Source: Roseivirga misakiensis (GTDB lineage Bacteria > Bacteroidota > Bacteroidia > Cytophagales > Cyclobacteriaceae). Taken from it: a DNA stretch of 64,000 nucleotides. Under the pieces are notes generated by a model that was not told the origin of the DNA, did not search any database, and saw nothing but the letters and a program-made list of their open reading frames with translations. The position numbers and the translations under genes were made by a program. Positions 1 to 64,000 of this stretch are shown in pieces. Every line of letters begins with the position of its first letter. Positions within the stretch are counted from its first letter, which is position 1. The DNA lies in assembly GCF_001747105.1 (NCBI RefSeq), contig NZ_MDGQ01000003.1, positions 62,001 through 126,000 on the forward strand, read 5' to 3'.

Positions 1-2
1 GT

Positions 3-2483
<2,481 letters not shown>

Positions 2484-2495
2484 TAGGAACTGATC

Positions 2496-3416
2496 ATGAA
2501 GTTTTTAAGAAACATAACATTCGCTTTGGTTTTGATGATCTTTGGACAAGTTGGACTTGCCCAGCAACAGGTCATGTTTACACAATACATGTTTAATGGA
2601 CTGGCAATTAACCCTGCCTATGCGGGTAGCCATGATAATATCACGGCTACCTTTTTAGCCCGTGAACAATGGGTGGGGCTCGAAGGAGCGCCAGCGAGTC
2701 AAACATTCAGTATTCACTCCCCGATTAATGCTAGTGGAAGTGCCAACCTTGGTGCCCTGCTAATCCATGATAAGATTGGGGTAACTGATCAAACCACAGC
2801 CTACTTGGCTTTTGCCTACAGAATTAGGTTTAGCGGATCGGCTAGGTTGGCCTTTGGCTTACAAGGTGGAATTAGTAACTATATCTCGAGATTTAGTAGA
2901 ATTAGCAGTGTAGACCCTGTTTTTGCCAATGGTGATGTAAACATCAACAGACCTAATTTTGGTGCTGGACTATATTTTAACACTAACCGATTCTTTGCAG
3001 GTGTTTCAGTGCCTCAATTAGTAAGAAGTAAGTTAGATGTAAACAACAGCGATTCGGACTCCAGACTAGAAAGGCACTATTTCGGGTATGCAGGTTATGT
3101 TTTTGACATATCAAGTGACTTAAAATTCAAGCCTAATTTGTTAGTGAAGTATGTGGAAAATGCTCCTGTCGAGTTTGACGTGAATGCTAATTTCCTAATC
3201 AAGGATATTATCTGGGCGGGTTTATCATACCGTTCTTTCGATTCCTTTGATGCACTATTTCAGGTACAAATCACCAAACAGTTTCAGTTCGGCTATTCAT
3301 ATGATTTTGCCACTACCACTGATTTGAGACGAGTAAATGCCGGTTCTCATGAGATCATGCTTACCTACACATTTGTTTTCGGAAAGAAAAAAATTATTTC
3401 ACCAAGATATTTTTAA
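2496..3416 (+). CDS. PorP/SprF family T9SS outer-membrane protein
   Basis: A 306-residue protein with a signal peptide ending near GLAQ (about residue 22), followed by the hallmark start of the PorP/SprF family: QQxMFTQYMFNGLAINPAYAGS, then REQWVGLEGAP. The rest alternates short hydrophobic and polar stretches as in an outer-membrane beta-barrel. PorP/SprF proteins help particular T9SS cargo, mostly those with type B sorting domains, reach or stay on the cell surface; SprF acts for SprB in Flavobacterium johnsoniae. The gene lies 12 bp after a type B cargo gene and 3 bp before a PorE-like gene, so the three are probably one operon and this protein probably serves the upstream cargo. It may not be the core PorP of the machine, because genomes carry many paralogues. 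Confidence 0.93.
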   Translation: MKFLRNITFALVLMIFGQVGLAQQQVMFTQYMFNGLAINPAYAGSHDNITATFLAREQWVGLEGAPASQTFSIHSPINASGSANLGALLIHDKIGVTDQTTAYLAFAYRIRFSGSARLAFGLQGGISNYISRFSRISSVDPVFANGDVNINRPNFGAGLYFNTNRFFAGVSVPQLVRSKLDVNNSDSDSRLERHYFGYAGYVFDISSDLKFKPNLLVKYVENAPVEFDVNANFLIKDIIWAGLSYRSFDSFDALFQVQITKQFQFGYSYDFATTTDLRRVNAGSHEIMLTYTFVFGKKKIISPRYF

Positions 3417-3419
3417 GAA

Positions 3420-5597
3420 ATGCATAATAGATACTTAAAATACATTTTGGTTCCCCTTTTGACGTTGGTTTCCTTCATGGCCTATGGCCAAAATAGGTCT
3501 CGCCTAGACGTAATGCGCGCCGGTAAATTGTTCGATAATTTTGAGTACGCGGCGGCGGCCAAGATTTACGAAAGATTAGTAGAAAGAGATTCGTCATTTA
3601 ATTATGCCAAACTTCAGTTAGCAGAGTCTTACAGAAAAATGAATATGCCCGAGGAAGCACTACCCTTCTATGCAGAAGTAGTCTCGGATTCATCTGTGGC
3701 TAAACCTATTCATACCCTATATTATGCACAAGCTTTAATGAGTGCCGAGAGGTATGATCGCGCGCTGACAGCACTTTCAGATTTCTATGCGAGTCAAGGT
3801 GATGTTCGAGCAACGAACCTGACAAATGGCATAACAAATTTTGAAGGCTTCTATAGCGATTCTTCTTACTATAAAATCAACCTGTCAAAGTTCAATTCAG
3901 AAGCTGATGACTACAGCCCAACTTATTTCAGAGATGGGCTTGTTTTCTCATCGAATCGTAAAAAGTTCAGACTCGTCAAACGAACTCACGGATGGGACAA
4001 TAAGAATTTCCATGAATTGTATTTCACAAATCCAGGCGTCGATTCTGTTGAAACAACTAAGCTATTCAACAAAAAACTGAATACACGTTACCACGAAGGC
4101 CCAATGGTTTTCTATGATGATGACGAAAAAGCGTTTTTTACCAGAAATAACTACAACGGAAAGCGAGTTGGTACGGCCAGCGATGAAACGATAAACCTAC
4201 AACTTTACATGACCCAAAGAAGTGGTGTGAATTCTGAGTGGGACAAACCGATGTCGTTCAAATACAATAGCAAAGAATTTAGCACAGGTCATCCGACCAT
4301 TTCAGAGGATGAAAAAACGCTCTATTTTGCGTCAAACCGACCTGGTGGCAATGGCGGTGTCGACATATATAAGTCTACTTTTGAAGATGGAGATTGGGGT
4401 GAACCCGTAAACCTTGGAAGCGAAATCAATACCCCTGGAGATGAGATGTTTCCACATGTTCATAAAGGTGTCCTCTACTTTTCATCCAATGGCCATTATG
4501 GAATGGGCGGGCTAGATGTTTATCAATACGATTTCAATGACACGGCCGCCGTTGTAAAAAACATGGGGTATCCGATTAATTCTCCAAAAGATGACTTTGG
4601 ACTGATTTTATCCTCAAACGATACAACTGGCTATTTTACTTCTAACCGACCAGGTGGGGCTGGTAACGATGATATCTACCAAATCGAGGTGAACTTACCA
4701 AAACGACCTAAACAGGTTTTCCTGAAAGGTATTGTTGTTGATCAAAGATCAGGTAGACCCCTTGAAGATACTGAGGTCTTTTTATCGACGAGCGAAGGGG
4801 ATAGCATTAGTTTCATTACAAACGCTGATGGAGGCTTTGAATATGAGTTAGCCTGGGATCAGAAGTACAATCTGACTGCGCTTAAGCCCGATTGGTCAGT
4901 TGGCCGAGATTCTGCATCCACCTTTGACGATATGCTTGATAAAGAATTTATCACTATTCCACTCCGAGAACTTCTTGTCGTAAAAGGAGATTTGGTAACC
5001 CCTGGTGGAAGGCCGGTGGATGATGCACTCGTGACCTTCACTGAAACTACTACAGGTGAAGTAGATAGTGTACGAACCAATGAAAATGGATTACTCTACT
5101 TTATAGCCCAACCTGGTGCTGAATATGATGTCTTCCTACAAAAGCCAGGATATTTCAACTTTAGAACTAAAGTTGCGACAGGAAATGATCCGGGTGGTGT
5201 CATTAAGTTCGATCTTGAGATGGATGAAATTATCATTGGAAAAGCAATACGTATTGAAAACATTTATTTTGATTTGAATAAATCAGACATTCGTCCAGAT
5301 GCGGCGATAGAACTTGACAAAATAGTGGCCATGATGACAGATAACCCAACCGTTAAAATAGAATTGGGTTCGCATACGGATTCACGCGGTGGCGATCCTT
5401 ATAACCTCGCCTTATCTGATCGCAGGGCACGCTCATCGGCTGCCTATATCGTGTCGAAAGGTATTGCGCAAGACAGGATTACGGGCAAAGGATATGGTGA
5501 AACACAGCTTACGAACCAATGTGAGGACGGTATCAGATGCCAACCAGAAGAACATCAAGCAAACAGGAGAACTGAATTTAAAGTAATTTCATTTTAG
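3420..5597 (+). CDS. PorE-like OmpA family protein (TPR, PD40 propeller, carboxypeptidase-regulatory-like, OmpA)
   Basis: A 725-residue envelope protein with a signal peptide (cleavage near AYGQ, residue 24). Domains in order: TPR-like helices (about 30-130); a WD40-like PD40 beta-propeller (about 150-430) with repeated YFxSNRPGGxGxxDIY signatures; two carboxypeptidase-regulatory/CNA-B-like domains (about 435-605); and an OmpA C-terminal peptidoglycan-binding domain (about 615-725). The OmpA diaminopimelate-contacting residues are present as Asp654 (GSHTDS) and Arg669 (LSDRRA). This order matches PorE of Porphyromonas gingivalis, which links T9SS outer-membrane parts to the cell wall. It follows the PorP/SprF-like gene by 3 bp. 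Like PorP/SprF, this family is expanded, so it may be a cargo-specific paralogue rather than core PorE. Confidence 0.92.
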   Translation: MHNRYLKYILVPLLTLVSFMAYGQNRSRLDVMRAGKLFDNFEYAAAAKIYERLVERDSSFNYAKLQLAESYRKMNMPEEALPFYAEVVSDSSVAKPIHTLYYAQALMSAERYDRALTALSDFYASQGDVRATNLTNGITNFEGFYSDSSYYKINLSKFNSEADDYSPTYFRDGLVFSSNRKKFRLVKRTHGWDNKNFHELYFTNPGVDSVETTKLFNKKLNTRYHEGPMVFYDDDEKAFFTRNNYNGKRVGTASDETINLQLYMTQRSGVNSEWDKPMSFKYNSKEFSTGHPTISEDEKTLYFASNRPGGNGGVDIYKSTFEDGDWGEPVNLGSEINTPGDEMFPHVHKGVLYFSSNGHYGMGGLDVYQYDFNDTAAVVKNMGYPINSPKDDFGLILSSNDTTGYFTSNRPGGAGNDDIYQIEVNLPKRPKQVFLKGIVVDQRSGRPLEDTEVFLSTSEGDSISFITNADGGFEYELAWDQKYNLTALKPDWSVGRDSASTFDDMLDKEFITIPLRELLVVKGDLVTPGGRPVDDALVTFTETTTGEVDSVRTNENGLLYFIAQPGAEYDVFLQKPGYFNFRTKVATGNDPGGVIKFDLEMDEIIIGKAIRIENIYFDLNKSDIRPDAAIELDKIVAMMTDNPTVKIELGSHTDSRGGDPYNLALSDRRARSSAAYIVSKGIAQDRITGKGYGETQLTNQCEDGIRCQPEEHQANRRTEFKVISF

Positions 5598-5598
5598 C

Positions 5599-6354
5599 CT
5601 AGCGCTTGATATAACGCTTTCCGTCCCACTCTAATTGAGTGGGACTAATTACTCTTACAAAGTCTTCGGCAAACCTTAATTCGCTAATGAGTCGATAGGT
5701 AAGTTCGGGTACATCAACTAAAAATTCGTTACTAGACTTACCCTTTACCCTGTATTCGTTGGTATAAATATGCCTAATTGAAATACTTCGCACCGGCATT
5801 TCCATTGAAGGAATCGCAATAATCTCAAAAGACGTTATACTTAAATTAGCTGGTTTTTTAACTGCAATTTCATTGTTGTTAAACCTTCGCTGACTTAATT
5901 CTTCGTCAAACCGCGGGTTGTTAGAATTAATTAGAACTTGATAGCTCAGACCTTTATGCCGGTCTAATGCTTTGTCCTTTTGAATGGGATTATCAATAGT
6001 AAAGTAAAGACTGTCAGAACTTGATCTGAAGCCCTCCTGAACTTTCATCTCTAGCAAAGGGTCTATAGGTTTTAAATCACTTTTAAGACTTAGAAAAGAC
6101 GTTCCGTTAACTCGTTTCCACTCACCAACTGAAAGTGTATCGCAGCATTTATATGGGCTTATATGAGCCTCTTCGAAGGGTTTCAAGAGGAAATATCTAT
6201 CCTTAGTTAACAAAAGCTGCTTATTGAATGATCCTTGCATCAAATATGTACCTTCTACGCTACCTTCAACCGTCTTACGGGCAGCACAACTATAGAGCCC
6301 AATGACGCCTAAAAGCTGCAATAAATATCCCTTCAACCGATTACGATGACTCAT
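5599..6354 (-). CDS. Hypothetical lipoprotein
   Basis: I do not recognise the family. From the ATG at 6354 the protein is about 251 residues and begins with basic residues (MSHRNRLKG), a hydrophobic stretch and a lipobox ending LYSC. It is therefore probably a lipoprotein anchored at Cys near residue 23. The body is soluble and beta-rich with no visible catalytic motif; a Cys pair (YKCCD) lies about 50 residues after the lipobox. A TTG three codons upstream (6363) would also work, but ATG is preferred. It converges with the PorE-like gene, with one base between the two stop codons. It stands alone between that operon and the giant gene, and no promoter was recognised. Confidence 0.7.
   Translation of the reverse strand: MSHRNRLKGYLLQLLGVIGLYSCAARKTVEGSVEGTYLMQGSFNKQLLLTKDRYFLLKPFEEAHISPYKCCDTLSVGEWKRVNGTSFLSLKSDLKPIDPLLEMKVQEGFRSSSDSLYFTIDNPIQKDKALDRHKGLSYQVLINSNNPRFDEELSQRRFNNNEIAVKKPANLSITSFEIIAIPSMEMPVRSISIRHIYTNEYRVKGKSSNEFLVDVPELTYRLISELRFAEDFVRVISPTQLEWDGKRYIKR
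5623..5645. other. Hairpin in convergent 3' ends
   Basis: A 9-bp perfect stem (GTCCCACTC / GAGTGGGAC) with a TAATT loop lies inside the 3' end of the minus-strand lipoprotein gene, 26 bp past the stop of the plus-strand PorE-like gene. No T-tract follows on the plus strand, so it is at best an RNA 3'-end stabiliser or weak terminator for the T9SS operon. Confidence 0.3.
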
Positions 6355-6417
6355 TTTAACCAATTCGCTAATCCAATATAGTAGCTATACCATTAACCTG
6401 ACCGTCCACCCACAAAA

Positions 6418-6447
6418 AAGCCCTCATCCAATCAAGAATGAGGGCTT
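6418..6447 (-). terminator. Rho-independent terminator of the giant gene
   Basis: A perfect 10-bp stem (AAGCCCTCAT / ATGAGGGCTT) with a 10-nt loop lies 18 bp beyond the stop of the 12.9-kb gene. Read on the minus strand it runs into a T-tract. A 31-bp stretch including the loop (6415-6445) recurs exactly at 19568-19598 beyond sdhB. Confidence 0.85.
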
Positions 6448-6465
6448 AATTAGGTAAACGGTTTA

Positions 6466-9400
6466 TTAACGTTTAATTATAATTCTTTTTCTAGCAAACT
6501 TTCCTCCGTCCCTGACTAAAACTGTATGAGTCCCTGAAGGTAAACCCCTTACATCTATTCGAACTGAAGAAGTAGAAGACTTTAGTGTGTTCGTAGAGAA
6601 AACTCTGCCTGAACTACCTATGAGCTTAATAGTGGTACCCTTCTTGAATAGCTCTTCGAATTCCAAGGTTATAAAATCACTAGCTGGCACTGGATAGGCA
6701 ATAAGGTTTACTTCATCCAATTCTTTCTCTAGGCTCGTAATTATCAAATCAAGACTTATCGAATTGGCAAAGCATCCATTGTCGTTTGTGGCCATCACAA
6801 AATAACTTCCAGACTCTTCGGCGTTATATGTATTTGACGTTTCATCCGCAATTTCAACTCCATCTTTAAACCACTGGTAGTTCAAACCAGCTATTTGTGG
6901 TACTGAAAGTACATTATCAGTATTTGTAATGATTGGTACCTCGACTGCTTCAAACACCGAAGCATTAACAGGAACTCTAAGTTCAGATTCTTCGTTTCCG
7001 AAGACTCCAGCAACATAGTATGTGGTAGACTCTGATAACGATACGGTTATTTCTGCTCCCTGATCAAAAGATTCACCACCAATGGGACTATTATACCAAA
7101 AGTAATTATCAGCGCCTGAAGCACTTAACGATAAAGACCCTTCACCACAACTACTGCCAGATACAACAGAAATGTTAGGATCAGCGACTAAAACAGATAT
7201 TTCAATTGTTTTAGTGTCAACTCCATTATTATCAGTTCCACCATCATCTTTTACGATTACCGTAATTATACCATTTCCCTCCTGATCTACAGTAGTTTCA
7301 AAACTGAGCGACGCACTACGACCATCGCTATTCAAAACTACACTGGAACTAGCCACTACTCCCGAACTTGTCGTACTGATAAGAATATTTTGACCCGTAT
7401 CCTCTCCGGCACTAAGTCCGGATAGGTTCAAACTGAGTACTCCTAAATTTTTAACTATTTGAACTTCGTCAACCGGATCAATAGTAGGTGATTCATTAAC
7501 GTCTAAAACATCTATTTGGAAAGTCTCCTCATATGTTCCGCCATGATTATCCGTAACCATTATTTTAATGTTATAGGTATCCTTTAATTCATAATCAAAA
7601 CTGGACTTCGCTAACAATTCATTATCTATAATCTCAAAAGAATCATTATCCACCTCTCCATCAACTAAAGAAAATGTATGCGTATCCACACCGTTTTCAT
7701 CGGTCACACTTAACTCGCCAATAGTTACTGAAGCACCAATGTTTTCATATACCGCTCTGTTACTTACACTAATTTTTGAAGGAGCGACATTGGTAATATT
7801 AAGAGTTGCCGTAGCCTCACCTTCATAGTTAGGATCATCAATAACTACTTTGAGTTCATATGACCCAACTGTATTTGGGACTGCCAACTGTTCACTATAA
7901 GTCAAATCGAAGCTTAAACCTTCAGGTACTGTTGTAACTGTGACTGGCTTATCTTCTCCATCGTTTACAAACTCTAAAGTGCCAAAAGATATCGTTGCCG
8001 TAGCTTTATCAATTACAAAGTCGAATGAGTTGGTAACGCTCAGGCCTCTTTCATCGGTTGCTTTCAATACTATTGTAGCAGTGCCTGCCTGATTCACCAT
8101 CAATTTTAGAAGACCAGTATTAGCGCCTAACTCTGTTGAAGAAATTATCATTTCATCAGATATTGAAACCAACTCATAAGTCAATTGATCGTCACTTTGT
8201 TCTTCATCATCAAAGTAATCATAGACGGACAACTCTATTGTCAATTCAGGAGCATATGTATCCGTAATATCAGACACCTCAGTAGCTATCGGAGAACTAT
8301 TAGCAGTCAATATGACGAAGTCAGAAGTACTTACTCCTTTATAATTCCTTTCGTTTACAGTAACGATTACCTCGTAAGTCCCTGCATTTATTGGCAAGTC
8401 AGTTGAACCGTTGTATGTAATGTCAAACATTAAATCAGCAGGTTCAGTTGTCACTGATACGCTTTTACTTGTTCCATCCTCTTCGATACCCTCAGCATAT
8501 ACTACATTTATTGATGCTTCTGCTTGGTCAATAATAACCTTGAAAGTTGTTGATACTGAAAGCCCTTTTTCATCTGTAGCTTTGATACTTAACTCAGTTT
8601 CACCTGCATTTAAAACATCTAGTATCAATAGGCCATTTTCAGAATTTATTACTCGAGGATTAATGACCGTTGGGTCTGAATTCGCAGTTACTTCGTAGGT
8701 CAATTCGGAGTCCTCTTGTTCTGCATCTTTGAAGAATTCATATAAAGACAGTTCTTTAGTTAATTCAGTGGCGTATGTATCTAATATATCTGGAATTTCA
8801 CTTGCTGTCGGTGCATTATTAGCTGTTAGCAAAACGAATTCTGAAGTATTAGTGCCTTTATAATTTCTTTCATTTATGGAAACTACTACTTCGTAGGTTC
8901 CAGCTTCCACAGGAAGTTCAGTTGAACCATTGTAAGTAATATTGAGGAGTAAGTCAGCTGGCTCTGTTGTCACAGTTACGCTTTTACCCGTTCCATCTTC
9001 TTCAATCCCCTCATCATAGGTTATTTTAATTGAAGCATCTGCTTGACTAATAACAACCTTGAAAGTTGTTGATACCGATAGACCTCCTTCATCTGTTGCC
9101 TTGATACTTAACTCCGTTTCACCTGCATTTAAAACATCAAGTATCAATAGGCCATCTTCCGAACTTATTGTTTGAGGATTGATAACCGTCGGATCTAAAT
9201 TGGCTATCACTTCATATATCAATTCGGAGTCACTATTCTCAGCATCCTCGAAGTATTCAAACAAGGACAATTCTGCATTACTCTCCGGTAAGTAGACCTC
9301 TTCAACATCTGTAATTTCAGAAACAGTCGGCGCCGAATTAGGTGCCACTACGTTGATGATAATCTCTTCTTCAATAATACCATCTTTACCATCAGATATT

Positions 9401-12400
9401 CGGAGTGTGAATTTATGCTCACCAATGTCTGAGAGTTGAGGTGTACCCGTGATCTTTGGCATGGTGTAAGCGAGCCTCTTAATTTTGCCGAGCTCACCAA
9501 TTAAGATATCTCCATTTTCCAATTCTACTATCGAAGTTATACGCCCTATAGAAGACTCCGTTGCCAAACCATAATCATCTCCATTATATCCATTTCCTGC
9601 AATTGTTGAAATTGTACCATCCTCCAAATCAACAAGGCGCAATGCGTAAAAGGATTGATCTGAAAAAGCGATTTTTCCAGAACTTAGCATTTTCGATTCA
9701 AATACATTACCAAACCGTGCAATATCAAACTTGCCATCTCTAAAACCATATTGGCCACCAGCGATAGTCTTAACTTGATCGTTTGCATATCTTTTAAGCT
9801 TAAAAGTTTGCGCATCCCAAATGAGTAGTGAATCAACACCTAATGCGATAACTGACTGAGCATTATTGAATCTCACCAATTCTTTTTGACCATCTACGTC
9901 TCCAAAACTTCCATACAAACCTGCAATTGTAGACAAGTTCTTGTCCATATCGATTTTACCAATAAGAAATAACTCACCAGTGTATAGATTACCTTCGCTA
10001 TCAATAGCTAGTTCATAGACGTAAAATGGTTTGGCTATTTCCTGCGGACCTTCAACCCTTTCGAAATTTGAAAAACTGATCGGGCCAGAAGCGATCAAGG
10101 TGGTAACGATTCCATTGGTATCTATTTTACGAACTCCCGCATTACCTCTACTGCCAATAAAAAAGTTGTCCATTTTGTCAATGACCAATGCTCTTGGAAA
10201 TGAAAATTGTGCCTCTTCTTTCGGCCCATCTTTAAACCCAATCATACCGGTACCAGCATATAACTCGAATGCCCCATCTGACATTAACTGATATATTGAA
10301 TGTTTTATAAAATCTACGAAAAACACATCCCCTTTTGAGTTAATTGCAAAGTCAGTTGGGGCTATGTTTAGGACATTCACAAGTGAATCAGGCAGCTCAG
10401 CGCTATATATCGGATTAGAAAATTCTTGAATTATGCGCAAAGAGTCCCCTGATAACCAGCTAGGTAGCACTTCTGAAGAAAAGGAAAGCACATCTGTATC
10501 TACGTCAGTGGCCTCAAAATTAAGCTCAAAAGTCTCTCCAACCGTTACTTCATAATTCTGTTGACTAAGAAGTATTGGCGAATCATTTACAGGTTCTGCA
10601 AAAATTTGAATTGCACCTATTTTGAAAAGTTTTCCACCGACTTTCCTAAAACTGAAAGTCAATTTTTCATTAATGAAAGAATTAGCGTACAGATTCAAAT
10701 TATCCAATCTTGCGTTCAATTCTGCCACCTTTCCGTTTAACAGCCAAGCTTCCTCTTCTTTACTAAAACTCAACAAGTCTGTTTGTGTACTCCCTAACTG
10801 ATATTCAATTGATCCGTTTGATTCAATTATTAACTCTATTGTTTCTGTATCGCTTTCTTGAATTTCCACTTTTGGTATTGATACAAATTCATCTCTTTCG
10901 CCTACAAAAATTGTCGTATCCAATCCAGATACGCTTGGCCGATCATTCTCCAATACGTTAATAGTAAAATCTAAAGTACTTACTGCATCCTGTGCGTCTT
11001 GAACGACTACTTTGACTTGTGCCTCCCCTAAATCAGACGCTTTAGGCCTACCGGATAAGATCTCTTGATCAAGTTCAATTCTCCTGATCACATGATTATA
11101 GTTATCGGCAAAAATTAAACTACCATTATCCCAAAGTAAGTTGCCTTCGGTATTAATTTTTATTTGGTCATTAATACCAGACTGATAACCACCTTGCCCG
11201 CTCCTCCCGAGAACGGTTGAAACGTTATCGTTCTTGTCAATTTTTCGAATCACATAATTCCATCGGTCTATTACATAAATATTTCCATAAGGATCTTCTA
11301 CTGCTCCAGCCGTAGTGGCAAACTGTGATTGATTTGAAGGGCCGTCATTATATCCATAGCTGCCAGATCCGTAGCGAGTAATATACGTTCCTGAACTACT
11401 AAATCGATTGATAACTGAACTCGAAGAGACGAGCAAATCCCCATTGTTGGTGACATCTATCATGGAAATATTAACACTACCAGTTAGAGAACTTATATCT
11501 AGCGATTCCACCGCTAAAGTTTCTAATGTAATGAACCTAATTTGCCAGTATCTGCCTAGAATCAACGTTTTCTCGTCATTAGAGAGTGCCATTGAAATTG
11601 GTGCATAGTTTAGGCCTAAACCTAAACCAATATCACTTAAGCTTAATTCAGAATTTGGTCCTATAAGTGTAGTGACTTGACCATCTTTTATCAAACGAAT
11701 AGCTTCGTTATTCAAATCAGTTACTAACAAGCTTCCATCTTTCAAACTAACAACTCTAGAAGGTCTATCAAACCTAGCACTGGCAACAGGACCATCAACG
11801 AATCCGCTCCTGCCATCACCTGCCACAAGACTAACTTCTCCAGATTTGTCTAACCTTAAAACACTATGAGTATTTAAGGATACGAAAACAAAGGTATTGC
11901 TTGTATCGTGTGCCATATGAAACGGAGTATCAAATTGTGCCTCATCACCTTTACCTAACTTAAATCCAGATTTACCTGGGGTACCGGCCAAAAGTTCATC
12001 TTGAGCCTTAATCTGATTGTAGTTAAGCCAATCTGGTTTCTCTGAAAAGGAAAGGCTAACGTCAGGGCCATCTTCAATATCAAAAGCATTAAAAAGGATA
12101 GACAGACTATCTCCAACGAATGCAGTAGTATCACTTAGATTTAGAATCTCTGGAACATCATTGACAGAGGTGACAGTGAGGCCAATTGATCCATTGGTCT
12201 GTAGAGTTCCATTAAACCTTTTAAAGGAAAAATCTACTTGTCCACTTTGATCATTATTTAATCCCGGCTCAAATGATAAAGAGGTAAGAATTTCATTCAG
12301 CTTTGTAGCATTTCCAGTGAGTCTATAAACACCTGATTTCAAAGAATCTGATAAATCTAGAACAGTGGAGGTAAGTCCACCCAAACTTTCAGTGCTCGGT

Positions 12401-15400
12401 GCCATGAACACTTCAAAAAGCTCATCTTGATCTCCAGTAGTTATAGAAATCGCATTCAAGACAAACGGTGAATCATCTTCAATGTATTGAAAACTTTGCG
12501 GTAACCCAATAACCTCTGGTCTATCCGGCGCTAAAATCTCGATTGGTACTTCATAGATATTTGGTGTAGATAAGCCATCGCTCACGCTGAAATTGAGGAT
12601 TTGATTTCCTTCAGCACCATCAGGTGGTGTTCCAATTAACTTATAATTAATATTATAGGTCAAGAGACGTATGTCAAGTCCGCTATTGTCGGCAATAAGT
12701 ATCTTACCAGGTTCAGGCGAGTAAATATCAGTTATAGAAAACCAATTCATTTCGTCATTCTTTCCATCAACACGTGCATAGGGAAATGTCGAAAAGAAAG
12801 TTCTTAATAATTCGCTCTCTTTATTATGAGCCCGAATACCAGAGGACTCTGTAGAGATAGCGTTCTCAAAGAGATCGATATAAATCGCTCCGGAACTATA
12901 TCTTGGCCCATTTGTAATCGGAATAGTCGAAACTTGCCCGTTCACAATTTTTCTAACAGCTCCGGATTGGGTTACGTATATAGCACCATTCTTATCAACA
13001 AAAACACCATAATTACTTTGAAAAGCACTATTGAGAGCATCTCCATCCGTCTGACCATATCCACCAGTTCCAGCAATTGTAGTCACCTCATTAGTAGCAA
13101 AATTGAACTTCTTTACTTTTCGACTACCAAGATCAAGGATGATGAGGTTTCCGTCGTTATCTATAGTAAAATCCGAAATTGTATTAAACCGAGCGTCTGA
13201 ACCCGATCCATCTTGATCTCCATTATACCCTAAAGCTGAACCTGCGATTAATGAAACCTCACCGTTTGAATATTGGAGAATATTCCAAGGGGTACTGAAG
13301 ATAAGGTCATTATTTCTGAAGCTTAGACGTTTGATCTGTTGCGCATAGAAGTCTGTTATTTGATCATGGTCAATGATTGTGACTACAGAATCACCCTCAA
13401 TCTTTCGAATTTTCCTGTCTTCGGCGAAATATACCTCACCATCTTGGTTTGAGGTGACAGAGTTAATACGATAAGTAGTTGCTTCTTCGATTTTACCGTC
13501 AACAGATGCAATTGTCCCCCCTGATGGGTCTAAATCTGCAATAGTCGACATTTCAAAATCATAACTACTTGTCAATGATAACCAAGGCGGAAGATTCTCG
13601 CTTATAAGATTTACAGGGTTACCATCGATATCCATGATATCTAAATCTATGGAGATGGGTAAATCCACCATCGCATTGATCTTGCCTTGATTAAAAATAG
13701 GCTGGTCATTGATCGGATTAATTTTGATATTAAATGAACCTGTCCTGGTGAATTGCCCTCCACTTCTCTTTCCTTCTACACTTACCTTTACTAGGCCGTT
13801 GAAATCTTGGGCAGGGTAGAACTCAAGCTGAGAAATGACAGTGTTCAAATGATCTTGCGAACCTGTTATTTCCCAAACTCCTGATGTTTCACTAAAAGAA
13901 GCGTCAGAATTTTCACTGACTTGTATCTTGCCAGACTTTGCATCAGACAATATTAGCTTTAGTTCGACTGGATCGGTTTCAACTTCTGAGACAATCAGTG
14001 TATTAATATCTATCTTAACATCATCTTCATTACCTGAAAAAGTATTGTTCAACCCATCAAAAACAGGCATGCCGTTGGATTGAACCTCGATTGAAAAACT
14101 GTAATTCGAGGTTAGATTACCATCCGTTAAAGAAAATTCTAAATTACTTTGTCCTATATCGGAAGCGGTAGGAACACCAGAAAAATAGTCTCGCCTTAGA
14201 TCTATTTTACGAAGCACATTGTTTGATTGATCAAGGACTATCAAGTCACCGTTTGATAAAGTGACAATACCTTCAATGTACTTAAATCTATTATCAGCCC
14301 CTGTCCCTTGAGCAAAACCAGTGGATGTGTTACCAGCCAATGTAGTGAGTTGTCCATTTCCATCAATTCTTCTAAGTGCTGTAGGTTCACCAATATAAAC
14401 ATTCCCAAAACCATCAGTCTCCAACGATCTTATCTCCGCAAATGACCCGGCTTCCTTATCACCGTCTTCGATACGCCTAAAGCTGCTACCAGCAAATAAC
14501 TCAACTTTCATCGTTTGAAAGTTGGCTTTATATACTTTGGAGAGTGTTGCGATTAAAAGGTTCCCTTCTGCGTCGAACTCGATATCAACCATATTGTCTA
14601 TTCTTATGTCCGAAAAGGAACCTATTGGAGTCGCAGGATTGTTGCGGGACCCAATAGGCGTAGTGACGTTTCCATCTTTATCGATTTTGCGAATACAATA
14701 ATTATCGCTATCCGCGATAAAGATATTTCCGTCCTTATCTACTGCAACATCTTGTAACCTCCTAAACCTAGAAGTCTCTAAGTCACCATCAGCAAAATCT
14801 CCAAAGGTCTTATCCAAAATGACCTCAAGTTGACCTTCACGTGTTATTTTAGTAAGCCTTCTTCTTCCAATATCAGTGATATATAAATTATCGTGAATAT
14901 CAATATCTAGACTATAGGCAAGTATAAAATCATCTTTCCCTGATCCTCCAGCTATGGTTGTAACTGTACCACTCTCATCTACTTTACGAACTGCATTCCC
15001 ATCTAAAAAATATAAATTCGATTTCGAGTCTATTTCAACATCGTAACCATTCCTTATACGTGCCTCATCAGAGTTTCCATCCACGTAGTCATATACCTCT
15101 GGTTTACCAACAAATACGGAAGAGGAATTCTCAGATAAATTATAGGCTAACCAATCCGGTTTTGTAGACAGGTCCATTCGATAAGCAATATTATCAACAT
15201 CATCTACCTGTACATCGAAAGAGTATTCAAACTCAGTAAAAGTCTTCTCTTTTGGATCGTTGATCAAACTTGGTGCATCATTTATGGGGGTTACTTCTAA
15301 TTTGATTATACCTTCATTTGGAATAGCTCCTCCACTTAGGATAACCCTAGATAAAATCTCAGAATTAACATCAAGATTATCCGTAGGTTGGAAACTAACA

Positions 15401-18400
15401 GCGGTGAGTGCTGAATTGACTTTCTCCATTGTTCCACTGATAAACCAACGACCTGTTGACTGGTTGTATACTTCTCCATTTCCAGAATCGGATGTGAGTA
15501 TGCCATGTTCTGGTGTTGATAGCATTAATGATGCCTCTACAACATCTTCATCTGTTAGGCCTGAAATAATGATATCAGTAAGTTCAACCAATTCATCTTC
15601 TACATAAGATATCAATTGCGTTAGGTTCGTAGCCTCGACTTTATCTGATGCTTTAACAGTAAGATCAAAAGATTGGGTTGTATTCGATCCATACAAATCT
15701 GTTGCCTTAATCTCTACTTCAAAAACTTTCCCTTCATCATTCACATCAGCTATACCCCGCAGGGCCTTAACAGTCTCAAAAAATGTTTTCACTGTACCTC
15801 CACCCATATCGGTCGAGTATAACTTATCGTTGGCATAAACAAGTTTATAATGCAGATTTGGCAAGTAATCAATTGCATCAATTCCATGTTTAAAAGGCCT
15901 GTTATTTAAGCCAGCAAAAGGTTTTAATACACTCTGCTTCAAGTCTAACAAGTATATTTTACTATCACTTTCATTTGAAATAAAGGCCGTAGTATCGTTT
16001 AAAAAATCTACGGACTGAGATCTAAAACTCGGGTCCTCTAAAATCAACTTTTGAACTGAACCATCCTCTACCAGATATACATTGTTTGATCCCTTGTCGG
16101 AAAGGATAAGTTGATCATTAGAGTTTATGGCAAAATGAACTGGTTGAGATATATCGAAACCTGGTGTATTTCCATCTACATAATTGCTAACCACACCTTC
16201 CTTACTTATCATTCTGATAGCTTTTGGATTAGCTTGGAGTACGAACACATTTCCCTCGCTATCGATTTGGATATCTATTGGTGAGGAGAGTGACGCAGAC
16301 TCAACAGGTCCGTTGTCGTTTCCAGCTGATGCAATTATAGACGAAACCTCCCCTGAACTCGATACCTTGGCCAATCTTGAAGAACCGAAATCCACAACAT
16401 AGAGATCCCCGTCAGGACCAAGAGCAATACCTTCCAAACTTCTGAATTTTGCGTCCTGAGGACCTCCATCTGCAAAACCGTAACCATTACCAGAAAAACG
16501 GGTGAGGACACCCTCTTTGGACAGTTTGTAGATTTTGTTACTCCCGCGATCAGATATGTAAGCAATTCCTTCAGAATCAAAGACGATATCGGTTGGTTGA
16601 GATAGCCTTGCACTTCTTCTGCTTCCAGGTTCGTCCCCTATTCCTCCAACCCCAATTAGATTTCCTACTACCCAGGTACTATCGCCGTTCAAGAATGAGG
16701 GTGATTTTATAACCTCTAACTGATAGGCATCGTCAGAGGGTAGAGTTGGCGAATATTGATATTCAATTCCTGAATATGCGTTAAGTGTGGGAGTAGACTG
16801 AATTGTAGGTGGAAGAAATGGTTCATAAACCTCTATATTTAGGTTTATTGTTACGTTACACTGACCATCTGAGAGTCTAAAAGAGAACCACTTTTTTCCA
16901 GCTTTAACTGAACCGGTGTTAAAAGTTACATCAATAACTTGACTCGTCTGGTCGATAGAAAAGTCGAAATCATCTAAGTCAATAAAATCACCCATTGTAG
17001 AGCCGAGATTACCAGTGCTTATAGGAGTAATAGTGAGCTCTTGACTTTCATTCGGCCCTGCACTTAATTGAGTTAATTGAAACTTAAACTCATCGTTTGT
17101 TGAAAAAATATAATCGCTTTGTGAAGTTGCACTAGGGCAATCGTTAATACCCTGTACTTCAAAACTCACTGTCAATTCAGTATCCGAATTTAGTTCACCA
17201 TCGGTAGCTCTGATCTTAAAACCATCAATTTCTCCAAAAGCATCTGCTGCAGGAGTCCAATTGTAACTTTGATTAACGACCAAAGTATCACCAACTTTGG
17301 CTGGAGCATTATTTGTCTCGAAGTTACCAGAGAGGTCACCAGAGACTATCTCAGTAATCAAATATTTAACCTCATCACCGTCTTGGTCAGTGGCCTGGAT
17401 CTTTGACCAGAAATTATCATTACTAAAATAGAATGTTCGATCTTCACTTAAACCAGTAATCAAATTAACATCTGAAAGGACTGGTTTAAAATCATTAACA
17501 GCGTTGACAGTAACTCTTCCTAGACCTCCTTCATTAATATTCAAACCATCCTCAATCCTCAATTCAACATCAAAAACACCAAATGCATTTTCCTCAGGAA
17601 AAACAGTAACATCATAAAAAGTAGTATCCCCATCAGTTTTTGTTTTCTCAACGACAATATTTTCGTCATTTATCAAGCTTTCAGCAGCAGGAGAGCTTGC
17701 TTTAATCTTTATCAAGTCATTCTCAGCATTAAATAATTTGAACGAAAGCTTACCAGTTTCATCTTCATTAATACTGATTCGATCAATAATTGGATAATAA
17801 ACGGGCCTTTCATTACTTGTTGTTCCAAACCAACTTTCGCTATCTCCTGAACCTTTAGCTACGACGCTGTATTCTCCAGACATTAATAAAGGGAGGTCAA
17901 TATCATTAAAGGGTAATGCTACATTTGTAACGAAAGTGGTATCCAAAATATCATTTAAGTCATATTTAAGAACCCTTAGGCTTGTTGTGCTATTATCTAG
18001 GTTAGAAAAAGATAATCGAACTTCTGAAGTATAATCATCCCCCGAAAACTTTCTCTCTAACCTTACCTTTGGGGGCAATAACAAATCAATTGAAGGGGGG
18101 GCTATCAAAAAGTTTGAGAAATCAACCTTACCATAGCTAATAAAATCATCATAATGCCAAATGGTGTTTTCAATTTCTTCCAATGAATTTAAACCATCGA
18201 AATAATTTGACCGAGCATTGACGTCTTTGGAGCTTGTATTTGAAATTGCGCTGTAAAGGGTGTTAAAAAAACTATTATTTGAAATGTTTGTACCGGCATG
18301 ATCCGTTATAGAAATAGCGTCATAATTATTCTCGAAGTGCGAATTGGAAATGGAATTCAAACCAGCCACATTATAACCGTCTCTTCCGGTAATTAAAACG

Positions 18401-19395
18401 CCATAAGACTGAGGAGTACGTACATAACAGTCAGACATATTCAATCTACCTACAAAAATAAGAGCTCCAATTCCAGCTGAAGAGGAATTACCATACTCTC
18501 CTGTTCTGAGGTTTCTATTGTTGGAGAAAAATATTGATTTTGTTGTTTCTACATAAGCTGAAGGCAAATAAATTGAAGTGTTGATAAACTTGGAATCGTC
18601 GATCGACACTGGACCATTTTTAGGATTTCCACTTCCTTCGATTAATTTAGAATCAATTAGGTCTGCCTTGTTAAATGACAGGTTCGCACCACAACAACCG
18701 ATTACAAATTCAGATTGTTCGAATTTAGATCCATCTATTGTAATGCCATCGTTATATGAACCACTGTATATTACCGAAGATTTGCCATAAGAATTCTTTA
18801 TCTCAATCGGTTCACCTCTTAAATTCCCATAGACTGTGGAGCTGAAAAGTTTTACATTATCCAATAGCAATTTCCCGTTGGCCTGATAACCATCAGTCGC
18901 CAAATAATTACCTAAAAAACTCGAATTAGAAATAGTCAAAACTCCACTTGATTTGACACCAGCCTGATTTCCCTCAGACTCCTTACTTACACGGGCAAAT
19001 AAAGTTCGAGTATTATACGATTCCGCTAACGACTTAACGTTCAGAAAACTTAAAGTTGTATTTGATAAATTAGTCTCTTGAAAGCTTAAAAAAAATTTCG
19101 TTTCTGACGCTTGACTTGGATAAGAATCCTCGAATTTAATAGAATCCTGCTCAGTCCCAACTGCATAAATTGCACCTTTAACAAGTATATAGTAGTTCCC
19201 AGATCTTTTAACCGTTACACCTGGTTCTATTGTTAATTTCTGTCCCGTACCTATTCCTACATCACCTTGAAGTATATATGGAGAATTAGCCTTAGTCCAA
19301 GTGGTATTAGCGTTTATATTGCCGCTTACATTTGTTTGAGCTATAACATTTAGTGAAACAAATAGCCCAATTAAATTTAATAAGATTCTTTTCAT
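6466..19395 (-). CDS. Giant T9SS type A surface protein with five NHL propellers and MBG-like repeats
   Basis: A 4309-residue secreted protein with a signal peptide (MKRILLNLIGLFVSLNVIAQ) and a C-terminal type A sorting domain (about the last 85 residues, from LIAYPVPASDF to KRIIIKR). In order: a right-handed beta-helix-like region (about 20-420) rich in short repeats such as ISNSSF; Ig/cadherin-like domains (about 430-880); five NHL-type six-bladed propeller domains starting near residues 915, 1435, 1958, 2475 and 2992; three MBG-like modules (about 3350-3865); a cadherin-like domain; an Ig-like region; then the sorting domain. NHL blades show DG-rich turns such as GNGYGFADGGPQDAKF and CIRKIDKDGNVTT. 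Between propellers a KPDWLxYN-type Ig module recurs. I see no enzyme active site. A role in adhesion or matrix binding is inference. It is monocistronic with its own terminator. NHL repeats can look like gluconolactonase but the catalytic context is absent. Confidence 0.9.
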   Translation of the reverse strand: MKRILLNLIGLFVSLNVIAQTNVSGNINANTTWTKANSPYILQGDVGIGTGQKLTIEPGVTVKRSGNYYILVKGAIYAVGTEQDSIKFEDSYPSQASETKFFLSFQETNLSNTTLSFLNVKSLAESYNTRTLFARVSKESEGNQAGVKSSGVLTISNSSFLGNYLATDGYQANGKLLLDNVKLFSSTVYGNLRGEPIEIKNSYGKSSVIYSGSYNDGITIDGSKFEQSEFVIGCCGANLSFNKADLIDSKLIEGSGNPKNGPVSIDDSKFINTSIYLPSAYVETTKSIFFSNNRNLRTGEYGNSSSAGIGALIFVGRLNMSDCYVRTPQSYGVLITGRDGYNVAGLNSISNSHFENNYDAISITDHAGTNISNNSFFNTLYSAISNTSSKDVNARSNYFDGLNSLEEIENTIWHYDDFISYGKVDFSNFLIAPPSIDLLLPPKVRLERKFSGDDYTSEVRLSFSNLDNSTTSLRVLKYDLNDILDTTFVTNVALPFNDIDLPLLMSGEYSVVAKGSGDSESWFGTTSNERPVYYPIIDRISINEDETGKLSFKLFNAENDLIKIKASSPAAESLINDENIVVEKTKTDGDTTFYDVTVFPEENAFGVFDVELRIEDGLNINEGGLGRVTVNAVNDFKPVLSDVNLITGLSEDRTFYFSNDNFWSKIQATDQDGDEVKYLITEIVSGDLSGNFETNNAPAKVGDTLVVNQSYNWTPAADAFGEIDGFKIRATDGELNSDTELTVSFEVQGINDCPSATSQSDYIFSTNDEFKFQLTQLSAGPNESQELTITPISTGNLGSTMGDFIDLDDFDFSIDQTSQVIDVTFNTGSVKAGKKWFSFRLSDGQCNVTINLNIEVYEPFLPPTIQSTPTLNAYSGIEYQYSPTLPSDDAYQLEVIKSPSFLNGDSTWVVGNLIGVGGIGDEPGSRRSARLSQPTDIVFDSEGIAYISDRGSNKIYKLSKEGVLTRFSGNGYGFADGGPQDAKFRSLEGIALGPDGDLYVVDFGSSRLAKVSSSGEVSSIIASAGNDNGPVESASLSSPIDIQIDSEGNVFVLQANPKAIRMISKEGVVSNYVDGNTPGFDISQPVHFAINSNDQLILSDKGSNNVYLVEDGSVQKLILEDPSFRSQSVDFLNDTTAFISNESDSKIYLLDLKQSVLKPFAGLNNRPFKHGIDAIDYLPNLHYKLVYANDKLYSTDMGGGTVKTFFETVKALRGIADVNDEGKVFEVEIKATDLYGSNTTQSFDLTVKASDKVEATNLTQLISYVEDELVELTDIIISGLTDEDVVEASLMLSTPEHGILTSDSGNGEVYNQSTGRWFISGTMEKVNSALTAVSFQPTDNLDVNSEILSRVILSGGAIPNEGIIKLEVTPINDAPSLINDPKEKTFTEFEYSFDVQVDDVDNIAYRMDLSTKPDWLAYNLSENSSSVFVGKPEVYDYVDGNSDEARIRNGYDVEIDSKSNLYFLDGNAVRKVDESGTVTTIAGGSGKDDFILAYSLDIDIHDNLYITDIGRRRLTKITREGQLEVILDKTFGDFADGDLETSRFRRLQDVAVDKDGNIFIADSDNYCIRKIDKDGNVTTPIGSRNNPATPIGSFSDIRIDNMVDIEFDAEGNLLIATLSKVYKANFQTMKVELFAGSSFRRIEDGDKEAGSFAEIRSLETDGFGNVYIGEPTALRRIDGNGQLTTLAGNTSTGFAQGTGADNRFKYIEGIVTLSNGDLIVLDQSNNVLRKIDLRRDYFSGVPTASDIGQSNLEFSLTDGNLTSNYSFSIEVQSNGMPVFDGLNNTFSGNEDDVKIDINTLIVSEVETDPVELKLILSDAKSGKIQVSENSDASFSETSGVWEITGSQDHLNTVISQLEFYPAQDFNGLVKVSVEGKRSGGQFTRTGSFNIKINPINDQPIFNQGKINAMVDLPISIDLDIMDIDGNPVNLISENLPPWLSLTSSYDFEMSTIADLDPSGGTIASVDGKIEEATTYRINSVTSNQDGEVYFAEDRKIRKIEGDSVVTIIDHDQITDFYAQQIKRLSFRNNDLIFSTPWNILQYSNGEVSLIAGSALGYNGDQDGSGSDARFNTISDFTIDNDGNLIILDLGSRKVKKFNFATNEVTTIAGTGGYGQTDGDALNSAFQSNYGVFVDKNGAIYVTQSGAVRKIVNGQVSTIPITNGPRYSSGAIYIDLFENAISTESSGIRAHNKESELLRTFFSTFPYARVDGKNDEMNWFSITDIYSPEPGKILIADNSGLDIRLLTYNINYKLIGTPPDGAEGNQILNFSVSDGLSTPNIYEVPIEILAPDRPEVIGLPQSFQYIEDDSPFVLNAISITTGDQDELFEVFMAPSTESLGGLTSTVLDLSDSLKSGVYRLTGNATKLNEILTSLSFEPGLNNDQSGQVDFSFKRFNGTLQTNGSIGLTVTSVNDVPEILNLSDTTAFVGDSLSILFNAFDIEDGPDVSLSFSEKPDWLNYNQIKAQDELLAGTPGKSGFKLGKGDEAQFDTPFHMAHDTSNTFVFVSLNTHSVLRLDKSGEVSLVAGDGRSGFVDGPVASARFDRPSRVVSLKDGSLLVTDLNNEAIRLIKDGQVTTLIGPNSELSLSDIGLGLGLNYAPISMALSNDEKTLILGRYWQIRFITLETLAVESLDISSLTGSVNISMIDVTNNGDLLVSSSSVINRFSSSGTYITRYGSGSYGYNDGPSNQSQFATTAGAVEDPYGNIYVIDRWNYVIRKIDKNDNVSTVLGRSGQGGYQSGINDQIKINTEGNLLWDNGSLIFADNYNHVIRRIELDQEILSGRPKASDLGEAQVKVVVQDAQDAVSTLDFTINVLENDRPSVSGLDTTIFVGERDEFVSIPKVEIQESDTETIELIIESNGSIEYQLGSTQTDLLSFSKEEEAWLLNGKVAELNARLDNLNLYANSFINEKLTFSFRKVGGKLFKIGAIQIFAEPVNDSPILLSQQNYEVTVGETFELNFEATDVDTDVLSFSSEVLPSWLSGDSLRIIQEFSNPIYSAELPDSLVNVLNIAPTDFAINSKGDVFFVDFIKHSIYQLMSDGAFELYAGTGMIGFKDGPKEEAQFSFPRALVIDKMDNFFIGSRGNAGVRKIDTNGIVTTLIASGPISFSNFERVEGPQEIAKPFYVYELAIDSEGNLYTGELFLIGKIDMDKNLSTIAGLYGSFGDVDGQKELVRFNNAQSVIALGVDSLLIWDAQTFKLKRYANDQVKTIAGGQYGFRDGKFDIARFGNVFESKMLSSGKIAFSDQSFYALRLVDLEDGTISTIAGNGYNGDDYGLATESSIGRITSIVELENGDILIGELGKIKRLAYTMPKITGTPQLSDIGEHKFTLRISDGKDGIIEEEIIINVVAPNSAPTVSEITDVEEVYLPESNAELSLFEYFEDAENSDSELIYEVIANLDPTVINPQTISSEDGLLILDVLNAGETELSIKATDEGGLSVSTTFKVVISQADASIKITYDEGIEEDGTGKSVTVTTEPADLLLNITYNGSTELPVEAGTYEVVVSINERNYKGTNTSEFVLLTANNAPTASEIPDILDTYATELTKELSLYEFFKDAEQEDSELTYEVTANSDPTVINPRVINSENGLLILDVLNAGETELSIKATDEKGLSVSTTFKVIIDQAEASINVVYAEGIEEDGTSKSVSVTTEPADLMFDITYNGSTDLPINAGTYEVIVTVNERNYKGVSTSDFVILTANSSPIATEVSDITDTYAPELTIELSVYDYFDDEEQSDDQLTYELVSISDEMIISSTELGANTGLLKLMVNQAGTATIVLKATDERGLSVTNSFDFVIDKATATISFGTLEFVNDGEDKPVTVTTVPEGLSFDLTYSEQLAVPNTVGSYELKVVIDDPNYEGEATATLNITNVAPSKISVSNRAVYENIGASVTIGELSVTDENGVDTHTFSLVDGEVDNDSFEIIDNELLAKSSFDYELKDTYNIKIMVTDNHGGTYEETFQIDVLDVNESPTIDPVDEVQIVKNLGVLSLNLSGLSAGEDTGQNILISTTSSGVVASSSVVLNSDGRSASLSFETTVDQEGNGIITVIVKDDGGTDNNGVDTKTIEISVLVADPNISVVSGSSCGEGSLSLSASGADNYFWYNSPIGGESFDQGAEITVSLSESTTYYVAGVFGNEESELRVPVNASVFEAVEVPIITNTDNVLSVPQIAGLNYQWFKDGVEIADETSNTYNAEESGSYFVMATNDNGCFANSISLDLIITSLEKELDEVNLIAYPVPASDFITLEFEELFKKGTTIKLIGSSGRVFSTNTLKSSTSSVRIDVRGLPSGTHTVLVRDGGKFARKRIIIKR
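7790..9340 (-). repeat. Three tandem MBG-like modules of about 515 bp
   Basis: Within the giant gene three modules of about 172 residues begin near 9330, 8815 and 8295 (PTVSEITD, PTASEIPD, PIATEVSD). Each holds an LSLFEYFxDAE segment, KATDExGLSVS and a YNGSTxLPxxAGTYEV segment, the MBG/YDG-type signature. The first two are very similar even at DNA level, which indicates recent duplication; the third has diverged. Confidence 0.8.
9450..16680 (-). repeat. Five-fold super-repeat: NHL propeller plus Ig-like module, pitch about 1.55 kb
   Basis: Equivalent points in the five NHL domains (the xxxDSxG turn of the first blade) lie near 16580, 15040, 13455, 11910 and 10347. The spacing is therefore 1540, 1585, 1545 and 1563 bp, a nearly constant 513-528 residues. 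Each unit runs from an Ig-like KPDWL-type module through the propeller to a SDIGxxxL linker and a cadherin-like pair. Protein similarity is clear; DNA similarity is low, so the duplications are old. Confidence 0.8.
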
Positions 19396-19572
19396 TAGTG
19401 TGTTCGAGTCTGTCTTAAATATAGCAGACTTCTGAGTAACTAGAGCTATAGTTTATTGAGTTTTAAGACCGCCCATACTAGAACGATATGATTATTTCCA
19501 CCCACACCAGAATATATTCAATAGACAATTATTAAAAATAAGAGATATCCCTGAAGACATTACATACAAAAA

Positions 19573-19598
19573 GCCCTCATCCAATCAAGAATGAGGGC
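19573..19598 (-). terminator. Rho-independent terminator of sdhCAB
   Basis: An 8-bp perfect stem (GCCCTCAT / ATGAGGGC) with the loop CCAATCAAGA and a T-tract on the minus strand lies 26 bp past the sdhB stop. With its A/T tract (19568-19598) it is identical over 31 bp to the terminator after the giant gene. Confidence 0.85.
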
Positions 19599-19623
19599 CT
19601 TTGAAGCTATTAAAATTGATTTT

Positions 19624-20397
19624 CTATGAATCCTGTGAAGACACGCTAGCAGAAAGGTATTCTCTATTCATTCTAGCAATATTCTCAAGTGAAATTCCCT
19701 TAGGACATTCTACTTCACAGGCACCTGTATTAGAACAGTTACCAAAGCCTTCTTCGTCCATTACTTTTACCATATTTTGGACACGTTCTGCAGCTTCTAC
19801 TTGTCCCTGAGGTAACAAAGCGAATTGCGATACCTTAGCCGAAACGAAAAGCATAGCCGATGCATTTTTACATGATGCTACACATGCACCGCAACCAATA
19901 CAAGTAGCAGCGTCGAATGCTTTATCAGCGTCCGCCTTTGGAATTGGAATTGAGTTAGCGTCCTGAGTATTTCCTGAAGTATTTACGCTTACAAAACCTC
20001 CCGCAGCCATTACTCTGTCAAAGGCACTTCTATCAACTACTAAATCTTTGATTACTGGGAAAGCTTTAGCTCTCCATGGTTCTATGTAAATAGTCTGGCC
20101 ATCTTCGAATTCTCTCATGTGCAATTGGCAGGTAGTAATTTCTCTACCCGGACCATGTGCCTCTCCATTGATGTACATGGAGCAGCTACCACAAATCCCT
20201 TCTCGGCAATCGTGATCAAAAGCAACAGGGTCTTTGCCCTCAGCAATAAGTTGCTCATTCAAGATATCCATCATCTCAAGGAAAGAACTGTCAGTAGAAA
20301 TATCAGATACCTGATAAGTCTCCATTTGACCATTTTCCTTGTCGTTCTTCTGTCTCCAAACTTTGAGTGTCAGATTTAATCCTTTTTGTGCTGACAT
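19624..20397 (-). CDS. sdhB: Succinate dehydrogenase/fumarate reductase iron-sulfur subunit
   Basis: The 257-residue electron-transfer subunit of complex II. It carries electrons from the flavoprotein to the membrane cytochrome b. All cluster ligands are visible: the 2Fe-2S site with Cys64, Cys69, Cys72 (CREGICGSC) and Cys90; the first C-terminal set Cys166, Cys169, Cys172, Cys176 ([11 protein letters not shown]); and Cys221, Cys227, Cys231 ([11 protein letters not shown]). These make up the 4Fe-4S and 3Fe-4S centres. It is the last gene of sdhCAB, 28 bp after sdhA, and is followed by a terminator. Gene order and the single membrane subunit fit the B-type enzyme of Bacteroidota, which can work as succinate dehydrogenase with menaquinone; direction cannot be read from sequence. 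Confidence 0.97.
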
Positions 20398-20425
20398 ATT
20401 TTTGAATTTCTAGTGCTTTAAATCC

Positions 20426-22435
20426 TTATTTATACGATCTGGTCTTGAGTTCTATGTTCTCATAGTTCAAGGCTTCCTTGTGCAATACTGCATCTGAAGG
20501 CTCACCTTTATACTCCCAAGCCGAAACATGTGTGAAGTTTTCGTCATCTCTAACAGCCTCTCCTTCTTCCGTACGATGTTCTTCTCGGAAGTGACCTCCA
20601 CAAGACTCCTCTCTTTCTAAGGCATCTCTAGCGAACAATTCTCCTAATTCCAGAAAATCTGCTACTCTACCCGCCTTCTCTAACTCTGGATTCATACTAT
20701 CCGCAGTTCCAGGAACACGAACTTCCTTCCAGAATTCTTCTCTAATCTCTTTAATCTCTGCTATCGCTTCTTTCAAGCCTTTTTCATTTCTGGCCATCCC
20801 TACTTTATTCCACATTACTTTACCTAAGCGTTTGTGGAAATGATCGACAGACTTAGTACCATTATTATTGATAAAGAAATCAATGCTCTTCTTTACTGAA
20901 TTTTCTGCCTTATCAAACTCAGGCAAATCAGTAGAAATTGGTCCAGTTCGGATATCATCGGCAAGATAATCTCCAATGGTATATGGCAATACGAAGTACC
21001 CATCCGCTAAACCTTGCATTAAGGCTGATGCTCCAAGCCTATTGGCACCGTGATCTGAGAAGTTAGCCTCCCCGATCGCGTAGCAACCTGGAATTGTAGT
21101 CATTAAGTCATAATCAACCCAAACACCGCCCATGGTATAGTGTACCGCAGGGTAAATTTTCATTGGTGTTTTGTATGGATTATCAGCGGTAATCTTCTCA
21201 TACATTTGGAAGAGGTTACCATATTTCTTTTCAATTATATCCGTACCCAATTCTTGAATCTTTTGGGCAGAAGCATCATGTAAACCTTGGATATTGGCTT
21301 GCTCTTGGCCATATCGCGTAATCGCTGCGGAGAAATCAAGATATACCGCCTCACCCGTTTCGTTTGTACCTACTCCGAAACCTTCATCGCAGCGCTCTTT
21401 TGCCGCTCTTGATGCAACATCCCTTGGCACAAGGTTACCAAAAGAAGGATATCTACGCTCTAGGTAATAATCTCTATCCTCTTCTTTGATATCGGTAGGT
21501 TTCAGCTTACCAGCGCGAACCGCTTCAGCATCTTCTTTCTTAGCAGGCACCCAAATTCTACCATCATTTCTTAGCGATTCAGACATCAAAGTCAATTTTG
21601 ACTGTTGGTCGCCGTGCTGTGGAATACAAGTTGGATGAATTTGTGTATAGCAAGGGTTAGCAAAGTAAGCTCCTTTCTTATGCACCTTCCAACCAGCTGA
21701 TACATTTGATCCCATGGCGTTAGTAGACAAGAAGAAAACATTACCGTAACCACCCGAAGCGATCACTACTGCGTGAGCAGAATGTCTTTCGATTTCGCCG
21801 TTCACTAGATTCCGGGCAATGATACCTCTAGCTTTTCCATCAACGACAACTACATCCATCATTTCATGACGGTTGTACATCTTAATTTTTCCTTTACCAA
21901 TTTGGCGCGACATAGCAGAATAACAACCTAAAAGTAGTTGCTGCCCCGTTTGACCTTTTGCATAAAAGGTTCTAGATACTTGAACACCACCGAAAGATCG
22001 ATTGTCCAATAGCCCACCATAATCTCTCGCGAAAGGAACACCCTGCGCCACACATTGGTCAATTATATTAGTAGAGACCTCGGCTAGCCTATGGACATTG
22101 GCTTCTCTAGATCGGTAATCGCCTCCCTTTACAGTATCGTAGAATAATCTGTAAGTTGAATCACCATCACCTTGATAATTTTTTGCGGCATTTATACCTC
22201 CCTGAGCAGCAATAGAGTGCGCTCGTCGTGGAGAATCCTGATAGCAGAATGCCTTTACATTATAGCCTAATTCGGCTAAGGTAGCCGCTGCTGATCCACC
22301 AGCTAGCCCTGTACCCACCACAATAACGTCGATGGATCTTTTGTTAGCTGGGTTTACAAGCTTGATGTTATTTTTGTGATTGGTCCATTTATCTGCAATT
22401 GGACCTTTAGGAATTTTTGAATTTAGAGTCGTCAT
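20426..22435 (-). CDS. sdhA: Succinate dehydrogenase/fumarate reductase flavoprotein subunit
   Basis: The 669-residue catalytic subunit that oxidises succinate to fumarate with covalently bound FAD. The N-terminal Rossmann motif is [20 protein letters not shown] (from about residue 41). The FAD-linking region [20 protein letters not shown] contains the histidine used for covalent attachment in this family. The substrate and FAD-closing region shows [12 protein letters not shown] and then [20 protein letters not shown]. The length suits the Bacteroidota/Wolinella-type long subunit. It starts 9 bp after sdhC, in the same transcription unit. Confidence 0.97.
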
Positions 22436-22444
22436 ACTTACTTC

Positions 22445-23131
22445 TTAATGCGCAGTTAGATGATGATATAGAGCAATGAAAATAAAGCCTGCTGGAATAG
22501 CGATGGCGTAAAGTTTACCTACTTTTTGAATAGTAGGTGTGTACTTGCTGTGCTTGGCACCCATTGACTGAAAAGCCGACTGGAAACCGTGCAATAAGTG
22601 CATTGCTAAGAAAACAAAAGACAAAACGTAGATACCGACTTTGATCGGGTCTTCAAATTTGTGCGTTAATTCTTCGTAATACCTGTACTCTCCGTTGATC
22701 ATTCCAGACATATCGCCTTGAATGTATTTTACATTGATCTCTGGAATCCAGAAGTCATAGAAGTGCACACAAATAAATCCAAGGATTACCAACCCTGTCC
22801 ATATCATATTTCTTGAGAACCAAGTAGAATTAGCCCCACCGTTATTCATGGCGTATTTTACTTTTCGAGCATTGTTATTCTTTACCTCAAGAATAAATCC
22901 CATGACAAAATGGAATACTACACCGAAAATCAATACTGGCTGTAGAGCGAATTGAACTACTGGATTAGTACCCATAAAATGGGATATCTCATTAAAAGCA
23001 GTATCGCTAAAAACCGATATTAGGTTGATTGTGAAATGCTGAAGTAAGAATATGATCAAGAACAGTGCTGACAGTGCCATGGCGATCTTTCGCCCGATAG
23101 AACTGCTAAAGGTTTGTTTAACCCAACTCAT
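22445..23131 (-). CDS. sdhC: Succinate dehydrogenase cytochrome b subunit
   Basis: A 228-residue membrane anchor of complex II with about five hydrophobic helices (for example IAMALSALFLIIFLLQHFTI, VVFHFVMGFIL, WTGLVILGFICVHFYDFW, VLSFVFLAMHLLHGF, IAIPAGFIFIALYHHL). Histidines inside several helices (QHFT, FHFV, CVHFYD, MHLLHG) are the likely ligands of the two haem b groups of the B-type anchor. No sdhD follows, as expected when one larger subunit replaces SdhC plus SdhD. It is the first gene of sdhCAB, about 27 bp downstream of a strong promoter match. Confidence 0.95.
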   Translation of the reverse strand: MSWVKQTFSSSIGRKIAMALSALFLIIFLLQHFTINLISVFSDTAFNEISHFMGTNPVVQFALQPVLIFGVVFHFVMGFILEVKNNNARKVKYAMNNGGANSTWFSRNMIWTGLVILGFICVHFYDFWIPEINVKYIQGDMSGMINGEYRYYEELTHKFEDPIKVGIYVLSFVFLAMHLLHGFQSAFQSMGAKHSKYTPTIQKVGKLYAIAIPAGFIFIALYHHLTAH

Positions 23132-23157
23132 TTATGATAGTCGTTAAATTTACAATC

Positions 23158-23188
23158 CAAAGTTATACCTCAAACGTTTGCAATCAAA
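23158..23188 (-). promoter_or_regulatory. Bacteroidetes-type promoter of sdhCAB
   Basis: On the minus strand TTTG (23188-23185), a 19-nt gap, then TAACTTTG (23165-23158) exactly match the primary sigma consensus TTTG-N19-21-TAnnTTTG. The expected start of transcription is about 20 nt before the sdhC ATG. Confidence 0.8.
23171..23180. promoter_or_regulatory. Perfect palindrome between -33 and -7 elements
   Basis: CAAACGTTTG is a 10-bp perfect palindrome lying inside the spacer of the sdhCAB promoter, a position where a bound repressor would block polymerase. The regulator is unknown and the palindrome may be chance. Confidence 0.35.
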
Positions 23189-23315
23189 GTCAATTCGTCT
23201 TTGATCTAGTTTGTATGCCCAACAGGATGTGTTAAGCAATTGTTGAGAATTTTTACCGAAAATATCACTAATTCACAATATTTACGTTATCGATTCAAAA
23301 CTGGTCTTTTTAAAG

Positions 23316-26171
23316 GTGTCACGACGGATACTATTTGGTTTGTTAATGATCTGCGCCATCTGTGGAGAACTAGCTGCAACCCATTTACGTGCTGGGAATA
23401 TCACAGCGGTTAGAATTTCAGAAACTAACTTTCGCTACAGATTTACATTGGTCATTTACCGAGATACAGAATCTGGTGTTCAGGTCGGTAATGGAAGTTT
23501 CAACTTTGGGGATGGAAGAATCGTCGGTGGCAGACAGGCCCTAATCAACAACTCTCTAAATGGATTTAGAGAAACCGCTCTGGCCAATTTCACATCAGTC
23601 GTAGTGATTGAATTTGAACACACGTTCCTAAACGAAGGTGATTTTATAGTTAGTTATTCCGAAGGCAATCGAAATCAAAACATCATTAACCTAGGTGGTG
23701 GGGCCTCTGGAACTATCCCTTTTCACATTGAGACCTTCATGAAGATCTCTTCGAGGTTTTCTAATAATACACCACAACTCACCGTTCCACCACTTGATCG
23801 GGCGTGTATTGGATCTCAATTCTTTCATAACTCTGGAGCTTTTGATATTGACGGCGATAGTTTGGCCTACAGGATTGTTACACCACAGCAAGGCAGAGGT
23901 GTAGATGCTAATTTTTACTTACCCGTAAATGATGCTACTGTCTCTAACCTGAGGGAAGATGGAGGTTCGCCTGCCCGATTTCAAATAGATCCTTTCGACG
24001 GAACACTTGTTTGGGATGCTGCCCAGTTCGTAGGTGAATATTCAATCGCGTTTATCGTAGAAGAATGGCGTAAATCAGAAATTACAGGAGAAGCGGAGCT
24101 AATCGGTTATGTAACACGTGACATGCAAATCATAGCTGTTACCTGTGAAAATGATCGTCCAGAACTAGTACTTCCAGCTGACACTTGTATTAGTGCACTT
24201 TCAGAAATCCAGGTGGTGGTTACTGGAAGAGACGTGAATGACGATCAGGTCTTTATCGAAGCTTTTGGAGGTTCCTTTCAGGTAAACACCTCTCCTGCTT
24301 CTTTCTTAGCACTCCCCGATCTTGTTGATGACAGAAGTTTTAGAGATCAACCTGCACAGAGCCTTTTTACTTGGCAAACATCACTTTCTCACATCCGCGA
24401 CCAGCCTTACGAGGTAGTTTTTAAAGTGACAGATAGACCTGCCGATAGAAGCCAAAACCCATTAACAGATTTCAAATCACTTAGTATAAAGGTAGTAGCA
24501 CCTGCCCCTACAGGACTGACAGGAGATATTTCAGGCCAGAATGCCATTCAATTGGAGTGGGACAACTACTTCGCCGCTTCGCTAAACCCTGTCATGCAGA
24601 TTTACCGACGCATTGACAGTTTTGAATTCAATCCCATCAATTGTAATGTGGGTATACCGGCAAATTCTGGTTACGAACTCATCGATGAAGTACCAATTGA
24701 CCAAAGAAATTACCTTGATGATAACGATGTAATGTCAGGGGTAAATTATTGTTATCGCTTAGTAGCAAGTTTCCCTTTGCCAAACGGTGGCACAAGCTAT
24801 GCTTCACAAGAGTTTTGCTTAAAAAACAATACGGACGTACCGAACATGGTTAACGCCTCCGTCCAAGAAACTGATCAGTCTGCAGGTGAAATTTATACAA
24901 GGTGGACAGCTCCATTGGAGATCAATGAACTTTTATTTCCATCACCATACCGATATGAGCTATTTAGACAAACTGGTTTGACTGGAAATGCAAACAGAAC
25001 CCTGATTGCCTCCACTTTCGATACAGTGTTTGTAGATACTGGCTTAAATACACAAGATGAGACTTATAATTACTTTGTCAGGTTCTTCGATGCCGATGAC
25101 AACCTGATTGACAGTGCCGCGACAGCGTCAACACCTAGGCTTTCTAGTACACCTGAAATTCTTGCGGTAAACCTTAGCTGGCAGTCGAATGTACCTTGGT
25201 CGAATTCGATTCAGTCTTCTCCATACCATTACATCTATAGAAACCGAACGGATTTAAATGCGCAGGATGAAGATACTTTTGTTTTAATTGATAGTGTAAA
25301 TGTGCTCACTTCAGGTCAGCGGTATATAGATGATGGTCGTTTTAATTCAAGACCTCTAAATGGAGAGTTGGTTTACTGTTATTTTGTTACCACCCAGGGC
25401 AGCTATGGAAACCCTCAAATACTATCACCATTATTGAATGATTCACAAATAAGCTGTGCTCAGCCCGAGGACAATAGTCCACCAGAAGACCCAGAAATAG
25501 ATTTACCAGATAATATCATTGCGATCGAAGGGCCAGATGGTTCGGTGTTGAATATCATAAATAGCCCCATTTGCGAATTGGATAATTTTTCTCCTTGTGA
25601 ACAATTAGAGTTTTCCAATACCGTAAACTGGACTATTTCTAACATAGATGATGTTGCCTTCTTTAATATTTACTTCTCAACGAGCGGCATGGATAACAGT
25701 TACGAACTAGTTGGCACTAGCACAACTACACAATTTACCCATACTGGCTTACCAGAAATAAAGGGGTGCTATAGAATCACCGCGGTTGATGGTGCAGATA
25801 ACGAAAGCCAAATGACCGACCCAATTTGCTTTGATAACTGTCCTTATTATGAACTGCCCAATACTTTTACACCAAATGAAGACAATGTGAATGATACATT
25901 TAGGGCATTTGACCTAGATAATGGCCGATGTTCTAGGTTTGTATCGTCAGTGGAATTCAAAGTGTTTAACAGATGGGGAAAAGAAATTTTCAGCTACAAC
26001 ACAGAACAAACGACTAACCCCAACTACTTCATTGACTGGGACGGGAAGGATAATGATGGCAAACCGCTGAACGCAGGTACATATTATTACACAGCTACGG
26101 TCACCTTTAACACATTTGATCCTGAAAAAAGAAAACAAGAGTTCAAAAACTGGGTTAAGATCGTTAAGTAA
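23316..26171 (+). CDS. T9SS type B sorting domain surface protein, paralogue 1 of 3
   Basis: A 951-residue secreted protein starting at GTG. The signal peptide MSRRILFGLLMICAICGELA leads into ATHLRAGNITAVRIS, the ATHxRAG start of mature proteins of this type. An N-terminal domain follows (about 22-280: RFTLVIYRDT, PPLDRACIGSQFFHNSGAFD, AFIVEEWR). The middle has fibronectin III-like domains, for example PAPTGLTGDISGQNAIQLEWD near 397. Then come several Cys-containing segments and a gliding-motility-type sorting domain (from about 845, LPNTFTPNEDNVNDTF, VFNRWGKE, KNWVKIVK). No enzymatic motif is seen. Two close paralogues follow directly. No PorP/SprF gene is adjacent, so any partner must be elsewhere. 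Confidence 0.9.
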   Translation: MSRRILFGLLMICAICGELAATHLRAGNITAVRISETNFRYRFTLVIYRDTESGVQVGNGSFNFGDGRIVGGRQALINNSLNGFRETALANFTSVVVIEFEHTFLNEGDFIVSYSEGNRNQNIINLGGGASGTIPFHIETFMKISSRFSNNTPQLTVPPLDRACIGSQFFHNSGAFDIDGDSLAYRIVTPQQGRGVDANFYLPVNDATVSNLREDGGSPARFQIDPFDGTLVWDAAQFVGEYSIAFIVEEWRKSEITGEAELIGYVTRDMQIIAVTCENDRPELVLPADTCISALSEIQVVVTGRDVNDDQVFIEAFGGSFQVNTSPASFLALPDLVDDRSFRDQPAQSLFTWQTSLSHIRDQPYEVVFKVTDRPADRSQNPLTDFKSLSIKVVAPAPTGLTGDISGQNAIQLEWDNYFAASLNPVMQIYRRIDSFEFNPINCNVGIPANSGYELIDEVPIDQRNYLDDNDVMSGVNYCYRLVASFPLPNGGTSYASQEFCLKNNTDVPNMVNASVQETDQSAGEIYTRWTAPLEINELLFPSPYRYELFRQTGLTGNANRTLIASTFDTVFVDTGLNTQDETYNYFVRFFDADDNLIDSAATASTPRLSSTPEILAVNLSWQSNVPWSNSIQSSPYHYIYRNRTDLNAQDEDTFVLIDSVNVLTSGQRYIDDGRFNSRPLNGELVYCYFVTTQGSYGNPQILSPLLNDSQISCAQPEDNSPPEDPEIDLPDNIIAIEGPDGSVLNIINSPICELDNFSPCEQLEFSNTVNWTISNIDDVAFFNIYFSTSGMDNSYELVGTSTTTQFTHTGLPEIKGCYRITAVDGADNESQMTDPICFDNCPYYELPNTFTPNEDNVNDTFRAFDLDNGRCSRFVSSVEFKVFNRWGKEIFSYNTEQTTNPNYFIDWDGKDNDGKPLNAGTYYYTATVTFNTFDPEKRKQEFKNWVKIVK

Positions 26172-26193
26172 TAAATTTGGTATTTTTAAATGC

Positions 26194-26201
26194 TACTTTT
26201 G
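26194..26201 (+). promoter_or_regulatory. Possible -7 element upstream of paralogue 2
   Basis: TACTTTTG fits TAnnTTTG. The nearest TTTG is at 26176-26179, only 14 nt upstream, shorter than the usual 19-21, so the match is partial. It would give a leader of about 85 nt. Confidence 0.4.
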
Positions 26202-26206
26202 ACGCG

Positions 26207-26230
26207 TGTCAATCACCTAACACATTGACA
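26207..26230. promoter_or_regulatory. Inverted repeat in the leader of paralogue 2
   Basis: Perfect 7-bp arms TGTCAAT / ATTGACA with a 10-nt spacer lie just downstream of the possible -7 element and 65 bp before the start codon. It could be an operator or a leader hairpin. Confidence 0.35.
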
Positions 26231-26294
26231 ATAAATTTTAGAATTAAGTATAACTAATTGCAGATATTGCGTTAGTGATATAGAAATCAAGAGC

Positions 26295-29171
26295 ATGAGT
26301 ATGTTAAAGAGGTTTTTCCTATGCTTCGCCTTACTTTTCACCTTCCTTTTAGAGGCCCAGGCAACACACATTCGTGCAGGAGAAATTACGGCAGTAAGAA
26401 TCTCTCAATCAGGACTTAGATATAGATTTACACTTACAATTTACCGAGATACCGAGGGTGTTGAATTCGGTCAAGGTGGTGTATTCAATTTTGGTCAGGG
26501 GAGAACGATTGGCCCTACGCTTGACGCGCTCAGAGCCGAAGCGGTAGATAATGTCATCAGCGAAGTAAACATCGGGAATAATACTTCAATAATTACCATA
26601 CAATTTGATCATACTTTTGATGCGCCAGGCGTTTATGTGGTCAGTTTTACAGAACAAAATAGAAATACAAACATCATCAACCTAGGTGGTGCCTCATCTG
26701 AAAACCTTGCCTTTCACGTAGAAACAGCCATTAGAATTCAGGCTGGCGACGGTTTAAACAATACCCCTATCCTTACAATCCCACCGATTGACAGAGCATG
26801 TATAGGTGCTCGTTTCATTCACAATGCTGGTGCTTTTGATGCCGATGGCGATAGCCTTGCATACAAATTAGTAACTCCGTTGCAAGACAGAGGCGTGGCG
26901 ATTGAAACATATTTACCGCTTGATGATCCGACCATTTCGACAATTAGTGAGGGAGGCGCTGGTGGCACCCTATTTGAAATTGACCCAATTACAGGTGACT
27001 TGACTTGGGATGCCCCTCAATTTGAGGGGGAATATAACGTGGCCTTCATAGTTGAAGAATGGCGCTTTTCCGTATTGAATAATCGATATGAATTGATAGG
27101 TTTCGTTACCCGAGATATGCAGATCGTGGTAGAAGACTGTAATAACGAAAGGCCAGAATTAGAAATACCACTTGACACTTGTATAGAAGCAGGTGCCCTT
27201 TTAGAGGCCATTGTTCGAGGGACTGACCCAGACAATAACCAAGTACTAATTGAAGCATTCGGTGGGGTTTTTGATCTCAATATTTCACCAGCAGAATTTG
27301 TTGGTCTTCCAGACGAAAATCCAATCCCAAGATTTAGAGATCAGCCTGCTGAGTCTTTATTCAAGTGGAATACGGACATCTCTCATGTGAGAACTAGACC
27401 TTACGAGGTACAATTCAAAATATCGGATAACCCTTCTGATCCTGATGCACCTTCTTTTACGGATTTTGAAAGATGGAACATTACTGTAGTTGCACCAGCA
27501 CCAACTGGTTTAACTGGTAGCATAGCCTCCAGCACATCCATACAGTTAAATTGGGATGACTATGTAGGGGCTAATTTCAATCCTGTTATGCAGGTTTATA
27601 GAAGGGTAGACAGCTTTGACTTCGATCCAGAGAATTGTAACATAGGAATTCCGGCAAACTCAGGTTACGAATTGATCGATGAATTGCCGATCAACCAGAC
27701 TTCATTTTTGGATGATAGCGGTATTCGCCCAGGAGTAAATTATTGTTATAGAATCGTTGCTGAATTTCCGCTTCCAAGTGGTGGTACAAGTTACGCTTCA
27801 CAAGAATTCTGCATTACGATTCCTTTAGATATACCGGCGATGACCAATGTTTCTGTAGAAGAAACAGATGAAACGAATGGAGAAATATTTGTGAGATGGA
27901 TTTCTCCGCTAGAGATAGATGAAACACTATTCCCGCCGCCTTTCAGATACGAACTGATCCGTTATGACGGCTTCAACAGCACTGCGAACCGAACACTCGT
28001 CACATCGACGACGGATACTGTCTTCACTGATACAGGTTTAAATACAAGCGGGCAGGCTTACAATTATCGTGTGAGATTTTATGACGTAGATGATAACCTT
28101 ATCGATAGCTCGTCGACCGCTTCTTCCGTAAGACTAGATGCTTTCGGCGAAGTTCGGTCTATCAATTTATCGTGGGACGCAGATGTACCTTGGTCTAATC
28201 AAATTCAAAGCGATCCTTACCATTTAATTTATAGAAACAGAACCGATGCCGCTGCTTCCGATGTAGATAACTTCGTATTAATCGATAGCGCACGAGTGAC
28301 GATCGATGGTCTAAGGTATTTGGATGACGGTAGCTTTAATAACACGCCATTATTGGATGACAGAGAGTATTGCTACTTTGTTACGACGCGAGGTGGATAT
28401 GGAAACCCTTTAATCCCTTCGCCGCTTGAGAATAACTCACAAATCATCTGTATTCAGCCGAATGATGACGTACCACCAGAAGAACCAGAAATTGATACCC
28501 CGGGTGACGAAGTGATTATTACAGGACCTGATGGTCTACCACTGATATTACTTGAAAGCGAAAACTGTGATCGACTGTCCGTGGAACCATGCGCTTTTGC
28601 CAACTTCACAAACACCCTCTCTTGGACGGTGAACGATGTGGATAATGATATTTCAAGCTTTAATGTCTACTTCTCCGAAACAGGTTCGTCAGACGATTTT
28701 ATACTCGTGGGCAGCAGTAGAACGAATACATTCGATCACACTGGGCTAAGTTCAATAAAAGGATGTTATAGAATAGCTTCAGTGGATAGATCGGGGAACG
28801 AAAGCTCACTAAGTGATGCCATTTGTTTTGACAATTGCCCTAACTATGAGTTGCCGAATACATTCACACCAAATGGAGATAATATCAACGATACTTTCCG
28901 TGCTTTTGATCAACCAAATGGACGCTGCCCGAGATTTGTGAAATCCGTAGCTTTCCAAGTTTTTGATCGTTGGGGTGGACAAGAAATTTATAGCTATAAT
29001 TCTTCGGAAGATGTAGAGCCAAACATCTTTATCGACTGGGATGGTACTGATAAAAATGGCAATGTTCTTCCATCAGGTACATACTATTATTTAGCCACCG
29101 TAACGTATGATGTATTGGACCAATCTATAGCAACAGAGGAATTCAAGAATTGGGTTAGAATCATTCGTTAA
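26295..29171 (+). CDS. T9SS type B sorting domain surface protein, paralogue 2 of 3
   Basis: A 958-residue protein with the same layout as its upstream neighbour: signal peptide (MSMLKRFFLCFALLFTFLLE), ATHIRAGEITAVRIS at the mature start, the RFTLTIYRDT and PPIDRACIGARFIHNAGAFD segments, a fibronectin III-like centre (PAPTGLTGSI near residue 400), and a C-terminal type B sorting domain (LPNTFTPNGDNINDTF, VFDRWGGQE, KNWVRIIR). Similarity to paralogue 1 runs the full length, so these are tandem duplicates. It begins with ATG and is 123 bp after paralogue 1, with a candidate promoter and an inverted repeat in the gap, so it may be transcribed separately. Confidence 0.9.
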   Translation: MSMLKRFFLCFALLFTFLLEAQATHIRAGEITAVRISQSGLRYRFTLTIYRDTEGVEFGQGGVFNFGQGRTIGPTLDALRAEAVDNVISEVNIGNNTSIITIQFDHTFDAPGVYVVSFTEQNRNTNIINLGGASSENLAFHVETAIRIQAGDGLNNTPILTIPPIDRACIGARFIHNAGAFDADGDSLAYKLVTPLQDRGVAIETYLPLDDPTISTISEGGAGGTLFEIDPITGDLTWDAPQFEGEYNVAFIVEEWRFSVLNNRYELIGFVTRDMQIVVEDCNNERPELEIPLDTCIEAGALLEAIVRGTDPDNNQVLIEAFGGVFDLNISPAEFVGLPDENPIPRFRDQPAESLFKWNTDISHVRTRPYEVQFKISDNPSDPDAPSFTDFERWNITVVAPAPTGLTGSIASSTSIQLNWDDYVGANFNPVMQVYRRVDSFDFDPENCNIGIPANSGYELIDELPINQTSFLDDSGIRPGVNYCYRIVAEFPLPSGGTSYASQEFCITIPLDIPAMTNVSVEETDETNGEIFVRWISPLEIDETLFPPPFRYELIRYDGFNSTANRTLVTSTTDTVFTDTGLNTSGQAYNYRVRFYDVDDNLIDSSSTASSVRLDAFGEVRSINLSWDADVPWSNQIQSDPYHLIYRNRTDAAASDVDNFVLIDSARVTIDGLRYLDDGSFNNTPLLDDREYCYFVTTRGGYGNPLIPSPLENNSQIICIQPNDDVPPEEPEIDTPGDEVIITGPDGLPLILLESENCDRLSVEPCAFANFTNTLSWTVNDVDNDISSFNVYFSETGSSDDFILVGSSRTNTFDHTGLSSIKGCYRIASVDRSGNESSLSDAICFDNCPNYELPNTFTPNGDNINDTFRAFDQPNGRCPRFVKSVAFQVFDRWGGQEIYSYNSSEDVEPNIFIDWDGTDKNGNVLPSGTYYYLATVTYDVLDQSIATEEFKNWVRIIR

Positions 29172-29242
29172 AACTCATACCTACTTCAAGCAATCTTGTG
29201 GGCCTTTAGTGCGTTGTAACTATACAATCAACCAAAACTAAT

Positions 29243-32107
29243 ATGCACACTTCTAAGAGATTGGCTTTCCTAGCCGTTTCCTGTTTGGTTATACTTTCAT
29301 GTTCATTTTCCAAAGCATATGCCACCCATATCCGTGCTGGAGATGTCTGCATTGAATTAATTTCACAAACCAGCCTTACTTACAGGTTTACATTTACCAT
29401 CTACACTGACCTAGGTTCCGAAGTACGAGTAGGTCAAGGGAATCCTATCGTCAGGTTCGGCGATGGCACAACGATTGAGGGAGAAGATGCCATACTTGCC
29501 CGCGCAGAATCAATCAGTAGAACGGTTATCAACAACGAAGTGGGTAAAGTGGTGATGGTTTTTGTCCATACCTATCAGGCACCTAGAACCTATGTAGCCA
29601 GCTATACCGAACAGAACAGAAACGCCGGGATAGTAAACATTCCTAATTCGGTTGATACACCATTTCATATACAGGGTGTTACCAGAATAGAAGCTGGAAA
29701 TACGGTTAACTCCTCTCCAAAACTATCAATACCTCCTATCGATAGAGCTTGTGTAGGTCGTACATATTTCCATAACCCTGGAGCGTTCGATCCCGATGGA
29801 GATAGCTTGGTATTTAAAATCGTACTACCTCAATTAGCCCCCAACTTAAATATAGTGGGGTACACTGACCTGAATGACCCCTTAATTACCAATGAAAGAG
29901 AAGACGGCACGAGTCCAGCATTAATTCAAATCGATCAAGAAACAGGTCTTTTGACATGGGACGCTCCTCAGTTTGTTGGGGAGTACAATGTTGCATTTAT
30001 TGTTGAAGAGTGGCGTTTTTCTGAATTAAGAAACGAATGGATACAACTAGGTTTTATAACGCGCGACATGCAGATTCTAGTTGAGGATGATTGCCAAAAC
30101 GAACGACCTGAAATCGTGATTCCAAATGATCTATGTATGGAAGCAGGAACTAATATTCGAGAAATAATTCTAGGAAGCGATCCAGATGGGCACCGAATTT
30201 CACTTGAAGCCTTCGGCAGTCCTTTTGAAATTACAAATAGTCCAGCTACGGTTTCTCCTGATCAATCATTTATTGATTCACCACAAGAATACGAATTCAA
30301 TTGGCAGACCAACACATCACACATTAGAGAGCGCCCTTATCAAGTTCAGTTCAAAATCTCAGATGATTCGCCTGATACTTCTGGACCCAGTCTCTCTGAA
30401 TTTGCCACTTGGAACATAACGGTAGTCGCTCCCGCACCAACTGGCCTCAGTGGGGCTGTTACGAATGGAGGAGGTATACAACTGGTTTGGGACCAATACC
30501 AAGTTTCCAATTTAGACCCAGTTATTCAAGTTTGGCGTCGGATAGATAGCTTCGATTTTTCACCTACCGACTGTAACACAGGTATCCCCGATGGCGCATA
30601 TGAACTAATCACTGAAGTACCATCATCTCAAACGAATACCGTTGACAACAACAATGTAAGAGCCGGCACTAACTATTGCTATCGGCTTGTGGCCAAGTTT
30701 CCCTTACCACTTGGTGGTGAGAGCTACGCTTCCACTGAATTCTGTATTTCTACGCCAATTGACAGGGCTTTAATTACGAATGTCAGTATCGAAGAAACTG
30801 ACCAAACGAACGGGGAAATTTTCATTAAATGGACCTCTCCTTTGGACATTGATGACGACGTATACCCACCGCCTTACCAATACAGTCTTATGAGATTCGA
30901 AGGACAATCAGGTACGGCAAATGGGACACTTGTAACTACTACACAAGACAACTCATTCGTAGATACCAACCTAAACACGCTCAATGACACTTACAATTAT
31001 AGAGTTGAGCTGTACACCGTGGCAAACCCAAATAATCTTATTGCCATTTCAGAACCCGCATCTACCGTACGATTATCTGCATTGGCCGTACAAGACGCCA
31101 TTGAGGTGAATTGGAGAGCAAATGTGCCTTGGAATAACCAAGTTTCATCGGCTCCCTACCACTACATATACAGGAACCGAACTGATACAGACGCCACTGA
31201 TCTTGGAAACTTTGTTTTGATTGATAGTGTAGATACGCGATCGACCAGTTTTGTATATACCGATAATGGTCGCTTCAATAATATCCCTTTGAAAGAAGAG
31301 GTAGAATACTGCTATTTCGTTACCACGCAAGGCAGTTACGGCAACGATAGAATAGAAAGCCCATTACAAAACAATTCGCAAGAAATATGTGCAGTTCCGG
31401 GTGATGAGGTTCCACCTATTAATCCAGATATTCTAGTAGACAATAATCCGGATCGCATAGACATTGATGGTAATTCCGCGATTCTAATTACCCCAGACGA
31501 CTGCCAGAATATAGCTAATACGCCTTGCAACTATGATAACTTCTCTAATACAGTGGAATGGGTTGCGAATAGCACCGACAATGATTTAGCGGGCTACAGA
31601 GTTTATTTTTCAGAGTCAGGACTCAATGATAGCTTCAGTTTTCTTGCTTTTACGGAAGACACCGAATATGCACACAACGGGCTTTCTTCCTTAAAAGGTT
31701 GCTATAGGATAACAACCGTCGACCGCTCAGGAAATGAAAGCGACTTTAGCGAAACAATCTGTTTCGATAATTGTCCTTACTACAGACTACCAAATACTTT
31801 TACGCCAAACGCAGATACTAGAAACGACACTTTTAGTGCTTTTAACGAACCAAATTCAGAGTGCCCGCGTTTTGTAAAAGAAGTCGAGTTCCGAGTATTT
31901 AATCGGTGGGGTGGCAAAGAAATTTATAGCTATTCTACTTGCGGAGAAACGGAGCCAGACATTTTCATCAATTGGGATGGAAGAGATAAGAATGGTAAAG
32001 TACTGCCAGAGGGAACATATTATTACCATGCAGTTGTTACCTTTGACGTACTAGATGAAGCGAAAAGAACGCAAGAATTCAGAAATTGGGTAAAAATAAT
32101 ACGATAG
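29243..32107 (+). CDS. T9SS type B sorting domain surface protein, paralogue 3 of 3
   Basis: A 954-residue protein. The signal peptide ends near SKAY and is followed by ATHIRAGDVCIELISQTS. Compared with the other two, this N-terminus has diverged and gained a Cys. It keeps PPIDRACVGRTYFHNPGAFD, AFIVEEWRFSE, the PAPTGLSGAV fibronectin III-like start and the sorting domain (LPNTFTPNADTRNDTF, VFNRWGGKE, RNWVKIIR). It appears to be the most divergent copy. The gap to paralogue 2 is 71 bp and includes a small inverted repeat TTGTA/TACAA at 29214-29227. The last 22 bases overlap the next gene. Confidence 0.9.
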   Translation: MHTSKRLAFLAVSCLVILSCSFSKAYATHIRAGDVCIELISQTSLTYRFTFTIYTDLGSEVRVGQGNPIVRFGDGTTIEGEDAILARAESISRTVINNEVGKVVMVFVHTYQAPRTYVASYTEQNRNAGIVNIPNSVDTPFHIQGVTRIEAGNTVNSSPKLSIPPIDRACVGRTYFHNPGAFDPDGDSLVFKIVLPQLAPNLNIVGYTDLNDPLITNEREDGTSPALIQIDQETGLLTWDAPQFVGEYNVAFIVEEWRFSELRNEWIQLGFITRDMQILVEDDCQNERPEIVIPNDLCMEAGTNIREIILGSDPDGHRISLEAFGSPFEITNSPATVSPDQSFIDSPQEYEFNWQTNTSHIRERPYQVQFKISDDSPDTSGPSLSEFATWNITVVAPAPTGLSGAVTNGGGIQLVWDQYQVSNLDPVIQVWRRIDSFDFSPTDCNTGIPDGAYELITEVPSSQTNTVDNNNVRAGTNYCYRLVAKFPLPLGGESYASTEFCISTPIDRALITNVSIEETDQTNGEIFIKWTSPLDIDDDVYPPPYQYSLMRFEGQSGTANGTLVTTTQDNSFVDTNLNTLNDTYNYRVELYTVANPNNLIAISEPASTVRLSALAVQDAIEVNWRANVPWNNQVSSAPYHYIYRNRTDTDATDLGNFVLIDSVDTRSTSFVYTDNGRFNNIPLKEEVEYCYFVTTQGSYGNDRIESPLQNNSQEICAVPGDEVPPINPDILVDNNPDRIDIDGNSAILITPDDCQNIANTPCNYDNFSNTVEWVANSTDNDLAGYRVYFSESGLNDSFSFLAFTEDTEYAHNGLSSLKGCYRITTVDRSGNESDFSETICFDNCPYYRLPNTFTPNADTRNDTFSAFNEPNSECPRFVKEVEFRVFNRWGGKEIYSYSTCGETEPDIFINWDGRDKNGKVLPEGTYYYHAVVTFDVLDEAKRTQEFRNWVKIIR

Positions 32108-32508
32108 CAAACCAAGATGTACTACTCTTTGATGGGGTGTGCAACCTGTGTAACAGTTCCGTTAACCTAATTATTGATCACGACCCAAAAGGTCATTTCA
32201 AATTCGCCGCTTTACAGTCTGACTTTGGGCAGGAAAAGCTCAAAGAACTCGGCTACGATCAAGAGTCTTTTGACAGCTTAGTATTATTAAGCGAAGGCAA
32301 AGTCTACAAAAAAAGTAGTGCAGCGTTGAGAATTGCCAAGAAAATGTCAGGGTTATACCCATTGCTTTACATATTCATCATTGTTCCCCCGTTTATCAGA
32401 CATGCCGTTTACGATATAATCGCCAAAAATAGGTACCGCTGGTGGGGAAAACGAGATTCTTGCCGTATGCCAACTCCAGAGCTACGCGCTCGATTTGTGG
32501 AAGCTTAG
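32086..32508 (+). CDS. DCC family thiol-disulfide oxidoreductase-like protein (DUF393)
   Basis: A 140-residue protein with the DCC-family signature near the start: VLLFDGVCNLCNSSVNLIID. The first Asp and the CxxC pair (Cys19, Cys22, from the TTG) are the conserved residues. The middle has AALQSDFGQE, and the C-terminal part has a hydrophobic stretch and RYRWWGKRDSC. The family has a thioredoxin-like fold and is predicted, not shown, to be a disulfide oxidoreductase. The only possible start is TTG at 32086, which overlaps paralogue 3 by 22 bp, because no ATG or GTG lies before the DCC motif. Translation may therefore be coupled to the upstream gene. Confidence 0.85.
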   Translation: MGKNNTIANQDVLLFDGVCNLCNSSVNLIIDHDPKGHFKFAALQSDFGQEKLKELGYDQESFDSLVLLSEGKVYKKSSAALRIAKKMSGLYPLLYIFIIVPPFIRHAVYDIIAKNRYRWWGKRDSCRMPTPELRARFVEA

Positions 32509-32527
32509 CGATTATTGATTAGCTTTG
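32494..32527 (+). promoter_or_regulatory. Probable fabD promoter
   Basis: TTTG (32494-32497), a 22-nt gap, then TAGCTTTG (32520-32527, exact TAnnTTTG), about 22 bp before the fabD ATG. The spacing is slightly long, and the first element lies in the end of the DCC gene. Confidence 0.6.
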
Positions 32528-32549
32528 CAGCTAGCAAAAAAATTATCAC

Positions 32550-33422
32550 ATGACCGCATATGTATTTCCTGGCCAAGGGGCACAATTTCCTGGAATGGCC
32601 AAAGATTTATACGAATCCTCTCCTGAAATAAAAGACCTTTTAGAATCTGCCAATGACATTTTAGGTTTCAGAATTACCGATATCATGTTCGACGGAACGC
32701 CGGAGCAACTGAAAGAGACGAAAGTGACGCAACCAGCGATTTTCCTTCACTCGGTAGCCTTAGCAAAAACATCTGATTCATTTAAGCCAGACATGGTAGC
32801 AGGTCATTCTTTGGGCGAATTTTCGGCGCTTGTTGCCAGTGGGTATTTGTCTTTCGAAGATGGTTTGAAACTAGTTTCACAACGCGCTATGGCTATGCAA
32901 AAAGCCTGTGAAGCCAACCCTTCCACTATGGCCGCAGTATTGGGTCTAGAGGACGATGTAGTAGAAAATATTTGTGCTTCGATTGATGAAGTAGTTGTAG
33001 CAGCCAATTATAACTGCCCAGGCCAACTCGTGATTTCTGGCTCACATAAAGGAATTGAAATTGCTTGCGAAAAAGCAAAAGAAGCTGGGGCTCGAAGAGC
33101 GCTACCCTTACCAGTTGGAGGCGCATTTCACTCACCTCTAATGGAACCAGCAAGAGAAGAGCTTGAAAAAGCGATTGATGCCACTACTTTCAACCAAGGC
33201 GTTTGTCCGATCTATCAGAATGTAACCGCAAAGGCTTCAACTGATATTGAGGAGATAAAAGAAAACTTAAAGGTTCAACTTACGGCCCCAGTGAAATGGA
33301 CACAATCCGTACAGGCTATGGTAGCCGATGGTGCTACTAATTTTGTGGAGTCAGGACCTGGCAAAGTATTACAAGGCCTAGTGAAAAAGATTCACCGCCC
33401 AGCAGAGGTATCTAGTATTTAA
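32550..33422 (+). CDS. fabD: Malonyl-CoA:ACP transacylase
   Basis: A 290-residue enzyme that moves malonyl groups from CoA to acyl carrier protein, starting each round of fatty-acid elongation. It has the N-terminal FPGQGAQFPGM motif, the nucleophile Ser87 in GHSLGE, and the catalytic His194 in GGAFHSPLM. The length is normal for a stand-alone FabD. It has its own promoter match and a strong terminator 29 bp after the stop, so it is probably monocistronic and not in a fab cluster. Confidence 0.97.
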   Translation: MTAYVFPGQGAQFPGMAKDLYESSPEIKDLLESANDILGFRITDIMFDGTPEQLKETKVTQPAIFLHSVALAKTSDSFKPDMVAGHSLGEFSALVASGYLSFEDGLKLVSQRAMAMQKACEANPSTMAAVLGLEDDVVENICASIDEVVVAANYNCPGQLVISGSHKGIEIACEKAKEAGARRALPLPVGGAFHSPLMEPAREELEKAIDATTFNQGVCPIYQNVTAKASTDIEEIKENLKVQLTAPVKWTQSVQAMVADGATNFVESGPGKVLQGLVKKIHRPAEVSSI

Positions 33423-33450
33423 ATAAAGAGCTTACTTCTAGAAAATAATG

Positions 33451-33470
33451 AAATCCCTTTCGAGGGATTT
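33451..33470 (+). terminator. Terminator of fabD
   Basis: An 8-bp stem AAATCCCT / AGGGATTT with a TTCG tetraloop is followed by a T-run on the plus strand. It also lies 8 bp past the folK stop on the other strand, where A/T-rich sequence may make it work in both directions. Confidence 0.88.
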
Positions 33471-33477
33471 TTTTTGT

Positions 33478-33969
33478 TCAATAGTCGATTGAAAAAGGTA
33501 GTACTTCGAGTTCATCAGGGCAGTTATCCAAGAGTTTTTGCTGATTAACCTTTAACACTGGATGCTCGAAATCTGGTGCAATTTCTACCATTGGGACTAG
33601 TGTAAATCTGCGGTTTTGTATTTCCGGATGCGGAATGATCAATTCTGGTTTATTTAAAATGACCTCTTCACAATAAAGAATATCAATGTCAATTAAACGT
33701 TCCCCCCATTTAGTCACCCGCTTACGTCCCATTTCCAACTCTATAGCTTGTGTGAGTGCCAAAAGTCTTTCAGGAGTTCTACTTGTCTCTATCTCAACCA
33801 CTTGATTTAAGAAAGTTGGCTGATCTTCTACACCCCAAGCTGCAGTCTCATAAATGGATGACTCTTTTCTTATGGCAATTCTTTCTACTATCAAGAGCTC
33901 ACAAACCCGCCTTAGATTTGCGAGTCGATCTCCTAAATTAGAACCCAGTAAAAGATAGATACTGTTCAT
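33478..33969 (-). CDS. folK: 2-amino-4-hydroxy-6-hydroxymethyldihydropteridine diphosphokinase
   Basis: A 163-residue enzyme of folate synthesis that transfers pyrophosphate from ATP to 6-hydroxymethyl-dihydropterin. Motifs: LLGSNLGDRLANL at the N-terminus, ETAAWGVEDQPTFLNQV (pterin-binding loop), and the metal-binding RLIDIDILYCEE followed by IPHPEIQNRRFTLVPM. The ATG at 33969 is chosen because it places LLGSN at the usual distance; a TTG three codons upstream is less likely. It stands alone, divergent from bioB and convergent with fabD. Confidence 0.96.
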   Translation of the reverse strand: MNSIYLLLGSNLGDRLANLRRVCELLIVERIAIRKESSIYETAAWGVEDQPTFLNQVVEIETSRTPERLLALTQAIELEMGRKRVTKWGERLIDIDILYCEEVILNKPELIIPHPEIQNRRFTLVPMVEIAPDFEHPVLKVNQQKLLDNCPDELEVLPFSIDY

Positions 33970-33975
33970 ATTGAT

Positions 33976-33983
33976 CAAATATA
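33976..33983 (-). promoter_or_regulatory. Possible folK -7 element
   Basis: On the minus strand TATATTTG matches TAnnTTTG and ends 6 bp before the folK ATG. No good TTTG was found upstream. If real, transcription would start at or next to the start codon. Confidence 0.35.
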
Positions 33984-34044
33984 GTATTAGTTATTGGAGT
34001 TGATTCAGGGTGTGCCTATTTTGCCAAGAGTTTAACAATAGAGA

Positions 34045-35148
34045 ATGAGCGAGATTAGAAACGACTGGACAAAAGAAGAAATTCTAGAGATATATAATAA
34101 ACCACTTCTTGATTTAGTCTACGAGGCAGCCACAATTCACCGAAAGTATCACAACCCAAACGAGGTTCAAGTCAGTACGCTGCTCTCTATTAAAACTGGC
34201 GGCTGTCCAGAGGACTGTGCTTATTGTCCGCAAGCAGCTCGCTACCATACCGATATAGAAACAAATGACTTAATGACTGTGGAGCAGGTAAAAGCACAGG
34301 CATTGAGAGCAAAATCATCAGGTTCTTCTAGAGTTTGTATGGGAGCTGCTTGGAGAAATGTCGAAGATGGGCCTGAGTTCGATCAGGTGCTCGATATGGT
34401 CAGAACTATCAATGGTTTGGACATGGAGGTTTGCTGTACATTAGGTATGCTGAGTGAAAACCAAGCCAAAAGGTTGGCGGAAGCTGGTTTATACGCTTAC
34501 AACCACAACCTCGACTCGTCAGAGGAGTACTACAAAGAAATTATTTCAACTCGTGGCTGGGAAGATAGACTTGAAACACTGAAAAACGTCCGTAAAACTA
34601 ACGTGACCGTTTGTAGCGGTGGAATTATTGGAATGGGCGAAAAGATTGAAGACAGAGCTGGTATGCTCGTAGCACTATCTTCTTTAAGCCCGCAACCTGA
34701 ATCAGTGCCGATCAATGCTTTGGTTTCTGTAGAGGGAACCCCACTTGAAGAAGAACAAGTGGTGCCTATTTGGGATATGATCAGAATGGTGGCACTTACA
34801 AGAATCGTTTTGCCACATACTACTGTTAGACTTTCTGCAGGAAGAACTGAAATGAGTAAAGAAGGTCAAGCTTTTTGTTTCTTGGCTGGTGCAGGATCTA
34901 TTTTTGCGGGAGACAAGCTCTTAACTACTCCAAACCCAGATGTAAATGAGGATATGGAGTTATTCAAAATTTTGGGGATCAACCCTATGAAACCATATGC
35001 TAAAGGGGCCAAACCTACCCCACTGGCGCCTGAAGAAAGCACTGATGCCGCCAATGAAAAAATTAAATGGTCAAGGCCAGGGCATCGAATTGAAAAGAAC
35101 GTTGAAGCCACTAAAAAGGCCAATAAAAAAAGAAAGGAAGCTATATAG
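34045..35148 (+). CDS. bioB: Biotin synthase
   Basis: A 367-residue radical SAM enzyme that inserts sulfur into dethiobiotin. The radical SAM cluster cysteines are Cys54, Cys58 and Cys61 (GGCPEDCAYC). Other family motifs are RVCMGAAWRN, YNHNLDSSEEYY, CSGGIIGMGE and LSAGRTEM. The C-terminus has a Lys-rich tail (KKANKKRKEA) slightly longer than usual. No other bio genes are adjacent. A long hairpin terminator overlaps its stop codon. Confidence 0.98.
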   Translation: MSEIRNDWTKEEILEIYNKPLLDLVYEAATIHRKYHNPNEVQVSTLLSIKTGGCPEDCAYCPQAARYHTDIETNDLMTVEQVKAQALRAKSSGSSRVCMGAAWRNVEDGPEFDQVLDMVRTINGLDMEVCCTLGMLSENQAKRLAEAGLYAYNHNLDSSEEYYKEIISTRGWEDRLETLKNVRKTNVTVCSGGIIGMGEKIEDRAGMLVALSSLSPQPESVPINALVSVEGTPLEEEQVVPIWDMIRMVALTRIVLPHTTVRLSAGRTEMSKEGQAFCFLAGAGSIFAGDKLLTTPNPDVNEDMELFKILGINPMKPYAKGAKPTPLAPEESTDAANEKIKWSRPGHRIEKNVEATKKANKKRKEAI

Positions 35149-35160
35149 CTTCCTTTCTTT
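35129..35160. terminator. Bidirectional terminator between bioB and the porin gene
   Basis: A perfect 32-bp palindrome centred between 35144 and 35145 (arms of 16: AAAGAAAGGAAGCTAT and its complement) overlaps the bioB stop codon. A T-run follows on the plus strand and A-rich sequence precedes it, giving a T-run on the minus strand for the convergent gene ending at 35186. Confidence 0.88.
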
Positions 35161-35185
35161 TTTTGATTTCAATTATGATGATCTT

Positions 35186-35785
35186 CTAGAATAGTTTAAA
35201 ACCAATACCTAGTACGATTTGATTTCCTCTTTCATCGGTAGAAAATGAATTTCCAGCTACCGTGATGGCATCACCAAATTTTTCACTCAAAGCACCTTCA
35301 TACTTCAAGTCGATTACAAATTTCAATAAATCGATACCTACACCAGCTTGAAAACCGATAGTCGTGCTACTGTAGTTATCCTTAATATCAGTTACAGCAC
35401 CTGCAATATCGCTTTCTGCGCTAGTCAAGAAACTCAACGCTGGACCTGCATTTATTCTTAATGGACCAATTTTCCCGCCGATCATGATTGGCACATCTAC
35501 TCTATTGAAAGATAAATCTACATCTTGAGTACTTGACGTGATTGTTGACTCTGTTTGGCTAAATAATAATTCAGGTTGCACGTAAAGACCGATCACAGGG
35601 ATTTTCACTCTTGCAAATAATCCGTATTGGAATCCGAATTCAGCATCGCCAGCCTGAACGTTAGCTACTTCCTCTCTTAAATCAAGATTAGAAGAAATTA
35701 GGGTAATTCTTGGCCCAAGTGTGACCTGAGCGGAAGCACTTACAGATATTACAACAAATGCTAATGTTAAAATGAGTTTTTTCAT
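35186..35785 (-). CDS. Outer-membrane beta-barrel (porin family) protein
   Basis: A 199-residue protein with a clear signal peptide (MKKLILTLAFVVISVSASAQ) and then alternating short strands such as VTLGPRITLIS, YGLFARVKIPVIGLYVQPELLF, LRINAGPALSFL and GFQAGVGIDLLKFVIDLKYEGAL, ending in a hydrophobic IVLGIGFKLF. This fits the small OMP_b-brl_2-type barrels common in Bacteroidota. The function is unknown. It lies 37 bp after the flavin reductase-like gene on the same strand and could be read through from the tyrosine operon. Confidence 0.85.
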   Translation of the reverse strand: MKKLILTLAFVVISVSASAQVTLGPRITLISSNLDLREEVANVQAGDAEFGFQYGLFARVKIPVIGLYVQPELLFSQTESTITSSTQDVDLSFNRVDVPIMIGGKIGPLRINAGPALSFLTSAESDIAGAVTDIKDNYSSTTIGFQAGVGIDLLKFVIDLKYEGALSEKFGDAITVAGNSFSTDERGNQIVLGIGFKLF

Positions 35786-35822
35786 AATGTTTATTTAATG
35801 GTAGTTAGTCTTGAACTAAAAA

Positions 35823-36710
35823 TCAGTACGCCTGTAAAAGTGTGAGCCATGCCTTTTCAACTTCATCAGATTCTAAATAGCGCTTCGCTAATTCATGTAG
35901 TTGGTTTTCCAAGGACTCTGGATCATTGATAAAACGTGTTTTTATCTCGACTATTTCAGGTGTATCTGCGAATGCAAATATGCGATCATTTTCGGGTATT
36001 TTATCAATATTTCCTAATCTCCCTAAATTATTGCCAGTTAGTACTGGACTATTGCGGATTGCATCAGGAATTTGATCGACCCCGATACCTAGATTTCGGT
36101 TTGGCTTCGGCAACTTAAATATTGCTGAACCATTGGCTCGACAATACCAATCGCCCCCCATTCTTCCTACAAGGTCGGTTTTATAAGGATCGGGCTTCCC
36201 ATCTGCTCCCAGCACATCGTCACTAATATGCGCTAGTACTATTTCACATATAATCAAGTTTCCGGCTCCAGCCTCCTCGCCCAAATGCACCACTTCTTTC
36301 ACTTGGCACTCAAATGAAGCAATAGACTCTTTTACCCTAGGAACAGCGACTTTTTCAGAATCTATCGCGGTCAATCCTGATTTAATAAATTCATTTACTC
36401 CTTTAGCGTAAGCTGTGCTACTCAAAGACATTTGTTCAACAATGGCATAATTAACCACATTGATCACAATCTCCTTTGTTGCCATCGCATTGAGCAACGT
36501 ATGCTTTAATTGTAAGTCTCTAGGCTTAGCAGGAGATAAGATCAATGTCGGCGGATTAGTACTGAAAACATTGAAAAAACTATAAGGAGCTAGGTTTGGG
36601 TTGCCATCGGAATCAACCGTACTGGCAAAAGCAATAGGTCTCGGCCCGATACAACCTAAAAGTTGTGCATGTAATTCAGGTGTTGATATTTCTTTTGGAT
36701 CAATTTTCAT
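35823..36710 (-). CDS. Flavin reductase family protein (FMN-binding split barrel)
   Basis: A 295-residue protein whose first 190 or so residues match flavin-reductase-like split-barrel proteins: GPRPIAFASTVDSDGNPNLAPYSFFN, then NPPTLILSPA and EIVINVVN. The region from about 200 to 295 is an extra C-terminal part (NRNLGIGVDQIPDAIRNS onward). It is the last gene of the five-gene tyrosine/homogentisate operon, 29 bp after fahA. The reaction is unknown; the family reduces flavin with NAD(P)H or simply binds FMN. Its place suggests a role in aromatic amino acid breakdown. Confidence 0.9.
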   Translation of the reverse strand: MKIDPKEISTPELHAQLLGCIGPRPIAFASTVDSDGNPNLAPYSFFNVFSTNPPTLILSPAKPRDLQLKHTLLNAMATKEIVINVVNYAIVEQMSLSSTAYAKGVNEFIKSGLTAIDSEKVAVPRVKESIASFECQVKEVVHLGEEAGAGNLIICEIVLAHISDDVLGADGKPDPYKTDLVGRMGGDWYCRANGSAIFKLPKPNRNLGIGVDQIPDAIRNSPVLTGNNLGRLGNIDKIPENDRIFAFADTPEIVEIKTRFINDPESLENQLHELAKRYLESDEVEKAWLTLLQAY

Positions 36711-36739
36711 AACTAATGATTTCTTTAAAGACCCATTGG

Positions 36740-38011
36740 CTATTTAGCCGGCAATACTTTGGCTTTTACCTCGCCAAACCCAATACGAACACCGTTCCGT
36801 TCGGCATGGCCTCTCATAATCACGGTATCACCATCTTGAATAAATTTCCGTTCCGACCCATCCTTCATAAGTATCGGTTTGGTACCGCGCCAAGAGAGTT
36901 CAAGCATAGAACCATATGCACTTTCTTCAGGGCCAGAAATGGTTCCAGAACCATACATATCACCCACCTGCATGTTACAGCCGTTTACCGTATGGTGTGC
37001 CAACTGTTGTCTTACATTCCAATACATATGTTTGAAATTGGAGTTAGAAACTGTTTGCTCATCGCTGCCATCAGGTACAATTCCAACTTCTAGGTTCACG
37101 TCAAAATGAGTGTCTTCCTCGTAGCTCAAATATGGAAGAACTTCGGGATCTTGCTCAGGTCCAGCGACAGTAAATGGCATTAACGCATCCATCGTAACAA
37201 TCCATGGAGAGACATGCGAAGCAAAGTTTTTAGCTAGGAATGGACCTAACGGTACATACTCCCATTTCTGAATATCTCGTGCCGACCAATCGTTCAAGAT
37301 CACAAACCCGAATATATAGTCCTCAGCTTCCTTTGTAGAAACTGCTCGGCCTAGATCGTTTTCCTTGCAAGTGATATAGGCCATTTCTAATTCAAAGTCT
37401 AACAACCGGCATGGACCAAAAGATGGGCTGTCGGCATCATCCGCTTTTGTTTGGCCTTTGGGTCTATGAAATGGTGTACCCGATACAACAATGGACGAGG
37501 CTCGACCGTGATAACCAACAGGAATATGCTTCCAGTTAGGCATTAGTGCATTTTCAGGTCCTCTGAACATCGTTCCTACATTAAAGGCATGCTGCTCTGA
37601 AGAATAAAAGTCCGTATAGTTCGGTACCCGCACAGGCATATGCATTTCCACCGCAGCCATTTGATGAAAAGCACTTTCACATAGTGCAGTGTAAGCGCTC
37701 AACTCAGTATTTCCCTCTGCAAGCAACTCAGAAATCCTATCCCTTACTTTTCTAGCTGTTGCCTTACCCAACGCCATAAAATCATTGAGTGTACTTTGCT
37801 CGAAAACCTTAGCTGGTAAATCTATTCCTTCAAAAAGCCCAGCGGCATGTAGTGAAGCTAGGTCTAAAACCTGGTCTCCAATGGCTGTTGCGGCGCGTGG
37901 CTTGGAAGTTTGAGTTGAAAACATACCGAATGGTATATTTTGAATAGGAAAGTCAGAATTTTCGGGTACCACTACCCATGATTTCAACTCTGGATTATTT
38001 GCTTTGATCAT
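36740..38011 (-). CDS. fahA: Fumarylacetoacetase
   Basis: The last step of tyrosine catabolism: it cleaves fumarylacetoacetate to fumarate and acetoacetate. From the ATG at 38011 the protein is 423 residues, and its start IKANNPELKSWVVVPENSDF agrees with the family N-terminus. Other family motifs: FYSSEQHAFNVGTMFRG, PVGYHGRASSIVVSGTPFHRP (catalytic His in GYHG), the metal-site ELEMAYI and LNDWSARDIQKWEY, and GDMYGSGTISGP. A GTG seven codons upstream (38032) overlaps hppD by 4 bp and is an alternative start. The gene sits 17 bp after hppD. Confidence 0.97.
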   Translation of the reverse strand: MIKANNPELKSWVVVPENSDFPIQNIPFGMFSTQTSKPRAATAIGDQVLDLASLHAAGLFEGIDLPAKVFEQSTLNDFMALGKATARKVRDRISELLAEGNTELSAYTALCESAFHQMAAVEMHMPVRVPNYTDFYSSEQHAFNVGTMFRGPENALMPNWKHIPVGYHGRASSIVVSGTPFHRPKGQTKADDADSPSFGPCRLLDFELEMAYITCKENDLGRAVSTKEAEDYIFGFVILNDWSARDIQKWEYVPLGPFLAKNFASHVSPWIVTMDALMPFTVAGPEQDPEVLPYLSYEEDTHFDVNLEVGIVPDGSDEQTVSNSNFKHMYWNVRQQLAHHTVNGCNMQVGDMYGSGTISGPEESAYGSMLELSWRGTKPILMKDGSERKFIQDGDTVIMRGHAERNGVRIGFGEVKAKVLPAK

Positions 38012-38028
38012 AATCTCGCCTTCGTCGT

Positions 38029-39168
38029 TCACAACGTATTTCTTAGTTCTTGTTCTCTTTCTATAGCCTCGAAAAGTGCCTTAAAATTACCTTTCCCAAA
38101 TGATTGCGCTCCTTTTCTTTGTATAATCTCAAAGAACATGGTTGGCCGATCTAGCACTGGTTTAGTGAAAATTTGAAGCAAATAGCCCTCATCATCTCTA
38201 TCGATAAGAATATTGAGGTTCTTCAATGGCTCTAAGTCCTCATCAATCTCCCCGACACGGTCTAGAACATCGTCGTAATACACTTCAGGTACTTTCAGAA
38301 ACTCCACTCCCCTTGCTCTTAATGCTGTAATTGTCTCAATAATATTATCAGTAGCCAAGGCGACATGTTGTACCCCAGCTCCATTATAAAATTCAATATA
38401 TTCCTCTATCTGAGACTTTCGGCGTCCTTCAGCTGGTTCGTTAATTGGGAATTTGATTCGCCCCGTACCGTTACTCATCACCTTACTCATTAAGGCGGTG
38501 TAATCGGTAGATATATCTTTATCATCAAATGAAACTAGCTGAGTAAATCCCATGACTTTCTCATAGAACTCGCACCACTTATTCATTTCTCCCCAGCCAA
38601 CATTGCCCACCATGTGATCGATATATTTCAAGCCAACGACAGGTGGGTTAAAATCGGTATCCCACTTTTGGAATCCCGGCAAAAACACACCATTGTAATT
38701 ACTTCTTTCAACAAAAATATGGAGCGTTTCTCCGTAAGTCTTGATACCAGATTTCACAACATAGCCATGTTCATCTTCTTCACGATGTGGCTCCATGCAT
38801 GATTCCGCTCCTCTTTTAGTAGTTTCTTCCCAAGCTTTTGTAGCATCATCTACCCAAAGTGCGATAACCTTGACACCATCGCCATGCTTGCTGATATGTT
38901 CGTTGATAGGCCCACCCTCTTTCAATGGTGAGGTTAGCACGAGTCGTATCTTATCTTGCTGTAGCACATAAGAAACTCTATCCTTCAACCCAGTTTCAAG
39001 CCCAGCATAAGCTACTGATTGAAAACCAAAAGCTGACTTATAGTAGTGTGCAGCTTGTTTTGCATTTCCTACATATAACTCTACGTAGTCAGTACCATTC
39101 ATTGGAAGGAAATCTTGGGCTCCTTCAAAAATCTTTTCTCCAGAATATGTTGTATTTGCTGTTGCCAT
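38029..39168 (-). CDS. hppD: 4-hydroxyphenylpyruvate dioxygenase
   Basis: A 379-residue non-haem iron enzyme that converts 4-hydroxyphenylpyruvate to homogentisate. The three iron ligands are visible as His185 (KYIDHMVGN), His268 (GVQHVALATDN) and Glu347 (TMFFEIIQRKG). Two vicinal-oxygen-chelate halves are present. The ATG at 39168 is preferred to a TTG three codons upstream. The gene lies 22 bp after hmgA and just before fahA, giving the pathway order hmgA-hppD-fahA in one transcription unit. Confidence 0.97.
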   Translation of the reverse strand: MATANTTYSGEKIFEGAQDFLPMNGTDYVELYVGNAKQAAHYYKSAFGFQSVAYAGLETGLKDRVSYVLQQDKIRLVLTSPLKEGGPINEHISKHGDGVKVIALWVDDATKAWEETTKRGAESCMEPHREEDEHGYVVKSGIKTYGETLHIFVERSNYNGVFLPGFQKWDTDFNPPVVGLKYIDHMVGNVGWGEMNKWCEFYEKVMGFTQLVSFDDKDISTDYTALMSKVMSNGTGRIKFPINEPAEGRRKSQIEEYIEFYNGAGVQHVALATDNIIETITALRARGVEFLKVPEVYYDDVLDRVGEIDEDLEPLKNLNILIDRDDEGYLLQIFTKPVLDRPTMFFEIIQRKGAQSFGKGNFKALFEAIEREQELRNTL

Positions 39169-39190
39169 CTTTTTCAAAAAATTATGTCTT

Positions 39191-40351
39191 CTAATGCTCC
39201 AACCATGATTTATGGTAATCCTTTACCAAAATCTTCATTGCTTCTTCAGTTACTTTTAATGGTTTGAATGTATCGACCATTACCGCCAACTCTGCCGTCT
39301 CCTTTACACCTAAACTTCGCTCCATTGCTCCAGGGTGTGGGCCATGTGGAATCCCCGCAGGATGTAGCGTTATTTGCCCACGTTCTATATTATTTCGACT
39401 CATGAAATCGCCATCTACATAGTAGAGCACCTCATCAGAATCAATATTACTGTGGTTATATGGGGCAGGTACAGCTTCTGGGTGATAATCGAACAATCGA
39501 GGAACAAATGAACACACTACAAATGCGTCTGTTTCAAATGTTTGATGTACTGGAGGTGGCTGATGAACTCGTCCTGTTATTGGTTCAAAATCATGAATTG
39601 AAAATGCATAAGGGAAGTTAAATCCATCCCAACCCACTACATCGAATGGGTGTGTTGCATAAACATACTCATGGATCATACCTTGCTTTTTCACTTTAAT
39701 AATGAAATCGCCTTTTTCGTCATGTGTATCTAGGTTAGTTGGTCTACGTAGGTCACGTTCGCAGTAGGGAGAATGCTCTAGCAATTGACCAAACCAGTTC
39801 CGATAACGCTTTGGTGTGTAGATCGGCCTAGCAGACTCTACAATAAAGAGTCTGTTCTCTTCCGTATCGAAATCTATTTGGTAAATCATTCCCCGGGGGA
39901 CTACCAAATAATCGCCATAGCCAAATTCTATGTTTCCTAAAAGTGTTCTTAAAGTACCAGAACCTTCATGCACAAAAATTAACTCGTCACAGTCAGTATT
40001 CTTGTAAAAATACTCCGTAAGAGATTTTTGTGGCGATGCCAATACAATATGACAATCGTTATTGACCAAAACTGGAGTTCGACTTTCCAAATAATCTGCC
40101 TTTGGTGGGACAGAAAATCCTTTTATACCCAAAGACAGCATATTTTTTTCTACCGCAATTTTTGGTGAAACATCATATGACTTGATCACTTCTTTGACCT
40201 GTGTAGGCCGATGAATGTGATAAAGTGTTGATGACATCCCATCGAAACCGATGGTTCCAAAAAGCTGCTCGTAATAGTATCCACCAGTTTCCTTTTTGAA
40301 AGTAGTGTGTCGTTTGTGCGGAATTTTACCGAGTTGGTGATAAAATGGCAT
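39191..40351 (-). CDS. hmgA: Homogentisate 1,2-dioxygenase
   Basis: A 386-residue cupin-fold ring-cleaving dioxygenase that opens homogentisate to maleylacetoacetate. Visible family features: the N-terminal MPFYHQLGKIPHKRHTTF; DELIFVHEGSG and YLVVPRGMIYQI in the first cupin; and the C-terminal metal site in DSDEVLYYVDGDF and LHPAGIPHGPHPGAMERS. The start at 40351 gives the normal N-terminus. It follows the amino-acid dehydrogenase by 12 bp. A maleylacetoacetate isomerase gene was not seen in the window. Confidence 0.96.
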   Translation of the reverse strand: MPFYHQLGKIPHKRHTTFKKETGGYYYEQLFGTIGFDGMSSTLYHIHRPTQVKEVIKSYDVSPKIAVEKNMLSLGIKGFSVPPKADYLESRTPVLVNNDCHIVLASPQKSLTEYFYKNTDCDELIFVHEGSGTLRTLLGNIEFGYGDYLVVPRGMIYQIDFDTEENRLFIVESARPIYTPKRYRNWFGQLLEHSPYCERDLRRPTNLDTHDEKGDFIIKVKKQGMIHEYVYATHPFDVVGWDGFNFPYAFSIHDFEPITGRVHQPPPVHQTFETDAFVVCSFVPRLFDYHPEAVPAPYNHSNIDSDEVLYYVDGDFMSRNNIERGQITLHPAGIPHGPHPGAMERSLGVKETAELAVMVDTFKPLKVTEEAMKILVKDYHKSWLEH

Positions 40352-40363
40352 TTGGCATCAGGT

Positions 40364-41593
40364 TTATTTTACTAACTGTTTTAGGGAGTGCTCCAAGGCT
40401 CTTTTTGATATGCCCTGTGTACTGGATGAAAGGTCATGAACGTTTTGTAATGCCTTTCTAATCACATCAGAAGTATCTTCAAAGATGGCTTCATCCGTTA
40501 ATGCTACGCCTCCTTGCATAAGATACGCAAAAACACGCGCCATACCGCAATTGGCAATAAAGTCAGGAATCACCGAAAGGTTATCATCAGCATAGAGCCC
40601 TGTTTTACCAAAGAATATTTCTGGATCATTGAAAGGCACATTGGCACCACATGAAATCACTTCTAACTTGGTACCGATCATTCGATCGACTTGGTCTTTT
40701 GTAATGAGTCTCGACGCTGCCGCTGGAACAAAAATTTCAAAGTCTAGGTCCCAAATTTCTTCATTTATTTGATCGTAAGGAATCATATTTTCAGCCGATA
40801 GCTGAGTCCCATTTCTATTCAGAAACAGATTTCTAATTTCTTCCAGACTATAGCCTTCTTGTTTATGAATACCTCCATCTCGATCAATGATTCCGACGAC
40901 TTTTATACCCATTTGAGCCAAATAAAAGCCAGCCGCGGCACCTACATTTCCCCAGCCTTGAATCACAGCTCGTTTTTCTCGGTAATCTTGCCCCCAAATG
41001 TCATAATAATGATGCACTGCTTGCGCCACGCCATAGCCTGTGATCATATCCGCAACCTTGTATTTTCTAGACACATCGGGTGTAAACTCTGGATTCTCGA
41101 TAACCTTTACGACACCGTTTCTCAGTTGTCCAATACGGTTGATCTTAGAAGCCTCGTTTGGTTTGAAGTGACCATTGAAAACGCCTTCTTGCGGATGCCA
41201 AATCCCTGCCTCCTCCGTCATGGCGATAACCTCGTGAATCTCATCAACGTTCAAATCACCTCCTGTACCATAGTAGAACTTCAATAATGGACTAACCGCA
41301 GCAAACCACCTTTGGAGAACACCTTCTTTTCTAGGGTCCTTTGGGTCGAAATTTATACCAGATTTCGCCCCACCGATTGCCGGACCTGAAACGGTAAATT
41401 TGACTTCCATGGTTTTTGCCAAAGACTCTACCTCTCTTTTATTCAATCCTTTTCGCATTCTGGTACCACCACCAGCGGCTCCACCACGTCGTGAATTGAT
41501 CACCACCCATCCTTCAGCCTCAGTCTCTGGGTCGCTCCACTCAAAGACAATTTCAGGGGCTTTATTCTCAAATTTCTCTAATAAACTATCCAT
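40364..41593 (-). CDS. Glu/Leu/Phe/Val dehydrogenase
   Basis: A 409-residue NAD(P)-dependent amino-acid dehydrogenase that reversibly deaminates an amino acid to its 2-oxo acid. The substrate region has RRGGAAGGGTRMRKG, then KFTVSGPAIGGAKSGINFDP with the catalytic-region lysine, and YGTGGDLNVDE. The dinucleotide-binding domain has VIQGWGNVGAAAGFYLAQ. The type (Glu, Leu or Phe/Val) cannot be fixed by motif alone. As the first gene of the tyrosine-degradation operon, Phe, Leu or another hydrophobic amino acid is plausible. It is preceded by a -7 promoter match and is divergent from an Lrp/AsnC gene. Confidence 0.92.
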   Translation of the reverse strand: MDSLLEKFENKAPEIVFEWSDPETEAEGWVVINSRRGGAAGGGTRMRKGLNKREVESLAKTMEVKFTVSGPAIGGAKSGINFDPKDPRKEGVLQRWFAAVSPLLKFYYGTGGDLNVDEIHEVIAMTEEAGIWHPQEGVFNGHFKPNEASKINRIGQLRNGVVKVIENPEFTPDVSRKYKVADMITGYGVAQAVHHYYDIWGQDYREKRAVIQGWGNVGAAAGFYLAQMGIKVVGIIDRDGGIHKQEGYSLEEIRNLFLNRNGTQLSAENMIPYDQINEEIWDLDFEIFVPAAASRLITKDQVDRMIGTKLEVISCGANVPFNDPEIFFGKTGLYADDNLSVIPDFIANCGMARVFAYLMQGGVALTDEAIFEDTSDVIRKALQNVHDLSSSTQGISKRALEHSLKQLVK

Positions 41594-41619
41594 GGATTTA
41601 GCTTTTATACCGATCTAAA

Positions 41620-41627
41620 CAAAGCTA
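41620..41627 (-). promoter_or_regulatory. Probable -7 element of the tyrosine operon
   Basis: On the minus strand TAGCTTTG matches TAnnTTTG, 26 bp before the dehydrogenase ATG. The only upstream partner is a weak ATTG about 22 nt away (41650-41653). Confidence 0.55.
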
Positions 41628-41682
41628 AAAAACTCAAAAGAAAGACATGCAATTCATCGGTAAATGATCAATAAATTATTCG

Positions 41683-41703
41683 ATTCAACTATAATTAATG
41701 AAT
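41683..41703. promoter_or_regulatory. Possible Lrp/AsnC operator
   Basis: An AT-rich 21-bp site with 5-bp arms ATTCA / TGAAT lies in the 170-bp divergent gap between the tyrosine operon and the Lrp-type gene. The arms are short, so this is a weak call based mainly on position. Confidence 0.25.
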
Positions 41704-41731
41704 TAGATAGAAGATAACACCATTTTAGTTT

Positions 41732-41739
41732 TATTTTTG
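41732..41739 (+). promoter_or_regulatory. Probable -7 element of the Lrp/AsnC gene
   Basis: TATTTTTG matches TAnnTTTG, 24 bp before the ATG; no clear TTTG at the expected distance upstream. Confidence 0.5.
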
Positions 41740-41763
41740 AAGGCGAAATAGCCGATTCATCTA

Positions 41764-42222
41764 ATGAAACTAGACAGTACCGATATCAAGATTCTTGAGG
41801 TTATGCAAAAAGATGGCCGTATTACCACTAAAGCACTAGCCGATCAACTTAATTTATCTACGACCCCTGTGTTTGAAAGAGTCAAAAGATTGGAAAGGGA
41901 GGGCATTATCAAACAATATGTGGCCTTACTCGACAATAGAAAGTTGGACCTTATGCTGACGGCCTTTATTTCGATCAGCCTTACCAAACATTCCCGTTCA
42001 TATTTAGAGAAATTTGTGAATGAAGTAAATCAATATCCAGAAGTAATGGAGTGTTATCACATCGCGGGTAATTTTGACTTCTTACTTAAAATCGTCGTAA
42101 AGAATATGGAAATATATGAGGCCTTTATTCTCAATAAACTTTCCACAATAGCCAATCTAGGCCAGGTTCAAAGTTCGTTTGTGCTTTCAAAGAACATCCA
42201 TAAAACGGCTTACAGTATTTAA
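41764..42222 (+). CDS. Lrp/AsnC family transcriptional regulator
   Basis: A 152-residue regulator. The N-terminal winged helix-turn-helix covers about residues 4-60 (DSTDIKILEVMQKDGRITTK, LADQLNLSTTPVFERVKRLE, REGIIKQY). The C-terminal RAM/AsnC ligand-binding domain covers about 66-145, with VMECYHIAGNFDFLLKI. These proteins act as oligomers that sense amino acids and often control the divergent operon. Here that is a five-gene amino-acid dehydrogenase/tyrosine catabolic unit, so control of that operon is the obvious inference. Confidence 0.95.
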   Translation: MKLDSTDIKILEVMQKDGRITTKALADQLNLSTTPVFERVKRLEREGIIKQYVALLDNRKLDLMLTAFISISLTKHSRSYLEKFVNEVNQYPEVMECYHIAGNFDFLLKIVVKNMEIYEAFILNKLSTIANLGQVQSSFVLSKNIHKTAYSI

Positions 42223-42245
42223 AAAACGATCGACATTAAAGATTC

Positions 42246-42253
42246 TAGTTTTG
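42246..42253 (+). promoter_or_regulatory. Possible promoter of the SprB-repeat gene
   Basis: TAGTTTTG matches TAnnTTTG about 115 bp before the ATG of the frameshifted surface-protein gene; no good TTTG upstream. Confidence 0.4.
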
Positions 42254-42367
42254 CCAATGTCGTGAAGGAATTACTATCTTGAAGCAGATTAATTGTACCC
42301 TCCTCCGCTGAGTATCCAAAAATAAAATAACGCTATTTCAGTTTAGTAATTGAATCGTTTTACCCGG

Positions 42368-44035
42368 ATGATGTTTAGAAAAATTATCGTTCTTCTTATG
42401 CTCACCATCCCTTTTATGGCAAAAGGGCAGGATCCGAATGATTGCTCAAATGCATTAACAGTCTGTGGAAATACCAACTTAAGTTTTAACTCGGCAGGTC
42501 CCGGTAACGATGACTTTGCACCGCTAGATAATCCTCAACCAGGATGTGGTGTTCAAGAAAACCAGAGCTTATGGCTCAGGGTACCGATTGCCACAAATGG
42601 CACGCTAGGTTTTAATATCACCCCAAATAATAACGACGATTTCGATTTTGCAGTTTTCGGTCCAAATGTAGACTGTGGAGCTCTTGGCGATGCTATACGG
42701 TGTTCTTTTGCGAGTACAGCGAATGGTTTCGAAACAGGTTTAAACAGCACAGCAACCGATAATTCTGAAGATGGTGGCGGAGATGGCTTTGTCGCAGAGC
42801 TTCAAGTGCAAGCAGGGGATGTTTATACTATTCTCATCGATAATTTTAGTAACTCTAACAGAGGGTTCGATTTGGTTTGGACGGGTACAGCACAAATAGT
42901 AGACGCTCCACCTTTAAACACAATCCCCGACCAAGAAATTTGTGACATCAATAATGATGGATCAGAAGATTTTGACCTAAGCACTTTAGACCTACTAGTT
43001 TCTGGAGGAACCCCTGGTGTTATTGTTTCCTATCACCTCAATGATGCGGATGCTACTCTTGGAAATAATCCACTACCTGCGATTTATACAGCTAGCGATG
43101 GTGATGAAATTTTTGCACGAGCCACCTCCACAAGTGATGGCTGTGCCTCTATTGGAAGTTTTTTACTGAACTTCTCGCCTAGACCTGAAGGTCTTGAAAT
43201 TATCGGCCCAGCATCTGTTTGCCCAGATGTAAACAATATCGTTTATAATGTTCCTAATGGTGCAGGCAACACTTATTCATGGTCAATCAGCGGTGGAACA
43301 ATTGTTTCTGGCGGTAATACTGATCAGGTTGAAGTAAACTGGGGCAGCGCAAACCCAAATGCATTTTTAGAGGCCATCCCTACTAATTCGGCTAATTGTG
43401 ATGGAGACCCCATTAGACTAGATGTAACGATTAACACGCGGTTAGAGCCCGCTACTCCGAGTGGACCGTTGCTCGTTTGCATTTCTGATAATACAATAGG
43501 CACCTATAGTGTGCCTAATTCAAATGGATCGACTTACGAGTGGTTTGTTACTAACGGCTCATTTGTCGGCACTAATAATACCAATGAAGTTACCGTCCAG
43601 TGGGATGGTGATGCCTCAGGTATGGTTTGGTTCAGAGAATTTAATCCGTCTATTGCCAATTGCGAGGGAACATCGCCAATGCTCACGGTAAACTTTTTCC
43701 CACAAGTTTTTGTGAATGTTGACCAAGCCGATGTCAGTTGTGCAGGTGAAAATTCTGGGAGTATCACCTTAAACATATCGGGTGGCTTAGGACCCTTCAC
43801 AGTGCTTTGGGATGATGGCAATACCGATGAAAATAGAGTCGGTTTAATTGCGGGTGACTACACCTATACCGTCACCGACGCCAATATGTGTCAGGTATCT
43901 GAAACGATTACTATTAATGAGCCATTGCCCTTATCCATAGACGATATTATGGCCACCAACCTTTTATGTTTTCAAGATAATAGTGGCCTGGCTCAAGCGA
44001 CTGTTTCGGGGGGGTACAAGCCCGTATCAATATGA
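42368..44035 (+). CDS. SprB-repeat T9SS surface protein, N-terminal part before frameshift
   Basis: The 5' reading frame of a split gene, about 555 residues from the ATG at 42368; an upstream TTG at 42350 is less likely. It has a signal peptide (MMFRKIIVLLMLTIPFMAKGQ), then a domain with cysteine pairs (NDCSNALTVCGNTNLSF, IRCSFAS), PKD/Ig-like domains (for example GNTYSWSISGGTIVSGG), and SprB-type repeats (SCAGENSGSITLNISGG, LLCFQDNSGLAQATVSGG). At the G-run at 44008-44014 it leaves the repeat pattern and stops eight codons later. The next part of the same repeat, the sorting domain included, continues in the -1 frame. As written this product would be secreted to the periplasm but lack the T9SS signal. 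With one G fewer the gene would encode about 774 residues. Confidence 0.85.
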   Translation: MMFRKIIVLLMLTIPFMAKGQDPNDCSNALTVCGNTNLSFNSAGPGNDDFAPLDNPQPGCGVQENQSLWLRVPIATNGTLGFNITPNNNDDFDFAVFGPNVDCGALGDAIRCSFASTANGFETGLNSTATDNSEDGGGDGFVAELQVQAGDVYTILIDNFSNSNRGFDLVWTGTAQIVDAPPLNTIPDQEICDINNDGSEDFDLSTLDLLVSGGTPGVIVSYHLNDADATLGNNPLPAIYTASDGDEIFARATSTSDGCASIGSFLLNFSPRPEGLEIIGPASVCPDVNNIVYNVPNGAGNTYSWSISGGTIVSGGNTDQVEVNWGSANPNAFLEAIPTNSANCDGDPIRLDVTINTRLEPATPSGPLLVCISDNTIGTYSVPNSNGSTYEWFVTNGSFVGTNNTNEVTVQWDGDASGMVWFREFNPSIANCEGTSPMLTVNFFPQVFVNVDQADVSCAGENSGSITLNISGGLGPFTVLWDDGNTDENRVGLIAGDYTYTVTDANMCQVSETITINEPLPLSIDDIMATNLLCFQDNSGLAQATVSGGYKPVSI

Positions 44036-44693
44036 TTGGAGACGTAATGGAACAAGCGTTTCTAATTCACCCATGATTGCCGATAATTTATCCGCAGGTA
44101 ATTATGAGTTATTCATCACCGATGCCAATAATTGTACGACAAGCCGCACATTCCAACTGACAGAACCTACACTGCTACAACCTGACCTAGACCAACTTTT
44201 AAATAACCCAATTTGCCCACAAGCAACAGATGGGGAAGTCACAGTTGGCGCCACAGGGGGCACCCCTGATTATTCATTTACTTGGGAACTTACGCCACAA
44301 CAAACAGGTCCGACAGCTACAGGTTTGTCCAGAGGCACTTACCGTGTAATTATCTCAGATATGAATGGCTGTACAACAAGTCAGACCGTGGAAGTAATTG
44401 AGCGATTTCCAAGGATCATCATCCCATCGGCTTTTTCACCAAATGGCGACATGGTTAACGATACATTTACGCCAGTGGCAACTTGTACTCTTGATTCATT
44501 TAAAATGACCGTTTACAACCGTTGGGGAGAAGTGCTCTTTACATCGAATCAAGTTGATTCTGGTTGGGATGGTAATTTTGAAGGTAAGACAGTTCCCCCT
44601 AATCAATACACCTACCTGGTCAGTTACCAATTCAACGTGAATGGACAGGTATTTAATGAATCCATTCGAGGATCAGTTTCTATAGTTAGGTAA
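43983..44693 (+). pseudogene. C-terminal part of the SprB-repeat protein, out of frame
   Basis: The 3' piece of the same gene. Real similarity starts at the G-run (about 44008): GGTSPYQYDWRRNG continues the SprB repeat that the upstream frame leaves at ATVSGG. It is followed by another repeat (CPQATDGEVTVGATGGTPDYSF) and a type B sorting domain (RIIIPSAFSPNGDMVNDTF, VYNRWGEVLF, SIRGSVSIVR). The ATG at 43983 lies inside the overlap and its first residues are out-of-frame sequence, so it is not a genuine start. Removing one G joins the two parts exactly. It may be a decayed gene, a phase-variable gene in the off state, or a homopolymer error in the assembly. Confidence 0.8.
44008..44014 (+). 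repeat. Run of seven G at the frameshift
   Basis: TTTC followed by seven G and TAC. Six G would restore the frame (S-G-G-T-S-P). Homopolymer G tracts of this kind are known slippage sites for phase variation in other bacteria. Confidence 0.9.
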
Positions 44694-44722
44694 GATTTCC
44701 ATCAATTACTTCGATTCCAATT

Positions 44723-44752
44723 CTTCCGACTTCTAGCTTCCGACTTCCGACT
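44723..44752. repeat. CTTCCGACT direct repeats upstream of valS
   Basis: Three copies of CTTCCGACT begin at 44723, 44737 and 44744 (spacing 14 and 7), a heptamer-based simple repeat just upstream of the valS promoter match. Function unknown. Confidence 0.6.
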
Positions 44753-44760
44753 ATTCCCGC

Positions 44761-44768
44761 TATTTTTG
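44761..44768 (+). promoter_or_regulatory. Probable valS -7 element
   Basis: TATTTTTG matches TAnnTTTG, 26 bp before the valS ATG; the -33 region is poor. Confidence 0.5.
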
Positions 44769-44794
44769 CACCTTAATTTTATTCAAACAATTCA

Positions 44795-47473
44795 ATGTCA
44801 ATTTCAGCGAAATACAACCCACAAGAAGTAGAAGACAAATGGTATAGCCATTGGATGGAAAAAGGCTATTTCAAAGCTAAAGCCAATCCTGACAAAGAGC
44901 CATTTACTGTCGTCATCCCGCCTCCAAATGTGACGGGTGTCTTACACATGGGGCACATGCTGAACAATACCATTCAAGACATTCTTACCCGTAAAGCTCG
45001 AATGGAAGGGAAAGAAGCGCTATGGGTACCCGGCACCGACCATGCCTCTATTGCTACTGAAGCCAAAGTAGTACGAATGCTGCGCGAACAAGGTATTAAA
45101 AAATCAGACCTTTCTAGAGATGAGTTTCTATCGCATGCTTGGGAATGGAAAGAAAAATACGGGGGTATAATCCTCGAACAATTGAAAAAATTAGGCGCTT
45201 CCTGTGATTGGGATCGCACGGCTTTCACCATGGACGAAGACTATTACAAAGCAGTAATTAGAGTTTTCGTAGACTTGAATAAAAAGGGATATATCTATCG
45301 CGGCTGGCGGATGGTAAACTGGGATGTGGAAGCCCAAACCACTGTCTCTAACGAAGAAGTTATTTATGCCGATAAAGAAGAGCAGTCAAAACTGTATAAA
45401 GTTGAATACAGCATAAAGGACTCAGATGAGAAAGTAATAATTGCCACCCAACGTCCTGAAACTATTCTTGGCGATACGGGAATCGCTATCAATCCAAAGG
45501 ATGATCGGTTTAAACACCTGATTGGAAAGAAGGCCCTTGTCCCTTTCATAGGTCGTGAAATTCCGATAATTGGTGACGACTATGTAGAAATTGAATTCGG
45601 AACTGGTTGCCTTAAAGTAACGCCTGCCCATGACCCGAATGATTATGAAATTGGGTTAAGGCATAACCTTGAGGTAATCGATACGATCAGCCTAGATGGA
45701 AAACTAAACGAAAAATGCGAAGTTCCGGCCTACGTTGGCATGGATCGTTTTAAGGTAAGAAAGCAGATTATCAAAGATTTAGACGCTGCTGGAATTCTAG
45801 TTGGAGACGAAGATTTTACAACTAAAATCGGTCGATCTGAGCGAACTAATTCTGTAATCGAGCCGAAGCTTTCACTTCAGTGGTTCATAAACATGAAAGA
45901 GATTTCCAAAACTGCTCATAAAGTAGTGATGGAGGATGAAGTAGAATTGGTACCAGCAAAGTTTAAGAACACCTACAACCACTGGATGGAAAATGTTCGT
46001 GATTGGTGTATTTCTCGCCAATTATGGTGGGGACAGCGTATTCCTGCTTACTATTATGGTGCTGAAGACGATGACTACGTTGTGGCTGAAACTGCGGAAG
46101 AAGCGTTACAGCTCGCTAGGGAAAAGTCTGGTAGAGACCTAAGCCCTAATGACTTAAAACAAGATGAAGATGTACTTGACACATGGGCATCGTCTTGGCT
46201 ATTTCCGATGGCGGTATTTAACGGCTTCAACGATGACTGCTTTGATAAGGAAACTGGTAAAATAATCAAAGGCAAAAATGCTGACTTAGATTACTTCTAC
46301 CCAACTTCAGTTTTGGTAACCGCCCCAGAGATATTATTCTTTTGGGTAGCCAGAATGATCATTGCAGGGTATGAGTATACAGATCAAAAGCCTTTCAAAC
46401 ACGTTTATTTAACCGGTATTGTTAGGGATAAAAAGAGAAGGAAAATGTCTAAGTCATTAGGCAATTCTCCCGATCCGCTAGACCTAATTAGGGAACTTGG
46501 TGCAGATGCAGTGAGAACTGGTATGCTTTTCTCCTCTCCTGCTGGTAATGACCTGCTTTATGATGAAAAACTGGTTGAACAAGGCAGAAATTTTGCAAAT
46601 AAGATTTGGAATGCATTCCGATTAGTTGAAGGATGGGAAGTTAGCGGAACATCCATGCCAGCCGAAAACCAAATAGCTGTTCAGTGGTTCGATGCAAGGT
46701 TCAACCAAGCATTGACGGAAATAGAGGACCATTTCAATAAATTTAGAATGTCAGATGCCTTAATGGGCACCTATAAGCTGATATGGAATGACTTCTGTTC
46801 TTGGTATTTAGAAATGATTAAGCCTGCGTATGGTGAACCGATCGATCCAGCGACCCATCAAGTAACACTGAACCTTTTTGAAAAACTCATGAAGGTTTTA
46901 CATCCATTTATGCCTTTTATTTCAGAGGAGATTTGGAGTAATATCAGACCGAGAGAAGAAGGGCAAGATTTAATAGTTTCTTCATGGCCTGTTATTGGTG
47001 ATGTAGACGAAAAAATGATCAGCCAGGCCGATAAAGTTTTTGAGTTGGTCTCGCAAATTCGAAATGCGCGTAGTAGCAAAGGGTTATCACCAAAAGAGGC
47101 GTTAGATCTATATATTAAGAGTACTGATGAAAGTGCTTACGAAGCTTTTAATGGAGTAATCAAAAAGCTTGGCAATATTGGCAAACTTGAGTTCACAAAT
47201 GAAAAGGTTGACAACGCGATAAGCTTTGTCATAAAAGCTGATGAATTCTATCTGCCAATGCAGGAGGGCACCATAGACGTTGAACAAGAAAAAGTTGAAA
47301 TCACCAAAGAACTGGAATATACCAGAGGTTTTTTGAACAGCGTTAACAAGAAACTCAGTAATGAGCGCTTTGTAAATAATGCACCAGAAGCTGTGGTCGC
47401 TAGTGAAAAGAAAAAGCAAGCTGATGCTGAATCAAAAATTAAAGTGCTAGAGGAAAAACTGGCGTCTTTATAA
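44795..47473 (+). CDS. valS: Valyl-tRNA synthetase
   Basis: An 892-residue class I aminoacyl-tRNA synthetase that charges tRNA-Val. The ATP-binding HIGH motif appears as HMGH in PPNVTGVLHMGHMLNN (about 47-62). The KMSKS motif is KRRKMSKSLGNSPD near residue 550. The editing domain lies between them (ATQRPETILGDTGIAINP, GTGCLKVTPAHDPNDYEIG). An anticodon-binding helical domain and a C-terminal coiled coil (KELEYTRGFLNSVNKKLSNERF) complete the usual ValRS layout. A promoter match precedes it and a strong terminator follows, so it is a single-gene unit. A tRNA-Val gene lies 1.8 kb downstream, probably by coincidence. Confidence 0.98.
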   Translation: MSISAKYNPQEVEDKWYSHWMEKGYFKAKANPDKEPFTVVIPPPNVTGVLHMGHMLNNTIQDILTRKARMEGKEALWVPGTDHASIATEAKVVRMLREQGIKKSDLSRDEFLSHAWEWKEKYGGIILEQLKKLGASCDWDRTAFTMDEDYYKAVIRVFVDLNKKGYIYRGWRMVNWDVEAQTTVSNEEVIYADKEEQSKLYKVEYSIKDSDEKVIIATQRPETILGDTGIAINPKDDRFKHLIGKKALVPFIGREIPIIGDDYVEIEFGTGCLKVTPAHDPNDYEIGLRHNLEVIDTISLDGKLNEKCEVPAYVGMDRFKVRKQIIKDLDAAGILVGDEDFTTKIGRSERTNSVIEPKLSLQWFINMKEISKTAHKVVMEDEVELVPAKFKNTYNHWMENVRDWCISRQLWWGQRIPAYYYGAEDDDYVVAETAEEALQLAREKSGRDLSPNDLKQDEDVLDTWASSWLFPMAVFNGFNDDCFDKETGKIIKGKNADLDYFYPTSVLVTAPEILFFWVARMIIAGYEYTDQKPFKHVYLTGIVRDKKRRKMSKSLGNSPDPLDLIRELGADAVRTGMLFSSPAGNDLLYDEKLVEQGRNFANKIWNAFRLVEGWEVSGTSMPAENQIAVQWFDARFNQALTEIEDHFNKFRMSDALMGTYKLIWNDFCSWYLEMIKPAYGEPIDPATHQVTLNLFEKLMKVLHPFMPFISEEIWSNIRPREEGQDLIVSSWPVIGDVDEKMISQADKVFELVSQIRNARSSKGLSPKEALDLYIKSTDESAYEAFNGVIKKLGNIGKLEFTNEKVDNAISFVIKADEFYLPMQEGTIDVEQEKVEITKELEYTRGFLNSVNKKLSNERFVNNAPEAVVASEKKKQADAESKIKVLEEKLASL

Positions 47474-47492
47474 TAGACGGCTCACAAAAAGT

Positions 47493-47518
47493 AAAGAGGT
47501 GCCTTTCGGCACCTCTTT
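47493..47518 (+). terminator. Terminator of valS
   Basis: An 11-bp stem AAAGAGGTGCC / GGCACCTCTTT with a TTTC loop and a following T-run, 19 bp past the valS stop. Confidence 0.92.
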
Positions 47519-47541
47519 TTTTATGTACTATCTTTAGTAAC

Positions 47542-47997
47542 ATGAAGAGGATTATACTTTTTGTTCTTGTATTAGGAATTACTTGCTCGTGTACCAAAAG
47601 TAATCGAGTTGATCCTAGCCAAATTGTCGGTACATGGGAGAATACCGAACTTGATGTAGACATTAAAACCTACAATAAGACTAACCTAGACAGTGCACTA
47701 CAAATTGAATTGGGCGAATGGGAAGCCATTTTAAAGCTTAAACCAATCAAAACCACGTATTTCGAAGACGGTACTTTTGTAGCGAAGTACTTTGACCTAG
47801 AAGGTAACCCCGTTGGGGAGGAAAAAGGAGACTGGAAAATTGTAAATGACTCCTTGGCGATCAATTCTGCGGGATACAAAAACATCTACCATGTAACTTT
47901 CAAAGCCGACAAAGCAAGATTTATAAGTATCCTAGATTGGGACCAAGATGGCGACCGAGATGACCTGTATGACGGATGGCAAAAGAAGGTGAATTAA
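47542..47997 (+). CDS. Hypothetical lipoprotein (lipocalin-like)
   Basis: A 151-residue protein. MKRIILFVLVLGITCSC is a lipoprotein signal peptide with Cys at 15 or 17. The mature part begins QIVGTWENTELD, then has alternating strands (YFEDGTFVAKYFDLEGNPVG, EKGDWKIVNDSLAI), the pattern of small lipocalin-like or copper-resistance-NlpE-like lipoproteins in Bacteroidota. Near the end an acidic DWDQDGDRDD resembles a calcium-binding turn. Function unknown. A TATCTTTA near-match to the -7 consensus lies just upstream. Confidence 0.75.
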   Translation: MKRIILFVLVLGITCSCTKSNRVDPSQIVGTWENTELDVDIKTYNKTNLDSALQIELGEWEAILKLKPIKTTYFEDGTFVAKYFDLEGNPVGEEKGDWKIVNDSLAINSAGYKNIYHVTFKADKARFISILDWDQDGDRDDLYDGWQKKVN

Positions 47998-48186
47998 GCA
48001 AAATCAATATTCCAACTCAATAATAGAAACTAGAATAGTCAATTAACTAGTCCTGCCAATGACTTTTAAGATTCTTAGAATAAAGAAAGTATTAGAAGTG
48101 CATGGATATAAAAAAAGCAGTCGTTCCTGACTGCTTCTTGGTGTCGGTGCTGAGGGTCCCGAAGCTTCGGGACGAACCCCATTAAA

Positions 48187-48471
48187 TCACAAGTGTTTTT
48201 CGATAATGTCTTTTTGAATTTTATCGTTGCTCTTTAAACGTTTGATAAAAGCTGCGCACTTTTGCTTTTTGATAAAAGCTTCCACTCCTCGAGCATGCGA
48301 CCTATCTCGACATTGAAGTGTTAAATAAAATGACCAATCCGAGACTTGTGATGTAAAAGCACCCTTGAAAAATCCGCTATTATGCTGATACAATCGAACT
48401 TCTAATTCCTCCGTCTCACCAATGTAAAAGCGATCAATACTAGAAGAATATAGGATATAAACGAAGTGCAT
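48187..48471 (-). CDS. GIY-YIG nuclease family protein, copy 1
   Basis: A 94-residue single-domain GIY-YIG protein. The start is the ATG giving MHFVYILYSSS; an in-frame ATG 21 bp upstream lies in the terminator hairpin and is rejected. The family core is visible: VYIL in the GIY position, FYIGET in the YIG position, the Arg in EVRLYQHN and the Glu in RGVEAFIKKQK. All catalytic positions are kept. Such small proteins (UPF0213/YhbQ-like) are common in Bacteroidota; their role is unknown, and the fold belongs to DNA-cutting enzymes. It differs from copy 2 at only about five residues. Confidence 0.9.
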   Translation of the reverse strand: MHFVYILYSSSIDRFYIGETEELEVRLYQHNSGFFKGAFTSQVSDWSFYLTLQCRDRSHARGVEAFIKKQKCAAFIKRLKSNDKIQKDIIEKHL

Positions 48472-48554
48472 GAATATAAAAAAAGCAGTCATCTCTGACT
48501 GCTTCTTGGTGTCGGTGCTGAGGGTCCCGAAGCTTCGGGACGAACCCCACTAAA

Positions 48555-48839
48555 TCACAAATGCTTTTCGATAATGTCTTTTTGAATTTTCTCGTTGCTC
48601 TTTAAACGCTTTATAAAAGCTGCGCTCTTTTGCTTTTTGATAAAAGCCTCCACTCCTCGAGCATGCGACCTATCTCGACATTGAAGTGTTAAATAAAATG
48701 ACCAATCAGAGACTTGTGATGTGAAAGCACCCTTGAAAAATCCGTTATTATGCTGAGATAATCGAACTTCTAAATCCTCCGTCTCACCGATATAAAAGCG
48801 ATCAATACTTGAAGAATATAGGATGTAAACAAAGTGCAT
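48555..48839 (-). CDS. GIY-YIG nuclease family protein, copy 2
   Basis: A 94-residue near-twin of copy 1, starting at the equivalent ATG (MHFVYILYSSS). Visible differences from copy 1 are E/D (ETEDLE), Y/S (RLSQHN), S/N (HNNGFF), C/S (KKQKSAAF) and D/E (KSNEKI). The GIY-YIG core, Arg and Glu are intact. The upstream unit boundary carries the tRNA 3'-end-like fragment and a terminator hairpin, so expression would need read-through from tRNA-Val or a promoter inside the unit, which I could not find. Confidence 0.9.
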   Translation of the reverse strand: MHFVYILYSSSIDRFYIGETEDLEVRLSQHNNGFFKGAFTSQVSDWSFYLTLQCRDRSHARGVEAFIKKQKSAAFIKRLKSNEKIQKDIIEKHL

Positions 48840-48922
48840 GAATATAAAAAAAGCAGTCATTTCTGACTGCTTCTTGGTGTGGGCGCTGAGGGTCCCGAAG
48901 CTTCGGGACGAACCCCACTAAA

Positions 48923-49206
48923 TCACAAATGCTTTTCGATAATGTCTTTTTGAATTCTCTCGTTGCTCTTTTAACGCTTTATAAAAGCTGTGCTCTTTTG
49001 CTTTTTGATAAAAGCCTCCACTCTTCGAGCATGTGATCTATCTCGACATTGAAGTGTCAGGTAAAATGACCAATCCGAGACTTGAGATGTAAAAGCACCC
49101 TTGAAAAATCCGCTACTATGCTGATACAATCGAACTTCTAAATCCTCCGTCTCACCGATATAAAAGCGATCAATACTTGAAGAATATAGGATGTAAACAA
49201 AGTGCT
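48923..49206 (-). pseudogene. GIY-YIG nuclease family protein, copy 3, broken
   Basis: The copy next to tRNA-Val. It aligns with copies 1 and 2 along its length but has two lesions. The start ATG has lost one base (plus-strand GTGCATGAA in copy 2, GTGCTGAA here, at 49205-49206). A TTA codon is also now TAA, stopping after AFIKR (48971) and removing 17 C-terminal residues. An open frame does continue upstream through the tRNA gene, but that stretch is antisense-free read-through of tRNA sequence and not coding. Confidence 0.85.
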
Positions 49207-49217
49207 GAATATAAAAA

Positions 49218-49239
49218 AAGCAGTCATTTCTGACTGCTT
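49218..49239 (-). terminator. Terminator of tRNA-Val
   Basis: A 9-bp stem AAGCAGTCA / TGACTGCTT with a TTTC loop, read on the minus strand into a T-run, 8 bp past the tRNA. The same hairpin with small changes recurs at 48851-48872, 48483-48504 and 48115-48136. Confidence 0.88.
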
Positions 49240-49246
49240 CTTGGTG

Positions 49247-49321
49247 TGGGCGCTGAGGGATTCGAACCCCCGACCCCCTCGGTGTAAACGAGGTGCTCTG
49301 AACCAACTGAGCTAAGCGCCC
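49247..49321 (-). tRNA. tRNA-Val (anticodon UAC)
   Basis: A 75-nt cloverleaf on the minus strand: acceptor GGGCGCT pairing with AGCGCCC, D-arm GCTCAGTTGG, anticodon arm CCTCG-TTTACAC-CGAGG with anticodon TAC, T-arm GGGGGTTCGAATCCCTC, discriminator A at 49247. CCA is not encoded. It has a perfect promoter match upstream and a terminator downstream. Confidence 0.96.
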
Positions 49322-49336
49322 TTGTAATTGGGTGTG

Positions 49337-49367
49337 CAAAGGTAATATGGGTTTTGATTTATGCAAA
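49337..49367 (-). promoter_or_regulatory. Promoter of tRNA-Val
   Basis: On the minus strand TTTG (49367-49364), a 19-nt gap, then TACCTTTG (49344-49337), an exact match to the Bacteroidetes consensus, 15 bp before the tRNA 5' end. Confidence 0.82.
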
Positions 49368-49479
49368 TCCTTCGCTCAAATAATTTTAGAAAAATAAAGA
49401 CATCAATCGATAATCATCCCATAATGGATAGAAAAGGGATTTTTCATTAACTTGCTCTCCACCAAACACCAACTACTGA

Positions 49480-49971
49480 ATGACGCTTGCTGAATTCAAG
49501 AGCATTTTTGATCAATATCGCACGCCAATCAAAAATTTCTTGTACTATAAATCAGGAGATTTAGACCAAAGCGAGGACCTTACACAAGATGTCTTCATTA
49601 AACTTTGGGATAAGCGTGATGAGATTCAAATGGATACAGTGAAAAGCTATCTGTATACCATAGCCAATAACATGTTGCTTAATAAGATTCGGCATGATAA
49701 GGTGGTGATCAATTTCGCGGAAAAGAACAAGAATCAGCAAGAAGAATATTCTCCAGAATTCCAGCTTGAAGAAAAAGAGTTTAAAGAAGAACTGGAACAA
49801 GTCATTGGCGCTATGCCCGAAAAACAGCGTGAAGTCTTTTTGATGAACCGTATTGAAGAGATGACCTACAAAGAAATAGCCGATCGACTTGAATTGAGCG
49901 TAAAGGCTGTAGAAAAGCGTATGCATGGCGCATTAGGACATTTAAGGGAGCATATCAAATATAAAATTTGA
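49480..49971 (+). CDS. RNA polymerase ECF sigma factor (FecI-like)
   Basis: A 163-residue sigma-70 family factor with only regions 2 and 4. Region 2 (about 8-75) shows FLYYKSGDLDQSEDLTQDVFIKLW and SYLYTIANNMLLNKIR. Region 4 (about 105-155) shows MPEKQREVFLMNRIEEMTYKEIADRLELSVKAVEKRM. It heads a four-gene unit with two FecR-like genes and a TonB-dependent receptor, the FecI-FecR-FecA-type signalling set. In these the receptor senses a ligand and FecR relays the signal to release the sigma factor. The next gene begins 10-13 bp downstream. Confidence 0.96.
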   Translation: MTLAEFKSIFDQYRTPIKNFLYYKSGDLDQSEDLTQDVFIKLWDKRDEIQMDTVKSYLYTIANNMLLNKIRHDKVVINFAEKNKNQQEEYSPEFQLEEKEFKEELEQVIGAMPEKQREVFLMNRIEEMTYKEIADRLELSVKAVEKRMHGALGHLREHIKYKI

Positions 49972-49984
49972 TCATTTATAATTG

Positions 49985-50887
49985 GTGAAAGAGGATAAAA
50001 TCATAAATCAATGGCTTCAAGAAGAGAAAGCGGCTGAAAATTTCCAGCAGCTAGAAAAAGCTATTGCCCTCTCCCAAAACCTAGAAGTGCCTGCGAAAAA
50101 ATCTCACAATGATGCTTGGGCAGATTTACTAGACAAAATCAATACAGAGAGCTCCAGTAACGAGCGAGTACTAGTGCCTGAAAAGCCCAGCTACAAACGT
50201 ATTTTATATTATGCTGCGGGTCTTATCGGTATTATTCTGATTAGCTACTTCGGACTTCAGAACACACCCGAACCGACTATCTATACCACGGCATTGGCCG
50301 TTACTGAATCAAAATTGTTGCCTGATTATTCAGAAGTGACCCTAAACGCGAGTAGCACCATTTCCTTAATGGAGGCAAACTGGGATCAAGAAAGAACTCT
50401 CAGTTTGAGTGGCGAGGCTTTTTTTGAAGTGACACCAGGTAGCAAGTTTACAATACTCACAGATTTGGGAGAAATTAGTGTTTTAGGTACATCCTTCAAC
50501 GTATATGTGAGAGAAAACCTCCTTCGGGTAGCCACTTTTTCAGGTAAGGTTAAAGTAGAAAGCGGAGAAAATTCAGCCATCTTATCAAAAGGTGATGAAC
50601 TGACTTTCAACAGCGAAAAACAGGAATGGGTGGTTAATAAATTTAGCGAGAATCAAACGGCTACTTGGCGATCGGGAAGTTTCCATTTTGAATCCACTCC
50701 GCTCGACAAGGTTATCGAAGCCCTCGAAAGGCAGTTTGCCATTGAAATTGAAATTGACAGAGATGTTGACCAGAATTTTTACTCGGGTTATTTCAGTAAA
50801 TCAGACTTAAAGGAGGCATTACAATTGGTTTTTACTCCTATGGGCATGCAGTTTAAGATCGATGGTAAAAAAGTAAATGTTTACTAG
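49985..50887 (+). CDS. FecR family anti-sigma regulator, first copy
   Basis: About 300 residues. The N-terminal cytoplasmic part (about 1-75) is followed by one membrane segment (YYAAGLIGIILISYFGL, about 78-95). The periplasmic FecR domain has LPDYSEVTLNASSTI, LSLSGEAFFEVTPGSKFTI and GEISVLGTSFNVYVRE, and a C-terminal DUF4974-like segment has FHFESTPLDKVIEALERQF. It would hold the adjacent ECF sigma factor and receive the signal from the receptor. A GTG start at 49985 is chosen; a TTG one codon earlier is possible. Its stop overlaps the receptor start (TAGTG), so translation is probably coupled. Confidence 0.93.
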   Translation: MKEDKIINQWLQEEKAAENFQQLEKAIALSQNLEVPAKKSHNDAWADLLDKINTESSSNERVLVPEKPSYKRILYYAAGLIGIILISYFGLQNTPEPTIYTTALAVTESKLLPDYSEVTLNASSTISLMEANWDQERTLSLSGEAFFEVTPGSKFTILTDLGEISVLGTSFNVYVRENLLRVATFSGKVKVESGENSAILSKGDELTFNSEKQEWVVNKFSENQTATWRSGSFHFESTPLDKVIEALERQFAIEIEIDRDVDQNFYSGYFSKSDLKEALQLVFTPMGMQFKIDGKKVNVY

Positions 50888-53589
50888 TGAGAACACTTCT
50901 TTGCTTTCTCTTTGCACTCATCACATGTTGCCTCTTAGCGCAAGACGTTAGTAGGATCAAAATTACAGAACGCCTAGATGATGTGTCTTTAGGAAAGGTT
51001 CTCCGTTTGCTTCGGAATAAATATGACCTTAAAATAGCATATGATGACGCATTAATTACTGGAATTACAGTAGATGGAGCCTTTACTGGCCTTTCTGTAA
51101 CCAATTTTCTAGACGCTATTCTCAAAAACAAAGGTATAGACTATCAATTATTGAACGGAAAAATATTGTTAGTCCCTAAGCAAGTAGACCTAGACATCAA
51201 CACCCCTAGCTTATTCGACCTAACCGTTTTTGGTTCAGTAGTCGATGCCAATACGGGAGAAAACCTCCCCAACGCTTTAGTTAGGGTCAGAGGCTCTACA
51301 AAAGGCACCTCCACTAACAAAGACGGATATTTCATCTTACCAGAAGTACCGACCGACACCAGCACTATTGAAGTTTCCTATTTAGGATTTAAGAAAGCTG
51401 AAATCAAACTGGCACCAGGTAAAAATAAAAGCACCCTGAAGTTCTTTATGGAAGAAAGTGCCTTAGAACTTTCAGAATTCGTAGTGGTCGAAAATTTAAG
51501 GAAAACCGTGAGTTATGGAGACGAGATTTCTCAAATGACTATAGATCCAGAAAACCTCTCGGCCTTACCTAGTTTAGGGGAATTCGATATTTTCCGATCG
51601 CTGCAATTACTTCCCGGAATCAGCGGAACAGACGAAACATCATCGGCGCTTACCATCAGAAACAGCCCCTCTGCTCATAATTTAGTGCTATTCGATGGCT
51701 TTACCATCTACAGGCTCGATCATTTCTTTGGCGTTTATAGTGCCATAAATGCAGACGCTGTAAGAAATATACAAGTCTATAAAGGGGGCTTTGGAGCAAA
51801 ATATGGCGGACGCGTATCAGGCGTTGTAGACATTACTGGCAAAACGGGGAGTTTCAACGAACCAAACTATTCACTTGGAGTCAATTTATTGAGTGCACGT
51901 TTCAGCGCCAATGTTCCGATTAATGGAGGGAAAGGCGCCTTGCATTTCAGTGCCCGAAGGGCTTATACGGACATTATAAGGAGTAAACTATTCGAAAATT
52001 TGTACAGAAATTTCCGTGATGGATCTAACGACCTAGATGCCATCAATGCAGCCGATGTTTTACGACCGGATTTTCATTTTTATGACCTGAACTTAAAAGC
52101 CACTTACAAAGTAACAGATAAGGACATTTTAAGCTTATCGGTTTATCGGGGCAAGGATATACTTGATGCTAATTTCGAAGACATTTTTAGGGATTCGAAT
52201 AATAATATTATCCGGATTCAAGAAGTAGAAGAACATGCTGATTGGGGCAATACAGGCCTTGGTCTCATGTGGTCACGAAACTGGAGCGCAAACTTTAACT
52301 CAAACCTACAACTGGCCTACTCTAACCACTTCTATCAATACAATTACTCTGACACCATTAGCGATGCAAACGCGGATGTCAGAAGAACTTATGATTTGGA
52401 TCGATACAACAATGTGCGCGACATTCAAGTAAATCTTAGGAATGAGGTATTTCTTGGCAATAAGCACAAAGTAGATTTCGGTATTAACTATTCTAACTTG
52501 GACGTTACCAGTGAGCTGATGATCAACGATCAGGAAAGACTATCCGGAAGATTGTTTAACGGAAGCGGAAATTTAATCTCTTTTTATGCCTCTGATAAGT
52601 ATTATTTAACGGGTAAGCTCCTCATAAATCCGGGTCTCAGGTATAACTTATCTAGCGTTTCGAATAAAGGGTTTTTATCACCAAGATTGGCAGCCATTTA
52701 TCAGTTCAACCCTCATTTTGAAATCAAAGCCTCCGGAGGTAAATACTTTCAAATTATTCGAGAGCAAACTTTTGACGATCCGTTTACGAATGCTCAAGAT
52801 GGCTGGATTCTATCCGATCTAGACAATCAAAACTCCTCTAATGGCCTTTCCATTTTAGAGGCCGATCACTGGATTGCGGGATTCCAATATCAAAAAAACA
52901 ACCTCACAGTTGATGTGGAATTTTACGCTAAACAAGTCAGCGGACTCAACGAAAATATCGTCTCCTATGTCTACAATCCAATAACCAATACGAGAACACC
53001 TAGAATTAGCGACGCAACAGGAACCAGTGATATCATCGGGATGGATTTCCTAGTACAAAAAGAGATCGGCAATTACCAAGGCTGGCTATCCTATACCCGC
53101 AGTAAAGCCACAAATCGATTTGCCAATATTAATGATGGCGACGACATTCCGGCGAGGGAAGATCAAAGAAACGAATTGAAACTTGTGAACATCGTTGAAT
53201 TACCCGACTGGAATCTTTCTGCCACATGGACATATGGCAGTGGACGCCCTTTTTATGAGCCGCAAATCACCCTTATTACAGATAGCCAAGGGAACACCAT
53301 CAACTACGACGTAAACAATACTACTAAAGCCATAACTCGGCTTCCCGCATACCATAGATTGGACATTTCTGCAGCACGAAAATTTGAGAATGACTATATG
53401 AAGGGAGAACTGGGTATATCTATCCTAAACGTATATAATAGGCTTAATATTCAAAGCCGAAGACTAAACCGAGAAGCCCTTAACAACCTTATCGATGAGA
53501 ACCCTGGAGGCGCTGTACCGACCAATTTATATCGTAACATAGCACTCTTAGATTTCACCCCTTCGATCTTCATAAATCTTTATTTCTAA
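50887..53589 (+). CDS. TonB-dependent receptor with STN signalling domain
   Basis: A 900-residue outer-membrane transporter starting at GTG. The signal peptide ends near CCLLAQ. An STN domain (about 22-95: LGKVLRLLRNKYDLKIAYDD) is the type that contacts FecR. A carboxypeptidase-regulatory-like domain (about 112-195) has FGSVVDANTGENLPNALVRV. The plug (about 215-320) has LQLLPGISGTDETSSALTIR and VYKGGFGAKYGGRVSGVVDI. The barrel ends in a hydrophobic IFINLYF. The substrate is unknown; no susD-like gene follows, so this is not a standard glycan SusC/D pair and may import iron chelates or another compound. The two FecR genes flank it. Confidence 0.94.
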   Translation: MRTLLCFLFALITCCLLAQDVSRIKITERLDDVSLGKVLRLLRNKYDLKIAYDDALITGITVDGAFTGLSVTNFLDAILKNKGIDYQLLNGKILLVPKQVDLDINTPSLFDLTVFGSVVDANTGENLPNALVRVRGSTKGTSTNKDGYFILPEVPTDTSTIEVSYLGFKKAEIKLAPGKNKSTLKFFMEESALELSEFVVVENLRKTVSYGDEISQMTIDPENLSALPSLGEFDIFRSLQLLPGISGTDETSSALTIRNSPSAHNLVLFDGFTIYRLDHFFGVYSAINADAVRNIQVYKGGFGAKYGGRVSGVVDITGKTGSFNEPNYSLGVNLLSARFSANVPINGGKGALHFSARRAYTDIIRSKLFENLYRNFRDGSNDLDAINAADVLRPDFHFYDLNLKATYKVTDKDILSLSVYRGKDILDANFEDIFRDSNNNIIRIQEVEEHADWGNTGLGLMWSRNWSANFNSNLQLAYSNHFYQYNYSDTISDANADVRRTYDLDRYNNVRDIQVNLRNEVFLGNKHKVDFGINYSNLDVTSELMINDQERLSGRLFNGSGNLISFYASDKYYLTGKLLINPGLRYNLSSVSNKGFLSPRLAAIYQFNPHFEIKASGGKYFQIIREQTFDDPFTNAQDGWILSDLDNQNSSNGLSILEADHWIAGFQYQKNNLTVDVEFYAKQVSGLNENIVSYVYNPITNTRTPRISDATGTSDIIGMDFLVQKEIGNYQGWLSYTRSKATNRFANINDGDDIPAREDQRNELKLVNIVELPDWNLSATWTYGSGRPFYEPQITLITDSQGNTINYDVNNTTKAITRLPAYHRLDISAARKFENDYMKGELGISILNVYNRLNIQSRRLNREALNNLIDENPGGAVPTNLYRNIALLDFTPSIFINLYF

Positions 53590-53609
53590 ATTTTAAAATA
53601 ATTGGTAGG

Positions 53610-53631
53610 GTACACTTGACTTTCAGTGTAC
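53610..53631. promoter_or_regulatory. Inverted repeat before the second FecR gene
   Basis: Perfect 7-bp arms GTACACT / AGTGTAC with an 8-nt spacer, 10 bp before the ATG and next to a near-consensus -7 element TAGTATTG (53632-53639). It could be an operator or an RNA hairpin that lowers downstream expression. Confidence 0.4.
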
Positions 53632-53641
53632 TAGTATTGCA

Positions 53642-54589
53642 ATGGAAAACAACCAGCAGCTTCACCAATGGGAGCGCGAATGGCTTGAGGGTGAAATCTC
53701 ATCTGCCGAAGCGTCGAAAATGGCCTCAAACGAGGACAATTTCGAGCTATTGGACAAGTTTGTCTCCGCGAGCGCTGGCTTAAGTGTTAAAGAAAAAACC
53801 GATCATCAAGAGGCTTGGGCAAAACTTGAAGCAGCGATCGGCCAACCGGAAGAAACGAAAGTAATTCCAATTCACCGTACTTTTTGGATCAGAGGAATTG
53901 CAGCTTCCTTACTTCTCATCGCAACAGTTCTTTACATTCTAGACCCACTATCTACAAAGGCCATAGAGGTTAAAACAGCTTTGGCTGAAACAGAAAAAGT
54001 ATACCTGCCAGATAGTTCAATAATCTACCTTAACGCAGAATCAAAAATATCATACGTTTCAAAAAATTGGGACGAAGACAGGGTGGTGAAACTTGAAGGT
54101 GAAGCTTTCTTTGAAGTGAGGCGAGGAAGCAATTTCATGGTATCAACCGAAAACGGTACTGTTGAGGTACTAGGCACAAGTTTTAATGTTCGTTCTAGAG
54201 GGCTACAGCTAATCGTAGCTTGTAAAACTGGTAAAGTTAGGGTCACTTCATTTGACAATGGCAGCCAAGAGATTCTGACTCCTGGGCTTCAGACTAGAGT
54301 TAGAAACAACGAGGTAAAAACTCCTGAAGAAACCAATATCAGGGCTATTGATTCATGGAGAAAAGGGGAATACTTCCTAGAAAGTGTTTCGATAAAGGAA
54401 GGTTTCGAAGAGTTAGAAAGAATCTTCAATATAGAGGTAGTACATGAACTACCAGAACTAGAATTAGAAAGACCAGGTAATTGGGATTTTGATAAAGACA
54501 ATTTAACAGAGTCAATTCAGTCTATAACCCTTACCATGGGCTTGACGCACAGAATTGAAGACGATAAAGTCATATTTGAGAAGAAATAA
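53642..54589 (+). CDS. FecR family anti-sigma regulator, second copy
   Basis: A 315-residue protein of the same layout as the first: cytoplasmic N-terminus (QWEREWLEGEISSAEASKMA), membrane segment (GIAASLLLIATVLYIL, about 84-100), a FecR domain (VYLPDSSIIYLNAESKISY, LEGEAFFEVRRGSNFMV, GTVEVLGTSFNVRSRG) and a C-terminal DUF4974-like part (GEYFLESVSIKEGFEELERIF). It is divergent from the first copy, so this is not a recent duplication. It is unusual to have a second FecR after the receptor and only one sigma gene; it may serve a sigma factor elsewhere. A terminator follows. Confidence 0.92.
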   Translation: MENNQQLHQWEREWLEGEISSAEASKMASNEDNFELLDKFVSASAGLSVKEKTDHQEAWAKLEAAIGQPEETKVIPIHRTFWIRGIAASLLLIATVLYILDPLSTKAIEVKTALAETEKVYLPDSSIIYLNAESKISYVSKNWDEDRVVKLEGEAFFEVRRGSNFMVSTENGTVEVLGTSFNVRSRGLQLIVACKTGKVRVTSFDNGSQEILTPGLQTRVRNNEVKTPEETNIRAIDSWRKGEYFLESVSIKEGFEELERIFNIEVVHELPELELERPGNWDFDKDNLTESIQSITLTMGLTHRIEDDKVIFEKK

Positions 54590-54656
54590 TATTAAAGATA
54601 AGGTGATCAAGGACTTTGATTAAGCAGAACTTGACACCGATTCTTAGGTTGAGGTT

Positions 54657-54680
54657 GAGGGATGGGTGGTGCCATCCCTC
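54657..54680 (+). terminator. Terminator of the sigma/FecR/receptor operon
   Basis: A 9-bp stem GAGGGATGG / CCATCCCTC with a 6-nt loop and a following T-run. It lies 5 bp past the stop of murF on the other strand. Confidence 0.9.
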
Positions 54681-54685
54681 TTTTT

Positions 54686-55972
54686 TTATGTCAAATTATC
54701 TAAGAGTGATTCTAAACTCATACCTCTAGACCCTTTTATCAGCACCGTACTGCTTCTAATAGGGTTTTCCTTTAAATGCGAAACTAGCGCCTCTTTGGTT
54801 TGCCAATAATGGGCCTTTTCGTTCCCAAGTTTACCAGCTTCCATGAGCGTTCCACACAAATGAACCTCGTCAAACCCTAACTCCAGCGTGAGCGCACCAA
54901 TAGCCTTATGCTCTTCAGCAGCATCTTCTCCTAACTCAAACATATCACCCAAGATGACTACTTTAGAATCGCTCTTGTCTTCTGAGAAATGAGCCAAAGC
55001 CGCTGCCATAGAAGATGGGTTCGCATTGTAGGCATCCAGAATAATAGTGTTGGAACCTTTTTTTATAACCTGAGATCGGTTGTTGTCAGGATCGTAATCT
55101 GCTACAGCTTTTAAAGCATCTTTTGCAGTAACTTCAAAATACTTCCCTATGCACAGTGCTGCACACATATTTTCGAAGTTATAAGCTCCCGTTAGATGAG
55201 TTGCCGCTTCTAAATTATCTTCGGTTTTCAACCTGAGAACAGGTTGGGTCTGGATTAACTCCGCATGGAAATAATCGCCTTTGGCGGGATAGTAAAATGG
55301 TGATTTCATTCGCCGTTTAGCAATATGTGACAACACCTCACTATTAGAATTTACAAAGATGACCCCATCCTTTTGAATCAAATGATGGTACAATTCAGAC
55401 TTACCTCTAATTACTCCTTCTACTCCACCAAAACCTTCCAAATGCGCCTTACCGATATTCGTGATCATTCCATGCGTAGGGTCAGCTATACCACACAACT
55501 CCGCAATATCTCCAACCTTATTGGCCCCCATTTCTATGATAGCGATCTCGATAGATTCATCTATTTGTAAGAGGGTTAGTGGAACACCAATATGATTATT
55601 GAAATTGCCACCAGTCGCATGCACCTTATATTTTTTGGCCAGCACATCTCTTAAAAGCTCTTTGGTTGTTGTTTTTCCATTGGAACCGGTAATTCCGATA
55701 AATGGTATTGAAAACTGATTTCTATGATGATTTCCCAGTTTCTGAAGAGCTCGCAAGGTATCTTCAACTACAAAATAGCGATCGTCTTTCGCATAATTCT
55801 CATCATCGATAACCACTAAACCTGCACCTTTTTCTAAAGCCTGATCTGCAAAGCGATTGGCATTAAAATTTGGTCCTTTCAGGGCAAACCAAATATTACC
55901 AGATTTTATAGTTCTAGTATCTGTAGAAACACCAGTACTCTTTTGAAAGGCAGCATAGAGTTGATCGATCAT
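54686..55972 (-). CDS. murF: UDP-N-acetylmuramoyl-tripeptide--D-alanyl-D-alanine ligase
   Basis: A 428-residue cytoplasmic enzyme that adds D-Ala-D-Ala to the UDP-MurNAc tripeptide, the last cytoplasmic step of peptidoglycan precursor synthesis. Motifs: STDTRTIKSGNIWFALKG at the N-terminus, the ATP loop GITGSNGKTTTKELL (about 98-112), EMGANKVGDIAEL, TNIGKAHLEGFG, and LDAYNANPSSMAAAL. The ATG at 55972 (MIDQLYAAFQ) is preferred to an upstream TTG at 55999. It is separate from any dcw cluster in this window and divergent from the FG-GAP protein gene. Confidence 0.96.
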   Translation of the reverse strand: MIDQLYAAFQKSTGVSTDTRTIKSGNIWFALKGPNFNANRFADQALEKGAGLVVIDDENYAKDDRYFVVEDTLRALQKLGNHHRNQFSIPFIGITGSNGKTTTKELLRDVLAKKYKVHATGGNFNNHIGVPLTLLQIDESIEIAIIEMGANKVGDIAELCGIADPTHGMITNIGKAHLEGFGGVEGVIRGKSELYHHLIQKDGVIFVNSNSEVLSHIAKRRMKSPFYYPAKGDYFHAELIQTQPVLRLKTEDNLEAATHLTGAYNFENMCAALCIGKYFEVTAKDALKAVADYDPDNNRSQVIKKGSNTIILDAYNANPSSMAAALAHFSEDKSDSKVVILGDMFELGEDAAEEHKAIGALTLELGFDEVHLCGTLMEAGKLGNEKAHYWQTKEALVSHLKENPIRSSTVLIKGSRGMSLESLLDNLT

Positions 55973-56075
55973 AGAAAATAGTCGTAAAGATTGAAGCAAG
56001 ATAATACACAGAAAGGCAAAAACTGCGTTGAATAGAATTGAAACGACAGAATTTTCGCTTTACCTTGTCACATCA

Positions 56076-58235
56076 ATGAGATCTACCCTTCTCCTATTCC
56101 TAATTCTACTGCCAATTACCCTAAAGGGGCAATTTGAATTTCGGTTTAACACCAACATTCCAGTATCTGAAAATGGAATTCAAAAAACTAGAGCATGGGA
56201 AGGTGGTCTGAATGCTGCACAATTTCAAACCATTGATTTAAACGATGATGGGACCTTAGACTTGGTCATTTACAATCGTATTTCTCGAAATATAGAAACA
56301 TATCTGAATGTTAATAACACTTATGTCTGGCACCCAGAGTACGCTTACCAATTCCCTGCTGATGTTGTTCATTGGCTTATTCTCAAAGACTATGATTGCG
56401 ATGGGCAGAAAGACCTTTTTACCAGTACCGCTTTGGGCATTAAGGTATATCGGAATACGAGCACCAATGGTGTGCTTTCTTGGGAAGAAGCCGAAGCGTT
56501 TCTTCGCTTTGACACCGGCACTAATATACAGGTGAGCCCAACTGATATTCCCGGCATTGTGGATGTAAATGGCGATGGCGCTCTTGATATTCTTACCTAC
56601 CGTTTTGGAACTGCGAGCAGCGTCGATTATTTCGAAAACACAGGCTCGTGCGGTGACTTAACTTTTACAAGAGCTGAAAGACAATGGGGAAGGTTTGAAG
56701 AATGCGATTGCGATAGCTTTGCTTTTGGTGGATCACCCTGCCCGACCAATGGCATAGAGGGTGCTGCATTTGGAGCGAATGGTCAAGAAGCTGTGCAACA
56801 TGCAGGTGGCAAAACCATATTGCCTTTCGATGCTGATAACGATGGAGACATTGACATTATCAGTTCGGATGAATTCTGTGAGACGCTCTACTTCTTAGAA
56901 AATGTAGGCGATGCAAATAATGCGGTCATGAGTTCAGTATTGAGTTATCCGATCAATAACCCAGCGGCCTTTAGCATTTTCCCGAGTGCTTTTTTAGCGG
57001 ATGTTGATTTCGATGGTCTGGAAGATCTAATCATTTCTACTAATGTTGACGAAAACATCGGTAATCAGATCGATTTGACTGATAATATCAAGGTTTACCC
57101 CAATATCGGATCTGCCAATACCCCAGATTTCGATCAAGCATCTATTCCTTTTCTACAAAATGAAATGGTTGATTTAGGAGAAAATGCTTACCCGGCCCTC
57201 GTCGATCTGGACAATGATGGCGACCAAGACTTGATAGTCGGAAACAAAGGTCTTTCTACTGGAAATAGCGTGCAGGCTAACATAACTTTCTTTAATAATG
57301 AAGGGAACCGCTTCTTGCCCGATTACAACATTTTCGATCGGGATTTTCTTGGATTTACTGCTGCCAATGTCAGCCACCTCAAACCACAATTTGCGGATGC
57401 CGATGGCGATGGTGATCAAGACCTTTTTTATCAAGCAACCACCAATGGAAATGATACCAGAATATTTTATCGAGAAGCGGCTACCCCAAGCACATTTGAA
57501 GCACCAATAGAAATTTTCTCGGATAACATCCTAGACGACAACCCCTTCTTTTACGACATTGATGATGATGGTGACTTAGACCTTCTTCTCGGTAGAAGGT
57601 TAGGAAACCTATCGCTTTTCATCAATCAGGGAGGCTTTAACTTTGGTAACGAAATTTCTGATTTTGGGGGAATAACAACCGACTTTCAAGGACTAAATCT
57701 CTGGCCCCATATTGCCGATCTCAACGGAGATGGTGAAGATGAGTTAATTACAATCAATTCGTCTGGTACATTAAGTATTTATGATGGACCAATAGATGAG
57801 AATTTCGTGGCCAGTAATCCATCGCAAAATGTATTGAGATTGAACGACGACACTTTTTCCACCCGACTTGGGAGACAGAATAGCATCACAAGCGGCGATT
57901 TATTCAATACGGGTAGACCTGCGCTCATTATTGGTAATGGAAAAGGAGGCGTGTTTGTTTTAGAGAATTTTAGCACTGGTGGAAGTGCCAGTAACAACAT
58001 TCAAGTCGCTGTTTCACCCAACCCAACCAGTGATAGACTATCAGTAGTTGCCAATGTAAATGGGGTTGCTGAGATATACAGTGTTCTCGGTCAAAAGAAA
58101 TTTTTCGACATCAACATAGTAAGTGGACAGACAAAATCGCTTGACTTGGGTAGCCTTTCTGTTGGCGTATATATTTTGAGAATTATCAGCAACGAGAATC
58201 AATCCACAACGAAAAAAATCCTCGTTTACAGATGA
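56076..58235 (+). CDS. FG-GAP/VCBS repeat T9SS type A surface protein
   Basis: A 719-residue protein from the ATG at 56076 (MRSTLLLFLILLPITLKGQ signal peptide). The body is made of FG-GAP/VCBS repeats with calcium-binding DxDxDGxxD motifs, for example DLNDDGTLDL, DYDCDGQKDL, DVNGDGALDI, DADNDGDIDI, DVDFDGLEDL, DLDNDGDQDL, DADGDGDQDL, DIDDDGDLDL and DLNGDGEDEL. These form a seven-bladed integrin-alpha-like propeller. A Cys-rich insertion (EECDCDSFAFGGSPC) lies near residue 211. The last 75 or so residues are a type A sorting domain (VAVSPNPTSDRLSV, VGVYILRI, KKILVYR). The binding partner is unknown. The next gene overlaps by 4 bp. Confidence 0.92.
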   Translation: MRSTLLLFLILLPITLKGQFEFRFNTNIPVSENGIQKTRAWEGGLNAAQFQTIDLNDDGTLDLVIYNRISRNIETYLNVNNTYVWHPEYAYQFPADVVHWLILKDYDCDGQKDLFTSTALGIKVYRNTSTNGVLSWEEAEAFLRFDTGTNIQVSPTDIPGIVDVNGDGALDILTYRFGTASSVDYFENTGSCGDLTFTRAERQWGRFEECDCDSFAFGGSPCPTNGIEGAAFGANGQEAVQHAGGKTILPFDADNDGDIDIISSDEFCETLYFLENVGDANNAVMSSVLSYPINNPAAFSIFPSAFLADVDFDGLEDLIISTNVDENIGNQIDLTDNIKVYPNIGSANTPDFDQASIPFLQNEMVDLGENAYPALVDLDNDGDQDLIVGNKGLSTGNSVQANITFFNNEGNRFLPDYNIFDRDFLGFTAANVSHLKPQFADADGDGDQDLFYQATTNGNDTRIFYREAATPSTFEAPIEIFSDNILDDNPFFYDIDDDGDLDLLLGRRLGNLSLFINQGGFNFGNEISDFGGITTDFQGLNLWPHIADLNGDGEDELITINSSGTLSIYDGPIDENFVASNPSQNVLRLNDDTFSTRLGRQNSITSGDLFNTGRPALIIGNGKGGVFVLENFSTGGSASNNIQVAVSPNPTSDRLSVVANVNGVAEIYSVLGQKKFFDINIVSGQTKSLDLGSLSVGVYILRIISNENQSTTKKILVYR

Positions 58236-58624
58236 TTTTGTACCTCTACTTACAGATAAAGCCAATTGACCAAATCAATTTTACATCTCCTTTAGGAACA
58301 TGGATTAAGGACAATTTCAAAGATTTATTAATCGCTGAACTGGACAATCACTCCGAATCGTATTTAACTAGTCAAGCCTTGCCGCTGATCCCAAAGGCAG
58401 ATAAAATAGTCCTTCATATTGAAGCTTCTGACAAAGAGGAACTTGGTTCATTAAAAGTCCTTTTCGAGGGTCTAAGAAAAAGTAAAACCTCCATAGACTG
58501 TATAATTCATGGGAAACATACCTTACTTGACAAATTGCTCAAAATGCTTGCTGCCAAGCCAAAACCTTATACCAATTCAGAGCGTGCCAAACAGCTAGTG
58601 GAGGAAATTCTGGAGGACCATTAA
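58232..58624 (+). CDS. Hypothetical protein
   Basis: A 130-residue protein that I do not recognise. Its ATG overlaps the stop of the FG-GAP gene (ATGA), which indicates coupled translation. There is no signal peptide. The sequence looks alpha/beta and soluble: a mid-region KADKIVLHIEASDKEELGSLK, then SIDCIIHGKHTLLDKLLKML and a helical acidic end (ERAKQLVEEILEDH). Its last 4 bases overlap the stop of the amidase gene on the other strand. Confidence 0.75.
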   Translation: MILYLYLQIKPIDQINFTSPLGTWIKDNFKDLLIAELDNHSESYLTSQALPLIPKADKIVLHIEASDKEELGSLKVLFEGLRKSKTSIDCIIHGKHTLLDKLLKMLAAKPKPYTNSERAKQLVEEILEDH

Positions 58625-59403
58625 GTATTCAATGTAAACGAGTCAGCGTCTAGTTGGGCTGGAAATTTCTGGCGGAATGCATTCAAATCTGTTTTGCTCA
58701 AACTGATCGATAAAATCTCTTCCTGATCAGAAAAAGCAAGTGTTTCTCCCTTGTAAGAATAAGCAGCCGAGTGGCCATTATAGTCGATTTCATTTCCATC
58801 GGCACCTACCCTATTCAATCCTACAGCATAGCTGACATTTTCTATGGCACGCGCCTTTAACAGTGCATCCCAAGCCGAAACGCGTACTGCTGGCCAATTG
58901 GCAACGTAGAGCAAGAGGTCATATTCCAGATTTACATTCCTAGACCAAACAGGAAATCGAAGGTCATAACAAATCAGAGGGCAAATTTTCCAACCCTTCC
59001 ACTCTACAATCAATCGATCTGATCCTTCGGCAAAATAGTCGTGCTCATTCGCCATTCGGAATAAATGTCTCTTGTCGTAAGACTTAAATTGCCCATCCGG
59101 TTGCATCCAGATTAAGCGGTTATAAACCTCCCCTTTTTCACGTACAATATAAGACCCCGTAACCACCGCCCCTGTTTGAGCAGCCATTTGCTTCATCCAC
59201 TTAAAAGTAGAGAGGTTCATGGGTTCGCTTACCCCTTCGTGTTCCATGGTAAAACCCGTTTGAAACATTTCAGGTAAAACGATAACATCAGTTTGCCCTT
59301 CTATCTCCCATACCTTCTCCTCGAACATCGCCAAATTTGCTTCTGGCTGTCGCCAATAGATATCGGATTGAATAAGAGTAAGTTTTAAATCTTCTTTTTG
59401 CAC
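58621..59403 (-). CDS. Carbon-nitrogen hydrolase, probable omega-amidase (YafV/Nit2-like)
   Basis: A 260-residue nitrilase-superfamily amidase. The catalytic triad is visible as Glu45 (VLPEMFQTGF), Lys111 (SYDKRHLF) and Cys145 (CPLICYDLRFP). The pattern EMFQTGF with CYDLRFPVWSRN is that of the YafV/Nit2 branch, which hydrolyses 2-oxoglutaramate or 2-oxosuccinamate to the 2-oxo acid and ammonia. An aminotransferase gene 118 bp upstream on the same strand is a likely partner: glutamine transamination yields the oxoglutaramate that this enzyme removes. Substrate is inferred from family and context. Confidence 0.92.
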   Translation of the reverse strand: MQKEDLKLTLIQSDIYWRQPEANLAMFEEKVWEIEGQTDVIVLPEMFQTGFTMEHEGVSEPMNLSTFKWMKQMAAQTGAVVTGSYIVREKGEVYNRLIWMQPDGQFKSYDKRHLFRMANEHDYFAEGSDRLIVEWKGWKICPLICYDLRFPVWSRNVNLEYDLLLYVANWPAVRVSAWDALLKARAIENVSYAVGLNRVGADGNEIDYNGHSAAYSYKGETLAFSDQEEILSISLSKTDLNAFRQKFPAQLDADSFTLNT

Positions 59404-59487
59404 AAGACAATATTAGGGCGTCATTTCGGAATTCTTCTATTAAGTATCAAAAAAGGCGGTAAATCGACTTGATTATTGTTGAAATCA

Positions 59488-59516
59488 TAGATTCCTCCCT
59501 ACGGTCAGAAAGACGA
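59488..59516. repeat. Possible dispersed intergenic repeat
   Basis: The segment around ATTCCTCCCTACGGTCAG followed by AAAGACGA resembles the short GATTCCTC...ACG-TCAGAATGAC-type repeats that I recall as common between genes in Bacteroidota. Only one copy is in the window, so this rests on recall and is weak. Confidence 0.3.
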
Positions 59517-59521
59517 ACATA

Positions 59522-60664
59522 TTATAACGCGCAAAGTTTTTCAGCAGCTGCAGCTAATGTCTCTTCGTCTTTTGCAAAACAGAAACGTAGTACTTTATTA
59601 TCCTGTTTGTCTTGATAAAATACCGACATTGGAATAGTTGCAACACCAATTTCCTTTGTCATCCATTCTGAAAACTCAACATCTCCCGTATCACTTATGG
59701 CACTAAAATCCATCAACTGAAAGTAAGTCCCTTTGGCCGGAATAGGTTTGAATTTAGAGCTCGCCATCTTGTTCAGAAAGAAGTCTCTTTTTTGCTGATA
59801 CATCGGTGCTACAGATTCATAATTGGAAGCATCTGCTAAATAATCAGCAATGGCATATTGGGTGGCCGTATGAATGGTAAAAGTGTTGTATTGATGTACT
59901 TTTCTAACCTCGGCCATAATTCCCGTTGGAGCCACTAAATAGCCCATACGCCAACCCGTCGCATGAAATGTTTTCCCGAAAGATGAGGTTACAATACTTC
60001 TATTCCTCAATTCTTCAGAACGCAAAACCGACTGGTGCAAATCGCCATCAAAAAGAATATGCTCGTAGACTTCATCCGACAGAATAAATATATCCGTACC
60101 AGAAGTCAACATTTCTAGATTTCTTAAATCATCTGCTGAAATAATTGCACCACTCGGGTTATGTGGTGAATTAATCATGATCATCTTAGTTCGATCTGTA
60201 ATCTTAGATTCAACCGCCTGCCAATCTATGCTGTAATCAGTTTTTCTTAACGGCACTCCGATCGCTTTAGCACCTTGTAAATTGATAATGGGCTCATACG
60301 CATCATAGGCTGGGTCCATAATGATAACTTCATCCCCTGCATGAATCAATGCGCTAATGGTGCTGTTGATGGCTTCTATAGCGCCACAAGTCACCGTAAT
60401 TTCTTGGTCTTCGTTTGGTCGCCAACCGTAACACCTTTCAGTCTTATCCGCAATGGCCTTTCTAAGCACGGGTACACCGGGCATAGGCGCATATTGATTA
60501 AAACCTTGCTTCATATAGTGATGTACACGATCAATGAGCTGAGGAGAAACCGGAAAATCTGGAAAACCCTGGGCTAAATTTATAGCGCCGTGGTCATTGG
60601 CCATTTTCGACATAATCGAAAAGATTGTGGTGCCAACGTTCGGCAACTTGGAGTTGATTTGCAT
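59522..60664 (-). CDS. Pyridoxal phosphate-dependent aminotransferase (methionine/glutamine transaminase type)
   Basis: A 380-residue class I/II aminotransferase. The PLP lysine is Lys231 (SSFGKTFHATGWRMGY). Asp197 and Tyr200 in LSDEVYEHI contact the cofactor, and NSPHNPSGAI is the usual loop. The N-terminal NLAQGFPDFPVSP and the GWRMGYLVAP region are those of the YbdL/kynurenine aminotransferase (glutamine transaminase K) branch, which uses methionine, glutamine and aromatic amino acids. Pairing with an omega-amidase gene supports glutamine as amino donor, for example to regenerate methionine from its 2-oxo acid in methylthioadenosine salvage. The substrate is not proven. Confidence 0.92.
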   Translation of the reverse strand: MQINSKLPNVGTTIFSIMSKMANDHGAINLAQGFPDFPVSPQLIDRVHHYMKQGFNQYAPMPGVPVLRKAIADKTERCYGWRPNEDQEITVTCGAIEAINSTISALIHAGDEVIIMDPAYDAYEPIINLQGAKAIGVPLRKTDYSIDWQAVESKITDRTKMIMINSPHNPSGAIISADDLRNLEMLTSGTDIFILSDEVYEHILFDGDLHQSVLRSEELRNRSIVTSSFGKTFHATGWRMGYLVAPTGIMAEVRKVHQYNTFTIHTATQYAIADYLADASNYESVAPMYQQKRDFFLNKMASSKFKPIPAKGTYFQLMDFSAISDTGDVEFSEWMTKEIGVATIPMSVFYQDKQDNKVLRFCFAKDEETLAAAAEKLCAL

Positions 60665-60676
60665 ATCGCTAATCGA

Positions 60677-63433
60677 TTATCTTTTATCCATCAGTTCCAA
60701 TCCCTGATTAATTCCCTTTTCTAGGGCAGGCACTCCTCTTTCCATCCAAACTGGTTTTGGCGCACCTTTTAAATAGTAATCAAAGAACTGCGCCATTCTG
60801 ATATTAAAATCTAATCGATTTTGTCTTTTTAGTGGCCAGTGAGGCTCCCCATTATAGTTCAGGAACCAAGAAGGTTTGCCTAATCTTCGCAAGGCCGTGA
60901 ACATTTCTATCCCTTGGTACCACGGCACATGACCGTCAGCATCGTTATGCATAATTAGCAAAGGCGTATTCACCTTATCCATATTGAAGATTGGAGAATT
61001 CTCTATAAAACGGGCGGGATATTCCCAAGGTGTACCACCAATTCTACTCTGCGTGTGCTCATACTGAAACTGACGACTAAGCCCTGTCCACCAACGGATT
61101 CCGCCATAGGCACTAATCATATTTGGCACCGGCGCCCCAGCCTCTGCCGCTTTAAAGATGTCAGTTTTCGTCACTAAATAAGCAATCTGATAGCCACCCC
61201 AGCTATGACCTTGTACACCAATATTATCCTTATCAATAAACCCTTTTTCTACTAGAGAAGTAACCCCTGGAATCACACTATTCAGTGCACTCTCTCCCGG
61301 ATAACCAATACGGTAGTTTACGTCTGGATTGAAAATGACATATCCTCTACTGGTATAAAAACTGTAACTAATCGTAGATCTACCAGCAGCTGGTGGGCGG
61401 TGCGAAAACAGTCCATTAGAGCTTTTCTCATAGAAATTCACAATCATTGGGTATTTCTTATTCGGATCGAAATTTTCTGGCTTAATCAGCATACCAGATA
61501 GCTGATCACCGTCTAGAGACATCCAATGCACCAATTCAGCGGTACCCCAATTATACTCGCTCTGCTGAGGATTGGCATTTGAAATTTGGGTTGGCGATTC
61601 AAAAGTGAGGTCGGCATAATGGATGTCTGGAAATACCTCGAAAGACTGCTTCGTAAACATCACATGATCATCATCTTGAGCTTTGACAGGTCTTCCGTAA
61701 TTAAAAGGGCCTGTTAACAATTGATTTCCACGCCCATTTCTAGCGTTATAAGTATAATAGCCACTATGTTTATTCGCGTCGTTGAAAGTAGTCAACAACC
61801 ATTTACCTTTAGGGTCAATAAATCGAGCTTCGTTGTCTAAACGTACATAGCGGTAAGCTGTTCCTGACTCCCTACCTTTAGTCAATCGTTCGCCTTGTCC
61901 ATTTTCTGGATTGAAAGACCAGATGTCGTACCGATCGTAAACCAAGAAGCGTTCATCGTCTTTTGTCCAACCTGCTGAACCATATGAACTTGGAAAGTTT
62001 GGTGAATCATTCAATTCATTGTAAAAGATTTTACCTAAGGTTAAGTTTTGTCTTTTTCCTGTGGCCACATTGTAAGTAAACCATGTGCTATCGGCCGAGC
62101 TATAGCCAAATGCATACTTAGCCGACGGACTGAAAATAACGCCTCCTCTAATCTCTTTCATGGCCATTTTAGTCTCACCAGTCGACACGTTTACCAAGGC
62201 ATAATCTCTATATGTACCGCCCTGCCACTGGCTCTGTAATTGGTAGGGCAAAGACGTATTTACTAAGACCAAATTGGCATTTCCTTCATTACCAAAACTG
62301 GCACTTGGGTATTCCTTGGTAGCTAATTGGACCAGTTTATTCTTTTTGTCTAAATGAATAGCTGTCAAATAAGACTTCCGCTTGTCGTTAGCTACTTGTA
62401 GCTCTTGTACGGTATAAAGTCTAGGCTCGTCATAAGTCCAAACTTCTACATTAACGATTTCCTCATCGATAAGGGAGGTATCTTGAAGAACAGGCGGTGT
62501 AGCTAGACCAAAAAACAGCTTTGACTCATCCTTAGAATAGCTAATATTTCCATCCGATGAAACACGATATCCTTGCGGAGCAGAAACTTGATCAACCACC
62601 TTTTCGGCCCGATCCATACCTTCTTTCCAACTGTAGAGTGCATTAGGCCTCACTAAGGCTTTTGTGGTATCCAAATCAGCCACAAATGCCAGTCTTTCGC
62701 CTGAATTGCTGATGGTCATCTGAGCATACTTACCCTTATCAGCCGTAAAGATTGCTTTTGGTTCGGCAGTATTTAATTCTTGGATATAAACTCCTGGTGA
62801 TTGAACCGTCGCTAGTCCAGTGGTAACAAATGCTAGCTTTTCGCCCTCATTAGCGAACTTATAATCAGTCACATACTTTAATGTATCTTGTTTGCCCGTC
62901 TTTAAGTTTCTAAGCACCACATGATAGCCATTTTTTGCGCTAGCCTTTTTCTCTTTACCATTTACCTTTACGGCATCATCAGTTAGTTGATAAGCCAAAT
63001 AACCTCCCCATTTCGCTGGTGTTTTATACCCTCTAACGTGGGGTATTTTCACAAGACGCTTGTCTTTTACGCTATATATAGCCAGCGTATCGGTCGGCAT
63101 ATCGCTTTTCTTGGTTTTTTGACGTTTTAATTCTCGCACATCGGATTGCCATGGTTTGATAGTGAAAAACACGTAATCAGAATTAAAATCGAAGCGACCA
63201 TTTTCACTTCTTTCGTGAGAAAAAACTAACGCTCCTTTACTATCCTTTAACTTAAAGTGATTATCCGCCTCTCCTTTCTCTAAGGAATAAAGTATAAGCT
63301 CTCCGTTTCTAGAAATTCGCTGACCTTGGATGGTATTCCATATTTCGAAATCAGGATGGTCAAGTATTTTTTTCTGCCCAAATGCGGTAAAACAAGCAAA
63401 TAGACAAATGATGGATAGTAATTTGGCTTTCAT
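60677..63433 (-). CDS. S9 family serine peptidase (prolyl oligopeptidase/DPP-type)
   Basis: A 918-residue exported hydrolase. The signal peptide MKAKLLSIICLFACFTAFGQ is followed by a long beta-propeller-type N-terminal region (about 25-640) and a C-terminal alpha/beta-hydrolase domain. The nucleophile is Ser744 in VQGHSWGGYQIAYL; the acid is in MHNDADGHVPWYQG and the histidine in NGEPHWPLKRQNR. The oxyanion-region segment YPMIVNFYEKSSN is present. It is longer than typical DPP4 (about 700-770) owing to extra propeller sequence. It lacks a T9SS sorting domain, so it is probably periplasmic. It lies 12 bp upstream of the aminotransferase gene on the same strand, so they may be cotranscribed. 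Confidence 0.93.
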   Translation of the reverse strand: MKAKLLSIICLFACFTAFGQKKILDHPDFEIWNTIQGQRISRNGELILYSLEKGEADNHFKLKDSKGALVFSHERSENGRFDFNSDYVFFTIKPWQSDVRELKRQKTKKSDMPTDTLAIYSVKDKRLVKIPHVRGYKTPAKWGGYLAYQLTDDAVKVNGKEKKASAKNGYHVVLRNLKTGKQDTLKYVTDYKFANEGEKLAFVTTGLATVQSPGVYIQELNTAEPKAIFTADKGKYAQMTISNSGERLAFVADLDTTKALVRPNALYSWKEGMDRAEKVVDQVSAPQGYRVSSDGNISYSKDESKLFFGLATPPVLQDTSLIDEEIVNVEVWTYDEPRLYTVQELQVANDKRKSYLTAIHLDKKNKLVQLATKEYPSASFGNEGNANLVLVNTSLPYQLQSQWQGGTYRDYALVNVSTGETKMAMKEIRGGVIFSPSAKYAFGYSSADSTWFTYNVATGKRQNLTLGKIFYNELNDSPNFPSSYGSAGWTKDDERFLVYDRYDIWSFNPENGQGERLTKGRESGTAYRYVRLDNEARFIDPKGKWLLTTFNDANKHSGYYTYNARNGRGNQLLTGPFNYGRPVKAQDDDHVMFTKQSFEVFPDIHYADLTFESPTQISNANPQQSEYNWGTAELVHWMSLDGDQLSGMLIKPENFDPNKKYPMIVNFYEKSSNGLFSHRPPAAGRSTISYSFYTSRGYVIFNPDVNYRIGYPGESALNSVIPGVTSLVEKGFIDKDNIGVQGHSWGGYQIAYLVTKTDIFKAAEAGAPVPNMISAYGGIRWWTGLSRQFQYEHTQSRIGGTPWEYPARFIENSPIFNMDKVNTPLLIMHNDADGHVPWYQGIEMFTALRRLGKPSWFLNYNGEPHWPLKRQNRLDFNIRMAQFFDYYLKGAPKPVWMERGVPALEKGINQGLELMDKR

Positions 63434-63587
63434 AAGTTTATTTTTCGAATGCCTAAGTTAAGGTTCAAGCCATAACCTCCATCTCTTTTTTTATAATTGG
63501 TGGTCCCGAATAGATTAGCATTGAGCTAACCATGAAAACAGATTCTTCTTTTAAAGTCAAATAACGGTCTATAAGGTCTTAATATAG

Positions 63588-63608
63588 TGTGTATCCTGAT
63601 GGTACACA
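63588..63608. promoter_or_regulatory. Inverted repeat upstream of the S9 peptidase gene
   Basis: Arms TGTGTA / TACACA with a 9-nt spacer in the 200-bp gap between the AraC-type gene and the peptidase gene. A possible operator, with no further support. Confidence 0.25.
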
Positions 63609-63635
63609 GAATGCATTTTACAAGGCGCAGTAACT

Positions 63636-64000
63636 CTAGTTCATATTTCTATAATCTCTTGGGCTAAAACCAGTCTTTGATTTAAATAAATTGCTGAAAT
63701 GTTGTGGATATTCAAAGCCAAGAGAGTACGCTATCTCACTAACTGGATGGGAAGAATTTAATAGGATGTTTTTAGCCTTATTCACCACAAACAAATGAAT
63801 ATGCTCGTGGGTAGTTTTACCCGTTTCCTTTTTGAGTAAGTCACTTAAATAGCTGGCTGATAAGCTTAACTCGTTTGCACAAAAAGTAACATTCGGGAGC
63901 CCCGAATTAATTGCTCTATCATTTCGATAATATTCTTTTAGCAATCGTTCAAATTTGGAAACAATATCACTATTAAGATTGGTACGCGTATAAAATTGTC
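63636..64000 (-). CDS. AraC family transcriptional regulator (5' end outside window)
   Basis: The C-terminal part of an AraC-type regulator; the frame is open to the right edge, so the TTG at 63944 is not a real start. The visible 120 or so residues contain the AraC DNA-binding domain with two helix-turn-helix units: FCANELSLSASYLSDLLKKE, then VSEIAYSLGFEYPQHFSNLF followed by KSKTGFSPRDYRN. The linker form LLKEYYRNDRAINSGLPNVTF is typical of Bacteroidota regulators with an N-terminal cupin-like domain. It is on the same strand as, and 200 bp upstream of, the S9 peptidase gene; control of that gene is possible but unproven. Confidence 0.9.
   Translation of the reverse strand, partial: QFYTRTNLNSDIVSKFERLLKEYYRNDRAINSGLPNVTFCANELSLSASYLSDLLKKETGKTTHEHIHLFVVNKAKNILLNSSHPVSEIAYSLGFEYPQHFSNLFKSKTGFSPRDYRNMN

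Follow-up and report, generated by a model that had tools for sequence, protein, structure and literature searches.

Small GIY-YIG genes beside tRNA genes and their hairpin-broken copies: a candidate minimal parasite of bacterial tRNA genes

Why should a bacterial tRNA gene be trailed by repeated copies of its own 3' region, each packaged with a small nuclease-like gene? The tRNA-Val locus of Roseivirga misakiensis raises this question. In the window, by which we mean the whole 64,000-nucleotide stretch of contig NZ_MDGQ01000003.1 analyzed here, three short tandem units with GIY-YIG sequence lie behind a tRNA-Val gene. tRNA genes are essential and conserved, and they are therefore natural anchors for selfish DNA. 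The original prediction held the units to be a candidate mobile element that targets tRNA genes and inserts at their 3' ends. Here we describe the array, follow its relatives across other genomes and weigh what kind of element it could be.

Results

An array built from tRNA-Val pieces and GIY-YIG genes

The array spans positions 48096-49259 of the window (Tandem Repeats Finder: period 368, 3.2 copies, 94% matches, score 2055) and consists of three tandem units of 367-368 bp each, 3' of tRNA-Val(TAC) (Table 1). Sequence, Tandem Repeats Finder, ARAGORN and Pfam all confirm the predicted tandem units with GIY-YIG genes on tRNA-Val; their place behind the tRNA was also called correctly, except that everything reads on the minus strand. 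From the tRNA outward, each unit runs from a tRNA-Val 3' tail through a terminator and a GIY-YIG ORF to the 5' part of a T-arm and an 18-bp palindrome, and beyond the third unit lie one extra tail and terminator. The T-arm in each unit is broken by GTCCCGAAGCTTCGGGAC: the remnants keep approximately nucleotides 52-58 of the tRNA, followed by the palindrome, and tRNA sequence resumes at nucleotide 64. With the real tRNA and three remnants, the array holds four tRNA-Val tails. The copied 3' region expected in every unit is there, tail and terminator included, but the two distal remnants have diverged tails (GCACCGAC vs GCGCCCAC). Remnant 3 is probably the displaced original tail.

The only ORFs of at least 60 aa within the array are the GIY-YIG ones, and the array has no integrase. 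It is bounded by a small ORF ending at 47997 and, on the other side, by a divergent sigma-factor-like gene. A nuclease gene had been expected in each unit; GIY-YIG sequence is found in all three, but only the two distal ORFs are intact. The tRNA-proximal unit measures 367 bp because a 1-bp deletion removed the ATG of its copy.

The palindrome core occurs three times in the window against 0.01 expected, and 0 of 100 shuffles reach three. With up to two mismatches allowed, the 18-bp palindrome has three copies in the whole genome, all of them in the array, where it interrupts the T-arms as originally noted; looser CCCGA..TCGGG palindromes number 23, against 10 for the reversed pattern. A search of the same genome returned no close GIY copy outside the array and one full-length match to tRNA-Val, the other three matches being partial (76-80%). 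Between 47900 and 49500, Rfam reports no RNA family besides tRNA at gathering score.

Table 1. Features of the tRNA-Val array and its flank in the window
Feature	Positions	Strand	Remarks
tRNA-Val(TAC), host gene of the array	49246..49321	-	ARAGORN; Rfam RF00005, 70.6 bits
tRNA terminator hairpin and T-run	49213..49239	-	GIY copy 1 starts right behind; from sequence
GIY-YIG copy 1, pseudogene	48926..49204	-	start codon lost, in-frame TAA
tRNA-Val remnant 1	48879..48916	-	T-arm 5' part, palindrome 48892-48909, 3' tail
Terminator copy, unit 2	48846..48872	-	from sequence
GIY-YIG copy 2, intact	48558..48839	-	94 aa; AlphaFold2 mean pLDDT 95.8
tRNA-Val remnant 2	48511..48548	-	palindrome 48524-48541
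GIY-YIG copy 3, intact	48190..48471	-	94 aa
tRNA-Val remnant 3	48143..48180	-	palindrome 48156-48173
Outermost terminator copy	48110..48136	-	loop diverged; array end; from sequence
Sigma-factor-like gene, divergent	49480..49971	+	outside the element; syntenic marker; name is a reading of the sequence

A putative nuclease under purifying selection

Both intact copies contain Pfam domain PF01541 (GIY-YIG; E 4e-10 and 3e-11, 40.2 and 43.7 bits, cut-off 22.6). Residues Y5, Y16, R26, H30 and E64 are invariant in 20 of 20 aligned rows, and in a set of 43 members Y5, H30 and E64 remain invariant, with Y16 and R26 conserved in at least 90%; the two tyrosines, the arginine and the glutamate are what we take to be the GIY-YIG active-site residues. 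When the confident AlphaFold2 model of copy 2 was used in a fold search, the first 13 PDB matches were UPF0213, Slx1 and the I-TevI catalytic domain, with probabilities of 0.99-1.00 for ranks 1-9 and none reaching E 0.001. A profile search places UPF0213 (1zg2, E 5e-12) and Slx1 (7cq2, E 2e-6) closest among solved structures. The protein is thus predicted to be a putative nuclease of the GIY-YIG superfamily with a UPF0213/Slx1-like fold. The profile and fold searches gave no link of UPF0213 or Slx1 to tandem tRNA genes, and Slx1 chains are longer and were solved with Slx4. Among nine proteins searched, no named NCBIfam family scored above its cut-off, and PHROGs gave weak homing-endonuclease matches for one protein and none for that of the window.

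Among pairs with 60% identity or more, dN/dS is about 0.04-0.18 wherever dS could be measured, and pooled pN/pS within arrays is 0.26 (37 pairs). Both values indicate that selection keeps the protein.

Related genes sit beside tRNA genes of many types

Relatives were found by protein search in 51 of 99 genomes, the window's own included, and listed matches that lacked a locus were fetched additionally; a scan of public genomes added 21 loci, of which 19 come from records whose titles place them in Bacteroidota. Run over 124 stretches, a profile built from 43 members gave 129 GIY clusters; L001-L007, L022, L023, L035 and L059-L061 had been dropped before this count because they duplicate the window stretch or L133-L136. 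For 87 of the 129 clusters, a tRNA gene on the same strand lies upstream at a distance of at most 250 bp. A tRNA gene or remnant on either side accompanies 110 of 129, against 29 of 323 control stretches in the same loci. By position, the tRNA is upstream in 79 clusters, on both sides in 8 and downstream in 6, and 17 have a remnant only. Neither was seen in 13, which are mostly weak profile hits, nor in a further 6 near a stretch end. In a separate phylum draw of 296 genomes, 144 had a match at E 1e-12; among its 29 best-scoring loci, all drawn from outside the first 99 genomes and with the window's own genome (L182) left out, 27 of 29 clusters lie behind a tRNA. Because all samples were chosen by similarity to the window protein or to the profile, the tRNA link characterizes this GIY-YIG subfamily rather than GIY-YIG genes in general.

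The upstream tRNAs are labeled Val, Asn, Asp, Met, Ala, Gly, Pro, Phe, Thr, Leu, His, Ser, Arg, Lys and Glu, with one doubtful SeC, each label being the ARAGORN call for the nearest upstream tRNA. Copies behind different tRNA genes, often with remnants of the same tRNA, are what the original prediction had anticipated; neither confinement to tRNA-Val nor absence of a tRNA link in other genomes was found. Some cassettes lie 5' of their tRNA. Three loci (L095, L103 and L127) carry the label Gly while their remnants belong to a downstream tRNA-Leu, and their order is mirrored: a tRNA-Leu head interrupted by a CCTGCC-type palindrome, the GIY gene, and then intact tRNA-Leu.

Tandem arrangement is seen in 49 of 158 clusters. 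Of 224 copies, 168 are full length; the others are broken or truncated at contig or stretch ends, truncated ones being scored as not full length in this count. In one stretch (L134:2487 to about 14230, G008:C1), four tRNA-Asn-type GIY genes of equal profile score lie 1.9 to 6 kb apart, and intact tRNA-Asn adjoins only the first. Relatives also occur beside tRNA-Ser and tRNA-Pro in records that bear the titles Candidatus Dojkabacteria and Kiritimatiellae (L055 and L056), so the tRNA link may reach beyond Bacteroidota or these bins may be contaminated; the L056 match covers 20 residues only. Carriage by phages or plasmids was rejected: tblastn of the window protein at E 0.01 gave no match in 50,697 phage records or in the plasmid collections.

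A tree of 135 proteins, 99 tips of which carry a tRNA label, shows 32 label changes, compared with a mean of 72 (minimum 66) after shuffling and 66 (minimum 60) after shuffling within families. The first 70 aa alone give 33 changes against 72, so overlap of the C terminus with the tRNA is not the cause of this signal. Outside the window's family there are 20 changes against 31.5 shuffled (44 tips), and lineages are thus largely tied to tRNA type across families. Such lineages fit target specificity, and they also fit old vertical inheritance.

Hairpins replace tRNA arms in the remnants

A hairpin and T-run separate tRNA and ORF in 86 of 96 tRNA-linked clusters whose first ORF starts with Met within 160 bp, a count made without a shuffled control. 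The median gap between tRNA and ORF is 44 bp, with the start codon a median of 5 nt past the T-run, and from this spacing behind a terminator-like hairpin we infer that the ORF is likely expressed by read-through.

Remnants of the same tRNA are common 3' of the ORF. A foreign palindrome flanked on both sides by tRNA sequence lies behind the ORF in 70 of 114 tRNA-linked clusters (97 of 170 ORFs), and none was found in the other 44. The corresponding counts are 0 of 114 in shuffled DNA (5 runs), 1 of 114 in reversed DNA and 2-6 of 114 when the search used a tRNA of a different type (5 runs). A first tally of 73 of 114 had included at least two T-arm repeats of the tRNA itself (L045 and L047); the count of 70 leaves out palindromes that belong to the tRNA and adds the controls. 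The palindrome lies mainly in the anticodon arm (37 of 70) or the T arm (27), and elsewhere in 6. In 16 clusters (Ala 8, Val 5, Pro 3) the anticodon arm is replaced to within 1 nt. CCGA occurs in 57 of the 70 palindromes, typically as TCCCGA..TCGGGA. Remnant boundaries derive from short ungapped matches and some are approximate, such as the left edge at L133. The breakpoint thus falls inside the tRNA gene, in the anticodon or T arm, and together with the cassettes found 5' of their tRNA this does not support the prediction of insertion simply at the tRNA 3' end. By the first tally, the ORF stop falls within the matched remnant for 60 of 100 remnants, part of these matches being short, so some protein tails are encoded by tRNA sequence; in the same tally 18 of 170 ORFs had a remnant without a palindrome and 52 of 170 had no remnant found.

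Partial tRNA heads also occur upstream of tRNA genes, many of them with a hairpin: at 39 of 117 GIY-adjacent tRNAs and at 19 of 46 other tRNAs; among these 46 are tRNAs that lie downstream of a GIY gene, and all come from loci selected for their GIY genes or palindromes. In the window's own genome (L242:1440-1630; G000:C5, about 2203940-2204130), two tandem partial tRNA-Arg heads, both broken by a CCCGA..TCGGG palindrome, precede the tRNA-Arg gene, and no GIY gene was found nearby; the hairpin swap is therefore not strictly tied to a GIY gene. Another stretch of this genome (L226, ~1501; G000:C5:777079) has no intact tRNA and holds a tRNA-Met-like T arm and acceptor fragment broken by a CCCGAAGTTTCGGG palindrome.

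We also considered whether the nuclease has a palindrome dispersed over the whole genome as its partner. Genomes with more GIY matches have higher counts of CCCGAN{2,8}TCGGG relative to the reversed-pattern control (Spearman 0.57 over 99 genomes and 0.64 in the family), a correlation blind to kinship. We give this candidate little weight, as several matches in the window's genome read as ordinary terminators and the 15 sampled places in G049, which has one of the two highest palindrome counts, mostly look like another dispersed repeat; none of these 15 stretches has a tRNA. The G049 stretches (L227-L241) show dispersed repeats with TCCCGA..TCGGGA palindromes, several with common flanks (GCCTGTCCCGAATTTATTTCGGGAGAATCTCGCA).

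Presence, decay and absence at one site within the genus

The sigma-factor gene beside the array has strong matches (E <1e-75) in 16 of 19 genus genomes, the window's own included, and tRNA-Val could be read next to it in 15 (G018 is outside these 15). GIY sequence is present in 8, absent in 3 and reduced to a tRNA-tail scar in 2, and in 2 the contig ends at the site (G009 and G010). R. misakiensis (G000) has three copies, G001 one, G012 four and G014 two, G005 has a relic, and in G003, G006 and G013 a GIY sequence starts and runs into the contig end. The 420 bp read in G002, G007 and G016 has no GIY sequence, the tRNA of G016 differing in sequence, and G004 and G011 have the tail scar without the ORF. 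The gene-less sites predicted for relatives are thus found in five congeners, two of them scarred, with presence and absence read at species level from one genome each. Draft contigs of five congeners (L153, L154, L160, L161 and L165) end at or near the tRNA-Val site, as tandem arrays would predict, and array copy numbers in public drafts may therefore be underestimates.

On a tree of 18 proteins, every one of the five arrays forms a group of its own, with starred support for three. Copies within an array thus group by species, and amplification was recent or concerted. The GIY protein of G001 is nearer to those of G003 and G014 (63 and 60% identity) than to that of G000 (54%), contrary to the sigma factor, with dS saturated in most pairs. 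These distances hint at lateral exchange inside the genus, which the AU test does not support: the sigma-factor grouping, that is, vertical descent in the genus, is not rejected on the 18-protein tree (p 0.33).

Discussion

The reading we favor, with a probability of roughly 45%, is a homing-like, minimal selfish nuclease cassette that parasitizes tRNA genes of one type, preserves an intact host tRNA and multiplies in tandem. A one-domain UPF0213/Slx1-like nuclease, probably expressed weakly through transcription past the tRNA terminator, would cut the tRNA gene of its own isotype within the anticodon or T arm. Recombination repair would keep a complete tRNA and place the cassette beside it, and the displaced tRNA piece would stay as a remnant in which a hairpin replaces the cut region and makes it uncuttable. 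Identical tails would then let tandem units expand and shrink, and copies would decay and be lost. Cutting, its site, copying into empty sites and the role of the hairpin are the conjectural parts of this cycle. A structure-specific nuclease is an attractive idea given the arm swaps and the Slx1-like fold. The original idea of a mobile unit aimed at tRNA genes is borne out in its predictions on tRNA linkage and gene-less sites but not in simple insertion at the 3' end.

The closest known system is SegB, a free-standing GIY-YIG homing endonuclease of T-even phages, which also has its gene beside tRNA genes; it is reported to cleave inside tRNA genes and to bring about tandem amplification of tRNA-Tyr together with segB (PMC13096335). 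The cassettes described here differ in residing on bacterial chromosomes, in encoding proteins of mostly about 80-100 aa in which no added DNA-binding domain is seen, in being tied to tRNA types, and in their tRNA remnants, where a palindrome takes the place of an arm. The SegB motif RAWTSGAAC, reported for 23 of 83 sites (PMC13096335), matches the T-loop of the window's tRNA-Val at 49259, the sole match on either strand of 48001-49400, with none in the remnants. As a candidate general target, this motif fits the window but was set aside, since across the other loci its presence does not tell which arm is broken (Fisher p 0.78, first palindrome tally). Two traits of free-standing homing endonucleases are present here, a gene beside its presumed target and, at species level, presence and absence at one orthologous site. 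A third, destruction of the target in the bearing allele, is absent if the tRNA gene is the target, as the intact tRNA keeps the motif. The supposed target thus persists in element-bearing alleles and is not destroyed as in classic homing, which is a weak point of the homing-like reading. Another is the recurring CCGA palindrome core, which plain break repair does not explain. Also counted against it are vertical descent not rejected in the genus, the Fisher result, the 44 of 114 clusters without a palindrome, the hairpin-bearing heads without a GIY gene and the lack of phage or plasmid matches.

Genomic islands at tRNA 3' ends leave an intact tRNA and have a duplicate 3' fragment at their far end. 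The array is alike in both, but it has no integrase, its unit is 368 bp, its duplicate is broken by a hairpin and the breakpoint lies inside an arm. REP/RAYT systems likewise have small palindromes near a small nuclease-type gene; theirs is a Y1 transposase rather than a GIY-YIG domain, and the 18-bp palindrome is confined to the array in this genome rather than dispersed.

Alternatively, the gene could be a passenger. tRNA genes duplicated in tandem by unequal recombination would leave dying surplus copies that collect a dispersed palindromic repeat, and an Slx1-like gene would ride along, inherited vertically with its tRNA. We consider this unlikely, but it has several observations on its side: hairpin-bearing remnants without a nearby GIY gene, tRNA heads at 19 of 46 tRNAs not counted as GIY-adjacent (in loci picked as stated above), palindromes away from tRNAs in some genomes, and the AU result. 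It does not readily account for a GIY gene at a constant position behind many tRNA types phylum-wide, for the restriction of the 18-bp palindrome to the array in the window's genome, or for purifying selection beside pseudogenes and absence in congeners, which would need a reason.

The nuclease could instead act on the tRNA itself, with co-transcribed, hairpin-swapped remnants serving as uncuttable decoys or RNA antitoxins. This would be a little like type III toxin-antitoxin loci, in which a terminator lies between RNA repeats and the toxin gene, and the terminator-like hairpin before the ORF, the swaps to within 1 nt and remnants both upstream and downstream would suit it. A fusion of an Slx1-like GIY-YIG domain with a TrmH-like tRNA methyltransferase, reported in a 2006 survey (PMC1564403), points the same way. 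Such a role is nonetheless improbable, as downstream remnants mostly lack the 5' acceptor strand (the matched remnant begins at tRNA nucleotide 1 in 4 of 100 rows) and so could not close a cloverleaf, the swapped arm varies, and many ORFs have a palindrome-less remnant or none found. A domesticated, structure-specific nuclease that serves the host by maintaining tRNA genes in repair or at useful copy number would agree with low dN/dS, with a host tRNA-Val that is single-copy at full length and with the Slx1-like profile and fold matches, but is made quite improbable by patchy presence at the orthologous site, by the relic and scars in congeners, and by the finding that, in the arrays read, it is broken tRNA copies that have multiplied.

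A bolder form of the homing-like reading, which we regard as doubtful, is a phylum-wide class of tRNA-gene parasites that act through the shape of DNA (or RNA). An Slx1-like nuclease would cut at the base of an arm, the arm would be exchanged for a recurring hairpin that renders the copy uncuttable, one true tRNA would always be kept, and each nuclease lineage would be tied to one tRNA type.

Searching the 2006 superfamily survey (PMC1564403) for the words Bacteroid, Cytophaga or UPF0213 gave no instance, and among the matches listed in open-licence PubMed Central full text there is no description of tRNA-linked GIY-YIG arrays in bacterial chromosomes. New with respect to these matches are a putative minimal parasite of one gene, lineages specific to tRNA type and hairpin-swapped tRNA remnants. 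A tiny nuclease gene beside tRNA genes, often in tandem and with hairpin-swapped tRNA copies, looks like an undescribed parasite of tRNA genes. If so, it would extend to bacterial chromosomes the idea drawn from SegB, nuclease-driven tandem amplification at tRNA genes, and would open to experiment the questions of which target a 94-aa GIY-YIG protein recognizes, how an essential gene withstands a nuclease directed at it, and for what reason a hairpin takes the place of a tRNA arm to the base.
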